Both the position numbers and the translations under genes were made by a program. Positions 1-54,053 of a stretch of DNA of 54,053 bases are shown in pieces (positions within the stretch are counted from its first letter, which is position 1; each line of letters opens with the position of its first letter). Under the pieces are notes generated by a model, which ran no database searches, was not told where the DNA came from, and saw only the letters and a program-made list of their open reading frames with translations. Source of the DNA: Chitinophagales bacterium. GTDB taxonomy: Bacteria; Bacteroidota; Bacteroidia; Chitinophagales; S012-47. The stretch covers positions 1 through 54,053 of the forward strand of contig JALSIH010000153.1 of NCBI GenBank assembly GCA_026981615.1, written 5' to 3'.

Positions 1-656
1 GGGCCGATATCGCGCCCCAGATTGTCTTTGTAGTAATACCTGACCCCTTTCTTCCCCCGGAGCTCCGGTTCATAGTATTTCTCAATGCCGTCTTTGCCCA
101 CATACTCCCCCGGGCGGTAGTAGCCCTGCGAGGCATCCATCTCTTTTTCGTTGACTTCTCCCACGTTGCCAATCACATGGGCAGCTGCCGCATAGGGATA
201 AGTCCTTACGAGGCGGACCTGCGGCATAAAGCCGGGAAATTCGTAAAGATGCTCTCGCAGCACGGCCATGCGCTCCTCGGGGATCATGCTCATAAAAAGT
301 TCGGGCCGCACCTTCGAATATCGCCACGACTGGGTCGAAAGCAGGTGGAGGCGTGCCCTGAAAAAGCTGTCGCTGATGCCCAGGTACCTGCAAAATGCAA
401 GGGTATCCATTTCTCCCAATTGCTTTAGAACAACCATTAGATCATAGATCGGTTTGTTGCCGACAATGAGCACTCCGTTGCGATCATAAATTAAGCCTCG
501 AACCGGATACAGGGTTTTTCGGCCTACATCGCTGGCCTCGCTCTTCAGGCTGCTGTCGAGCACCTGAAGGTTGAAGAGGCGTACGATAAAAATGAGGGTC
601 ACGAGGATCACTATGCCCCGAATCACATACTTCCGATGCCCGAAAACATCTTTCAC
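1..656 (-). CDS. mrdA: Penicillin-binding protein 2 (N-terminal part, runs off left edge)
   Basis: Minus-strand reading gives VKDVFGHRKYVIRGIVILVTLIFIVRLFNLQVLDSS...RGLIYDRNGVLIVGNKPIYDLMV, typical of a PBP2 N-terminus; directly downstream of mreD; GTG start overlaps the mreD stop. Confidence 0.9.
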   Translation of the reverse strand, partial: MKDVFGHRKYVIRGIVILVTLIFIVRLFNLQVLDSSLKSEASDVGRKTLYPVRGLIYDRNGVLIVGNKPIYDLMVVLKQLGEMDTLAFCRYLGISDSFFRARLHLLSTQSWRYSKVRPELFMSMIPEERMAVLREHLYEFPGFMPQVRLVRTYPYAAAAHVIGNVGEVNEKEMDASQGYYRPGEYVGKDGIEKYYEPELRGKKGVRYYYKDNLGRDIG

Positions 657-1177
657 AAGCCGGCCCGTTTGGGATTAATGAAAAAGATTACTTCTATCAG
701 GAGAATCAGCAACAAGGAAAAAAGAATGCTTGCCAGCGTCCGTCCCAGGATGAACGAAGTATAGGCAATGCTGAAGACTTCGAGCACATAAAACGCCAGG
801 TGATGAATAAACAAAGCCAGGACGGCATAGACAGAAAACCAGGCCGGCCCCTGGCGGTAGAGCGAGGGTATCTCGCCCGGATCGTAGCCCTCTTTGGGGG
901 ACATAAGTGCCAGAATCACCGGCCTTGCAAAGGCAAGCAAGACAAGGGAAAAAGCGTGCATACCGCCCGTATTTGAAAAAAGGTCGATCAGGAGCCCCAT
1001 GAAAAAAGCAAGCAAAAGCTCAATCCAGCGGGGCATATTGACCGGAAGGGAAAGAATAAAAAGCGGATAAACCATCGGAGTGGCATAGCCGAAAAGGAGA
1101 ATTTTGTTCAGCACAAGCACCTGAAGGAGAACAAGGACAAGGAACTGAAAGAAAAGGCGAAGCACATTGATTTTCAT
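653..1177 (-). CDS. mreD: Rod shape-determining protein MreD
   Basis: 174-aa multi-TM protein between mreC and mrdA. Confidence 0.88.
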   Translation of the reverse strand: MKINVLRLFFQFLVLVLLQVLVLNKILLFGYATPMVYPLFILSLPVNMPRWIELLLAFFMGLLIDLFSNTGGMHAFSLVLLAFARPVILALMSPKEGYDPGEIPSLYRQGPAWFSVYAVLALFIHHLAFYVLEVFSIAYTSFILGRTLASILFSLLLILLIEVIFFINPKRAGL

Positions 1178-2028
1178 AATTCCTCCTCCAGACTTTCTTG
1201 TTCTTTCTGCAAGGCATAGTCAATCAGATAAACATAGTGAAGCCGGTCAAAGGGAGTGCTCAGTTTCACCGTGATATTATAGAAATCGGCTCCGGGTTCC
1301 AGTTCCATTTTTTCGACCGTCCCGAGCAGCTCACCCCCCGGAAAGAAAGTGGAGGAGCCGGCCGTCACGATGGTATCACCGACCGCCACGGGAGAAGGAT
1401 AGGTTAAATAGCGCAGGGCGGCACGCTGCGGATGCCGGCCTTCCCAGACCAGCGAGGCCAGTTGTCCGTTTTTGGCCAGCCTGGCACTGATTTGAATATC
1501 ATGATGCAAAAGCGACATGACCCTCGAAAAATGGGGGCTGCTGGATACCACAATTCCAACGACCCCGTAATTGCTGGTCACACCCATGCCCGGATGAATG
1601 GCATCAAGACTTCCCTTGTCAATCAAAATATAATTGTTGAATGACGTGTAATCGCTGCTTATCACCCGGGCCGGGATAAATCGGTAGATCAAAGAATCGA
1701 GGGTGTCGCTGCGCACTGCCGGCTCCGGCCGCCCGCCTCCGGCCTGCCGGGCTTTCATTTTCAGCCGGGCCATCTCGGCCATCAGGCTGTCATTGACCGC
1801 ACCCAGCACCAGATAAGACGTCACATTCGAATAGATTTCCTGCACTCTTCCACTCATATCAGCCGTTGCGGCAAGCATCCTCTGGCGGTGAAAAGTTTTT
1901 TGTTCATAGATAAAAAAGAGCGCCAGAGATTCAAGAATCAGGAAGAGAAAGAAGACATGATAGCGTACAATAAAACGAATAATGCTTCGCACGGACAAAC
2001 TGCGGTTTAGTTGATTGAAAATAAGCAA
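1174..2028 (-). CDS. mreC: Rod shape-determining protein MreC
   Basis: N-terminal TM plus coiled coil, 'NNYILIDKGSLDAIHPGMGVTSNYGVVGIV' MreC core; TTG start; follows mreB. Confidence 0.93.
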   Translation of the reverse strand: MLIFNQLNRSLSVRSIIRFIVRYHVFFLFLILESLALFFIYEQKTFHRQRMLAATADMSGRVQEIYSNVTSYLVLGAVNDSLMAEMARLKMKARQAGGGRPEPAVRSDTLDSLIYRFIPARVISSDYTSFNNYILIDKGSLDAIHPGMGVTSNYGVVGIVVSSSPHFSRVMSLLHHDIQISARLAKNGQLASLVWEGRHPQRAALRYLTYPSPVAVGDTIVTAGSSTFFPGGELLGTVEKMELEPGADFYNITVKLSTPFDRLHYVYLIDYALQKEQESLEEEL

Positions 2029-2054
2029 TCAGGGGATGAAAAGAAGCCACTCCA

Positions 2055-3080
2055 TTAACTCATCAGCAGGGCAATCAGTTCTTTTCTCCGCTTGAGTGCT
2101 ATGCCTGTGCCCCGCACCACTGCCCTCAGCGGATCGTCCACCACGTGTACCGGCAGTTTTGTTTTTTGCGCCAGGCGCTTGTCGAGGCCCCTGAGCAGGG
2201 CTCCGCCCCCGGTCAGGTAGAGGCCCGTACGGTAAATATCGGCCGACACTTCGGGAGGGGTTATTTCCAGTGCTTTCAGCACGGCATCTTCGATTTTGCT
2301 GATGGACTTGTCGATGGCGTGGGCAATTTCGGAATAAGAGATCATGATCTGCTTGGGAATGCCCGTCATCAGATCGCGCCCGTTGACCGGATAATCCTCG
2401 GGCGGCTCGTCCAGTTCGGTAATGGCGGCTCCTATGTTCATTTTGATCTGTTCGGCCGTGCGCTCACCAATGAGCATATTGTGCTGCCTGCGCATGAAGT
2501 TGATAATATCATGTGTAAACTCATCGCCTGCCACACGGATGGACTGATCGCAGACAATGCCCGAAAGGGCAATGACGGCAATCTCGGTGGTGCCGCCTCC
2601 GATATCGATAATCATATTGCCGATGGGCTCCTGCACATCCAGCCCGATTCCCAGGGCGGCCGCCATGGGCTCGTGAATGAGATAGCGCTCTTTGGCCCCG
2701 GCCTGCTCGGCCGAGTCGAAGACCGCCCTTTTCTCCACTTCCGTGATGCCGGACGGAATGCAAATGACCATGGTCAGCGAAGGCTTGAAAAGCTGCTTTT
2801 TCGGATTGATCATTTTGATCATGCCCCGGATCATGGCTTCGGCTGCCTGAAAGTCGGCTATCACACCGTCTTTCAGTGGCCTGATCGTCTTTAGATTTTC
2901 ATGGGTTTTCTCGTGCATCTGCATGGCCCTTCGCCCCACGGCCACCACCTTATCCGTTCTCTTATCAATGGCCACAATTGATGGCTCGTCCACTACGACC
3001 TTGTCGTTGGCAATAATGAGGGTGTTGGCTGTGCCAAGATCTATGGCTATTTCCTGCGAAAAGAAGTTGAATAATCCCAT
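2055..3080 (-). CDS. mreB: Rod shape-determining protein MreB (actin-like)
   Basis: 'FFSQEIAIDLGTANTLI', 'IDIGGGTTEIAVIALSG', 'LTGGGALLRGLDKRL' actin-fold motifs. Confidence 0.98.
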   Translation of the reverse strand: MGLFNFFSQEIAIDLGTANTLIIANDKVVVDEPSIVAIDKRTDKVVAVGRRAMQMHEKTHENLKTIRPLKDGVIADFQAAEAMIRGMIKMINPKKQLFKPSLTMVICIPSGITEVEKRAVFDSAEQAGAKERYLIHEPMAAALGIGLDVQEPIGNMIIDIGGGTTEIAVIALSGIVCDQSIRVAGDEFTHDIINFMRRQHNMLIGERTAEQIKMNIGAAITELDEPPEDYPVNGRDLMTGIPKQIMISYSEIAHAIDKSISKIEDAVLKALEITPPEVSADIYRTGLYLTGGGALLRGLDKRLAQKTKLPVHVVDDPLRAVVRGTGIALKRRKELIALLMS

Positions 3081-3166
3081 GTTCCGTTTTTCTCAATGCC
3101 CTTTAAGTGTACGTAATTTGTTCTTCATATTCAAATGAATCAATAAAGCCGAATAAAATTTCAAAT

Positions 3167-4735
3167 TCAATGCTTAAAATGCCGGATTCCTGTCATCACC
3201 ATGCACATGCCCTTTTCGTTGCAGAAATCCACACTTTCGTGGTCCCGTTTGGAGCCTCCCGGCTGCACGATGGCCTCAATGCCGACTTCAAATGCAGCCT
3301 CCACGCTGTCGGCAAAAGGAAAAAATGCATCCGATGCCAGCACCGCACCTTTCGTTTCAAAACCCATGCGCCCGGCTTTGTCGATGGCCTGTTTCAGTGC
3401 ATCGATGCGGGAAGTTTGTCCGGCACCCATGCCAATCATTTGCTCATCTTTCACCAGGGCAATCGCATTTGACTTCAGGTGTTTTACCGCTTTGATTCCG
3501 AATTCCATGTCGCGCATCTCCCGCTCATCCGGCTTTCTCACGGTAGGGGTCTGCCAGTTCCCCCTTCCATCGCTTTGCCGGTCTTTGTCCTGCAGCAAAA
3601 CTCCGTTTGCGGCCGTTTTAAACTGCCTGTGACTTAAAGCCAGAGGGTGTTTCTTTAAAATTATGCGCTTTTTTCTGCTTTTTAGAATTTCCAAGGCCTT
3701 TTCGTCAAATTCGGGGGCCAAAATTACTTCAAAGAAGAGGGCATTGATGGCAAGGGCCGTTTCTTCGTCTATTTTTCCGTTGCTCGCTATGATGCCGCCA
3801 AAGGCCGAAACCGGGTCTCCGGCAAGGGCCGCCTCCCAAGCCGCAAGTGAACTGCTGCGGGTTGCCAATCCGCAGGGGTTGGTATGCTTCAATACGGCAA
3901 AAGTCACCCTGCCGTCCAGGCTGTCAAATTCCTCCAGAATATCCAAAGCCGCATCGATATCCACGAGATTGTTGTAGCTCAATGCCTTGCCGTGCAACTG
4001 GGTGAAGAGTTCATCCAAATTTCCGTAGTAGTAGCCTTTTTGATGCGGGTTCTCTCCGTAGCGCAGGCTTCGTCCGTTGCCGAAGCTCACTTTGAAAACC
4101 TCCTCATAGCCCGCCTCTTTGTTAAAATAGTTAAAGATGGCCGTATCGTAATGCGAAGAAACGTGAAATGCCGCTGCGGCAAATCGTTTGCGGTCGTTGC
4201 GATCGCTGCTCCCGCCTTTTGCTTCCAGCAGCTCCATCAACTCCCCGTAATACTCGCGCCCGGGCACCACCAGCACATCGTCAAAGTTCTTGGCCGCGGC
4301 CCGTATCAGCGAAATACCGCCAATGTCGATTTTTTCGATGATGGCCGCTTCGTCAGAACTGCTGCGGAGCGTGGCTTCAAAAGGATAAAGGTCGACCAGC
4401 ACCAGGTCGATCACCGGAATTTCAAACTCTGCCATATCGGCCTGGTCGGCCTCATTTTCCCTGCGGGCGAGAATGCCCCCGAAAACTTTCGGATGCAGGG
4501 TTTTTACTCTTCCTCCCAGGACGGAGGGATACCCCGTGAGGGACTCGATTTCCTGCACTTCCACGCCCATGTCGCGGATAAATGCGGCTGTGCCTCCGGT
4601 GGATAAAATCCGGACTCCCTCCCCGGCAAGATATTGGACAATGGGCTCAAGACCATCCTTGTGGTATACCGACAGAAGTGCGCTGCGTATCTTTCTCTCT
4701 TTCAATGTGTACGGGCTTTTTGAGATATCGTGCAA
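3167..4735 (-). CDS. purH: Bifunctional AICAR formyltransferase/IMP cyclohydrolase; start uncertain (TTG at 4735 overlaps a promoter-like motif, TTG at 4705 is an alternative)
   Basis: 'RSALLSVYHKDGLEPIVQYLAGEGVRILSTGGTAAFI' MGS-like domain and 'RYGENPHQKGYYYG' AICARFT motif. Confidence 0.96.
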   Translation of the reverse strand: MHDISKSPYTLKERKIRSALLSVYHKDGLEPIVQYLAGEGVRILSTGGTAAFIRDMGVEVQEIESLTGYPSVLGGRVKTLHPKVFGGILARRENEADQADMAEFEIPVIDLVLVDLYPFEATLRSSSDEAAIIEKIDIGGISLIRAAAKNFDDVLVVPGREYYGELMELLEAKGGSSDRNDRKRFAAAAFHVSSHYDTAIFNYFNKEAGYEEVFKVSFGNGRSLRYGENPHQKGYYYGNLDELFTQLHGKALSYNNLVDIDAALDILEEFDSLDGRVTFAVLKHTNPCGLATRSSSLAAWEAALAGDPVSAFGGIIASNGKIDEETALAINALFFEVILAPEFDEKALEILKSRKKRIILKKHPLALSHRQFKTAANGVLLQDKDRQSDGRGNWQTPTVRKPDEREMRDMEFGIKAVKHLKSNAIALVKDEQMIGMGAGQTSRIDALKQAIDKAGRMGFETKGAVLASDAFFPFADSVEAAFEVGIEAIVQPGGSKRDHESVDFCNEKGMCMVMTGIRHFKH

Positions 4736-4813
4736 AGATAACGCTTTGGCAGCGTACGGACTGAGCCCGATCCCAAAAAAGCATGAAGAAAATATTAAGT
4801 TTTCGAAAGGGCA

Positions 4814-7696
4814 TCAGCCGATGCCCGGCACATTTCGCAGGAAGGCGCCCGTATGGCTGCCGGGGGCCCGGGCAATCAGCTCCGGCGGCCCCTCGGCTAT
4901 GATGTATCCGCCCCGTTCGCCTCCTTCGGGGCCCAGGTCGATGACGTGGTCGGCCACTTTGATCACATCGAGGTTGTGCTCAATCACGAGCACGGTATTC
5001 CCTTTGTCCACCAGGCGCTGCAATACCTCCAGCAATACCCTAATATCTTCGAAATGAAGGCCCGTGGTGGGCTCATCGAGGATGTAGAAAGTATTGCCCG
5101 TATCCCGCTTCGAAAGTTCATCGGCCAGCTTTACGCGCTGAGCCTCGCCCCCCGACAAGGTGGTGGAAGACTGGCCCAGGCGAATGTATCCCAGCCCCAC
5201 ATCGAGGAGGGTCTTCAGCTTTTGATAAATGGAGGGGACGGGCTCAAAAAATCCGGTCGCCTCCTCCACGGTCATATCCAGCACATCGCTGATGGATTTT
5301 CCCTTGTAGTGCAGCTCCAGTGTCTCGCGGTTGTATCGCTTGCCGTGGCATTTTTCACACTCCACATAGATATCGGGCAGGAAGTTCATTTCTATGAGCT
5401 TCATGCCACCGCCTTTGCACTCCTCACAGCGGCCTCCTTTCACATTAAAAGAAAAGCGCCCGGCTTTGTAAGCTCTGATTTTCGATTCCGGCAGATCGGC
5501 AAAAAGATTGCGGATATCGGTAAAAACCCCCACATAGGTAGCCGGATTGCTGCGGGGTGTGCGGCCAATGGGCGACTGGTCGATTTCAATCACTTTGTCA
5601 ACATGCTCTATGCCATGAACGGCCTCAAAGGGCAAGGGCCGGTCGTTGCTGCGGTAAAAATGGCTTCGCAGGATGGGATAGAGGGTTTCGTTGATCAATG
5701 TGGACTTGCCGCTGCCCGAAACCCCCGTGACACAGATGAACTTGCCGAGTGGAAAGTCTACCGTCACGTTTTTCAAGTTGTTGCCCCGAGCACCCTGCAG
5801 GGTGATATAATGTCCGTTGCCGGGTCTGCGCAGGGGCGGCACCTCAATGCGCATTTTGCCGCTCAGATAGCGGGCCGTCAGCGAAATGCCCTTTGCGATG
5901 TGCTGCGGCTCGCCTTCGGCCACCAGCTCGCCACCGTGCTCACCCGCCCCCGGCCCCAGGTCGATCACATGGTCGGCCGCTTCTATCAGTTCCTGGTCGT
6001 GTTCCACTACGATGACCGTATTGCCCGTGTCACGCAGTTCTTTGAGCGCAGCAATCAGGCGCCTGTTGTCGCGCTGATGGAGGCCGATGGTGGGTTCGTC
6101 AAGAATGTAGGTGATGCCGGCCAGTTTCGAGCCGATCTGAGTAGCCAGGCGGATGCGTTGCGACTCCCCGCCCGAAAGAGAGCGGGCCGGCCGGTCGAGG
6201 GTCAGATACTCAAGGCCCACATCCAGCAAAAAGCCAAGGCGCACGAGCAGCTCTTTGATCAATTCCGAAGATATGCGCTTTTGCCTTTCACTCAGTTGCG
6301 GCCCGAGTGCTTCAAACCAGCGATGCAATTCATCAATGTGCAGAGCCGAGAGTTCGGCAATGTTTTTTCCGCCAATGCGAAAGTAAAGCGATGATTTTTT
6401 CAGCCGGGCACCCCCGCAGCCGGGGCAGGGCTGTTCTTCCATGAAGCTCTCGGCCCACTTTCGAAGGCCGTCCGAGCTGGTATTGCGATACGAACCCTTG
6501 ATCATGCCGACCACCCCGCCATACTCGAGGCCGTACCATCGCTGCGTGCCGCGCTGCCGTGCGTGTTCATATTCCATCACTCCTTCCTCATTTCCGTAGA
6601 GAATGAGGTTGAGAATATGGGGCGGAAGGTCTTTTACGGGTGTCCCCAGGGTGAACCCCAGGCGCTTTGACAGCAGCCGCAGCTGACGGAAGATGGTATT
6701 GTCGCGATATTCACCCAGCGCCTCAATGCCGCCTTCACTGATGCTTTTCTCCGGGTCGCGGATGAGCAGTTCGCGCTTCACTTCGCGGATGAGCCCCATG
6801 CCCTTGCAATCGGGGCAGGCCCCGTAGGGCGAGTTGAATGAAAAGGTGTTGGGAGAGGCCTCTTCGTACGAAAGGCCCGTATCCGGATCCATCAGCCTTT
6901 CGCTGAACTGGTCTGCTTCTCCGCTTTCATAATCCAGAATCATCACCTGCCCCTCGCCCATCCTGAGGGCCGCTTCGAGGCTTTGCTGCAGCCGCCTCGT
7001 TTCGCTGCTCTTCACTTTCAGGCGATCGACCACCACTTCGATGTCGTGAATTTTAAAGCGGTCGACCTGCATCTTTTCGCGGATTTCGACAATTTCGCCA
7101 TCGACCCGCACTTTCAGGTAGCCTTGTTTCCGGATTTGCTCGAAAAGCTCGCGATAATGCCCCTTGCGCCCTTTTACCACCGGAGCCAGAAGAATGACCT
7201 TGCGATCGTCATAGCGCTCCAGGAGGTGCTCCAGTATTTCTTTCTCCGAAAAACGGCTCATCTTTTTTCCGGTCTCATACGAGTATGCTTCGGCAGCACG
7301 GGCAAAAAGCAGGCGCAGAAAGTCGTATATTTCAGTGACCGTCCCCACGGTGCTTCGCGGGTTTTTGTTGGTTGTCTTCTGTTCGATGGAGATGACCGGA
7401 CTGAGCCCCGTAATTTTTTCCACATCAGGGCGCTTGAGGCTGCCTATAAACTGGCGTGCATAGGCCGAAAAACTTTCGATGTATCTGCGCTGTCCCTCGG
7501 CATAGATGGTGTCGAAAGCCAGTGAAGACTTGCCGCTGCCGCTGATGCCGGTGATGACCGTCAGGCGGTTGCGCGGGATGGCCACATCAATATTTTTGAG
7601 ATTGTGCTCGCGGGCGCCCCATACGTTCAGCCGGCCCGCATGCTGCGTGCGGGTCTTCTTTCGATCATCTGGCGCCTGAGTGGATATTTTTGACAT
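4814..7696 (-). CDS. uvrA: Excinuclease ABC subunit A; start trimmed to ATG at 7696 (MSKISTQ...)
   Basis: Two ABC ATPase cores (GISGSGKSSLAFDT, GVSGSGKSTLINET), LSGGE signatures and zinc-finger Cys pairs (CPDC, CPGC, CEEC, CEKC). Confidence 0.97.
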   Translation of the reverse strand: MSKISTQAPDDRKKTRTQHAGRLNVWGAREHNLKNIDVAIPRNRLTVITGISGSGKSSLAFDTIYAEGQRRYIESFSAYARQFIGSLKRPDVEKITGLSPVISIEQKTTNKNPRSTVGTVTEIYDFLRLLFARAAEAYSYETGKKMSRFSEKEILEHLLERYDDRKVILLAPVVKGRKGHYRELFEQIRKQGYLKVRVDGEIVEIREKMQVDRFKIHDIEVVVDRLKVKSSETRRLQQSLEAALRMGEGQVMILDYESGEADQFSERLMDPDTGLSYEEASPNTFSFNSPYGACPDCKGMGLIREVKRELLIRDPEKSISEGGIEALGEYRDNTIFRQLRLLSKRLGFTLGTPVKDLPPHILNLILYGNEEGVMEYEHARQRGTQRWYGLEYGGVVGMIKGSYRNTSSDGLRKWAESFMEEQPCPGCGGARLKKSSLYFRIGGKNIAELSALHIDELHRWFEALGPQLSERQKRISSELIKELLVRLGFLLDVGLEYLTLDRPARSLSGGESQRIRLATQIGSKLAGITYILDEPTIGLHQRDNRRLIAALKELRDTGNTVIVVEHDQELIEAADHVIDLGPGAGEHGGELVAEGEPQHIAKGISLTARYLSGKMRIEVPPLRRPGNGHYITLQGARGNNLKNVTVDFPLGKFICVTGVSGSGKSTLINETLYPILRSHFYRSNDRPLPFEAVHGIEHVDKVIEIDQSPIGRTPRSNPATYVGVFTDIRNLFADLPESKIRAYKAGRFSFNVKGGRCEECKGGGMKLIEMNFLPDIYVECEKCHGKRYNRETLELHYKGKSISDVLDMTVEEATGFFEPVPSIYQKLKTLLDVGLGYIRLGQSSTTLSGGEAQRVKLADELSKRDTGNTFYILDEPTTGLHFEDIRVLLEVLQRLVDKGNTVLVIEHNLDVIKVADHVIDLGPEGGERGGYIIAEGPPELIARAPGSHTGAFLRNVPGIG

Positions 7697-7812
7697 CGTC
7701 CTTAGAAAGCCCTGTCTCCCGCTTTTAGTTTCAACCGGTGGAGGCAAGCGTGCAAATTTAATCAGTTTCACACGGAAAAAGAGGGAAATCGAAAAGAAGC
7801 CCCCTTCTTCAT

Positions 7813-8292
7813 TCAGGGTGCATCCCGCTTTTTCATTTCCATGCCGACATTCAGAATGCCCGGCAGCGGATTGCTGCGCATCACGTGGGCAATGCGGAAG
7901 CGGTAATCCCCCTTCCGGCCGAAGTGCCCGTTGTGGAGCAGGGGGACTTTCAGCACACAAATGTCGCCCATGCACTCGCCCTTCCATTGCAGTTCGTCAT
8001 TGTCGGCCAGCATAATCTGCTTGCGCATGACGGCCGTGTCGCCCCCCGGGAAAAAAGTCTGCAACTCGAGCCAGAGATTGGAGAAAGGGTAGTCGCTGTT
8101 GTGGCGGATAATGACAAAGAGATCATAGGCGGCAGCCGTATCATTTATCCGCAGTTCAAAATCGATGGCCGCGTCCCGGCTCCATAAGAAACCCGGAATA
8201 TCGGCCACCTTGTGATAGGTATTGCCCGGAGTGCATGCCAGGGCCAGCAGAAGCAGCCCCGCAAGGAAGAAATATGTCTTATTTTTTTTCAT
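7813..8292 (-). CDS. gldH: Gliding motility lipoprotein GldH
   Basis: Lipobox-like 'LLLALACTPGNTYHK'; GldH-like body 'FELRINDTAAAYDLFVIIRHNSDYPFSNLWLELQTFFPGG'; next to ricT as in other Bacteroidota. Confidence 0.88.
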   Translation of the reverse strand: MKKNKTYFFLAGLLLLALACTPGNTYHKVADIPGFLWSRDAAIDFELRINDTAAAYDLFVIIRHNSDYPFSNLWLELQTFFPGGDTAVMRKQIMLADNDELQWKGECMGDICVLKVPLLHNGHFGRKGDYRFRIAHVMRSNPLPGILNVGMEMKKRDAP

Positions 8293-9445
8293 TGCCCCGA
8301 TTCTTCTTTCCGCCCCGGTTGCGGTTTTGCCGTTTTCTGTTTTTCTGGCGTCTTGCACGCTTTTTCATCTTTTCCTTCTTCTCGAGCGTTTCCAGCGAGA
8401 TATGGCCCACGGTATTGTCCTGGTCAAAGAGGTCCATCTCCACTTCGATGAGCAGGTCTTCGGGTTTTTCGTTGCGGGCATTCATTTCCAGAATTTCCCT
8501 GACCCTTTCTACAGGCACCTTCACATAGAGGGGCTTGTCGCGGTATTTGTAGATCATCAGGCGCCTGAAAATATCGGTCTTCTGAAGATAAGCCGTTCCG
8601 GCTTCGGTTTGCAGCTTCTCGGCCTTGTCGGGAAAGTCCTGCAAGGCCTCGATGTACTGATCCAGTTCATAGTTGAGGCAGCATTTCAGCCGTCCGCATT
8701 GCCCCGAGAGCTTCGACTGATTGATCGACAGGTTTTGATAGCGGGCAGCCGAGGTATTTACGGATTTAAAATCGGTCAGCCAGGTGCTGCAGCAGAGCTC
8801 GCGTCCGCAGGAGCCGATGCCACCGATTTTGCCGGCTTCCTGCCGCGCCCCGATTTGCTTCATCTCCACTTTGGTTCTGAACTCGCGGGCAAACTCTTTG
8901 ATCAGCTGCCGGAAATCCACCCGTCCGTCAGCCGTGTAATAAAAAGTGGTCTTTTTGTTGTCGCCCTGCACTTCCACCGCACCGATTTTCATATTCAGCT
9001 TCAGACTGCGGGCAATGACACGCGACCTGACCATAATTTCATATTCCCGGCTTTTGGCTTCGCGATAGCGCTCGAGGTCATGCTCACCGGCCCTGCGCAG
9101 CAGGTAATATAATTTTTCTTTCGACTTTACCCTCTTTTTGCGCATTTGCAATTTTACCAGCTCGCCACTGAGCGTGATGACTCCGATATCGTGGCCAAAC
9201 TGGGTTTCCACCACCACGCTGTCGCCCGTATCGATGAGGAGTCCCTTTCGCTTGCGATAAAACTCTTTGCGCAGGCCGTTGTTAAAGCTCACTTCCACCA
9301 CATCAAAGGGTTCCGGTGCATAGGCCGGCAAATCGGCCAGCCAGTCGAAGGTGTTCAGTTTATTGCAACTGCCCGTGGCACAGCTGCCGTTGCTTTGGCA
9401 GCCGGCCGGGCTTTTGCTGCTTGTCACACATGTGGCACATCCCAT
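8279..9445 (-). CDS. ricT: PSP1/RicT (YaaT)-like regulatory protein with Cys-rich N-terminus and basic tail
   Basis: PSP1 core 'TFYYTADGRVDFRQLIKEFAREFRTKVEMKQIGARQEAGKIGGIGSCGRELCC...GQCGRLKCCLNYE'. Confidence 0.88.
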   Translation of the reverse strand: MGCATCVTSSKSPAGCQSNGSCATGSCNKLNTFDWLADLPAYAPEPFDVVEVSFNNGLRKEFYRKRKGLLIDTGDSVVVETQFGHDIGVITLSGELVKLQMRKKRVKSKEKLYYLLRRAGEHDLERYREAKSREYEIMVRSRVIARSLKLNMKIGAVEVQGDNKKTTFYYTADGRVDFRQLIKEFAREFRTKVEMKQIGARQEAGKIGGIGSCGRELCCSTWLTDFKSVNTSAARYQNLSINQSKLSGQCGRLKCCLNYELDQYIEALQDFPDKAEKLQTEAGTAYLQKTDIFRRLMIYKYRDKPLYVKVPVERVREILEMNARNEKPEDLLIEVEMDLFDQDNTVGHISLETLEKKEKMKKRARRQKNRKRQNRNRGGKKNRGNEKK

Positions 9446-9461
9446 TTTATCTATCCTTTAT

Positions 9462-10613
9462 TTATCTGATCAGCGCTTCCGCCCTGATCCTTTTTCGTTT
9501 TAAAATTACATCCCCCAAGCGCAGCGAGGCATTGAGCAACTGTACCTTTATGTAGGCATTGCGCTCGATATGGTAGTGCAGGTCTTCAAGCAGGCGCACC
9601 GCGCTTTCATAGGCTTCCAGGTCCATCTTTTCGTTCAGAAAAACCGTCAGCTTTTCATATCCCGGCAAAATACGGGCTGTGTAGCCCGCGCTCATGCCCG
9701 CCTTCAGTGATTCTTCAAAAAAATGCAGTCCGTAGCGTACAAAATACTTCTGCCACTCTCTGCCTTTGGTCGATATCTCGTTGATCCATTCCAGCAGGGC
9801 CGCCCAGTCGGAGCGGGCAATCATCAGCATCCATTGCCGAAAGGTGTCTCCCATGCCCCCCTCCGATTCAGCAGCCAGCTTCAGTGCCCGGGCCAGATCG
9901 CCATCGCTCAGATAGGCCAGCTCACGCGCCCGGCTTTCCTCCATCCCTTCCTTTCGTACGAGATGCTGCAAGATGTCTTCATCGCGTAGCGGATGCAGAC
10001 GATAAACCTGCGTGCGGCTCAAAATGGTGTTGAGCAGTTCGCTTTCGTCTTCGGCCATCAGGATGATATACGTATCCTCCGGGGGTTCTTCAATGATTTT
10101 GAGCAGGCGATTGCCCTCTTTCTTCAGCAACTCCGCCTTCCATACAAGCAGCACCTTGCTCCCCGCCTCAAAGCTTTTCATACCGAGCTTTCTGACGATC
10201 TCACGGCATTCGCGGGCCGTTATGTTGCCCTGTTTATTGGCGGCATCGAGGCGCAGAAGCCAGTCGTTGTAGCTCATCAGCGGGTCTTCCTCAAGGGCCT
10301 GGCGCCACTCTTCCATCCGGTCGCTGCTCAGTGGCGCGTCTTTTTGCTTTTCTTTTTTGACCACCGGAAAAGTGAAGTGCAAGTCCGGATGGATGTATTT
10401 TTCCGTCTTCCTGCAGGCATTGCACTTGCCGCAGAGATCCGTTTCACTACGATTTTCACAAAGAAGATATCCGGCCAGAGCCAGGGCCATGGGCAACAGT
10501 CCCTGCCCGCTTTTGCCGAGCAGCAGAATGGCATGTGCCAGTCGGCCTTCCTGCACCGCCCTCCGCAGGGGCCCCTTAATATGTTCCTGTCCGCTGATTT
10601 CCGAAAAATTCAT
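9462..10613 (-). CDS. holB: DNA polymerase III delta' subunit
   Basis: 'AILLLGKSGQGLLPMALALAGYLLCEN', 'CGKCNACRK' zinc module, 'IIEEPPEDTYIILMAEDESELLNTILSRTQVYRL'. Confidence 0.9.
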   Translation of the reverse strand: MNFSEISGQEHIKGPLRRAVQEGRLAHAILLLGKSGQGLLPMALALAGYLLCENRSETDLCGKCNACRKTEKYIHPDLHFTFPVVKKEKQKDAPLSSDRMEEWRQALEEDPLMSYNDWLLRLDAANKQGNITARECREIVRKLGMKSFEAGSKVLLVWKAELLKKEGNRLLKIIEEPPEDTYIILMAEDESELLNTILSRTQVYRLHPLRDEDILQHLVRKEGMEESRARELAYLSDGDLARALKLAAESEGGMGDTFRQWMLMIARSDWAALLEWINEISTKGREWQKYFVRYGLHFFEESLKAGMSAGYTARILPGYEKLTVFLNEKMDLEAYESAVRLLEDLHYHIERNAYIKVQLLNASLRLGDVILKRKRIRAEALIR

Positions 10614-10908
10614 TTTCCTGTTTTGTTTTCAGGGCGAAAGGAGCATTGTCGGCAGATAGTCTTCGGCCATGCATGCCGGAGTTTCGAGTCCGTTTATAAC
10701 ACTGTTTATGCTCTGCTGCTTGATTGCTATTATCTCTTTCCGCCTCATTCCTCCCATTCATTGCATCCTCATAACAAAACTACACAATTCATTATTGCCC
10801 TGTGAGGAAATGCCCGAGGGGCCGGTAACGGAGAGTTTAAGAGCGGAGAAGGTAAGGAGTTGGCAAGCGGTAGAAGCGGCCGCTCCGGCTGTTAAAAAAT
10901 GGCCTTAA

Positions 10909-10928
10909 AAGCATTTCGGTGAATGCTT
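10909..10928. repeat. Perfect 7-bp inverted repeat (AAGCATT-tcggtg-AATGCTT) in the holB-rng intergenic region
   Basis: Read directly. Confidence 0.6.
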
Positions 10929-10959
10929 CTTGCTTTGATTTTGGGAAAAAGAGGTGCCT

Positions 10960-11071
10960 GGTGGTTGGTGGTTGGTGATTGGTGGTTGGTGCTTGGTGGT
11001 TGGTGATTGGTGGTTAGTGGTTGGTGGTTAGTGGTTGGTGGTTAGTGGTTGGTGGTTAGTGGTTGGTGATC
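10960..11071. repeat. Tandem heptamer array, about 16 units of GGTGGTT/AGTGGTT/GGTGATT
   Basis: Units read at exact 7-bp spacing; the last half alternates as a 14-bp AGTGGTTGGTGGTT supermotif. Confidence 0.95.
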
Positions 11072-11155
11072 CTGATCTGCCCTGACCTGTCCTGACCGAA
11101 GCGTCAGGATCGAGCAAAGCGAGCGTCAGGGCCGGGCAGAGGCAAGTGTCAGGAG
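11071..11155. repeat. Nested inverted-repeat element built from CCTGAC/GTCAGG words
   Basis: TCCTGAC(11090-11096)-cgaagc-GTCAGGA(11103-11109), flanked by CCCTGAC(11080-11086)/GTCAGGG(11125-11131) and CTGC/GCAG. Confidence 0.75.
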
Positions 11156-11173
11156 ACAGCAAGAATCAAAAAA

Positions 11174-11209
11174 AGAAAACGCCAGGCACATGTAAGCTGG
11201 CGTTTCTTT
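11174..11209 (-). terminator. Intrinsic terminator downstream of rng
   Basis: AAACGCCAG (11177-11185) / CTGGCGTTT (11197-11205) followed on the minus strand by a T-rich tract. Confidence 0.85.
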
Positions 11210-11247
11210 ATTGAAATGTGGCAGCCGTGATTAAAACCCGGGTTTTC

Positions 11248-12816
11248 TTATTTTTTCTTGCTCTTGTCAAGCGATATCTCTTCTCCGCGGCTGTCGTAGA
11301 TGTGGTACTCTACGATACCGAAGTCGGCATTGCCGGCCACTTTGATGCGTGTGCCGTATTTCAGCAGCCATTGAACGGTTTTGCTTTTCAGGCCTTTTTT
11401 GAGAAAAGCCTCCACAAAGGGGTGCACGATGAGCTTGATGTTTTTCAGCTTCATTTCCTGTGTCAGATGTTCGATTTCCCTTTCAATCTCGTCAATGATC
11501 AGCACCGATGGCTCGATCTTTCCGCTACCGCGGCAGGTCGGGCAGGTTTCGACCGTGGCAATTTTTACCTCGGGCCGCACCCTTTCGCGGGTGATTTGAA
11601 TAAGGCCGAATTTGCTCATCGGCAAAATGGAATGACGGGCATGATCGGGCTCCATGGCATCCTTGAGGGTCTGATAGACCTTGCGCTTGTTGGCAGGCGA
11701 TTTCATATCAATAAAGTCGATGATGATAATGCCGCCAATATCGCGAAGCCTCAGCTGGCGGGCCACTTCCTCTGCCGCTTCGAGGTTGACCTGGAGGGCG
11801 TTGGTCTCCTGGTCGGTGCTGTTGTTCACGCGGTAACCGCTGTTGACATCCACCACGTGGAGGGCCTCGGTGTGCTCGATCACCAGATAGGCTCCGCTGT
11901 CCATGGTGACGGATTTGCCAAAGGCCGACTTGATTTGGCGGGTCACTCCGTAGGCATCGAATATGGGTGTTTTCGATCCGTGATAGGATACGATTTTCTC
12001 TTTGCCGGGCGAAATCTGTGCAATATAGGATTTGACTTCCTGCGCCAGTTTCTTGTCGTCAATGGTAATTTTCGAGTAGGATTCATTGAGGAAATCCCTC
12101 AAAAGGCCCGATGTTTTGTTGATCTCGCTCAGCAGTTGTACCGGAGGCGATACATTGTGCAGCTTGTCATAGATTTCGTACCACTTGTCAACCAGCGACA
12201 TTAAATCTTCATGCAGGTCGGCCACACTTTTGCCCTGGGCCACGGTGCGCACCACCACTCCGAAGTTATTGGGCCGGATGCTCTCAATAAGTTTCTGAAG
12301 GCGCTTGCGTTCCTTGGCGTCTTCGATTTTTTTTGAGATACCGATGGTATTGCTGAAGGGGGCCAATACGAGGTATCTTCCCGGGATGGTGATTTCGGAT
12401 GTCAGGCGGGGGCCTTTTGTCGAGATGGGCTCTTTGAAGACCTGCACCATCAAAGGGTGCTTTTTCGACAGGACATTGTTGATCTTTCCCGTTTTTACAA
12501 TCTCCTTCTCGAGAGGAGCCTTTTCGATCTGGCGATGTTTGCGACTGCCGCTAATTCCAAGATTGGTCCATTTGATGAGTGATTTTACATTCGGCCCCAG
12601 ATCGGTATAATGCAAAAAAGCATCTTTCTGGTAACCGATATCGACAAATGCTGCATTCAACCCGGGATTGATCTTTTTGACCCGTCCGAGAAAAATGTCG
12701 CCAACCTTGAATTTGTCGTTCTCTTTGGCTTCATGAAATTCGACCAACTTCCCGTTTTCGAGAAGGGCAATCTCCACACCACCTGATCCTGATTTCATTA
12801 CTAATTCTCTTTCCAC
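11248..12816 (-). CDS. rng: Ribonuclease G/E family (GTG start)
   Basis: S1-like N-terminus 'VGDIFLGRVKKINPGLNAAFVDIGYQKDAFLHYTDL', catalytic 'GGIIIIDFIDM', zinc-link 'CPTCRGSG'. Confidence 0.96.
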   Translation of the reverse strand: MERELVMKSGSGGVEIALLENGKLVEFHEAKENDKFKVGDIFLGRVKKINPGLNAAFVDIGYQKDAFLHYTDLGPNVKSLIKWTNLGISGSRKHRQIEKAPLEKEIVKTGKINNVLSKKHPLMVQVFKEPISTKGPRLTSEITIPGRYLVLAPFSNTIGISKKIEDAKERKRLQKLIESIRPNNFGVVVRTVAQGKSVADLHEDLMSLVDKWYEIYDKLHNVSPPVQLLSEINKTSGLLRDFLNESYSKITIDDKKLAQEVKSYIAQISPGKEKIVSYHGSKTPIFDAYGVTRQIKSAFGKSVTMDSGAYLVIEHTEALHVVDVNSGYRVNNSTDQETNALQVNLEAAEEVARQLRLRDIGGIIIIDFIDMKSPANKRKVYQTLKDAMEPDHARHSILPMSKFGLIQITRERVRPEVKIATVETCPTCRGSGKIEPSVLIIDEIEREIEHLTQEMKLKNIKLIVHPFVEAFLKKGLKSKTVQWLLKYGTRIKVAGNADFGIVEYHIYDSRGEEISLDKSKKK

Positions 12817-12832
12817 GCTACTCAGGTTTTCA

Positions 12833-12890
12833 CCCGCCTGATAAAGACTCGCTTATTGCCATAGCAACAGAGTCTGCTCTTGCGGGCAGG
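12833..12890 (-). promoter_or_regulatory. Nested stem-loop between the 30-aa basic gene and rng
   Basis: CCCGC/GCGGG, AGACTC/GAGTCT and TTGC/GCAA pairs nested around a 4-nt loop. Confidence 0.5.
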
Positions 12891-12947
12891 TTAATAATTG
12901 TGTTACAATTCTGACGGTATGGTGGTGATGTACGGAAGAAAGAATGA

Positions 12948-13040
12948 TTATTTCTTCTTCTTGTGCCTGTTTTTTCTCAGGCGTTTTTTTCGCTTGTGTG
13001 TTGCGATCTTATGTCTTTTACGTTTTTTACCGCTTGGCAT
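12948..13040 (-). CDS. 30-aa highly basic AURKAIP1/COX24 (mS38-like) domain mini-protein
   Basis: Manual translation MPSGKKRKRHKIATHKRKKRLRKNRHKKKK*; matches the small AURKAIP1/COX24-domain proteins known in Bacteroidota; absent from the supplied ORF track. Confidence 0.88.
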   Translation of the reverse strand: MPSGKKRKRHKIATHKRKKRLRKNRHKKKK

Positions 13041-13046
13041 GATCTC

Positions 13047-13847
13047 TTAGTTTTTTAATTTCTTTAATATATTTTCTATCTCTTTTTTCAATTCCGGATC
13101 GGCCTTTTTCAGGGCCTTTTCAAGATACGGAATAGCTTTAACTTCTTCATGCATAGCCACATAGGCTTTTGCAATGGTGCTCAGCGCCAGGGGATTCAGC
13201 GAATCGCTTTTCAGCACCGTATTCATGCGAATAATGGCTTTGTCGTACTGTCCGTTCACCATATTCATTTTTCCCAGGGTGAGGTTGGCCGGCACATTCA
13301 GCGAGTCTTTTCTGACGATGCCCAGCAGGCGCTGCACTCCGTTCATCACGTTTCCCCGGCCCATTATTTCCACTGTGGCCAGGCCTGCCAGTGCCTCCGG
13401 ATTGTCCGGGTCGCTGGCGAGAATGTCCTCATACACCGAAGCGGCCGTTTCGTAGAGGAAAAACGTGAGGTTTTGCCCCGCTTCGCTGCTTCGCCCTGCC
13501 TCTGCCGCATCCAGCAGTTTTCTCCCGGCATTCAGGCGGTTTGGCAGGCTTGTATCGATTTCCAGCGTCCGGAAAGCGTAGAGTGCGGCTACCTGTTGAA
13601 AACCGAGCGAATCCCAAAGATCGGATTCCCGTTTGAGGGCCTGCACTTTTTCCTGCTCGCTGCCGGCCCTGTTTACAGCTGCTTCTGCTCCTGCAAGCAA
13701 AGTTCTCCGGAAACTGTCGAGCTGCTCCCAGGCACGGCTGCGCTGTTCCTCGATCGGGTTCTTCTTTTGCGGCTCACTCCGCATGAGATACAGGGCAACG
13801 ATCAATACCATCCCGGCTGCTATGACGATGCCCTGTCTGTGACTCAC
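13047..13847 (-). CDS. Tetratricopeptide-repeat membrane-anchored protein
   Basis: N-terminal TM, TPR-like repeats 'VPANLTLGKMNMVNGQYDKAIIRMNTVLKSDSLNPLALSTIAKAYVAMHEEVKAIPYLEKAL'; GTG start overlaps the HU stop. Confidence 0.75.
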   Translation of the reverse strand: MSHRQGIVIAAGMVLIVALYLMRSEPQKKNPIEEQRSRAWEQLDSFRRTLLAGAEAAVNRAGSEQEKVQALKRESDLWDSLGFQQVAALYAFRTLEIDTSLPNRLNAGRKLLDAAEAGRSSEAGQNLTFFLYETAASVYEDILASDPDNPEALAGLATVEIMGRGNVMNGVQRLLGIVRKDSLNVPANLTLGKMNMVNGQYDKAIIRMNTVLKSDSLNPLALSTIAKAYVAMHEEVKAIPYLEKALKKADPELKKEIENILKKLKN

Positions 13848-14152
13848 CCGTTATTGAGTTTTTGATGCAATTCTTTGCTGTCCTTCACCATTTCCTGAAA
13901 TACTTTGGAGGGTTTGAAGGCCGGAATAAAATGCTCCGGTATCTCTATTGCCACATTTTTTTTGATGTTTCGTCCGATTTTTTTTGCGCGCTTTTTGGTA
14001 ATAAAACTTCCAAATCCGCGGATATACACATTCTCACCCTGGGCCAATGCATCTTTCACTTCCTTGAAAAAGGCTTCGAGGGTTACCAATACATCCACCT
14101 TGGGTACTCCGGTCTTCTCTGAAATATCAGATATCAAATCTGCTTTTCTCAT
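13844..14152 (-). CDS. HU-family DNA-binding protein
   Basis: MRKADLISDISEKTGVPKVDVLVTLEAFFKEVKDALAQGENVYIRGFGSFITKKRAKKIGRNIKK; start trimmed to 14152. Confidence 0.95.
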   Translation of the reverse strand: MRKADLISDISEKTGVPKVDVLVTLEAFFKEVKDALAQGENVYIRGFGSFITKKRAKKIGRNIKKNVAIEIPEHFIPAFKPSKVFQEMVKDSKELHQKLNNG

Positions 14153-14184
14153 TTTGTCTGTAATATTTTGAAATTCAATAATTC

Positions 14185-14201
14185 CCGCATTCAATATGCG
14201 G
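14185..14201 (-). promoter_or_regulatory. Perfect hairpin in the HU upstream/leader region
   Basis: CCGCAT-5 nt-ATGCGG. Confidence 0.5.
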
Positions 14202-14279
14202 AGGGCAAATTTCACAATTTTATTTAAAAGATTGAAAATTAGTTTGAAAGGATTTCTCATAAGCCCCGATTTTTAATGC

Positions 14280-14308
14280 AAAAGAGCCTTCCTGCCGGCT
14301 CTTTTTTG
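14280..14308. terminator. Bidirectional terminator-like hairpin between two divergent genes
   Basis: AAAAGAGCC (14280-14288) / GGCTCTTTT (14297-14305) with a T tract on both strands. Confidence 0.7.
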
Positions 14309-14309
14309 C

Positions 14310-14339
14310 TTGCAGATGCTCATTTATTGATTATCTTAG
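14310..14339 (+). promoter_or_regulatory. Candidate Bacteroidota-type promoter (TTG-N19-TATCTTAG)
   Basis: TTG at 14310-14312 and TATCTTAG at 14332-14339; close to the consensus TTTG-N19-TAnnTTTG. Confidence 0.45.
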
Positions 14340-14356
14340 TGGTTTACAAGAATTTA

Positions 14357-16168
14357 ATGTTGCGAATTTCTTTTACATTCTTTTTTTTGATCCTGCTCTT
14401 TTCGCTTGAAGCACAGGGACAGGTGCGCAGCAAAAGCGCTGTCGCAGCGGGGGGGCATGTGTATCGTCCGGGAGAAGGCTCAGGGATCCACCAGATGACC
14501 TTCTTTCAGGCCATTCCGAAGCAAAACCGGAGGGCCGGAGTGCCATGGCGCGGTGTTCGGGCGCGTGCTGCCGGAAGCCGGGTGATCGCGCCCCGCGGCA
14601 AACAGCCGCCCGTCATCATTCGTTCTTTTAACGGCAACCCCTTCAATTTCAGAGTGCCGAACGACAACAGCATTGCCGTTTCGAAATCGGGGAAAGTGAT
14701 CAGTGTTATCAATGCTTCGGTGCATTGTTATACGGAGGAGGGCGAGCTTCAAAGTGCTTTCACCCTTGACGACATGGCTTCAACCCTTGGCCTCCATGCC
14801 CTGAAATTTGATCCCAGGGTCATCTATGACCCGCTGGCCGATCGTTTTATTATCTTGTTTCTCAACGGACAGGCCGACAGCAACTCCCACATTGTCCTGG
14901 CCTTTGCCAATGACAGCGACCCAGCTGCGGGCTGGAATCTTTACGCCATTCCGGCTTCACCGGAAGCAGGCGGGCAAAAAGTGGACTTTCCCGCAGTCTC
15001 AATCAGTGCCGACCATCTTTTTATTAGCGGAAATATTTTCGTCAAAGAAGATGACGGCTATCAGTTCAGCGAGTCGGTCATCTGGAAAGTAAACAAATCA
15101 GGAGGCTATCAGGGGCAAATACTTAGTTACGATTATTTTGACCGGATACGATTTGCCGCCCGTCCCTTTTTCTCAATCCTGCCTGTCAACTCGCTGGGTG
15201 TGCGCAACCCGAACAGTGCCTTTTTTGTAGCCAATTACGGGGAAGACACACAGAACGATTCCGTTTTTGTCTTGAAATTGCTGCAACGGGAGGGCATGAA
15301 CGATACGATGGAAATTATAGCATTGAAAGCCGACCAGCCCTATTATTTTCCGCCACTGGCCCGCCAGCCGGGTGTGGAATATCTGGAAACCAACGATGCC
15401 CGTATTTCGGGGGCTTTCCTGAAGGACGGAGAGTTGCAGTTTGTAGCCACTACAGGCATTCCGGGCGAAAGTGTCAGCGGAATTTACCACGGCATTGTTC
15501 ACGGGGCGGAGGGCCCGGCTCCCACGATGCACAGCAATATCATACATTTCGAAAATTTATATGCAGCCTATCCCAATATTGCATCCATGTCGGAAAATGA
15601 GGGTGAGAAGAAGGCGCTTATCGTTTTTAATTTTAGCGGGGTGGATCGCTATCCGGGCTTTGGGGCTGTCTTTTACGACAGTGTTCAGCCTTATTCCAAA
15701 ATGATTGTCCTCAAAGAAGGCAGTTCATCGGTGACCATTCAGCCCGGAGAGATCAATCGCTGGGGCGACTACACGGGCATACAGAGAGATTACTCGGGCG
15801 CGGGCATGGCCTGGGCTTCGGGTTCTTACGGTCGCGGGAATACCCACAAAACATGGATATCTTATCTTGCCATACCGGAATACAACGGCATATCAAGTCC
15901 GGGTATTCCGAAAGAAATTTCTCTTTTCCCCAATCCGATACACATTGATTTTAATCTTGAGTTCGCCATTGAGCGGCCGGGGACGGTGATACTCGAGTTG
16001 CTTGATGCAAACGGGAAGGTCCTTCGCAAACTTTTTAACGATTACCTCGATCCGGGGCAAATTCAGCTTTCCTTTTCGGCAGAGACCCTTTCACCGGGCA
16101 TTTACTTTGTTGTCATGCGTTCGGCATCGGGCGAAAAAATAGCCACCCGAAAGATCATAAAACTCTGA
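14357..16168 (+). CDS. Secreted protein with T9SS type A C-terminal sorting domain
   Basis: Signal peptide MLRISFTFFFLILLFSLEAQGQ; C-terminal 'SLFPNPIHIDFNLEFAIERPGTVILELLDANGKVLRKLF...SPGIYFVVMRSASGEKIATRKIIKL'. Confidence 0.88.
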   Translation: MLRISFTFFFLILLFSLEAQGQVRSKSAVAAGGHVYRPGEGSGIHQMTFFQAIPKQNRRAGVPWRGVRARAAGSRVIAPRGKQPPVIIRSFNGNPFNFRVPNDNSIAVSKSGKVISVINASVHCYTEEGELQSAFTLDDMASTLGLHALKFDPRVIYDPLADRFIILFLNGQADSNSHIVLAFANDSDPAAGWNLYAIPASPEAGGQKVDFPAVSISADHLFISGNIFVKEDDGYQFSESVIWKVNKSGGYQGQILSYDYFDRIRFAARPFFSILPVNSLGVRNPNSAFFVANYGEDTQNDSVFVLKLLQREGMNDTMEIIALKADQPYYFPPLARQPGVEYLETNDARISGAFLKDGELQFVATTGIPGESVSGIYHGIVHGAEGPAPTMHSNIIHFENLYAAYPNIASMSENEGEKKALIVFNFSGVDRYPGFGAVFYDSVQPYSKMIVLKEGSSSVTIQPGEINRWGDYTGIQRDYSGAGMAWASGSYGRGNTHKTWISYLAIPEYNGISSPGIPKEISLFPNPIHIDFNLEFAIERPGTVILELLDANGKVLRKLFNDYLDPGQIQLSFSAETLSPGIYFVVMRSASGEKIATRKIIKL

Positions 16169-16199
16169 AAAGACGGGGCCGCACTTTAATATTGTCCCT

Positions 16200-17273
16200 A
16201 TGCCTGATTTGGAAAAAACATTTTCGCAGCGCCTTCTGCGCTGGGCCCGCGATTGTGACCGTCCCATGCCCTGGAAGGGGGAGCTTGATCCCTACAAAAT
16301 CTGGCTGTCCGAAATCATCCTTCAGCAGACAAGGGTAGCGCAGGGCAGGCCCTATTACGAGCGCTTTCTGGCCCGTTTCCCCGATCTGAAAGCCCTGGCC
16401 GCAGCCGAAGAGGATGAAGTGATTCGCCTTTGGCAGGGCCTGGGCTACTACACGAGGGCGCGCAATCTACTGCGGGCGGCCCGCGATATCCGGGATCGAT
16501 TCGGAGGGCGCTTTCCGGATCGTTATGCACAGATTCTCTCACTTCCGGGCATAGGGCCTTACACGGCTGCTGCCATTGCTTCCTTTGCCTTCGGGCTGCC
16601 CCATGCCGTGCTGGACGGCAATGTCATCCGCGTGCTTACACGCATATTTGGTATTGATGAAGCAATGGACAAGAGCGCGGGCAGGGCCCGGCTGCAGAGT
16701 TTGGCCAACCGGCTCATCAACCGGAAGGCACCAGGCAGCTACAATCAGGCCATCATGGACCTGGGAGCAACAGTCTGCCTGCCGCTCAACCCGCACTGCC
16801 CGGATTGTCCTTTTGCCCGTGATTGCACGGCATATCTTCGGGGAAATCCGGCAGCCTATCCGGTGAAGAGCAAGCGAAGGAAAAAACGCAAGCGCATTCT
16901 CCATTACCTCGCGCTGGAGGAAAATGAAAAACTGGCCATACGGAAGCGCGAAGAGAAAGATATATGGCGCGGGCTCTATGAGTTTCCGCTGATCGAAAGC
17001 GGGAAGGCACTGTCGGCAAAGGAGCTTTTGAATGATCCGCTTCTGGAGAATGCCGCCCTGAAGGGCAATGCGGATGAGCGTGCTCATTTGCAAAGCATCA
17101 GACATGAACTAACGCACCAGACCCTTGAGATTCGTTTTTTCCATTTTCAGCTCGAATGGAAAAAGCCGCCCCCATTTGAAATGATTGCAATTGATAAATT
17201 GAATAAATTTGCATTTCCAAAGCCTATTGAGAATTTGCTGAAGGAGAAATTCTTATATTTAGGATTGGATTAA
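16200..17273 (+). CDS. mutY: A/G-specific adenine glycosylase
   Basis: 'PMPWKGELDPYKIWLSEIILQQTRVAQ', HhH 'LPGIGPYTAAAIASFAFG', FeS cluster CX6CX2CX5C. Confidence 0.97.
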   Translation: MPDLEKTFSQRLLRWARDCDRPMPWKGELDPYKIWLSEIILQQTRVAQGRPYYERFLARFPDLKALAAAEEDEVIRLWQGLGYYTRARNLLRAARDIRDRFGGRFPDRYAQILSLPGIGPYTAAAIASFAFGLPHAVLDGNVIRVLTRIFGIDEAMDKSAGRARLQSLANRLINRKAPGSYNQAIMDLGATVCLPLNPHCPDCPFARDCTAYLRGNPAAYPVKSKRRKKRKRILHYLALEENEKLAIRKREEKDIWRGLYEFPLIESGKALSAKELLNDPLLENAALKGNADERAHLQSIRHELTHQTLEIRFFHFQLEWKKPPPFEMIAIDKLNKFAFPKPIENLLKEKFLYLGLD

Positions 17274-17286
17274 TAAAGCAACTGCC

Positions 17287-17730
17287 ATGGTAAACAAAGT
17301 TATTCTTCTGGGCCGTCTGGGACGCGATCCCGAAATTCGGAACCTTGAAAACGGAGCCACGGTGGCCAATTTTTCCATGGCCACCAGTGAGGTTTTTTAC
17401 GACCGCAACAAACAAAAACAGGAAAGGACGGAATGGCACCGCATTGTGATGTGGAGGCGAAATGCAGAAGTAGCCGAGAAGTACCTGAAAAAAGGGGACC
17501 TCATCTACGTGGAAGGAAAATTGCGAAACCGTTCTTACGAAGACAAAGACAAGAACAAACGCTATATCACGGAAATAGAAGTGGATTATTTTCAAATGCT
17601 CAGTCCGCGATCTGAAAGCAAAGCGGGCGGAAATGAATATGGCGGAGCAGCCGCCCCCGAAAGCAAAGCTGCGCCCACTCCGCAAACTCCGGCCGACCCC
17701 GCAGATATGGAGGACGATCTTCCGTTCTGA
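17287..17730 (+). CDS. ssb: Single-stranded DNA-binding protein
   Basis: MVNKVILLGRLGRDPEIRNLENGATVANFSMATS...; acidic C-terminal tip DDLPF. Confidence 0.97.
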   Translation: MVNKVILLGRLGRDPEIRNLENGATVANFSMATSEVFYDRNKQKQERTEWHRIVMWRRNAEVAEKYLKKGDLIYVEGKLRNRSYEDKDKNKRYITEIEVDYFQMLSPRSESKAGGNEYGGAAAPESKAAPTPQTPADPADMEDDLPF

Positions 17731-17756
17731 TATGGTTTCACGAAACTCAATGAAAT

Positions 17757-19121
17757 TTGGAATCAAACCCTGATGGTGACCTTGGCGTTCCCCTTGTAAT
17801 TAAGTTCCTGAGCGGCTTTTCTGCCCGGCCCTTGACGCTGGAAATATACATCGCATTGGCGATCACGATCCTGCTCCTTTTCGCTTCGGCCATTGTGTCC
17901 GGGGCCGAGGTGGCATTCTTTTCTCTCGGCAAGCAGAACATCAAGGAGCTGAAAGGCAGCAAGGCGTCACGCGACCACTTGCTTCTTTCTCTGCTGCGCA
18001 TGCCCCGAAACCTGCTGGCAACCATTCTGATAGCCAACAATCTCTTCAATGTCGGCATTGTAGTGACTACCTACTTCATTATTTCTTCCACATTTGTTTT
18101 TGAAGATGCCTGGGCTCAGTTTGCGGTGGAAGTGGTCTTTGTCACTTTCCTTCTGGTCGTTTTCGGAGAAGTGGTTCCAAAAATCCTGGCCAATTACCGG
18201 AAACTGGAATTTGCACATTTCTCTGCTCCCGTGCTGGGTGTGTTGAGCAAGGCCTTTCATCCGCTGAGCGGCTTTTTGGTGCGCTCTACCCGGGTGATCG
18301 AAAAGCGCCTGGCCAAGAAACAAGGGGCACATTTCGTGACCAGAGAAGAAATCGACCACGCCATCGAGCTGGCCCGCGATGAGAATACAACCGAGGAGGA
18401 AATTGATATTTTAAAAGGAATTGTCAAATTCGGAGATATCACCGTGAAGCAGATCATGCGATCGAGAGTGGACCTCGTGGCCATCGATCGTGAGAACTCC
18501 TTTGACGAAGTGCTGAAGATCGTTCGTGAGAGCGGCTATTCCCGGTTTCCGGTTTACGAAAACGATCTCGATCACATCATCGGCTTTCTTTATGCCAAAG
18601 ACTTGCTGGGTTATTTGAACAAGGATGCCTCCTTTGACTGGGCAGCGCTCCTGCGTCCGTCTTTCTTCGTTCCGGAAAGCAAAAAAATCGAAGAGCTGCT
18701 GCGCGAATTCCAGCGCAAACGCATTCATATGGCCGTAGTGGTGGATGAATACGGAGGCACCTCCGGCATTGTTACCCTTGAAGATATTATGGAGGAGATC
18801 ATCGGAGAGATCGAAGATGAGTATGACGTGGAGGAAAGCGATTTTTACCAAAAAATCAATGAAAACACATTCATTTTTGAGGGCAAAACGCTGATCAATG
18901 ATTTTTGCAGAGTCATGGGCATCGATACCCATCTTTTCGATGAGATAAAAGGAGACTCGGATTCGCTGGCCGGCCTGCTTCTGGAACTTTTCCAGCGCAT
19001 GCCCGGGGTCGGGGAGTCCGTTCGCTACAATAAGTACCGCTTTGAGGTGTTGGATGTTTCGGAGCGAAGAATTGAAAAAGTAAAAATCACGGTAATTGAT
19101 GAGGGACAGGATTCCAACTAA
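17757..19121 (+). CDS. gldE: Gliding motility-associated protein GldE (CNNM/CBS-domain hemolysin family)
   Basis: CNNM TM domain, CBS pair 'SRVDLVAIDRENSFDEVLKIV', 'DEYGGTSGIVTLEDIMEEIIGEIEDEYD'; between ssb and gldD; TTG start. Confidence 0.92.
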   Translation: MESNPDGDLGVPLVIKFLSGFSARPLTLEIYIALAITILLLFASAIVSGAEVAFFSLGKQNIKELKGSKASRDHLLLSLLRMPRNLLATILIANNLFNVGIVVTTYFIISSTFVFEDAWAQFAVEVVFVTFLLVVFGEVVPKILANYRKLEFAHFSAPVLGVLSKAFHPLSGFLVRSTRVIEKRLAKKQGAHFVTREEIDHAIELARDENTTEEEIDILKGIVKFGDITVKQIMRSRVDLVAIDRENSFDEVLKIVRESGYSRFPVYENDLDHIIGFLYAKDLLGYLNKDASFDWAALLRPSFFVPESKKIEELLREFQRKRIHMAVVVDEYGGTSGIVTLEDIMEEIIGEIEDEYDVEESDFYQKINENTFIFEGKTLINDFCRVMGIDTHLFDEIKGDSDSLAGLLLELFQRMPGVGESVRYNKYRFEVLDVSERRIEKVKITVIDEGQDSN

Positions 19122-19707
19122 GTTTTTTCTGTTGATAGCGGCACTGGGCACCCTGGCATGGGCTTCCTGTTCGCAGGACTACAGTCCGCGCGGCAAGGGC
19201 TACCCTTATCTTGAAGTCCCCGAGGAGCACAGCTATCAGCGTTTTCAGGATGGCAACTGTCCCTTTTCCTTTGAATACAATACAATTGCCCGTGTGCAGC
19301 GCGACTCGCAGTTGATACGCAATGAGCCCGAAAGCGATTGCTGGCTGAATATCGTTTACCCCGATTATGATGCCACCATTTATCTGAGTTACAAAACACC
19401 GGAAGAAGACTACAACCTGCTGAAACTCCGGAACGAGGCCCACAAACTCACCTACGAGCATGCCAAGCGGGCCGATTTCATTGAACCGCAGCTCATCACG
19501 GCAGCCAATCAGGTTTATGGTTTGGTCTATAATGTAGGGGGCGCAGCTGCCTCGCCCACCCAGTTTTTTGTGACCGATACGGTGCGGCACTGGCTGCGCG
19601 GAGCCCTCTATTTCAAAACCTCTCCCAACCCCGATTCGCTGGAGCCCCTGATTCGATACATCGATGAAGACATCGCACACCTGATTCGTTCTATCGTCTG
19701 GGAGTGA
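19099..19707 (+). CDS. gldD: Gliding motility lipoprotein GldD
   Basis: Lipobox-like 'TLAWASCSQDYSPRGKGYPYLEVPEEHSYQRF'; follows gldE; ATG at 19099. Confidence 0.92.
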   Translation: MRDRIPTKFFLLIAALGTLAWASCSQDYSPRGKGYPYLEVPEEHSYQRFQDGNCPFSFEYNTIARVQRDSQLIRNEPESDCWLNIVYPDYDATIYLSYKTPEEDYNLLKLRNEAHKLTYEHAKRADFIEPQLITAANQVYGLVYNVGGAAASPTQFFVTDTVRHWLRGALYFKTSPNPDSLEPLIRYIDEDIAHLIRSIVWE

Positions 19708-20343
19708 TCAAAAAATCAGGTAATAAATCAGTTTGACATATTCGTTGTTGACCATCAGCAGGCCGTATTCATTCTCCCACCATCTTTTTTCATCGTATTG
19801 GCTCGAAGGTGCACCATGAATATTCAGGTAAATGCCGGCCTCACGGAAGGGCTTCTCAAAAAAGGAGCGAATGCGTCTTGTGTGAAAGCGATGGCTGACG
19901 ACCATCACAGTGTCGAGTTTCTTTTCGAGGCAGTAGCGAAGAATGAGTTCCGACTCTTCCAGCGTGCTGCTTCCTTCGGGAAGAAGCACGATGGCCGATG
20001 AATCCATTCCCGAACGGGCCAGATATGCGGCCGTGATTTCGGCTTCTCTAAAGGGAAGTCCGAGTGCCTCGAAATCGGCAGGCACAGTGCCTCCGGTGCA
20101 GACAAGAAAGCGGCCGAGGCCCTGCCTGTAGAGCTCAAGGGCCTCACCGGCCCGGTCTTTGGGCCCGCCTGCCAGAACGAATATCGCCTGCACGCGGCAG
20201 GGCTCATCTTCGCTGATCAGATAGCGGCCTGCAGCCCGCAGCAATTCGAAGCGGAAGAGAAAGAGAAGCAGGAAAAAGACAGACACAAAAAGCAGCGCCA
20301 TCAGGTATTTTCCGAGCCTGCGATGGGTTGATAAAATGCTCAT
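19708..20343 (-). CDS. YdcF/SanA/ElyC family (DUF218) protein
   Basis: 'AIFVLAGGPKDRAGEALELYRQGLGRFLVCTGG...TLEESELILRYCLEKKLDTVMVVSHRFHTRR'. Confidence 0.85.
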   Translation of the reverse strand: MSILSTHRRLGKYLMALLFVSVFFLLLFLFRFELLRAAGRYLISEDEPCRVQAIFVLAGGPKDRAGEALELYRQGLGRFLVCTGGTVPADFEALGLPFREAEITAAYLARSGMDSSAIVLLPEGSSTLEESELILRYCLEKKLDTVMVVSHRFHTRRIRSFFEKPFREAGIYLNIHGAPSSQYDEKRWWENEYGLLMVNNEYVKLIYYLIF

Positions 20344-20364
20344 AAACAGAAACTATTATTTTTC

Positions 20365-20392
20365 TTTGCTGAGTTCATATCCATTAAATTTG
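20365..20392 (+). promoter_or_regulatory. Candidate Bacteroidota promoter (TTTG-N16-TAAATTTG) 4 bp upstream of the fpr ATG
   Basis: TTTG at 20365-20368 and exact TAnnTTTG at 20385-20392; ATG at 20397. Confidence 0.5.
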
Positions 20393-20396
20393 AGCT

Positions 20397-21125
20397 ATGC
20401 CCCGGGAATGGAAAACAGCCAGAATCATAAATATCGAAGATTGTGCGCCCAAAACGAAGCGGTTCTTTCTCGAAGTTCAATCTGATCCGGCATTTGAATT
20501 CAAGGCGGGGCAATTCGTTACCCTGGACCTGCCCATAGGCGAAAAACCGAAGGAGCGCTGGCGATCATACAGCATCGCCAGTCCGCCAAAAGGTGACCGC
20601 ATCATCGAGCTGGTGATTGTCTGGCTCGAAGGCGGGAAAGGCACCACCTGGCTCTTTACCGAGGCCGGGCCGGGCACCGCAATTGAGCTGATGGGGCCGC
20701 TGGGCAAGTTTGTACTGCCCGATGAGATTGAAAACGATCTTTGCTTTATTGCCACCGGTACCGGCATTGCCCCGTTTCGATCCATGCTTTATGACCTCCA
20801 TCGTCACAAAGAGAAGGTGAAGCACGACATTACCCTCATCTACGGCACGCGCTACATGGAAGACATTCTCTATTATGATGAATTAAAAGCCCTGTCGGAG
20901 AAATGGGATCGATTTCATTATGAGGTGACTCTTTCGCGTGAAAAAGAAGAGAAATGGCCGGGGCGCAGGGGCTATGTGCATCCGGTCTATGAAGCGTTGT
21001 TTGCCGGCCGGCCGGCAGCCGATTTTTATCTCTGCGGATGGCGCGAGATGGTCAATGAAGCCCGCGAAAGGCTGATGAAGATGGGCTATCCGTCAGGCAG
21101 TATTCACCGCGAAATTTATGACTGA
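20397..21125 (+). CDS. fpr: Ferredoxin--NADP+ reductase / FAD-binding oxidoreductase
   Basis: 'KAGQFVTLDLPIGEKPKERWRSYSIASPP', 'IATGTGIAPFRSMLYDL', 'FYLCGWREMVNEARERLMKMG'. Confidence 0.88.
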   Translation: MPREWKTARIINIEDCAPKTKRFFLEVQSDPAFEFKAGQFVTLDLPIGEKPKERWRSYSIASPPKGDRIIELVIVWLEGGKGTTWLFTEAGPGTAIELMGPLGKFVLPDEIENDLCFIATGTGIAPFRSMLYDLHRHKEKVKHDITLIYGTRYMEDILYYDELKALSEKWDRFHYEVTLSREKEEKWPGRRGYVHPVYEALFAGRPAADFYLCGWREMVNEARERLMKMGYPSGSIHREIYD

Positions 21126-21853
21126 GGCGGCCGGGCCGCAAATACGCTGTCGAGAATGGCCTCGGAGCGGATTCTCCCGAAATGATCGAGGTGCAGCTCG
21201 AAGAATCGCAGAAGCATGCGAAGCAATTTCCTGCGCATATCCCGGCCGGCTTTTACTGAAGATACGGCTCCGGACTCGGTCATCAGGCGGGCCAGCAGAT
21301 AACTCGACTCTTCATCCATGAAATCGCCATGCCCGGGCAAGTGCTCCTGAAATATACCTTCCCGCAAGTTGAAGTAGGCATGATACCCGTCACGGAACTG
21401 GGGCCCGAAGCCCAGAATCTGACTCAGGCGGATAAGATAGTGCAAGTGATAATTGCCCACCTTTTCTTCCCGGTCAATATTCATCAGGCTACTTTTCAGG
21501 AGGTCGAAGACTTCCGGGTTTCTGACTCCGCTGATAATGGCCTTCTTGCTGACCTCCATGAGAAAGAGGGCCATGCTGCCGCGTATCACGCTGCGGGGAA
21601 TGTTCTGATAAAGGTAGGCGGAGTTGAATTCGCGGATGCGCTGCAGTTTTTTATGCTCTTTGTGATAAACTTCCATTTGCAGAATGGAGGCTGCCTGAAG
21701 GAGCGGAGCCCCGGCATAACGGGCCTTCCGTCCGCGCACACCATTCACCATATAGCTTTGAATGCCCAGTTCCCGGGTGAAGATCGTGGATATGAGGCTG
21801 GTTTCGGAGTACTTCACCGAGCGGATGACGATGCCTTCGGTTTTGTGCAGCAT
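21116..21853 (-). CDS. recO: DNA repair protein RecO
   Basis: MLHKTEGIVIRSVKYSETSLISTIFTRELGIQSYMVNGVRGRKA. Confidence 0.92.
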   Translation of the reverse strand: MLHKTEGIVIRSVKYSETSLISTIFTRELGIQSYMVNGVRGRKARYAGAPLLQAASILQMEVYHKEHKKLQRIREFNSAYLYQNIPRSVIRGSMALFLMEVSKKAIISGVRNPEVFDLLKSSLMNIDREEKVGNYHLHYLIRLSQILGFGPQFRDGYHAYFNLREGIFQEHLPGHGDFMDEESSYLLARLMTESGAVSSVKAGRDMRRKLLRMLLRFFELHLDHFGRIRSEAILDSVFAARPPQS

Positions 21854-21870
21854 GAAACAAAGCTACGGAC

Positions 21871-24189
21871 TTAGTTGACGATGAGGAAGCGGCATACTTT
21901 GGTCCTGCTTCCGTTCGGATCGCCAATAAAAACAAGATAGACTCCGCTTGATGCCCGCTGCCCGTTGTAGTTGTAGCCGTCCCAAACCATCCGCGAACCC
22001 TGCGAGAGGCCTTCATGGAATACGTTGCCGTTGATGTCCGTAATTTTTATTTCGGCATTGGGCACCACATTGTCAATGGTGATCACGCCCCGGTAGCCGG
22101 GTCGCACGGGGTTGGGATATATCTTGCAGTCCCGCTCTTCTTCGTAGTTGTTGGCAGCCGTTCCGATGTATGAGATGATGCCGTTGTCGGTGCCGAAATA
22201 GACGATTCCCAAGCCCTTGTCGATGGTGATGTCATTCACGATATCCGACAGGAGGGGGCTGTTTTCGGAGTTGAAATAGGCAATCTGCCGGTCACCGTCT
22301 TCACTCATCAAAAAGACACCCCGGTTGGTGGCAAACCATTTCCGGTTGGCCGCATCCACTTCAATGTCGTTGATGATTTCGGTTTCGAGCAGATAGTTCA
22401 GATTGCCGTCAATTTCGATGAGCGGGCGGCTGGCATTGCAGTTGCCGTCCATCACCGACCCCGGGCAGTAAAATACGGCCACGCCTTCTTCGGTTCCCAC
22501 CCAGATGGCTCCGTCCTTGTCTTTGGCAGCGCAGCGCACCTTGTTGCTGTGCAGGTTTCCGCTCTGGCTGCCACCGTCCAGCACCACAGCACGGTCATCG
22601 CTGCTGTTGTCGGGTGTGCCGTTGTCATCATACACGACAAGGCCTGCGTTGTTGTTTCGCTCGGGGATGAGCCATTTCTGGCCGAAATCATCGATAATCA
22701 GGCTGCTGACTTCGGTGATGTTGCGTGGAAGGGGGTAGGCATAGGAATTGCCGTCAGCAGCCAACACCACAAGCGGCTTGGAAACCATATAATTGGCCAC
22801 CCAGAGGTTGCCGTCCCGGTCAAGGGCGAGACCGGCAGCGGTGGTTCGGTCGGGATCGCCCGAGGGAGCCTGAAGCGCTGAGTTGTCTTTGTTAAATGTT
22901 TCGATACTCCAGTCTTTGTATTTAATCACGCCACCATAGATCGAAGCAAAATAGGCCTCCCCGCTTTTTTGGTTTACGACCACATCCAGAATGTCAAGGT
23001 AGTCGTTCATTTCGGGGAATGTGTATTGGTTGAAAGTCTGCCATGCCCCATTCTGATAAAGAAAAAATCCATCGCGGTTGAAGAGGAAGTTAAAAGCACT
23101 GTTGACCCCTCCGGGGGCTACGTAAAGCACTGCATTGGCATGTGCCATTCCGAAAACACTTTCGGATGCCGGCCCGTTGGGATGAATAAATTCACCGCTG
23201 CCGTTGCGATAATGATAGAGTCCGTTGTAAAAATCGGCCACCCAAAATTCTCCTTCGGGGTACTCAATGCATTGATAGGCTACATTTAGGTCGCTGTTGG
23301 GCAGGGCCTCCGAAGAGCTGCCATCGGGGGCGGTCCGCAGGATGCGGATATCATCGGGAACAAAAGGGTCGCTGCCATATTGCGCACTCGTAAGCAAAAG
23401 GTGTCCGTACTGTATCGAGTAATTGATGATTTGATATCCGCTGTTGTCAAGAAAAAGCTGCCAGCTGCTGCCGTTGAATTCGTGAATGCGGTCATTCTGT
23501 ACCAGCATCAGGCGACTGTCAAAAACAAAAACAAAATCGCAGGCTCCGGGGGCAAGGCTTCCGCCACTAACGATATCCCAGCTTTGAAAATTCAGGAGGT
23601 TGACACTTCCGTCCGAAGGCGCCCGCATGAGGCCTTCGGATGTAGCGGCATAAAAATAGCCATCGTACTCTACCATATCCGTGCAGTTGATCCCCACTCC
23701 GCGCAGGCGATAGGTATCCTTGATCTGATGATTGACCAGGTCTACGGCCACAATGCCGAAAGAAGTGCTCAGATAGGCATAATCACCGATAAAGCGGATT
23801 CGATTGATTTTTTTCGTGCCCAGGATGGAGGCGTTTTTTATGTCCGGGATGTTGATGATTTTCTCTCCCTCTATCAAGTCGATATTCCCGTTGGTATAGG
23901 CGATGAGCAGCAAATCCATATCGGGATAAAAGGCCATCTGAGTATGATTGCCTGTGCTCCATTTGCTGATGTCCGAGAGGCCGTTGGCCTTGCTGAGTTT
24001 TTGCAAAGACGCATCCCGGGGGTCATAGACAAATGCGGCCGCCTTGACGGCCGTGTACAGTTTTCCGTTGCCCGTACATACGGCAACGGCATTGGAGTAG
24101 GGAAGATGATCCTGCCACGAGCCGATGGCCTGGCCGTTGGCAGTGAATGAAAACAAGAAGGCAAAAAAGAAATAAAAGAGATGGCGCAT
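21871..24189 (-). CDS. porZ: T9SS anionic-LPS delivery protein PorZ (beta-propeller plus CTD)
   Basis: 'IGSWQDHLPYSNAVAVCTGNGKLYTAVKAAAFVYDPRDASLQKLSKANGLSD' PorZ N-terminus; CTD 'CKIYPNPVRPGYRGVITIDN...'; next to recO. Confidence 0.88.
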   Translation of the reverse strand: MRHLFYFFFAFLFSFTANGQAIGSWQDHLPYSNAVAVCTGNGKLYTAVKAAAFVYDPRDASLQKLSKANGLSDISKWSTGNHTQMAFYPDMDLLLIAYTNGNIDLIEGEKIINIPDIKNASILGTKKINRIRFIGDYAYLSTSFGIVAVDLVNHQIKDTYRLRGVGINCTDMVEYDGYFYAATSEGLMRAPSDGSVNLLNFQSWDIVSGGSLAPGACDFVFVFDSRLMLVQNDRIHEFNGSSWQLFLDNSGYQIINYSIQYGHLLLTSAQYGSDPFVPDDIRILRTAPDGSSSEALPNSDLNVAYQCIEYPEGEFWVADFYNGLYHYRNGSGEFIHPNGPASESVFGMAHANAVLYVAPGGVNSAFNFLFNRDGFFLYQNGAWQTFNQYTFPEMNDYLDILDVVVNQKSGEAYFASIYGGVIKYKDWSIETFNKDNSALQAPSGDPDRTTAAGLALDRDGNLWVANYMVSKPLVVLAADGNSYAYPLPRNITEVSSLIIDDFGQKWLIPERNNNAGLVVYDDNGTPDNSSDDRAVVLDGGSQSGNLHSNKVRCAAKDKDGAIWVGTEEGVAVFYCPGSVMDGNCNASRPLIEIDGNLNYLLETEIINDIEVDAANRKWFATNRGVFLMSEDGDRQIAYFNSENSPLLSDIVNDITIDKGLGIVYFGTDNGIISYIGTAANNYEEERDCKIYPNPVRPGYRGVITIDNVVPNAEIKITDINGNVFHEGLSQGSRMVWDGYNYNGQRASSGVYLVFIGDPNGSRTKVCRFLIVN

Positions 24190-24379
24190 GCTGGTGCTCT
24201 GATTGGTTAAGTAAAAGACTGCTTTCTTCTTCGATTCGTTGCAAAGCCGGAAAATCCCTTTTCATTTCCATGGTCTAAGCCGGTCAATTTCAACGGGAAA
24301 AGATGTAATAATACGTTGAAAAACGAAGAAATTAAAAGCGTTAGGACTGTAAAATTGCTATCTTTGCGCCTGTTTTACA

Positions 24380-26740
24380 ATGTGGGAATCTTTATCAATA
24401 TTAATTCTTCGCTATCGCCTCTTTTTTCTGCTGGCGATGTTGGGTTCTACGGGCTTTATGCTCTATCATGCCCTGGATGCCAGCATCACCTATGACTACA
24501 TGACGGTGGTGCCGAAAGATGACCCGGTAGCCGTTAATTTTAAAAAATTTCAGGAGACCTTTGGCGATGACGGCAATGTCATGGTGCTGGCCATTCAAAC
24601 GCCTGACTTCTTTACGAAAGACGTGCTGAACGACTGGTACGGACTGGGCAAAGAGATAAGCCGTATTCACGGCATTGAAGGCATGCTTTCGGTCCCCAAT
24701 GCCACGCTTATCCGGAAGAACAAAGCCAAAAAGGCATTTGAGGCCTTTCCGTTGATGGATCGCCCGCTGAAAAGCCAGCATGAAGCCGACAGTCTCCGGG
24801 AAGTCTTTTTTACACTGCCATTTTACGACAAGCTGATATACAATCGCGAGACACATACCTCGCTTATGGCCGTCAACTTCAGCAAAACGGTGCTGGATTC
24901 GAAAGAGCGCCTGGCGGTGGTGGACTCCATCCAGGGGCTGGCAGAATCTTTTGGTGATGCGCATCAGATCAAAATTCATTTTTCCGGCCTGCCTTTTATC
25001 AGAACCTACAACATGCGAACCATCTCGCATGAGTTGGAACTCTTTCTCATTCTGGCCATGGTCATTGTGGCCATTATCCTCTTTTTGCTCTTTCGCAATG
25101 TGTTTGCCGTGGTCTTCCCGCTTTTTGTGGTTATTTCGGGGGCCATCTGGTCCATGGGGACCCTCTCTCTTATAGGCTTTAAAATCACGGTATTGACGGG
25201 CCTTATTCCCACCCTCATTGTGGTCATCGGCATTCCCAACACCATCTATCTGCTAAATAAGTACCATACGGAGTTCAAAAAACACGGCAACAAGCAAAAA
25301 GCCCTGATGCGAACCATCTCAAGGATCGGGCAGAATACCTTTTTTACCAATCTGACCACCGCCATCGGTTTTGGTGTTTTTGCCTTTACCGATACCAAGC
25401 TGCTGACCGAATTCGGCATCGTGGCTTTTTTAAATATCATGGCCACTTTCCTTATCAGCATCATTGCCATACCTGTATTTTACAGCTATCTGCCCGAGCC
25501 CAATCTCAGGCAGATGGTTCACCTCGACCGCAAGCTGCTCAACCGCATTCTCGACAAGTTTGAGTATTGGAGTCTGCATTATCGCAAGGCCATCTTTACG
25601 GTTTTTGTATTGATCCTGCTAATTGCTGCCGGGGGCCTGCTGAAGCTGAAGGCCGAAGGGTACATTCTGGATGATGTGTCGCACCAGTCGAGTGTGTACA
25701 AGGATTTGAAATTCATTGAGAAGAACTTCAGGGGGATCATGCCCTTTGAGGTGATGATCAGCTCAAAAGGAAAGGAAAAAGTGACCGACCTCTCATTTAT
25801 TCAGAAACTCGATAAGGTGGTCGATACCCTGGAAAAAGAAGCGGTGCTCTCAAAGCCGCTGGCCATCTCCGAAGCCTACAAGTTTATGATGCAGGCTTAT
25901 TACAACGGCAACCCCCGCTTTTACCGCCTGCCGACCCAGTTTCTCATCAATCAGAATCCCCTGCTTCGCTCCTACCTGAAAAATATCAAAATCGACAGCA
26001 GCCTGGGCAAATCGGTTACCTACATCAGCAAGGACAAGAAATCGACACGGATAAGCAGCAAGGTGGCCGATATCGGGTCGGACAGCATGCCCAAACTGGT
26101 GGCCCGCCTGATCCCCGAAATTCAAAAAGTATTTGCAGCCGACAAATACGAGACGATCATTACGGGAACCAGCATCATCGCCACCAAGGGCTTCAACTTT
26201 TTGATTGACGGCCTCATCTACAGCGTGGTCATTGCCTTTATTGCCATCTCTCTGATTATGGCCTATCTCTTCCGCTCATTCCGCATGCTGAGCCTCTCGC
26301 TGCTGCCCAATATCTTTCCCCTTATCATCACAGCGGGCATCATGGGCTATTTTGATATTGCCCTCAAGCCAAGTACCGTTTTGGTCTTCAGTGTGGCTTT
26401 CGGAATCTCCGTGGATTACACGATTCATTTTTTGGCAAAGTACCGGCAGGAGCTCAAGCGCCACGTATGGGATGTGGAAAAAACCGTATTGGAGTCCATG
26501 AAAGAGACGGGGGTGAGCATGCTCTATACTTCGCTTATCCTTTTCTTCGGATTTATCATTTTTACTCTTTCGGAGTTTGAAGGGACGGCCAATCTGGGCC
26601 GGATGACCTCCATCACCCTGATTGTGGCCCTGCTCAGCAATCTGCTTTTCCTGCCCTCGCTGCTTATTTGGATAGGCCGTTCGGAGCAAAAGAAAAATGC
26701 GGAAGAGAATGATGATTCAAGTGCAGATTCCATTTCCTGA
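24380..26740 (+). CDS. RND/MMPL superfamily exporter
   Basis: About 12 TM helices in two RND halves; 'FSVAFGISVDYTIHFLAKYRQEL'. Confidence 0.88.
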   Translation: MWESLSILILRYRLFFLLAMLGSTGFMLYHALDASITYDYMTVVPKDDPVAVNFKKFQETFGDDGNVMVLAIQTPDFFTKDVLNDWYGLGKEISRIHGIEGMLSVPNATLIRKNKAKKAFEAFPLMDRPLKSQHEADSLREVFFTLPFYDKLIYNRETHTSLMAVNFSKTVLDSKERLAVVDSIQGLAESFGDAHQIKIHFSGLPFIRTYNMRTISHELELFLILAMVIVAIILFLLFRNVFAVVFPLFVVISGAIWSMGTLSLIGFKITVLTGLIPTLIVVIGIPNTIYLLNKYHTEFKKHGNKQKALMRTISRIGQNTFFTNLTTAIGFGVFAFTDTKLLTEFGIVAFLNIMATFLISIIAIPVFYSYLPEPNLRQMVHLDRKLLNRILDKFEYWSLHYRKAIFTVFVLILLIAAGGLLKLKAEGYILDDVSHQSSVYKDLKFIEKNFRGIMPFEVMISSKGKEKVTDLSFIQKLDKVVDTLEKEAVLSKPLAISEAYKFMMQAYYNGNPRFYRLPTQFLINQNPLLRSYLKNIKIDSSLGKSVTYISKDKKSTRISSKVADIGSDSMPKLVARLIPEIQKVFAADKYETIITGTSIIATKGFNFLIDGLIYSVVIAFIAISLIMAYLFRSFRMLSLSLLPNIFPLIITAGIMGYFDIALKPSTVLVFSVAFGISVDYTIHFLAKYRQELKRHVWDVEKTVLESMKETGVSMLYTSLILFFGFIIFTLSEFEGTANLGRMTSITLIVALLSNLLFLPSLLIWIGRSEQKKNAEENDDSSADSIS

Positions 26741-26766
26741 AAACATAAAGACAAGGACCTGAAGCA

Positions 26767-29700
26767 ATGAAGGAAAGCAAAAAATACCGTGAAATAAAGC
26801 AACTGAACCTTCCTCAGATTGACAAAGAGATAGCTGCATTTTGGGAAGCGGAGAAAATCTTTGAGAAGAGCGTGAGCAGTCGCGAGGGGAAGGAAAACTT
26901 TGTCTTTTATGAAGGTCCTCCCTCGGCCAACGGGATGCCCGGTATCCATCATGTGCTCTCGCGCACCATCAAGGACCTCTTTTGCCGTTATAAAACCATC
27001 AAAGGCTTCAAGGTTGAGCGCAAGGGCGGTTGGGATACGCACGGCCTGCCTGTAGAGCTGAGCGTAGAGAAAATGCTCGGGATCAGCAAAGAGGACATCG
27101 GAAAGAAAATTTCCATAGCCGAGTTCAACCGCATTTGCCGTGAGCAGGTGATGAAGTACAAAGGGGTTTGGGACAAATTGACCCGCGAGATGGGTTACTG
27201 GGTCGACCTGGATGACCCATACATTACTTTCAAGAACGAATACATCGAGACCCTCTGGTATCTGCTGAAGCAGCTCTATGCCAAGGGGCTGCTTTACAAA
27301 GGATATACCATACAGCCTTTTTCACCGGCAGCCGGCACGGGGCTGAGCTCGCACGAACTCAACCTGCCGGGAAGCTACCGTCCGGTGAAGGATACCACGG
27401 TGGTGGCCCAGTTTGAACTCAAAGACAAGCCCGGTGAATATCTGCTGGCATGGACGACCACGCCCTGGACCCTCCCTTCCAACACGGCTTTGGCAGTGGG
27501 CCGTAAAATCCGCTACGTGAAGGTGAAAAGCTTCAACAAATACACCCGCCTGCCGATTGCCGTCTATCTGGCCGAAGAGCGCCTGCCGGCATATTTCAGC
27601 GAGAAGAACGGATACGTAGAAGTGCAGTCGGAAAGCGATTTGAAAAAGTTCGGGGAAGACGGGAAAGCCATTCCTTATTACGTAGCCGGGCGGCTTACCG
27701 GCAGCGAAATGGAAGGCTGGCGCTACCGGCAGCTCATGCCCTATGCGCAACCCGAAGAGGGAGATGCCTTTCGTGTGATTATCGGTGATTTTGTGACCAC
27801 CGAAGAGGGAACAGGCATTGTGCATATCGCTCCGAGCTTTGGGTCGGATGACCTGAGAGTAGCCCGGAAAAACGGCATAGGCACACTTACCCTTGTAGAC
27901 CGCAGCGGAAAGTTTGTCGACCGTGTGCATGATTTTGCAGGGCGCTATGTCAAAAACTACAAGGACGAAGAAGACTACAAGCCCGTGGATATTGACATCG
28001 TAGTGAAGCTCAAAGGCGAAAACAAGGCTTTTGATATTGAAAAATACGAACACAATTATCCGCATTGCTGGCGCACGGATAAGCCGGTTATTTACTACCC
28101 GATGAACTCCTGGTTTATCAAAACCACGGCCTATAAAGAGCGCATGGCCGAGCTCAACCGAACGATCAACTGGCAGCCGCCTTCGACCGGAACCGGACGC
28201 TTTGGCAACTGGCTTGAGAATCTGGTAGACTGGAACCTCTCGAGGAGCCGCTACTGGGGCACCCCGTTGCCGGTCTGGGTTTCGGAAGGCGAGGATAAAG
28301 GCAGCCCCGAGGCGAAGGAGGTGAAAGTGATCGGCTCCATTGCGGAATTGCGCGAGGAAGTGAAAAAATCCGTGGCGGCCGGCTTTATGGAGAAAGAACT
28401 GCCCGAAGAAATTGACCTGCACCGTCCCTATGTTGATGAAATCGTACTGGTGTCTGACAGCGGCAAAAGAATGTTCAGGGAGCCCGACCTCATCGATGTC
28501 TGGTTTGACAGCGGAGCCGTGCCCTATGCCCAGTGGCATTATCCTTTTGAAAACAAAGACAGCTTTGACCGGCACTTTCCGGCCGATTTCATTGCCGAAG
28601 GAGTGGATCAGACAAGGGGCTGGTTTTTTACGCTGCATGCCCTTGCTGTCATGCTTTTTGACTCGGTGGCCTACAAAAACGTGGTGAGCAACGGACTGGT
28701 GCTTGACCGCGAAGGCAACAAAATGTCGAAGCGCCTGGGCAATGCCATTGATCCCTTTCTGATGCTCGAAACACACGGAGCCGATGCGGTTCGCTGGTAT
28801 CTCATGCACAACTCGCAGCCCTGGGACAATGTGAAATTCGACCCCTCGGGCGTAGAAGCCGTAAAAAGAAAATTCTTTGCCACGCTCTTCAATACCTACT
28901 CCTTTTTTGCACTCTATGCCAACATTGACGGCTTCAGATACCGGGAAGAGGAAATTCCGCTTGAAAGGCGACCTGAAATTGACCGGTGGATCATTTCGCT
29001 GCTTAACAGCCTGATCAGGGAAGTGGACGCTTATCTTGAGGCGTACGAGCCGACCCGTGCGGCACGGGCCATCCAATCTTTTGTAGTCGATCATCTGAGC
29101 AACTGGTATGTCCGGCTGAGTCGCAAAAGATTCTGGAAAGGAGCCTACAACGAAGACAAAATATCGGCCTACCAGACCCTCTATGCAGTGCTCGAAAGTG
29201 TGGCCGTCATGATGTCGCCCACGGCCCCCTTCTTCTCCGAGTTTTTGTTCAAAAGCCTCAATGCCGTGAGCCAGCGAAGGAAAGAAGAATCGGTTCATCT
29301 GAGCAACTTTCCGGCAAGCGACCCGGAGGCCATTGACAAAAAACTGGAAGAACGCATGCAGCTTGCCCAGGATATCTCATCGCTGGTTCTCTCGCTGCGC
29401 AAAAAAGTGAATATTAAAGTAAGGCAGCCCCTGCAGAAAATACTGATACCGGTACAGAACGAGTCCTTCAGAGAGCAGCTGGAGCGGGTGGCTCCCATCA
29501 TTCTTGCCGAGGTAAATGTGAAGGAAATCGAGTATGTAAGCGATACCTCGGGCATTGTCAAAAAGAGAGTAAAACCCGACTTCAAAAAACTGGGGCCCAG
29601 GCTCGGACGTCAAATAAAGGAACTTGCCCGTGTTTTGGGGAACTTAAGTCAGGAAGAGATCGTAGATTTTGAAAGTTCCGGCCAAATCACCCTGAAAATT

Positions 29701-30081
29701 CCGGATCAGGAATTGACGATCACAACGGATGAAGTGGAAATCCTCTCGGAGGACATTCCGGGCTGGCTGGTAGCCAACCTGGGCGAACTGACGGTAGCGC
29801 TGGATATCAACCTGAGCGAAGAGCTCGAAGATGAAGGCTTGGCGAGGGAACTGGTGAATAAAATCCAGCGCCTGAGAAAAGAGAGCGGACTGAATGTGAC
29901 CGACCGCATAAAATTGAAAATTGCGGGAGATGAGAAAATAAAACGCAGCGTAAATCGCTTCAAAAACTATATTTGCAGCGAAGTGCTGGCCTCTGACGTT
30001 GAATTTCAGGATCATCTGCCCCGGGGTACAAAGATTGACATCAACGATAAAGAGGTTTTAATTCAATTAGACAAGGCTTAA
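26767..30081 (+). CDS. ileS: Isoleucyl-tRNA synthetase (long form, GXHH signature)
   Basis: 'GPPSANGMPGIHHVLSRTIKDLFCRYKTIKGFKVERKGGWDTHGLPVEL', 'KMSKRLGNAIDPF', 1104 aa. Confidence 0.97.
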   Translation: MKESKKYREIKQLNLPQIDKEIAAFWEAEKIFEKSVSSREGKENFVFYEGPPSANGMPGIHHVLSRTIKDLFCRYKTIKGFKVERKGGWDTHGLPVELSVEKMLGISKEDIGKKISIAEFNRICREQVMKYKGVWDKLTREMGYWVDLDDPYITFKNEYIETLWYLLKQLYAKGLLYKGYTIQPFSPAAGTGLSSHELNLPGSYRPVKDTTVVAQFELKDKPGEYLLAWTTTPWTLPSNTALAVGRKIRYVKVKSFNKYTRLPIAVYLAEERLPAYFSEKNGYVEVQSESDLKKFGEDGKAIPYYVAGRLTGSEMEGWRYRQLMPYAQPEEGDAFRVIIGDFVTTEEGTGIVHIAPSFGSDDLRVARKNGIGTLTLVDRSGKFVDRVHDFAGRYVKNYKDEEDYKPVDIDIVVKLKGENKAFDIEKYEHNYPHCWRTDKPVIYYPMNSWFIKTTAYKERMAELNRTINWQPPSTGTGRFGNWLENLVDWNLSRSRYWGTPLPVWVSEGEDKGSPEAKEVKVIGSIAELREEVKKSVAAGFMEKELPEEIDLHRPYVDEIVLVSDSGKRMFREPDLIDVWFDSGAVPYAQWHYPFENKDSFDRHFPADFIAEGVDQTRGWFFTLHALAVMLFDSVAYKNVVSNGLVLDREGNKMSKRLGNAIDPFLMLETHGADAVRWYLMHNSQPWDNVKFDPSGVEAVKRKFFATLFNTYSFFALYANIDGFRYREEEIPLERRPEIDRWIISLLNSLIREVDAYLEAYEPTRAARAIQSFVVDHLSNWYVRLSRKRFWKGAYNEDKISAYQTLYAVLESVAVMMSPTAPFFSEFLFKSLNAVSQRRKEESVHLSNFPASDPEAIDKKLEERMQLAQDISSLVLSLRKKVNIKVRQPLQKILIPVQNESFREQLERVAPIILAEVNVKEIEYVSDTSGIVKKRVKPDFKKLGPRLGRQIKELARVLGNLSQEEIVDFESSGQITLKIPDQELTITTDEVEILSEDIPGWLVANLGELTVALDINLSEELEDEGLARELVNKIQRLRKESGLNVTDRIKLKIAGDEKIKRSVNRFKNYICSEVLASDVEFQDHLPRGTKIDINDKEVLIQLDKA

Positions 30082-30089
30082 AAAAGGAA

Positions 30090-30482
30090 ATGCTTATGAG
30101 TACGGAAAAAATAGAAAAAAGCAGATATAGCGATCAGGAATTGCAGGAATTCAAAGATTTGATCATGCAAAAACTGGAGTCGGCACGCAAAGAACTGAGC
30201 TACCTGCAGGATCAGATCAGCAATGCCGGCAACGGTACGAGCGACACCTCCGCTAAATTCAACGGCATAGAGGATGGTGTGGATATGATGGAAAAGGAAT
30301 ACCTGACCCAGATGGCTTCGCGCCAGATACAATTTATCAAGCATCTCGAAAATGCACTCATTCGCATTGAAAACAAAACCTATGGCATTTGCAGGGAAAC
30401 GGGCAAGCTGATCAGCAAGGAAAGACTGCGTGCCGTACCTCATGCCACCCTGAGCATTGAAGCCAAAAAACGAAAAAAATAA
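30090..30482 (+). CDS. TraR/DksA-family protein with degenerate zinc finger
   Basis: 'YGICRETGKLISKERLRAVPHATLSIEAKKRKK'; between ileS and lspA; an alternative ATG is at 30096. Confidence 0.88.
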   Translation: MLMSTEKIEKSRYSDQELQEFKDLIMQKLESARKELSYLQDQISNAGNGTSDTSAKFNGIEDGVDMMEKEYLTQMASRQIQFIKHLENALIRIENKTYGICRETGKLISKERLRAVPHATLSIEAKKRKK

Positions 30483-30493
30483 AAGCATCCGGA

Positions 30494-31162
30494 TTGAAAA
30501 CCTGGCAGAAGTCCGTATTGATTGTCCTGGGCGTTTTGATCATTGATCAGGTACTGAAATTTTGGGTGAAAACCCACATGTATCTGGGTGAAGATATCCC
30601 CGTATTGGACGGCTTCTTCAAACTGCATTTTATTGAAAACGAAGGCATGGCATTCGGCATGTCATGGGGGCCCGATCACGGGAAGCTGGCACTCACGCTT
30701 TTTCGCCTTGTGGCGGTCATATTCATCGCTTATTTGCTTCATCGAGTGATACGCAATAGGAAACCCCTCGGCCTCGTAATCAGCCTCTCCCTCATTCTGG
30801 CCGGAGCACTCGGAAATATTATCGACAGCCTTTTTTACGGGATGATTTTCAGTGCCAGCCAGTGGGGCAGCTATCAGCCGGCTCTCTTTCTGCCTCCCGG
30901 TGGCGGCTACGCAGCGCTCTTTCACGGCAAAGTGGTCGACATGCTTTTTTTCCCCTTGATAGAAGGGGTTTATCCCCGGTGGCTTCCCTTTCTCGGTGGG
31001 CGCGAGTTTCTCTTTTTTCGCCCTGTCTTTAACATTGCCGATTCATCCATTACTATCGGGGTGTTTATTATCCTGATTTTTCAAAAACGATTTTTCGCTC
31101 ATAAAGAGGAGCATGAGGAGAAAGAGGGGCAGGAAGAAGCTCCGCTTCATTCCGAGAGGTGA
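30494..31162 (+). CDS. lspA: Lipoprotein signal peptidase (TTG start)
   Basis: 'IIDQVLKFWVKTHM', 'FIENEGMAFG', 'ALGNIIDSLFYG', 'GKVVDMLFFP', 'PVFNIADSSITIG'. Confidence 0.95.
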   Translation: MKTWQKSVLIVLGVLIIDQVLKFWVKTHMYLGEDIPVLDGFFKLHFIENEGMAFGMSWGPDHGKLALTLFRLVAVIFIAYLLHRVIRNRKPLGLVISLSLILAGALGNIIDSLFYGMIFSASQWGSYQPALFLPPGGGYAALFHGKVVDMLFFPLIEGVYPRWLPFLGGREFLFFRPVFNIADSSITIGVFIILIFQKRFFAHKEEHEEKEGQEEAPLHSER

Positions 31163-31938
31163 TCGAGCAGAAAATCGAACTGTAAGAGGGCGTCTGCCAC
31201 CTGCTCGGGGTCTTCGAGCATCGACATATGCCCGGCCCCTTCGATAATTTTTACCGAGGATATATCGGGATAAACGGCCTGGCGGATATTGTCATTCAGC
31301 GGAATGAGCGCATCTTCGGTACCCATCACAAAGAGCCCCGGAATGCGAAGTTGCCGCAAGAGTTTTTCCCTCTTGCTTCGCAAGCGCATGGCTTTCAGAT
31401 AGCGAAGAATCACATCCGGGTCAATGTGCCTGTTTTCTTTGATCAAACGGGCCACCTCCCCGGCTTTTCTCACCCTGAACGCTTCGGAAAACAAACCCGG
31501 GATGGATTCCCGGAGATAGGGAATGCTTCCGTGGCCGGCCACAAATCGCTCCACCCGCAGGCGCTCGGCCTTTTTCTCCTCACTGTCGGCATAGGCATGG
31601 GAGTGAATGAGTCCGAGTCCGAGAAGATTTTCTCCGTACTTGCGGGCATATTCCAGCGCGATATACCCGCCCAGCGAGTGCCCCAGCAGTACAAAGGGCC
31701 CCGGCAGCTGCCGGCCGGCCCATCGATGCAGCCAGCTGCTCAGGGCTTCCATGGTGAGCACCTCGTGCAGGGCAGGGGTGCTGCCGAAGCCGGGCAGGTC
31801 GGGCGTGTGGAGCGAAAGCCGGTCTCCCAAAACGACCCTGCATTTGTCCCAAATGCGATGATCGAGACAAAAGCCGTGCAATAGCACATATTGGCGCCTG
31901 CCTTTCTTCTCTTCCTGCTCTGCTTTGCTCCTGTCCAT
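31147..31938 (-). CDS. Alpha/beta-fold hydrolase
   Basis: Nucleophile elbow 'VLLGHSLGGYIALEYA', C-terminal 'IEGAGHMSMLEDPEQV'. Confidence 0.88.
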   Translation of the reverse strand: MDRSKAEQEEKKGRRQYVLLHGFCLDHRIWDKCRVVLGDRLSLHTPDLPGFGSTPALHEVLTMEALSSWLHRWAGRQLPGPFVLLGHSLGGYIALEYARKYGENLLGLGLIHSHAYADSEEKKAERLRVERFVAGHGSIPYLRESIPGLFSEAFRVRKAGEVARLIKENRHIDPDVILRYLKAMRLRSKREKLLRQLRIPGLFVMGTEDALIPLNDNIRQAVYPDISSVKIIEGAGHMSMLEDPEQVADALLQFDFLLDHLSE

Positions 31939-31986
31939 GCCTGCAATGGTGTTTTTATCTTATTTTAGAATCAAAATTAGCGATTT

Positions 31987-34900
31987 ATGAGGCAGTTTTT
32001 CACGGCCCTGCTGCTGACGGGCACACTTTTCATGCAGGGGCAGGGGCTTTTTCCGGTCAACGGGGTGGCCGACCCGCGCAGCGGTCATTATGCCTTCATC
32101 CATGCGGTCATTCATGTGGATCATCAGAATGTAATCCCCAACGGAACGCTGATCATCCGTGAGGGGCGCGTGGTCGAAGTGCTCGATCACTCCGGAGAGC
32201 CCCCCGAAGGGGCGGTGGTGATCGATCTGGCCGGCCGTCATATCTATCCGGGTTTCATTGATCTTTATTCTGCTTACGGCATGCCTCCGGAAAGCGATAA
32301 AGCGGAGCCGGGAAACGGGCCTCCGCAATATGAAAGCGAAAAAAGAGGGCCTTTCGGATGGAATGAAGCCGTCAGAGCCTATGTAAAAGCGGCCGAACTT
32401 TTTCAGGCGGATAAAAAAGAAGCCCGGAAATACAAAGAGGCCGGATTTACCACCCTGCTCGTGCAGCCCCATGACGGCATTGTGCAGGGCAGTGCCGCAT
32501 TGATGGACCTCTCGGGGCGGAGAGCCGAAGAATCCGTTATCCGGCCCGAAGCGGCCGCCTCCTATTCCTTTGACAAGGGCAGCAGCCGGCAATTGACACC
32601 CAACTCGCTGATGGGATCCGTAGAGCTGCTGCGGCAAAGTTTCTACGATGCCCGCTGGTATGAACGGGCCGGGCGACTTCCCGCCACACCCTTCGATGCC
32701 AACCTCGAAGCGCTGACAGGGTTGATGCAACTGCCTGCAATATTCAAAGTAGAAGATAAATTATCCGCTCTGAGGGCCGGAGCGCTTTCCCGGGAGTTTG
32801 CCCTTCCCTTCATCATCATGGGCAACGGTGACGAATATCAGGCACTCGATGCCATTGCCGAACTCGACCTGCCCTTTATCCTGCCCCTGCATTTTCCGCT
32901 TCCCTATGATCTGAGCGATCCGCTGGCAATGGAATATGTGCCCTGGGTAAAACTCAAGCACTGGCAGATGGCACCGTACAATCCGAGAATTCTTTACGAA
33001 AAGGGAGTGCCTTTTGCAATGAGCATGGCAGAGAATGAATCGGGGGCCGATTTCCTGAAAATGCTGCGCAGGGTGGTGCGCCTCGGCTTGCCCGACAGCG
33101 CGGCCCTCAAAGCCCTGACCTTCACACCTGCACGGCTCCTGGGTATGGAGCGGGAAATCGGAAGCCTCTATGCGGGCAAGTGGGCCAGCTTTTTCATCAG
33201 CAGCGGAAATATATTTGAAGACGGCAGCCTTGTACTCGAAAGCTGGTCACGGGGCATCCGCTCGCTTGTGAATGAAGCACTTCCCTCCGTTCTGACCGGC
33301 TCCTACGAGCTCTTTTTCGGAAAGGATACACTTTGGTTTGATCTGGAAAATAAGGAAGGCAGCCCCGTAGTGAAGAATTTGCAGCCCGATACGGTATTCT
33401 CATCCATGAAAATACGCTTTGACCGGGGGGTGATTGTCTTTCAGCTTAATGTAAAACGCGATACGCAGGAGGGCACCTTATTTGCCACGGGCCGTATCCA
33501 TGAGCGCAGCTGGCAGGGGAAAATCAAATTGCTCAACGGAGACTATGGCAGTTGGAAAGCCGCGCACCTGACACTTGCAGCGGAGGAAGCCGATACAAGC
33601 CTGGCAGACTCGCAGCCCTCTGCTTCGACAAAAAAGCCGGTGATACCGCCATTTCTTCGCTATCCGTTCAGCCCCTACGGTTTTGACACTCTGCCCGCAC
33701 AGGAAAAAGTGCTGATAAAAAATGCCCGTGTGTGGACCAATGAGGCCGGGGGAATACTGGAAAACACGGACGTGCTGATTGAGGGAGGCATCATCGTGGC
33801 CATCGACAGCGGATTGACGGCAAGTGATGCCAGAGTGATTGATGCCGGGGGTATGGAATTGACATCGGGCATTATTGACGAGCACTCGCATATGGCTGTC
33901 AGCGGTGGAGTGAATGAAGGAACCCTGGCCAGCAGTTCGGGGGTGCGCATTGCCGATGTGCTCAACAGCGAAGACGTGAATATCTACAGGCAACTGGCGG
34001 GCGGGGTCACTTGCAGCCAGATTCTGCACGGATCGGCAAACCCCATCGGAGGACAATCGGCTTTGATAAAATTGCGATGGGGCGCTTATCCTTCGGCTTT
34101 GAAAATTGAAAATGCCGCTCCTTTCATAAAATTTGCTTTGGGAGAAAATGTAAAGCAATCGAACTGGGGCGATCGTTTCCGGTCGCGCTATCCGCAGTCG
34201 CGCATGGGGGTCGAACAGTTTTTCTACGACAATTTCCACCGTGCCGAGGCCTATGTGCGCGAGTGGAATGAATACTATGCCCTCAGCAAGCGCGAGCAGC
34301 AAAACCGCTTGCCGCCCCGGAGAGACCTCAGGCTGGAAGCGCTGGCCGAGGTATTGCACGGAGAGCGCTTTATCACTTGCCACTCCTATGTGCAGAGCGA
34401 GATCAATATGCTGCTCAAAGTGGCGGATTCCTTTCATTTTCGCTTAAACACATTTACACACATTCTCGAAGGCTACAAAGTGGCCGATAAGCTGAAAGCC
34501 CATGGAGCCGGTGCCTCTACTTTCTCCGACTGGTGGGCCTATAAATTTGAAGTACGGGATGCCATACCCTACAATGCCGCTTTGCTGGTGAAAACGGGCG
34601 TGACAACGGCTATCAACTCGGACGACCGCGAGATGGCCCGCAGACTCAATCAGGAAGCAGCCAAGACCATTAAATACGGAGGATTGAGCGAAGAAGAAGC
34701 CTGGAAAACCGTCACACTCAACCCCGCCACGCTGCTTCAGATCAACCACCGGACAGGCAGCATCAAGGTGGGCAAAGATGCCGACCTGGTGCTTTGGTCG
34801 GGCAATCCGCTTTCGATTTACAGCAAAGCCATGATGACCTTTGTGGATGGCCGCCTGCTTTTTGACCGCTCACGCGATGCTTATCTGCGCAGGCGCATTC

Positions 34901-35043
34901 AAAAAGAGCGGCAGGCACTTCTTCAGGAAATGTATCGCTCGGAGGAAAAAGAGCGGCAGGCCCCTCCGCCTTATCAGCCCGAAAAAGAATACCATTGTGA
35001 CGACCTGGAGGATTACTTCAACCACGAAAAAATACGGGAATGA
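31987..35043 (+). CDS. Two-domain amidohydrolase (degenerate N-terminal domain, HxH-containing C-terminal domain)
   Basis: N domain 'HIYPGFIDLYSAYGM' (no HxH); C domain 'SGIIDEHSHMAVSGGVNEG', 'FTHILEGYKVADKL', 'TAINSDD', 'GKDADLVLWSGNPLSIYSK'. Confidence 0.88.
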   Translation: MRQFFTALLLTGTLFMQGQGLFPVNGVADPRSGHYAFIHAVIHVDHQNVIPNGTLIIREGRVVEVLDHSGEPPEGAVVIDLAGRHIYPGFIDLYSAYGMPPESDKAEPGNGPPQYESEKRGPFGWNEAVRAYVKAAELFQADKKEARKYKEAGFTTLLVQPHDGIVQGSAALMDLSGRRAEESVIRPEAAASYSFDKGSSRQLTPNSLMGSVELLRQSFYDARWYERAGRLPATPFDANLEALTGLMQLPAIFKVEDKLSALRAGALSREFALPFIIMGNGDEYQALDAIAELDLPFILPLHFPLPYDLSDPLAMEYVPWVKLKHWQMAPYNPRILYEKGVPFAMSMAENESGADFLKMLRRVVRLGLPDSAALKALTFTPARLLGMEREIGSLYAGKWASFFISSGNIFEDGSLVLESWSRGIRSLVNEALPSVLTGSYELFFGKDTLWFDLENKEGSPVVKNLQPDTVFSSMKIRFDRGVIVFQLNVKRDTQEGTLFATGRIHERSWQGKIKLLNGDYGSWKAAHLTLAAEEADTSLADSQPSASTKKPVIPPFLRYPFSPYGFDTLPAQEKVLIKNARVWTNEAGGILENTDVLIEGGIIVAIDSGLTASDARVIDAGGMELTSGIIDEHSHMAVSGGVNEGTLASSSGVRIADVLNSEDVNIYRQLAGGVTCSQILHGSANPIGGQSALIKLRWGAYPSALKIENAAPFIKFALGENVKQSNWGDRFRSRYPQSRMGVEQFFYDNFHRAEAYVREWNEYYALSKREQQNRLPPRRDLRLEALAEVLHGERFITCHSYVQSEINMLLKVADSFHFRLNTFTHILEGYKVADKLKAHGAGASTFSDWWAYKFEVRDAIPYNAALLVKTGVTTAINSDDREMARRLNQEAAKTIKYGGLSEEEAWKTVTLNPATLLQINHRTGSIKVGKDADLVLWSGNPLSIYSKAMMTFVDGRLLFDRSRDAYLRRRIQKERQALLQEMYRSEEKERQAPPPYQPEKEYHCDDLEDYFNHEKIRE

Positions 35044-36368
35044 GAAATTATGCAATCATCATTGCGGCACTATTAATAGCGCTTCAAAGCAAAGCGCAGC
35101 CTTTTCTGAAGCCCGCCCCGCCACAGGAAAAGGCGGTCATTCTGCTCAACGGCACCATCCATGTCGGAAACGGGGTGGTTATTGAACACGGGGCCCTCGG
35201 ATTTGCCGATGGAAAGATCACCATGATTGCCGATGCCCGCCTTATCCGCGTCAATCCGGAGGAAGCCCTGGTGATTGATGTGACGGGCAAACATATCTAT
35301 CCGGGGCTGATTTCGCTCAACAGCAACCTTGGGCTTGTCGAGATATCGGCCCTGCGGGCTTCGCTGGATATGCGCGAAACCGGGAAATACAACCCGGAAC
35401 TGCGGGCGCTCGTAGCTTACAATACCGATTCGGAGGTCATACCCACGGTCAGGAGCAACGGAATATTGCTGGTCGAAACCGCTCCGGCCGGTGGGCGCAT
35501 ATCCGGAATTTCATCGCTGATGAAAAGCGATGGATGGAACTGGGAAGATGCCGTGTATGCCCGCGACATTGGCTTGCATCTCTACTGGCCTTCCCGCTAT
35601 GAGATGATTCGCTGGGGGCCGGAGGCCGGCCGGATGAAGGAAAACAAAAACTGGCGGGGTGAAGTGGACGAAATGCACACCCTCTTTCTGGATGCCGGAG
35701 CCTATTGCAGCACCGATAGTCATCCCGAAAAGAACATCAAGCTGGAGGCGCTCTGTCCGGTACTCTCCGGAGAAAGAAAAGTGTTTATCCATGTCAACCG
35801 GGCACCGGACATCCTCCGGGCCATCGACTTTGCCCGGGAATTCGGCCTTGCTGCCGTACTCACCGGAGCCGCTGACTCGTGGATGCTGACCGATGAAATC
35901 AAAGCTTCGGGATATCCCGTAGTCCTGGAAAGCATTCATCGCCTGCCCTCCATGGCCGATCGCGATATAGACCAGCCTTTCCGTACCCCTGCCATCCTCG
36001 CGGAGGCCGGCATCCTCTTTTGCATCAGCCGGGGCGGCCCTTCTTCTTTCTGGGACCAGCGCAACCTGCCTTTTCTGGCCGGCACTGCCGTGACATACGG
36101 ACTGGACCGCGAAGTGGCGTTGCAGGCTGTCAGCAGCCATGCGGCACGTATTGCGGGCGTGGATGATCGTACCGGAACCCTCGAAGAAGGAAAAGATGCC
36201 AATATCATCGTCTGTGACGGAGACCTTTTCGAGATGAAAGAAAGTGTTGTCAGCAGGGCTTTTATCGAAGGCAGAATGATCGACCTGAACAACAAACAGA
36301 AAATGCTCTACAAAAAATATTCGGAGAAATATGGATTGAATGCGGGGGAAGAGGATACCCTTCGATAG
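35040..36368 (+). CDS. Amidohydrolase-fold protein lacking HxH metal motif
   Basis: 'HIYPGLISLNSNLGLVEISALRASLDMRETG' and 'TGTLEEGKDANIIVCDGDLFEM'; overlaps the preceding gene. Confidence 0.83.
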   Translation: MRNYAIIIAALLIALQSKAQPFLKPAPPQEKAVILLNGTIHVGNGVVIEHGALGFADGKITMIADARLIRVNPEEALVIDVTGKHIYPGLISLNSNLGLVEISALRASLDMRETGKYNPELRALVAYNTDSEVIPTVRSNGILLVETAPAGGRISGISSLMKSDGWNWEDAVYARDIGLHLYWPSRYEMIRWGPEAGRMKENKNWRGEVDEMHTLFLDAGAYCSTDSHPEKNIKLEALCPVLSGERKVFIHVNRAPDILRAIDFAREFGLAAVLTGAADSWMLTDEIKASGYPVVLESIHRLPSMADRDIDQPFRTPAILAEAGILFCISRGGPSSFWDQRNLPFLAGTAVTYGLDREVALQAVSSHAARIAGVDDRTGTLEEGKDANIIVCDGDLFEMKESVVSRAFIEGRMIDLNNKQKMLYKKYSEKYGLNAGEEDTLR

Positions 36369-36425
36369 CTAATCCCGTTACTTATTGTAATTTCGCATCC
36401 CAAGAAAGAAAGATAAAGATAAAGT

Positions 36426-37103
36426 ATGAAAAAGATTTTTGCCCTTGCGCTCTTTTCCCTGATGGCCTTGGCCGCATCGGCCCAGGGATTCACAAGCAAA
36501 GACCGGATGATCACGGAGTTGCACTGGAACAGCTGGCTGAAAGCACCGGACAACATAAAAACCGAATGGTATTCCAGAGGAATCAATGTCAGTGTGATGT
36601 ACGACTTTGGCCTCGGAAAGTCGCCACTCAGCGTGGCACCCGGGCTGGGATTCGGATTTGACAATATCTATCACAACGGATTCTTCAGTGTGGACAGTGC
36701 CGGAAATACCCTTCTGCTTCCCTTGGGCGACAGCATTACTTTCAAAAAGAACAAGATAAGCACCATCTATCTCGACATTCCGTTGGAGTTGCGCTTCCGC
36801 ACAAAACCCAACGAAAAGGGCAACAGTTTCAAGCTGGCCATCGGGGCAAAAGGCGGTTTCCTTATTGCCAACTATACCAAGTACGTGGGTGAAGGAACAA
36901 GCTTCGGCACTTTTAATACCGAAAGCAAAGTGAAAAGCTACAACATACCGAATATCAATACTTTTCGATACGGGCTTACTTTCCGCATCGGATATGGGCC
37001 GGTCAACCTCAATGCTTTCTACAGTGTTTCCACGCTTTTCAATCAGGGTGCTGGGCCTGAGATCAACCCCTTCACCGTGGGAATTTCTTTCAACGGTCTT
37101 TGA
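36426..37103 (+). CDS. Outer-membrane beta-barrel (PorT-like family) protein
   Basis: Signal peptide MKKIFALALFSLMALAASAQG; alternating beta-barrel pattern ending in aromatic-rich strands. Confidence 0.75.
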   Translation: MKKIFALALFSLMALAASAQGFTSKDRMITELHWNSWLKAPDNIKTEWYSRGINVSVMYDFGLGKSPLSVAPGLGFGFDNIYHNGFFSVDSAGNTLLLPLGDSITFKKNKISTIYLDIPLELRFRTKPNEKGNSFKLAIGAKGGFLIANYTKYVGEGTSFGTFNTESKVKSYNIPNINTFRYGLTFRIGYGPVNLNAFYSVSTLFNQGAGPEINPFTVGISFNGL

Positions 37104-37120
37104 TTTCAGATAAAAAAAAC

Positions 37121-37843
37121 ATGACTACGGACAAAGGGATGCGGCTGAATAAGTATCTGGCGCATGCCGGAGTGGCTTCGCGAAGAAAAGCCGATGAATT
37201 GATCCGTGAAGGGCTGGTGAAGGTCAACGGCAAGGTAATCAGGGAAATGGGGCACCGCGTGCAGCCCGGTGATAAAGTCAGCTACGAAGGGCGCCTGCTT
37301 CGCCCCGAAAAAAAGGTCTATGTCCTTCTGAATAAGCCGAAGGATTTCATCAGCTCGGTAAAGGATGAAAAGGGCCGCAAAACGGTATTGGACCTGGTGC
37401 GAAAGGCCACACGCGAAAGAATATACCCCGTGGGGCGCCTCGACCGAAATACGACCGGTCTATTGCTGCTGACCAATGACGGGGATCTGGCCAAAAAACT
37501 CAGCCATCCATCTCATAAGGTATCGAAGGTGTATCTGGCCAGGCTCGACCGGCCGCTCCTGCGCGAGGACTTTGAACGGATCATCAAAGGAGTCGCTCTG
37601 GAGGAAGGGGTGGCCCGGGTTGATGAGTTGGCTTTCCCCGAGCCGTCAGACAAAAGCCAGGTGGGCATCGAACTGCACATCGGATGGAACCGGGTGGTGA
37701 GAAGAATCTTCGAAGAGCTGGGATATGAAGTGAAGCATCTTGACCGGGTCCTCTTTGCCGGACTGACCAAAAAAAACCTGCCGCGCGGAAAATGGAGGCA
37801 TCTCAGCGAGCGCGAAGTGCTTCACCTGAAACATTTCAAATAA
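37121..37843 (+). CDS. RsuA/RluB-family pseudouridine synthase
   Basis: S4 domain 'MRLNKYLAHAGVASRRKADELIREGLVKVNGKVI', catalytic 'PVGRLDRNTTGLLLLTNDGDLA'; ATG at 37121. Confidence 0.94.
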   Translation: MTTDKGMRLNKYLAHAGVASRRKADELIREGLVKVNGKVIREMGHRVQPGDKVSYEGRLLRPEKKVYVLLNKPKDFISSVKDEKGRKTVLDLVRKATRERIYPVGRLDRNTTGLLLLTNDGDLAKKLSHPSHKVSKVYLARLDRPLLREDFERIIKGVALEEGVARVDELAFPEPSDKSQVGIELHIGWNRVVRRIFEELGYEVKHLDRVLFAGLTKKNLPRGKWRHLSEREVLHLKHFK

Positions 37844-38542
37844 TCAGCGGCTGCTGAGCAGCACAGAAGCCAGCTGCCGGTTGAGCAGCAGCGAAGTGTG
37901 CAGATAGCCGGGATCGGGGGCATAGATAAAAAAAGTGCTTCCTTCGCAGATAAGGTCAATGATTTCATCACTCACATTTTCGCCAATGGCCGGGCAGCCT
38001 TCGCTGTTTCCCACCATGCCGTATTTGCGGATATGCTCGGTCGATGTGTAAGGTGCCGGATGAATGACAATGGCCCGTTCGCGGGCTTTGTCGTTGATGC
38101 CCGGCTCGAGGCCGTCAATGCGCAGCGAACGGCCGTTTTTTCCCACATAAGTCTCTGCCGTAAGGAAAAATCCCAGGCTGCTCTTGTTGGAGTTCGGGGT
38201 GTTTGAGAAGTTCTCGGCCCGCAGGCTGCCGCTGTTTTTCCCGTGGCTGGCAAAGGTGTAATACCTCATTCTCTTCTTTTTCAGGTCGATCACATAAAAG
38301 CGCCTCTGATTGGAGGGTTTGCTCAGGTCGAGGATGCTCAGCAATTGCGGCTTTTTGTTGATGCCTTTCTGTACGATGTTGTAATGTCCGATGAGCGCTG
38401 CTTCGAATACTTTAAACTCGAGCCGGAAGTCCTCAAGCCTGCATTCCCTGTACAGGGTATGTATGTGCTCTTCAAGCGGAACGGGCTTGCCGGCAGACGG
38501 AGCGAAACAGGAAAAGAGAAGAATGAAAATACTCGTAAACAT
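37844..38542 (-). CDS. Murein L,D-transpeptidase catalytic-domain family protein
   Basis: 'AIVIHPAPYTSTEHIRKYGMVGNSEGCPAI' catalytic Cys region; N-terminal signal sequence. Confidence 0.82.
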   Translation of the reverse strand: MFTSIFILLFSCFAPSAGKPVPLEEHIHTLYRECRLEDFRLEFKVFEAALIGHYNIVQKGINKKPQLLSILDLSKPSNQRRFYVIDLKKKRMRYYTFASHGKNSGSLRAENFSNTPNSNKSSLGFFLTAETYVGKNGRSLRIDGLEPGINDKARERAIVIHPAPYTSTEHIRKYGMVGNSEGCPAIGENVSDEIIDLICEGSTFFIYAPDPGYLHTSLLLNRQLASVLLSSR

Positions 38543-38658
38543 ACTTGTCGTGATTCTAAAGCAAAGCTATCGGCTTTGCCTTGCAGTGACAACGCAATTT
38601 GCCAACACGGTGATGCACCGATTTGCTATTTTTGGACAATCAGCAACATACACGATAT

Positions 38659-39591
38659 ATGAAGATTGACCGGATGATCGAGATTCCATCGGAACTGGGA
38701 GCAGGAACCCGGGGTGCCAGCCTCGGCATCAATGCTTTGAAGCTCTGCGCAGCCGAAAAGGGCATGACCCTGCTGGCCCGTTTGCCGCAGCAAAGAGTGG
38801 AGGATGAGAATGATTTGCTCTTCAAACCCCCGCTTCCCGAGAATGCCCATTACATCCGCGGAATCTATACGGTGATGTCGCATGCGGCCGATGTCATTGC
38901 CGATGCCTGCACCCTCACCGACAGCATGCTGATACTGACGGGCGACCACAGCAATGCCATTGCCACACTTGCCGGCATACGTAAGGCACGGCCCGGTGAT
39001 CGCCTGGGTGTCATCTGGATTGATGCCCACGCGGATTTGCATACCCCGTATACCTCCCCTTCGGGAAATATCCATGGAATGCCGCTGGCTGCCAGCCTCG
39101 GACTTGACAATATGGAATGCAAACGACACGAGCCTCATAAAGTCAGCCGGGAGTACTGGGAAAAGCTGAAAAACATTGGCGGCATAAAACCCAAATTGCT
39201 GCCCGGCGACATCGTATTCCTCGGCTTGCGAAGTTTTGAGGCCGAAGAGCGCTTCCTGCTCGATAAGCATGAGATCGCCAGATACGACACAGACGAAATC
39301 CGGAAGACGGGCCTTGCCCGGTGCATCTCAAAGTCGCTTGAGCACCTGCAGCAATGCGATCGCATACATATCTCCTTTGATGTCGACAGCATGGACCCCT
39401 CTGTCAGCAGGGGAACGGGCACACCCGTGGAAGGTGGTCTGATGCCGGAAGAAGTGATCGAACTGCTGAAAGGGCTGACGCGCGATAAGCGGGTTCGTAC
39501 CTTGGAAATTACGGAGATCAATCCCCTGCTGGACAATCGCAATAAAATGGCAAAGACGGTCTTGCAGATACTCGGGGAAGTGATCGAATAA
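38659..39591 (+). CDS. rocF: Arginase
   Basis: 'TGDHSNAIATLAG', 'IWIDAHADLHTPYTSPSGNIHGMPL', 'SFDVDSMDPSVSRGTGTPVEGGL' Mn-binding motifs. Confidence 0.88.
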   Translation: MKIDRMIEIPSELGAGTRGASLGINALKLCAAEKGMTLLARLPQQRVEDENDLLFKPPLPENAHYIRGIYTVMSHAADVIADACTLTDSMLILTGDHSNAIATLAGIRKARPGDRLGVIWIDAHADLHTPYTSPSGNIHGMPLAASLGLDNMECKRHEPHKVSREYWEKLKNIGGIKPKLLPGDIVFLGLRSFEAEERFLLDKHEIARYDTDEIRKTGLARCISKSLEHLQQCDRIHISFDVDSMDPSVSRGTGTPVEGGLMPEEVIELLKGLTRDKRVRTLEITEINPLLDNRNKMAKTVLQILGEVIE

Positions 39592-39625
39592 AAAAAAGCG
39601 ATCCCCCGGCAGGGAATCGCTTTTT
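39592..39625. terminator. Bidirectional terminator between convergent arginase and S46 peptidase genes
   Basis: AAAAAGCGATCCC-ccggca-GGGAATCGCTTTTT with one bulged A. Confidence 0.87.
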
Positions 39626-39642
39626 CCGGATTCATATATACA

Positions 39643-41787
39643 TTATTCCTTCACAATGTCCAGCTCGTTCATGATGTGGCTGCACTCCCCGAATTTGTCA
39701 ATTACGAAAAGGACATAGCGGATGTCCACACTGATCGTCCGGGTAACGGATTCGTCAAAGTAAAGGTCCGAGAGCATGCCTTCCCAGTTGCCGTCAAAGG
39801 CAATGCCGATGAGGTTTCCATCACCATCCATCACGGGGCTGCCCGAGTTGCCGCCCGTGATGTCTGTGTTATGAAGGAAGCAAATGGTCAGCGTATCGTT
39901 CTGGGCATAAGGCCCGAAGTCCTTGTTGACCAGCAGGGATTTGAGTTTGGGGTCCACATCAAACTCTTCGTCCCCGGGAATTTCCTTGGCGAGAATTCCG
40001 TAATGCGTGGTGAAGGCTTTGTATTTTTTTCCGCCATCTCCCACGTAGGGCTTGATGACACCGAAGGTGAGCCGCTCGGTCGAGTTGGCATCGGGATAGT
40101 AAAACTTTGTGGAATCAAAAAGCCTTCTTCCTTCTACATAAGCGGCCATCAGTTGTTCGCGCAGGCTGCTGATCATGCCTGACATGGCGTTGTGTTTCAG
40201 GTAAAGGCCGATCATGCTGTTGACATATCGCATGCCCGGGTCGTTTTCCAGGGTCAGCGTATCGGGATGGGCAAGGAATGCCAGCGCCCGCTTTCTGTCG
40301 CTCAGTATCGATTTCTTGCGTATCAGTCGTGCCATGCGGTCGAAGCGGTCTTTGCCGCCCTTGTCTTTCAGTTTCAAAAACCAGTCATCGCTGAAGACCG
40401 AAGGCCGGTATTCCGGGTCTTCGGGCAGGCCCTTGTAGAGCATGCGTGCCATGCTTGCAAGTATTTCTTCATCCATACGGGGATAGTAGTTGTCAAAATG
40501 TTCGTTGATGCTCTTCTCCATTTCTTTTTTGAATTCCTCGATGGCCGCCTCCGGGGCACCGCCTTTGAGCATGCGTTCCAGGCGGAAGAACTGAATGCCG
40601 AAAAGTACCGATCCCGGGGCAAATCCGGCCAGGTTCAGGTAGTCGGTGGTGATATCCAGTTGGATGTAGCCGGTGTCGAGGCCCCGGATATCTTCCAGCA
40701 CGCTACCGTATTTCCGCTGGCGGGCAGTATCGAGGCCGGTCCATTGCAGGAACTCCGTTTCATAGGCTTTTTTCTTTTCCAGAAAATCGGACTTGGCCGC
40801 CCGGTCCACAACTCCGAAGAAGTATTTCCTGCTGTTTGAAAGCGACTCGTAGTCCGAGGTCATTGCCAGCTCCACGGATTTCTTTTTATCCATATATTTC
40901 TTCATGATGCGAAGCCGCTCACTCAGGGCTTTTACGTAGATGGGATAGTCGACCCCGATGATATTTTCTATCGAGGACACGGGCAGGTATCGTTGGGTGT
41001 TTCCCGGAAATCCCATGATCATGGTAAAGTCACCTTCTTTCTTGTCTTTCAGGGAGATGGGCAGGTGGTGTGCCGGACGGAAGGGCACATTGTCGGGGCT
41101 GTATTCGGCCGGCTCGTTGTCTGCTCCGGTATAAATTCTGAAGATGGAGAAATCGCCCGTGTGGCGGGGCCACATCCAGTTGTCGGTTTCTCCGCCAAAG
41201 CTGCCGATGGAATTGGGCGGGGCGGCCACGAGGCGAATATCGCGATAGACTTTGTAGACCATGAGGTAATGCTCTTTGCCGTAAAACATGCTCGCTACCC
41301 TGGCTTCGATAAAGTCGCTGCTGCTCGCGGCACGGATGACGGAGTCGATGGCCGCATCGGGGTTTTCCGATCGGTTGATCAGCTCCGAGACATCCTCCAT
41401 ATACTGCAGAATGGACATGTAGAGTCCTTCCACGGGTTTTTCTTCTTCAAACGAGGAAGACCAGAAACCGTTGTCAACAAGGTTGTTTTCTTCGCTGCTC
41501 AGCCCGGCAATGGCATCGTAGCCGCAATGGTGATTGGTAAAGACGAGCCCTTTATCAGAAACGATCTCGGCCGTACAGAATCCGCCCATGGAAATGACGG
41601 CATCCTTGATGCTTGAGTGATTGATGCTGTAAATGTCGTCTGCGCTCAGGTGCAGCCCGCTGTTTTGCATATCTCCGCTGATGAGGCGGAGGTAGATGGG
41701 CAGCCACATGCCTTCATCGGCTGCCAGGCGCGGCAGCATAAAGAAGAGGGCGCTAAAGAGGAGCAGAACTTTCCTGATAATTTTCAT
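39643..41787 (-). CDS. S46-family dipeptidyl-peptidase (DPP7/DPP11-like)
   Basis: 'VFTNHHCGYDAIAGLS', 'FGGETDNWMWPRHTGDFSIFRIY', 'TGGNSGSPVMDGDGNLIGIAFDGNWE'. Confidence 0.93.
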   Translation of the reverse strand: MKIIRKVLLLFSALFFMLPRLAADEGMWLPIYLRLISGDMQNSGLHLSADDIYSINHSSIKDAVISMGGFCTAEIVSDKGLVFTNHHCGYDAIAGLSSEENNLVDNGFWSSSFEEEKPVEGLYMSILQYMEDVSELINRSENPDAAIDSVIRAASSSDFIEARVASMFYGKEHYLMVYKVYRDIRLVAAPPNSIGSFGGETDNWMWPRHTGDFSIFRIYTGADNEPAEYSPDNVPFRPAHHLPISLKDKKEGDFTMIMGFPGNTQRYLPVSSIENIIGVDYPIYVKALSERLRIMKKYMDKKKSVELAMTSDYESLSNSRKYFFGVVDRAAKSDFLEKKKAYETEFLQWTGLDTARQRKYGSVLEDIRGLDTGYIQLDITTDYLNLAGFAPGSVLFGIQFFRLERMLKGGAPEAAIEEFKKEMEKSINEHFDNYYPRMDEEILASMARMLYKGLPEDPEYRPSVFSDDWFLKLKDKGGKDRFDRMARLIRKKSILSDRKRALAFLAHPDTLTLENDPGMRYVNSMIGLYLKHNAMSGMISSLREQLMAAYVEGRRLFDSTKFYYPDANSTERLTFGVIKPYVGDGGKKYKAFTTHYGILAKEIPGDEEFDVDPKLKSLLVNKDFGPYAQNDTLTICFLHNTDITGGNSGSPVMDGDGNLIGIAFDGNWEGMLSDLYFDESVTRTISVDIRYVLFVIDKFGECSHIMNELDIVKE

Positions 41788-41797
41788 AATATGGGTC

Positions 41798-43945
41798 TTA
41801 ATGGTGACGGTTTAATTGTGTATCTATGAAGTCTTCAATGATCCGGTAGAGGTGTTCGCGGTCAGGGCCCCTTACATTGTGCGGATGATCGGGGTAGGGG
41901 AAAAAGTGAACGACTTTTCGGGCTGCGATGAATGCATTCATGAGTTCCATGCTGTGCTGCGGCACAACCGTGGCATCCTGCAGGCCGTGGATGACCAGCA
42001 GCTCGCCTTCAAGCTGCCCGGCATAGTTGGCCAGCCTTGATTTTTCGAAGCCTTCTTCGTTCTCGAAATAACGGTCCATGTAGCGCTCACCGTACATGAC
42101 CTCGTAATAGCGCCAGTTGCAAACCGGGCCACCGGCCACGCCCACCTGAAAAAGACCGGGCTTGCGAAGCATGAGCGAGGTGCTCATGTATCCTCCGTAA
42201 CTCCATCCGAAGACGGCCATGCGCCCCGTATCGACAAAGGGGAGCGTTCTCAGATATTCCACGCCTTTTTCCTGGTCTTCCATTTCGAGGGTGCCCATCT
42301 GCCTGAAGATGGCCTGTTCGAAGGCCATCCCCCGGTTGGCACTTCCGCGGTTGTCCAGCGTAAAAACGACATATCCCTGCCGGCTCATATACTGAAGAAA
42401 GAGCTGTGCTCCGTACAGCCAGCTATTGCGCACCAGTTGCACATGAGGCCCGCCATAGACATAAACCATCACGGGATACTTTTTCGCAGGGTCGAAGCCG
42501 GCCGGTTTGATGAGCCTGGCGTAGAGGGGGGTGCCGTCATCTGCTTCGAGGGCAATGATTTCGGTCTCTCCGAGGCGGTATCCGGCCAGCGGATCGGGGG
42601 CGGAATAAGCAAAAGGCAATTTCCTGAACTTTTTATCATTGCGGTAGAGCGTGATCTGCCACGGAGTGGCAGGCCCCTCGAAGGTCTCAAGCAGATAGTA
42701 TCCCGTGGGGCTCAAAAGCGCATCGTGAATACCGTCTCCCCGGCTGAGGGCGGTTTTTTCCAGATTCCGCAGGTCGAGGCGATAGACCTGGCGGTTCAGC
42801 GGAGAGCCTTCCGTGCTTTGGTAATAAAGATAATGTTCCGCATCATCCAGACCGATAATCCGGGTCACTTCAAAAGGACCTTTTGTCAATTGGGCCAGCA
42901 GCTGCCCCGTGCTGTGATAAAGATAGAGGTGCTGGTGCCCGTCTCTTTCGCTGAACCAGATGAATTTTTCGGGAGATTTTTTTAAGAACAAAGGCCCGTG
43001 CTCGGGTTCTACATATTTTTCATTTTTCTCCGTAAAGAGGGTTTTGATAAAAATGCCGCTGCGTGCATCGAATTGCTGCAACTGCATTTCGTTTTGCTCG
43101 CGGTTGACCACCGCCACATAGAGGTAGTTGCCTCCCGGGCTCCAGGTGATATTGGTCAAGTATTGGTCATAGGGCCCGCGCGTTTCCAGATAAACCAGGC
43201 GATCGCTGTTCACGTCATAAACCCCGATTTCCACGTGCTCGCTGCTGTCCCCGTTCATCGGATATTTTACGGGAGTATTCGCTGCCGGCACTTCATGGTA
43301 ATCCGTAAGCGGATAATCGCTTACATGCGATTGATCTACCCGGTAAAAGGCAAGTTTGCTGCCATCGGGTGACCAGAAGAGGCCTTTTCGGATGCCAAAT
43401 TCGAATCGGCTGGCCGCCAGGCCGTATTGCAGTTCGCGGCTGCCGTCATGGCTCACGGCAACGGCTTGCTTTGCCCGGTTCTTCCAGATGTAAAGATTGT
43501 AGTCTTTGACAAAAGCCAGGTGATTTTTTTCTGATAGCTCCTTGGCCTGAGCTTCTTTGTCATAGCGGGCCTCCCAGCGCAGGGTGTCCGTTCCCTTACG
43601 AAAAGTAAAGAGATAGCCATCGTGCAGGAAAGAGAAACTGCCCGCATCGCGCCAGTGGAGCTCCGGAAAGCGCGTCAGCGTACGCAGCGAATCGGGAATC
43701 ATTTTTTTGAGAGAAGGAAGCGCAAGCAGCAGGCTTTTTTCGCTCTTTTTTGCCAAAACGCTGTAAAGCTTTTCTCCGCTGCTGTCGATGTAGGAGAAAT
43801 GCCTGCTGTCTGTCCATTGCAGTTGAGCAGGACGTTTGGGATAGAGCCCGCTGTTTCCGGTAATGGCCTGAAGGGTTAATTGTTTCTCTTGTGCAGAAGC
43901 GAAGCGGCTTGCCAAAATCAGAAAAAGCAGAAAGATTTTTTGCAT
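41798..43945 (-). CDS. S9-family prolyl oligopeptidase / DPP4-like peptidase
   Basis: 'VFGWSYGGYMSTSLML' catalytic Ser, 'LQDATVVPQHSMEL' Asp, 'PDHPHNVRGPDREHLYR' His; DPP IV N-terminal propeller. Confidence 0.93.
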   Translation of the reverse strand: MQKIFLLFLILASRFASAQEKQLTLQAITGNSGLYPKRPAQLQWTDSRHFSYIDSSGEKLYSVLAKKSEKSLLLALPSLKKMIPDSLRTLTRFPELHWRDAGSFSFLHDGYLFTFRKGTDTLRWEARYDKEAQAKELSEKNHLAFVKDYNLYIWKNRAKQAVAVSHDGSRELQYGLAASRFEFGIRKGLFWSPDGSKLAFYRVDQSHVSDYPLTDYHEVPAANTPVKYPMNGDSSEHVEIGVYDVNSDRLVYLETRGPYDQYLTNITWSPGGNYLYVAVVNREQNEMQLQQFDARSGIFIKTLFTEKNEKYVEPEHGPLFLKKSPEKFIWFSERDGHQHLYLYHSTGQLLAQLTKGPFEVTRIIGLDDAEHYLYYQSTEGSPLNRQVYRLDLRNLEKTALSRGDGIHDALLSPTGYYLLETFEGPATPWQITLYRNDKKFRKLPFAYSAPDPLAGYRLGETEIIALEADDGTPLYARLIKPAGFDPAKKYPVMVYVYGGPHVQLVRNSWLYGAQLFLQYMSRQGYVVFTLDNRGSANRGMAFEQAIFRQMGTLEMEDQEKGVEYLRTLPFVDTGRMAVFGWSYGGYMSTSLMLRKPGLFQVGVAGGPVCNWRYYEVMYGERYMDRYFENEEGFEKSRLANYAGQLEGELLVIHGLQDATVVPQHSMELMNAFIAARKVVHFFPYPDHPHNVRGPDREHLYRIIEDFIDTQLNRHH

Positions 43946-44030
43946 GGAGCTAATTTACAGGGATCGCTCCATTTATTTTATTCGGGGCTGAATTTTAAGC
44001 GCTTCACGGCCGGATCATTATTTGCCGAAA

Positions 44031-44068
44031 GGGTGACATAAATCACCCGCTGAATTGACACAGATCAC
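44031..44068. promoter_or_regulatory. Two tandem CRP/FNR-like palindromes
   Basis: GTGAcataaaTCAC (44033-44046) within GGGTGACATAAATCACCC, and TTGAcacagaTCAC (44055-44068); 22-bp register. Confidence 0.65.
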
Positions 44069-44105
44069 CCCCATCGATGTAAATCTTGCATTCCTTTGTA
44101 TCGCT

Positions 44106-44315
44106 ATGAAAGGAAAAGAAGCCTTCGAAAACAACATGAACATGGTCGATATCGTAGTGCGATATCTCATTTTGATGGTCTTCATGATTCTAGGCGTGCT
44201 CCTTCAAATTAAGCTGTTTTGGATTATAGGTGTATACTTTTTTCTGACAGGTATTTTGGGTTGGGACCCGGTGTATGATATGCTGGGAATCAATACCAAA
44301 AAACGCAAGATATAG
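44106..44315 (+). CDS. DUF2892 (YgaP-like TM) small membrane protein; start 44106 or 44136
   Basis: 'NNMNMVDIVVRYLILMVFMILGVLLQIKLFWIIGVYFFLTGILGWDPVYDMLGINTKKRK'. Confidence 0.82.
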   Translation: MKGKEAFENNMNMVDIVVRYLILMVFMILGVLLQIKLFWIIGVYFFLTGILGWDPVYDMLGINTKKRKI

Positions 44316-44402
44316 GGTTTCATAGTTTTAGGGTTAACCGATTGTGGTCAATCAGGCGAAGGGCGGGGAGCAGTTCTGAATTGCTTCTCGCTCTTTTTTT
44401 TG

Positions 44403-44431
44403 CAAAAAAAAGCAGGCCTTTTCAGACCTGC
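44403..44431 (-). terminator. Intrinsic terminator of the downstream minus-strand barrel gene
   Basis: GCAGG...CCTGC stem (44412-44431), followed on the minus strand by TTTTTTTT. Confidence 0.75.
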
Positions 44432-44461
44432 CGTTTCACCCAAACTCAGAATATGGCTTAA

Positions 44462-45175
44462 CTAATCATCCGTGACCAGCACTTCTTTCGGATCGAAGGG
44501 CAATTCTTCTTCTTTTTCGTCTTCTTTTTTGAAAATACGGTCAACGATGTTGTAGCTCAATGTCAGGTTGAAAACCTGGTCGCTTGTTTTAAAGGGAAGG
44601 ATTTGTCTTCTGTAGTTGGCCTGTATGCCGGCTTCGTTGAAGTTGCCGCTGTAGTTTAAGTTCAGGTTGAATTTGCTGATCTGTACCCCGAAGCCGAGAA
44701 AGAAGCCGAAACTATTGGTGCTCACGCTGTTGTCGTAGGCCACATAGAGGGCCGTATTGGAGGGCACCATAGACCCGTCCACGTAGTGGCTCCATTGCAA
44801 TCCGCCAAATACATTGTATGTGTTTTTAATCCGGTAGCCCAGTTTTACGGGCAGGTACACTTTGTTCAGGTGAATGACCTGTTCGCGGCTCATATCCGGG
44901 CCGGAGAACTGTGCGGTGGAGCGTTCCTGGGCAAAGGTGAGCCTTGTCTCCGTAAAGAAGTTATGATAGTTGAAGTTTACAAAGGCCCCGGCCATCAAGC
45001 CTGCCCCGCCACCGTTTGTCTTGAAAGTGTAATTAATATCGTTGACCACAAAGGATTCATCCATCTGGATGGAGTTGTAGTTCAGCCCCATGACGGGGCC
45101 GGCTGTCAGTTGTTGTGCAGATAGGTGGAGTTGATAGGAGACGAGTGCTATGTAGATAATTAATAGCTTTTTCAT
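44462..45175 (-). CDS. Outer-membrane beta-barrel (porin/PorT family) protein with acidic tail
   Basis: Signal peptide MKKLLIIYIALVSYQLHLSAQQ; barrel pattern; tail KKEDEKEEELPFDPKEVLVTDD. Confidence 0.75.
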   Translation of the reverse strand: MKKLLIIYIALVSYQLHLSAQQLTAGPVMGLNYNSIQMDESFVVNDINYTFKTNGGGAGLMAGAFVNFNYHNFFTETRLTFAQERSTAQFSGPDMSREQVIHLNKVYLPVKLGYRIKNTYNVFGGLQWSHYVDGSMVPSNTALYVAYDNSVSTNSFGFFLGFGVQISKFNLNLNYSGNFNEAGIQANYRRQILPFKTSDQVFNLTLSYNIVDRIFKKEDEKEEELPFDPKEVLVTDD

Positions 45176-45275
45176 CGGGGTGAATTTTAGGTTTGCTAAT
45201 GGCTACATGTTTCTCTACGGTATTGGGGTTGTAAAAGTTACAAGGGTTGAAAAATAATCTTACAGGCAGGCGGCA

Positions 45276-46544
45276 TCAGAGTTCATCGGGGATGCGAAAA
45301 CGGAATCGGAGCTCCTCCCCGTTTCGCAGTACGGTGATTCTCAGTTTCTTGTGCGGCCTGCCGGAAAAGAGCGCAATCAGTTCGCTGAGTCCCATCTCTT
45401 TGGCATCCCTGCCGTTGACTTCCAGCACCTGGTCACCGGCCAGCATGCCCGCCTCTGCCGCCACGGAGCCTTCCCTGACTTCCTTGACCATATAAAGGGG
45501 CAGTTCTTCGAAGGGCCTTTCTATTTCTATGCCGGTGGAGTTGTAAAGAAAGTGATCTCGAAACATGCGATTCTTCTTCAGCCAGATTTTCTGATGCGGG
45601 TAGCTGATGGTTAGCTGAAAACGCTTGAGGATGTCCATGCCTATGATGCCGATGTGGTATTCCGGCAGGATGTCTTTGCTTGCCGCCAGGCTGTCGGGGA
45701 AGGCGATGATGGGATTTTGCAGGGTATAGGGTCCCAGCCGGAGGGCCTCAATTCTGGAGAGATGGCCTTTCATATCTCCGCTGAGTCCATAGCCCAGGGT
45801 GCCGTAAACGCCTGAAATGCCGATGGCTTTGCGTTCCTGCTCGCTCATAAAGAGGGCTGCCGAAAATCCGGCCCCCGAGTCCAGAAGCAAGCGGTAGAGA
45901 CTGCTTTTGCCACGGGAGAAAGTGACCGGCACCTGAATGAAAGGCTTTTGGTCGATCAATTCGAGCTTCAACTCACGGCCCCGGCCTTTTGATTTGAAGG
46001 CAGACGGGCGGTAGAGTTTCAGCCGTTTTCCGGGATAATCGATCTCCACCACAAAGTCTTTGAAAAGGGCGTATCCGATAATGCCGTGGACATTGACGGC
46101 CAATCTGTTTTTTATTTTGAAAGTCGTATCGCGCACCAGCAGGACATCCTGATTTCTGCCCGTGATGCCGGGAATTTGAATAATGTTCCCGTAGGTATGC
46201 AAGGCCTTTATGCTTGCGCCCATGCCCAGCCCTCCGATTTGCAGTTCGCGGCTGCCGGTCAGCTGCAGAGAATCGCGGGCCGGCAGGCGGAAGAGAATGG
46301 TATTGCGCACACCGGAATCGAGAATAAACCAGAGCGTATCGGAATGATTGAGAAAAAGAGGGATAAGGATGAGGTTTTGAGTAGCTTTAAAAGGTATGAC
46401 GAGCTTTTTTGCAAGGCTGTCATCGGGATAAAATGAATTGAAGTACGGCTGGGCACTTGCCTGCCCGGAGAAAAGCCCCGAAAGCAGGCAGAGAAGCCCC
46501 GCGATGATGCGGAGGAAGCGGCCCGGTGTGCGGTGTTTTTTCAT
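45276..46544 (-). CDS. Retropepsin-like aspartyl protease (two DSG lobes) with C-terminal PDZ domain
   Basis: 'LWFILDSGVRNTIL' and 'YRLLLDSGAGFSAAL'; PDZ 'VREGSVAAEAGMLAGDQVLEVNGRDAKEMGLSELIALFSG'; start trimmed to 46544. Confidence 0.87.
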   Translation of the reverse strand: MKKHRTPGRFLRIIAGLLCLLSGLFSGQASAQPYFNSFYPDDSLAKKLVIPFKATQNLILIPLFLNHSDTLWFILDSGVRNTILFRLPARDSLQLTGSRELQIGGLGMGASIKALHTYGNIIQIPGITGRNQDVLLVRDTTFKIKNRLAVNVHGIIGYALFKDFVVEIDYPGKRLKLYRPSAFKSKGRGRELKLELIDQKPFIQVPVTFSRGKSSLYRLLLDSGAGFSAALFMSEQERKAIGISGVYGTLGYGLSGDMKGHLSRIEALRLGPYTLQNPIIAFPDSLAASKDILPEYHIGIIGMDILKRFQLTISYPHQKIWLKKNRMFRDHFLYNSTGIEIERPFEELPLYMVKEVREGSVAAEAGMLAGDQVLEVNGRDAKEMGLSELIALFSGRPHKKLRITVLRNGEELRFRFRIPDEL

Positions 46545-46590
46545 GAAAGAGAACCCCTTCCGGGTTTTGGAAGTTTCTGCTTTGAAAATA

Positions 46591-46618
46591 TTGAAAAACA
46601 AGGGATTTAGTAATTTCG
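46591..46618 (+). promoter_or_regulatory. Candidate promoter for the DUF349 gene (TTG-N17-TAATTTCG)
   Basis: TTG at 46591-46593 and TAATTTCG at 46611-46618; near the Bacteroidota consensus. Confidence 0.35.
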
Positions 46619-46658
46619 CAGCACCAATAAAAATACCGAAAAGGGGACAGGAGAAAAA

Positions 46659-48539
46659 ATGAAAGCGGAATTGATCAAAAAGCTGGAAGAATTGCTCAGA
46701 GACAAGCCGATCAGTGAGATCATTGAGGAGGTGCATCATGTTGAGGATCAGATAAGAGCGGCCCTTGAGGAAGCCCGCCACCGGCATCTCGAAGCGGAAG
46801 AGGAACTGCATGAGGGCAGCGGAGAGGAGGCGCCCGCTGAAAGTCTTTCCGTGCAGGGAGGTGCAGGGGCGGATGAAAAAGAGGCCGGCAGGACGGAACC
46901 TGTGAAAGAAAAAGAAATGGAATCCGCGGCCCCGGAAAAAGAAGCGGAAGAGGCGCAGGAAGAAAGCACGACTGAAAGTGAAAAACCTGCGGTCATGACT
47001 GCCGAAGAGCTGGAAGTCATGGAGAGACGCTTCAAAGAGCTGATGGGAATCTTTAATGATCGCCTGGAAAAATACAAGGCCCATGTCAGGGAGGAAGAAG
47101 AAAAAAACTACGAGGAAAAGAAAAAGGTGATCGAAGGCCTGCGGGAGATCATCACGGGGGAACAGAACATCGGGCAGGCCATCAATAAGTTTCGGACCCT
47201 GCAGCGAAAGTGGAAGAACATCGGCAATGTGCCGGCATCAAAATACCGCGAGCTGCAAAGCGAGTACAGCTTTGAGGTGGAGCGCTTCAACTATACGCTG
47301 AGCATCATCAAGGGCCTGAAAGAGCTGGACCTGCAGAAGAACCTGGAGAAAAAGCAAAAGCTGGTGGAGCACATGAAAGCGCTGGCCGGGGAAAAGTCAA
47401 TCAAGCGGATGGAGATGATGGTCAAATCGTACCAGGAGGAATGGGAAGAAGCCGGCCCCGTGCCGCAGGAGAAATGGGAGGAAGTGAGAGATGCTTTCCG
47501 GGAAGCCACACACAAGGTCTATGAACACCTGAGGCAGCACTATGATCAACTCAGGGAGAAACAAATCGAAAACCTGGAAAAAAAGAAAGTGCTGGTAAAG
47601 AAGGCAGAGGAAATAAGCGGACTGAATCTGCAATCGCCCAAAAAATGGACAAAGCACAGCCGGGAAATTCAAAAATTGCAGGCCGAATGGCGCAGCATTG
47701 GCAGGGCTCCGCAAGCCCAAAACGATGAAGTATGGGAGGCCTTTCGCACAGCCTGCAACAAGTTCTTCGACCGCAAGAAGGCTTACTTCAAGGAGCTAGG
47801 TGATGTGCGCAACCGGAGCAAAGAGAAAAAAGAAGAAATCATAAGAAAGGCGCTGGAATGGAAAGACAGCGAGGACTGGAAGCCGGCCACCGAGGCCATT
47901 ATCAAATTGCAGGCCGCATGGAAAGAAGCCGGCCCGGCCGAACGAAAAGACGAACAACGGCTTTGGACCGAGTTCAGAGGCATCTGCGATGATTTTTTTG
48001 AACGGAAGAAAAAATATTTTGCCGGCATTGACGAGCGCTATAAAGAAAACCTGGCGGCCAAAGAGGCCCTGATAAAGGAAATCGAATCTTTTGAACCCGC
48101 TGGCGACAAAAAAGCCGACCTCGAACGGCTGGGCACCTTTACCATGCGCTGGAAAAGCATCGGCCACATCCCGAAGAAGAGAATGGACGAGATGAACCGC
48201 TTGTTTCGTAAGGCCCTTGACGGAGCCTACAACAAGATGGGGCTGAAAGAAGAGGAGAAACGCGTGGCACGCTATAAGAACAAGATAGAAGGAATGCTCA
48301 GCGCACGCCAATCAAGAAGCCATGACCTGCGGGCCGAACAACGGGCTTTGAAAGAACGGCTCCGCATGACCCGCGAACTGATCCGGCAATACGAAACCAA
48401 TATTTCCTTTTTCACGGTGGCATCGGGCAGCTCGCCTTTGCTGGACGAGGCAAAGAAAAAGATTGAAAAAGCCCGGCAGGAAGCGCTGATCGCAGAGGAA
48501 AAATTGAAGGTCATCGAGAAGGCTATCAAGTCTGCTTAG
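46659..48539 (+). CDS. DUF349-domain coiled-coil protein with acidic N-terminal segment
   Basis: Repeated 'RKWKNIGNVPASKYRELQSEY', 'EEWEEAGPVPQEKWEEVRDAF', 'AEWRSIGRAPQAQNDEVWEAFR', 'AAWKEAGPAERKDEQRLWTEFR', 'MRWKSIGHIPKKRMDEMNRLFR' units. Confidence 0.9.
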   Translation: MKAELIKKLEELLRDKPISEIIEEVHHVEDQIRAALEEARHRHLEAEEELHEGSGEEAPAESLSVQGGAGADEKEAGRTEPVKEKEMESAAPEKEAEEAQEESTTESEKPAVMTAEELEVMERRFKELMGIFNDRLEKYKAHVREEEEKNYEEKKKVIEGLREIITGEQNIGQAINKFRTLQRKWKNIGNVPASKYRELQSEYSFEVERFNYTLSIIKGLKELDLQKNLEKKQKLVEHMKALAGEKSIKRMEMMVKSYQEEWEEAGPVPQEKWEEVRDAFREATHKVYEHLRQHYDQLREKQIENLEKKKVLVKKAEEISGLNLQSPKKWTKHSREIQKLQAEWRSIGRAPQAQNDEVWEAFRTACNKFFDRKKAYFKELGDVRNRSKEKKEEIIRKALEWKDSEDWKPATEAIIKLQAAWKEAGPAERKDEQRLWTEFRGICDDFFERKKKYFAGIDERYKENLAAKEALIKEIESFEPAGDKKADLERLGTFTMRWKSIGHIPKKRMDEMNRLFRKALDGAYNKMGLKEEEKRVARYKNKIEGMLSARQSRSHDLRAEQRALKERLRMTRELIRQYETNISFFTVASGSSPLLDEAKKKIEKARQEALIAEEKLKVIEKAIKSA

Positions 48540-48678
48540 TCCCCGGCCCGACCTTTTACCGGCAAATCTTCATATTTCTTTATTCATATGAACCTTTATT
48601 CATTTGTGCAGGTTCTAGATGAAAATTTTCAAAGGCGGGTCTCCGGGCCGGTCGTGATTATCTAAATTTAATTTTAAC

Positions 48679-49059
48679 ATGAAACATTTAACGAAAGAAA
48701 GCTTCAGGAAAGAAGTGTTTGACTACGAGCAAAACAAGGAATGGAAATACGCAGGTGAAAAGCCCGCCATTATTGACTTTTATGCCGACTGGTGCGGTCC
48801 GTGCAAGATGGTGGCGCCTGTTCTGGAAGAGCTGGAAAAGGAATACAACGGCAAAATCGAAATCTTCAAAGTAGATACCGAGGCCGAGCAGGAACTGGCT
48901 GCCATGTTTGGCATTCGTTCCATCCCTTCGTTGCTTTTCATTCCGCAAGAGGGCCAGCCGCAGATGGCCCAGGGCGCATTGCCCAAGCCGACCTTCGAGG
49001 AAGTGATCGAAAAAGTGCTCGGTGTGAAGAAGGAAGAAGCAGCCAGCGAAGCAAAATAA
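48679..49059 (+). CDS. Thioredoxin
   Basis: 'AIIDFYADWCGPCKMVAPVLEELEKEYNGKIEIFKVDTEAEQELAAMFGIRSIPSLLFI'. Confidence 0.96.
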   Translation: MKHLTKESFRKEVFDYEQNKEWKYAGEKPAIIDFYADWCGPCKMVAPVLEELEKEYNGKIEIFKVDTEAEQELAAMFGIRSIPSLLFIPQEGQPQMAQGALPKPTFEEVIEKVLGVKKEEAASEAK

Positions 49060-49104
49060 ACTGCCGGCCGATTTTACTTTTTTAAAAGCTCCGGGTAAAC
49101 TATC

Positions 49105-49141
49105 TTGCCACACTCATGACATTGGGTGTGGCAATTTTTTT
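49105..49141 (+). terminator. Intrinsic terminator after thioredoxin, overlapping the start of the next gene
   Basis: TTGCCACACTC (49105-49115)-8-nt loop-GGGTGTGGCAA (49124-49134) plus T7 (49135-49141). Confidence 0.9.
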
Positions 49142-50054
49142 GGACTCGCTGGATAGGGTGCGACTGAACTTCGACAGCTCAAGTCAGCTGATTCTCAACA
49201 TTTGCCTGGCATTTATCATGTTCGGGGTAGCCCTTCATCTCAAGCCCGTTCACTTCAAAATTTTGCTCCAGTCTCCCCGCAAACTGATTACCGGCATCGT
49301 GGCTCAGTTTGTACTGCTGCCGGCTTTCACCTTTTTTCTTGTCTGGCTCATCGAGCCCATGCCGAGCATTGCACTGGGCATGATTCTCGTAGCCGCCTGC
49401 CCGGGCGGCAATGTCAGCAATTTTATGAGCAAGCTGGCCGGAGGCAATATTGCCCTCTCCGTGGGCCTCACGGCCTTTGCCACCGTCATGGCCATCTTTC
49501 TCACCCCCCTCAATTTTACTTTCTACAGCAGCCTCTATCCTCCCACAAGGGCGCTTCTCTCCGAAATAGCAATAGAGCCGGGGCAGATGATCTTTACCGT
49601 GCTGCTCATACTGGGCATTCCCCTCGTGGCCGGCATGTGGTTCAATCATCGCTTCGAGGCATTGACCCGGAAAATCATGCGCCCGATCAGTGTGCTCTCA
49701 TTGCTGACCTTTGCCGCTTTTGTCGTCATTGCATTTGCCAACAACTACGAGATTTTTACCGTATTCATCCACCGGGTCTTCGGCCTGGTACTCATTCACA
49801 ATGCACTGGCTTTTCTCATCGGATGGATGGCAGCTTCCCGGATGAAACTCCCCCTGCCCGACCGCAAGGCCATCACCATCGAAACGGGAATACAAAACTC
49901 GGGCCTTGCACTGGTACTTATTTTTACATTTTTTCAGGGCCTGGGCGGAATGGCCATGATTGCCGCCTGGTGGGGCATCTGGCATCTGATCTCCGGAGTG
50001 GCCATTGCCGCCTTCTTTCATCACAGGTTCGGAAGGGTGCAAATACAAGACTGA
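49116..50054 (+). CDS. Bile acid:sodium symporter (BASS) family transporter; start uncertain (ATG 49116 in terminator loop, or TTG 49140)
   Basis: 'LNICLAFIMFGVALHLKPVHF', 'AACPGGNVSNFMSKLAGGNIALSVGLTAFATVMA', 'IETGIQNSGLALVL'. Confidence 0.9.
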   Translation: MTLGVAIFLDSLDRVRLNFDSSSQLILNICLAFIMFGVALHLKPVHFKILLQSPRKLITGIVAQFVLLPAFTFFLVWLIEPMPSIALGMILVAACPGGNVSNFMSKLAGGNIALSVGLTAFATVMAIFLTPLNFTFYSSLYPPTRALLSEIAIEPGQMIFTVLLILGIPLVAGMWFNHRFEALTRKIMRPISVLSLLTFAAFVVIAFANNYEIFTVFIHRVFGLVLIHNALAFLIGWMAASRMKLPLPDRKAITIETGIQNSGLALVLIFTFFQGLGGMAMIAAWWGIWHLISGVAIAAFFHHRFGRVQIQD

Positions 50055-50057
50055 GCC

Positions 50058-51314
50058 ATGAAGCAGAATTCAAAACGCTATGCCGGCTTGCATCGCCTGA
50101 TTTTTTTTGCTTTCAGGCGCTTTTACCGGAGGATCGAAGTAGATGGTACGGAGCATATTCCGTCCGCGGGGCCGGTCATTTTTACCATGAACCACTGCAA
50201 TGCCGTCATCGATCCGCTTTTGGTGGCCATGTTTCACAAGCGGCAGCCGGGTTTCCTCACCCGCTCCGATGTGTTTCGCAATTCCCTGCTCAACCGCATT
50301 TTTCGTTCCTTCAAAATGCTGCCCGTTTACCGGCAGCGGGACGGGGTCAATACCATCGAGGCCAATGCGCCCGTTTTCAGTGCGGTGACCGCTTTCCTGA
50401 AGGAAGGCGGGGCCATTGTTATCGCCCCCGAAGGAGACAAGGGCATCGACCATCACCTGCTCCCCCTCAAGAAAGGTACGGCACGCATTGCCATACAGTT
50501 TATGCAGGCGTGCGATTGGAAAACTCCGCTCTATATCTGCCCCGTGGGACTTTCCTTCAGTGATTATTTCACGCTGCACAGCGATGTGATTGTGCGATAC
50601 GCTGCGCCCGTCCGCATCCTCGACTTTCGCGAAGCGTATGAAAAAAATCCGGAAGACATTTATCGCCTGATCACGGCACGCATTGCCGAATCGCTGAAAG
50701 CATTGATGTGGAACGTGGATGCGGAAGACGAACTGCCCTGTTTTTACAATTTGAAGCGCCTGGACGGGGCAAAGCCGCTCTTTTCGCAGCGCCTCGATTG
50801 GGCCATGGAAAAACTCGCAGAGATCAGACATTTTTCTGCCGAAAAGAAAAAACGACTGGAACAGTGCTTTTCACTTTACCTCGGACAGCTCGAGAGGCGG
50901 GGCCTCCGCGACCGGCATGTAGCAGCCGTGGCACGCAAGGGCAGAAAGAAAGCCGCTCTTGCCGTCTTGCTGACCTCCCCTTTGATTCTCCCCGATCTGC
51001 TGATCAACGGCATCCCCCGCTTTTTGCCTTTTGCCATCGTGCGTTCCATGCGCATTCATCCTCATTTCCATACTTCTCTGCTATTCGGCTTCCAACTGCT
51101 CTTTTTTCCGATTTACTATCTCCTTTTCTTTTTCGCGGGGTATTGGGCTTCGGGCATTCTACCGCTTGCCATGGTGCTTCCCGTGGCCGGGCCCTTCCTT
51201 TCGCGTGTTTACCATGGGTGGAATGAGCAGCGCCATCGCATGCTTGTGCCGCCCTCGCTCCTGCGCAAGCGCGAGCATCTTTTTGCCGCTCTTTCTTCAA
51301 GTGAAAACTTGTAA
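50058..51314 (+). CDS. PlsC-type 1-acyl-glycerol-3-phosphate acyltransferase
   Basis: 'VIFTMNHCNAVIDPLLVAMF', 'FPEG'-equivalent 'IAPEGDKG'; C-terminal TM segments. Confidence 0.87.
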   Translation: MKQNSKRYAGLHRLIFFAFRRFYRRIEVDGTEHIPSAGPVIFTMNHCNAVIDPLLVAMFHKRQPGFLTRSDVFRNSLLNRIFRSFKMLPVYRQRDGVNTIEANAPVFSAVTAFLKEGGAIVIAPEGDKGIDHHLLPLKKGTARIAIQFMQACDWKTPLYICPVGLSFSDYFTLHSDVIVRYAAPVRILDFREAYEKNPEDIYRLITARIAESLKALMWNVDAEDELPCFYNLKRLDGAKPLFSQRLDWAMEKLAEIRHFSAEKKKRLEQCFSLYLGQLERRGLRDRHVAAVARKGRKKAALAVLLTSPLILPDLLINGIPRFLPFAIVRSMRIHPHFHTSLLFGFQLLFFPIYYLLFFFAGYWASGILPLAMVLPVAGPFLSRVYHGWNEQRHRMLVPPSLLRKREHLFAALSSSENL

Positions 51315-51315
51315 C

Positions 51316-51326
51316 CTCATTGATAG
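51316..51326. repeat. Left copy of 11-bp near-direct repeat flanking the NYN gene (CTCATTGATAG)
   Basis: Matches CTCATAGATAG at 52217-52227 at 10 of 11 positions. Confidence 0.45.
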
Positions 51327-51498
51327 TCAACCATCACTGTAGCGTAGTTCTCCCATAATGACAGATTAAATGAATGATCTTGCAACGTTGAAATTATATT
51401 TGTATGTTTGTGTTATATAATGCTCTTAGCAACGTATTCTCAATTTTCTATATTATAGCGAGAATGCCGACCTTGGAGCTTTTTTTATTTTTATACGT

Positions 51499-52179
51499 AT
51501 GAAAAAAAGAACTGCAATCTTGGTAGACGGAGGGTTTTTCTTAAAAAGATACCGTTCAATCAACAGGGTTAAAACTCTCGACCCTGTAAGAACAGCAAAT
51601 GACCTTTGGGAAATGTGCCTGAAACATTTGACACAGGCTAAAAACGAATCGTTTGACCTCTATCGAATTTTTTATTATGATTGCCTGCCCTATGATAAAA
51701 AGCAACATAATCCGGTAACGGGTAAATCAATTGACTTCTCAAAAACAGAGCAATATAAATTTAAGTTAGAATTCTTAGAGGAACTCAAAAAGAAAAGAAA
51801 GATAGCTCTTAGGATAGGTGTATTGGAAGATCGAAAACGTTGGATAATAAAACCCTCAAAAACCAAGGAGCTGCTGGCTAAAAAATTAAGTATTGATAAT
51901 TTGACGGAGGGTGATGTTCAATTTGATTTTGCTCAAAAGAGAGTAGATATAAAAATCGGGTTAGATATTGCTTCAATGGCTTTGAAAAAGCAAGTTGAGC
52001 AGATAATATTGGTTTCCGGTGACAGCGACTTTGTCCCGGCATCTAAATTTGCAAGACGAGAAGGGATAGACTTCATTCTTGACCCAATGTGGAACCCGAT
52101 TAAACCACACTTATTCGAACATATAGATGGCTTGGTCTCAATAATAAAAAAGCCTGGCAAATTGAACAACGATAAATGA
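51499..52179 (+). CDS. NYN-domain (PIN-like, DUF88/LabA-type) putative ribonuclease
   Basis: 'RTAILVDGGFFLKRYR' and 'VEQIILVSGDSDFVPASKFARREGIDFIL'; clearly AT-rich compared with neighbours. Confidence 0.87.
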   Translation: MKKRTAILVDGGFFLKRYRSINRVKTLDPVRTANDLWEMCLKHLTQAKNESFDLYRIFYYDCLPYDKKQHNPVTGKSIDFSKTEQYKFKLEFLEELKKKRKIALRIGVLEDRKRWIIKPSKTKELLAKKLSIDNLTEGDVQFDFAQKRVDIKIGLDIASMALKKQVEQIILVSGDSDFVPASKFARREGIDFILDPMWNPIKPHLFEHIDGLVSIIKKPGKLNNDK

Positions 52180-52216
52180 AATGTATGCTGTATAGCAGCC
52201 TTAGGGATGTTACGGA

Positions 52217-52227
52217 CTCATAGATAG
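52217..52227. repeat. Right copy of 11-bp near-direct repeat flanking the NYN gene (CTCATAGATAG)
   Basis: See left copy at 51316-51326. Confidence 0.45.
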
Positions 52228-52236
52228 AAAGCCATT

Positions 52237-53271
52237 CTACACCACCGTCCAGGTTTTTCGGCCTGCGAGCAGGGCATCCAGATTGCCCGGGCCGAGGCGT
52301 TCGCGCACGGCTTCCATTTGCTGTTCGAGCAGCTCTTCGTAGCAGGGGCGCTGGCTTTCATAAAATACACCAAAGGGGCGCGGCATGGCTCCCTCGCGCG
52401 GGTCCATAAAGAAGCGGCTGAGGATCAGTGCCTTGCCCAGATCCTGCTCATCGTGTATCCAGAGGTCATCGGCCGTGTACCCTTCGCTGAGCGATACAAT
52501 CTCTGGCACCGTAGCGTTGAGGCGTATGCCTTTGTCCGATTCCTTTCCGAATATCAAGGGCTTGCCCTGCTCCAGCATCAGTATATGGTCGGCTTTTATT
52601 TTTTTATCGGTAAAGGCGGCAAAAGCACCGTCATTGAAGATGTTGCAATTTTGATAAATCTCTAAAAATGAAGTGCCTTTGTGGGCATGGGCTCTGCGCA
52701 GCATGGCCTGGAGATGGGCCGGGTCGCGATCGACCGAGCGGGCAACAAAAGTGGCATCTGCCCCCAATGCCAGAGCCGGGGGGTTGAAGGGGTGATCCAA
52801 CGACCCGAAGGGCGTGGATTTGGTTACCTTGCTTAGTTCCGAAGTGGGCGAGTATTGCCCTTTGGTCAGTCCGTATATCTGATTGTTGAAGAGCAGTACG
52901 TTGATATCGAAATTTCTGCGCAGGAGGTGAATGAAGTGGTTGCCCCCGATAGATAGTGCATCGCCATCACCCGTCACCATCCATATGCTCAGTTCGGGCC
53001 GGACGGCTTTGAGTCCGGAGGCGAAGGCCGGAGCCCGGCCGTGGATGGAATGCATGCCGTAGGTATTCATATAATACGGAAAGCGCGAGGAGCACCCGAT
53101 GCCCGAAATAATGACAATATCTTCGCGGGGGATGCCGGTTTCCGGTAATATTTTTTGCACCTGCTTGAGTATGGAGTAATCTCCGCAACCCGGGCACCAG
53201 CGTACATCCTGGTCGCTTTGAAAGTCTTTGGGGCTCAGCGGAAGGGTTCCGTCTGCGATGGAATTGCTCAT
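52237..53271 (-). CDS. korB: 2-oxoacid:ferredoxin oxidoreductase, beta subunit
   Basis: 'VRWCPGCGDYSILKQVQ', TPP motif 'VTGDGDALSIGGNHFIHLLRRNFDINVLLFNNQIYGLTKGQYSPTS'. Confidence 0.95.
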   Translation of the reverse strand: MSNSIADGTLPLSPKDFQSDQDVRWCPGCGDYSILKQVQKILPETGIPREDIVIISGIGCSSRFPYYMNTYGMHSIHGRAPAFASGLKAVRPELSIWMVTGDGDALSIGGNHFIHLLRRNFDINVLLFNNQIYGLTKGQYSPTSELSKVTKSTPFGSLDHPFNPPALALGADATFVARSVDRDPAHLQAMLRRAHAHKGTSFLEIYQNCNIFNDGAFAAFTDKKIKADHILMLEQGKPLIFGKESDKGIRLNATVPEIVSLSEGYTADDLWIHDEQDLGKALILSRFFMDPREGAMPRPFGVFYESQRPCYEELLEQQMEAVRERLGPGNLDALLAGRKTWTVV

Positions 53272-54053
53272 GTCGGATGGTTTTCGTTTAATATTCGGGA
53301 AAATGCTTCTGCCAGTTCTTCCGTGCCGAAGGGCACCCCTTTGATTTTGTTGACCGGGCGGGCATCAATACAAAAGCGATCGCGAATGATCTTCACGAGC
53401 TGTCCGTTGTTGATCTCCGGTACGGCCACCGTGTCGAATTGTGAAATGATTTCCCCGAGATTGGAAGGGAAAGGGTTGATATAGCGAAGATGCACATGGG
53501 CGATGTCTTTGATGCCCTGATTGTGAAGCTGGCGCACGGCCGCACGGATGGCTCCGTAGGTGCTGCCCCAGCCGATAATGAGGAGACGGCCGCTCTCGGG
53601 CCCCGAATCCACTTTTTGATTCGGAATCTGTGCTGCGATACGGGCTACCTTCTCCGCTCTGATTTTGACCATCTTCTCATGGTTTTCGGGGTCGTAAGAC
53701 ACATTGCCCGTGATGTCTTCTTTTTCAAGCCCGCCCAGGCGGTGTTCCAGACCGGCAGTACCCGGCACGGCCCACGGGCGCACCAGCTTTTCATTGCGGA
53801 CATAAGGGTGGAATGGCCCTTCGAAGTCAGAGGGACGGGCAAAGTGTACCCGGATGGGCGGCAGCTCACCGGCCCGCGGATAGCGCCAGGGTTCGGAGCC
53901 GTTGGCGATGTACCCGTCACTGAGGAAGACCACGGGTGTCATATGCTCGATGGCAATGCGGCAGGCCTCGTAAACGGTATCGAAAGCATCGGCCGGAGTG
54001 GCGGCTGCCAGCACCGGCAACGGAGCTTCTCCGTTGCGCCCGTACATGGCTTG
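53268..54053 (-). CDS. korA: 2-oxoacid:ferredoxin oxidoreductase, alpha subunit (partial, runs off right edge)
   Basis: 'TPVVFLSDGYIANGSEPWRYP', 'LIIGWGSTYGAIRAAVRQL', 'VHLRYINPFPSNLGEII'; ATGA overlap with korB. Confidence 0.93.
   Translation of the reverse strand, partial: QAMYGRNGEAPLPVLAAATPADAFDTVYEACRIAIEHMTPVVFLSDGYIANGSEPWRYPRAGELPPIRVHFARPSDFEGPFHPYVRNEKLVRPWAVPGTAGLEHRLGGLEKEDITGNVSYDPENHEKMVKIRAEKVARIAAQIPNQKVDSGPESGRLLIIGWGSTYGAIRAAVRQLHNQGIKDIAHVHLRYINPFPSNLGEIISQFDTVAVPEINNGQLVKIIRDRFCIDARPVNKIKGVPFGTEELAEAFSRILNENHPT

Follow-up and report, generated by a model that had tools for sequence, protein, structure and literature searches.

The window analysed here is a stretch of 54,053 nucleotides from a Chitinophagales bacterium (contig JALSIH010000153.1), and it carries an isoleucyl-tRNA synthetase (IleRS) gene, ileS, in which the class I signature HXGH reads GXHH. 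The questions raised by this locus are whether the altered motif belongs to the main IleRS of the organism, how far it extends among relatives and what it would mean for the action of mupirocin on the enzyme.

Signature motifs and type assignment of the window IleRS

The features considered are the following.

26767 to 30081, + strand: ileS, type 2 isoleucyl-tRNA synthetase (IleRS2) as assigned by TIGR00392, Pfam domains and tree, 1104 aa
26941 to 26952, + strand: G59-I60-H61-H62, GXHH replacing HXGH, a non-canonical class I signature (sequence and alignment column)
27316 to 27357, + strand: PFSPAAGTGLSSHE stretch, residues 184-197, without Cys (alignment)
28720 to 28734, + strand: KMSKR loop, second class I signature, intact, residues 652-656 (sequence and alignment)
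29497 to 30075, + strand: DUF5915, C-terminal domain, residues 911-1103 (PF19302, 197 bits)
30090 to 30482, + strand: TraR/DksA-type zinc finger protein, directly downstream of ileS (PF01258; order as in Parabacteroides and Riemerella)
30494 to 31162, + strand: lspA, lipoprotein signal peptidase (NF011369, 271 bits against a cut-off of 200; order as in Parabacteroides and Riemerella)

The codons GGT ATC CAT CAT at 26941-26952 (+) encode G59-I60-H61-H62 within EGPPSANGMPGIHHVLSRTIKD. In an alignment of 28 IleRS proteins these residues occupy the HXGH column, which reads HIGH in the IleRS1 of E. coli and Sinorhizobium, HLGH in Enterococcus IleRS1, HAGH in S. aureus MupA, GVHH in Nonomuraea and GIHH in Acetoanaerobium, the position of H62 being invariant throughout. 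No HXGH was placed elsewhere in the window protein by this alignment, and the sequence definition of a G/AXHH enzyme (Gly or Ala at position 1, His at position 3) applies to it. The first-pass annotation had described GIHH in place of HXGH in a protein of 1104 aa with an intact KMSKR loop; codons 59-62, the comparison with IleRS1 and IleRS2 proteins, residues 652-656 and the open frame at 26767-30081 confirm this description in full. KMSKR is also the usual form among the IleRS of relatives. The Cys-less stretch at residues 184-197 is common to the aligned Bacteroidota rows, and where the window protein has PFSPAAGTGLSSHE several non-Bacteroidota IleRS2 read PYC-x-x-C, which is probably metal-binding.

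The window protein scored 974.3 bits with the TIGR00392 ileS equivalog model (cut-off 621.4), which places it in the IleRS family, and the Pfam domains tRNA-synt_1, Anticodon_1 and DUF5915 were recognised in it. In a sequence search of solved structures the top matches were Priestia megaterium IleRS2 chains at 878-889 bits, the first-ranked being 8c8w, whose printed chain sequence has GVHH, while bacterial IleRS1 chains reached 333 bits or less. Alignment with P. megaterium IleRS2 extended as far as residue 1100, with DUF5915 at 911-1103, as in a C-terminal region of the IleRS2 type. In a maximum-likelihood tree the protein fell in the IleRS2 group (support 100/99) and within a Bacteroidota group (100/99); since the branches are long and the non-Bacteroidota rows few, this tree settles type and phylum and leaves the deeper branching unsettled. 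The MupA and MupB models gave 830.5 and 847.6 bits, below their cut-offs of 1900. As judged from its sequence, window ileS encodes an IleRS2, and the earlier suggestion of a long IleS2-type enzyme is upheld by the tree and the best structural matches.

Copy number, neighbourhood and distribution in Bacteroidota

A profile search of the source genome (2.66 Mb, 232 contigs, 94% complete) returned one full ileS match, the window gene itself. The next matches to the ileS model were, as recognised by their motifs, a ValRS on contig C45 and a LeuRS on C19, which keep HMGH and HVGH respectively; the motif change is therefore specific to the IleRS. A second match to the GXHH pattern in this genome (C186:6833) had neither an ileS match nor synthetase-like sequence and was dismissed as a chance match.

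Downstream of ileS, the order ileS-TraR/DksA-lspA is also annotated in Parabacteroides distasonis and Riemerella anatipestifer. By tblastn, a dksA-like gene was found within 2.5 kb downstream of ileS in 48 of 80 named relatives and lspA in 41 of the 80, counts that may run low as some contigs end early and some matches perhaps lie below the threshold used. The ileS-dksA-lspA context is thus common in relatives, to the extent of these counts. The earlier proposal that this is the main IleRS, on account of its gene context, agrees with the shared gene order and with the search for a second ileS, none being found in the 94%-complete assembly. Two records labelled as plasmids, NZ_OY725767.1 (Parabacteroides) and NZ_CP081932.1 (Riemerella), carry ileS-TraR/DksA-lspA together with other ordinary chromosomal genes, lepA among them on one of the two, and seem to be pieces of chromosome deposited under a plasmid label.

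The swapped motif was present in the genomic contigs of all 80 named relatives, as GIHH in 73 and GVHH in 7, with Chitinophaga, Pedobacter, Cytophaga, Flavobacterium, Flammeovirga and Dyadobacter among them, and it is kept in a congeneric genome (G001) whose IleRS is 94% identical. Because GIHH or GVHH recurs in all of these, GXHH is not a sequencing error. In 393 genomes sampled evenly over the phylum, a degenerate DNA pattern for NG-x-P-G-x-H-H matched in 393 of 393, covering 180 of 180 genera, the match being tied to an IleRS frame by translation at the fetched loci only, not in all 393. The reversed pattern, used as control, matched in only a few of the same genomes, and the GXHH matches are therefore not due to chance. 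Where compared by eye, the motif lay near the start of the ileS match (for example in G162, G186, G020, G127, G071, G082 and G218). The first-pass annotation had regarded GXHH as unusual for a housekeeping IleRS; this did not hold, as the motif is the norm for the phylum.

Exactly one ileS-model match at E <= 1e-150 was found in 197 of 198 phylum genomes. The single genome without a strong match, G212, nevertheless has the GXHH pattern, and its ileS is perhaps broken or split. In genome G290 a second GXHH-pattern match (contig C4) was not an IleRS. In G151, the small contig C10 encodes, at 552-779 on the minus strand, only the N-terminal ~80 residues of a GIHH-bearing IleRS before diverging, a full ileS being present elsewhere in that genome; this partial copy is a gene remnant or an assembly chimera.

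A canonical IleRS2-style pattern matched in 16 phylum genomes. Among the 15 loci read, 13 were GlnRS by their FPPEPNG-PH-GHA motif, one fell within a short frame that encodes no synthetase and one lay outside any ORF, so that no reversion to a canonical-motif IleRS was seen at 15 of the 16 loci, with a pattern that is blind to IleRS1 (NG-I-HIGH); the ileS model does find IleRS1 in control genomes. The viral contigs searched held no relative of the window IleRS. Two unverified and unannotated faecal scaffolds named 'Bacteriophage sp.' (MT835484.1 and MT835536.1) encode a full-length IleRS2 with HIGH and are probably bacterial DNA rather than phage.

Predicted mechanism, resistance and origin of the swap

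The biochemistry of swapped-motif enzymes has been described by Brkic et al. 2023 (PMC10485003), who counted 86 G/AXHH against 77 HXGH enzymes among prokaryotic IleRS2 and reported no IleRS1 with a swapped motif. According to that study, IleRS1 is mupirocin-sensitive and loses its activity with GXHH, while in IleRS2 the same change has a modest kinetic cost and G/AXHH raises the mupirocin Ki about 10^2-10^3-fold. The natural ALHH enzyme of D. radiodurans has a Ki of 6.6 mM against 8.1 uM for its HVGH version, and for canonical PmIleRS2 the value of 1.08 uM rises to 460 uM in the GVHH version; the natural G/AXHH values come from D. radiodurans and S. griseus, neither of them Bacteroidota. Because the motif-bearing helix tip is displaced in IleRS2, a His at position 3 can be accommodated with the adenine undisturbed and can replace the first His in catalysis, and it clashes with mupirocin (PMC10485003). 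These published Ki values bear out, for IleRS2, the link between GXHH and extreme mupirocin resistance that had been stated in the first-pass annotation. The word stem 'Bacteroid' is absent from the main text of that paper, and the literature searched yielded no mupirocin Ki or MIC for the source organism or any close relative. In a culture study with samples from two infants (PMC13085705), a model predicts a greater diversity of Bacteroidaceae isolates with mupirocin, in weak agreement with Bacteroidota resistance.

In the window IleRS2 the first and third residues of the class I signature are swapped. By extrapolation from PMC10485003, H61, at the third position, would act in the transition state in place of the first His, as in the assayed and solved homologues, since the motif-bearing helix tip of IleRS2 is shifted. 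The bulky H61 would then clash with mupirocin, at a low price in catalysis, and the Ki is predicted to lie between high-micromolar and millimolar values. The main IleRS of the source organism would consequently be intrinsically mupirocin-hyper-resistant, an expectation well founded by homology, and GXHH would be an ancestral and apparently fixed trait of Bacteroidota. Taken together, the window gene is very probably the sole housekeeping IleRS2 of its organism, with a swapped signature that is ancestral and apparently fixed in the phylum and that, as homology predicts, would confer mupirocin resistance.

A different account of its origin is that something other than mupirocin fixed GXHH in the phylum, the swap being neutral or catalytic in nature and resistance a by-product. 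All sampled genomes, from 180 genera and irrespective of habitat, have the motif, a distribution not expected from patchy exposure to an antibiotic by itself, and IleRS2 tolerates the motif at a modest kinetic cost; Brkic et al., on the other hand, favour selection by the antibiotic as the cause of the swap (PMC10485003). On balance this account is rather unlikely, although, as an account of why the motif exists, it does not conflict with the main explanation of the effect of the motif, and sequence data by themselves do not separate neutral or catalytic fixation from antibiotic selection. Lateral acquisition of a resistance gene beside or in place of a normal IleRS1, for which there is precedent in the plasmid movement of mupA in staphylococci, is very improbable given the single copy in the source genome and in 197 of 198 phylum genomes, the housekeeping dksA/lspA context common to Parabacteroides and Riemerella, the grouping of the protein with its phylum in the tree, the HAGH rather than GXHH of MupA, and a vertical distribution that was looked for throughout the phylum and found. 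Nothing was found in favour of an error in sequencing or assembly, or of a gene that is decayed and catalytically dead, and both are practically negligible against the full-length open frame, the intact KMSKR, the status as only IleRS in the genome and the GIHH or GVHH looked for and found in all independent relatives read.

The window gene is thus best taken as a housekeeping IleRS2 that is ordinary for its phylum, and swapped-motif IleRS2 and their effect on resistance are already published. The modest addition made here is the apparent phylum-wide fixation of GXHH without reversion in the sample, whereas reversion is reported in Deinococcus-Thermus (PMC10485003). It is tentatively proposed, at somewhat less than even likelihood, that GXHH is ancestral and fixed in the only IleRS of the whole of Bacteroidota, as a phylum-wide target-based hyper-resistance that may pre-date mupirocin selection and be unrelated to it. 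The entire phylum would be expected to have a mupirocin-insensitive IleRS, which is testable and bears on the behaviour of mupirocin-containing selective media, and the phylum-wide motif bears on whether the swap arose under antibiotic pressure at all.

Comparison with known systems

The nearest functional parallels are the G/AXHH enzymes of Deinococcus radiodurans (ALHH) and Streptomyces griseus, likewise of type 2, housekeeping and swapped at positions 1 and 3 (PMC10485003); the window enzyme differs from them in belonging to Bacteroidota, with GIHH, a KMSKR loop and a Cys-less stretch at 184-197. The P. megaterium IleRS2 structures (PDB 8c8u, 8c8v, 8c8w and 8c9d) are the best-scoring solved ones and have the domain order of the window enzyme, the GVHH of the 8c8w chain being the engineered swap of PMC10485003; the wild-type protein, unlike the window enzyme, has canonical HVGH with a Ki of 1.08 uM, in a species that also has an IleRS1. 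MupA, the plasmid-borne mupirocin resistance enzyme of Staphylococcus, is also an IleRS2 and about 39% identical to the window enzyme, but it keeps canonical HAGH and is an acquired second copy on plasmids. The IleRS1 of E. coli, Sinorhizobium and Enterococcus share the reaction and the class I fold with the window enzyme, whereas their signature is HIGH or HLGH and their identity to it is 26-28%.
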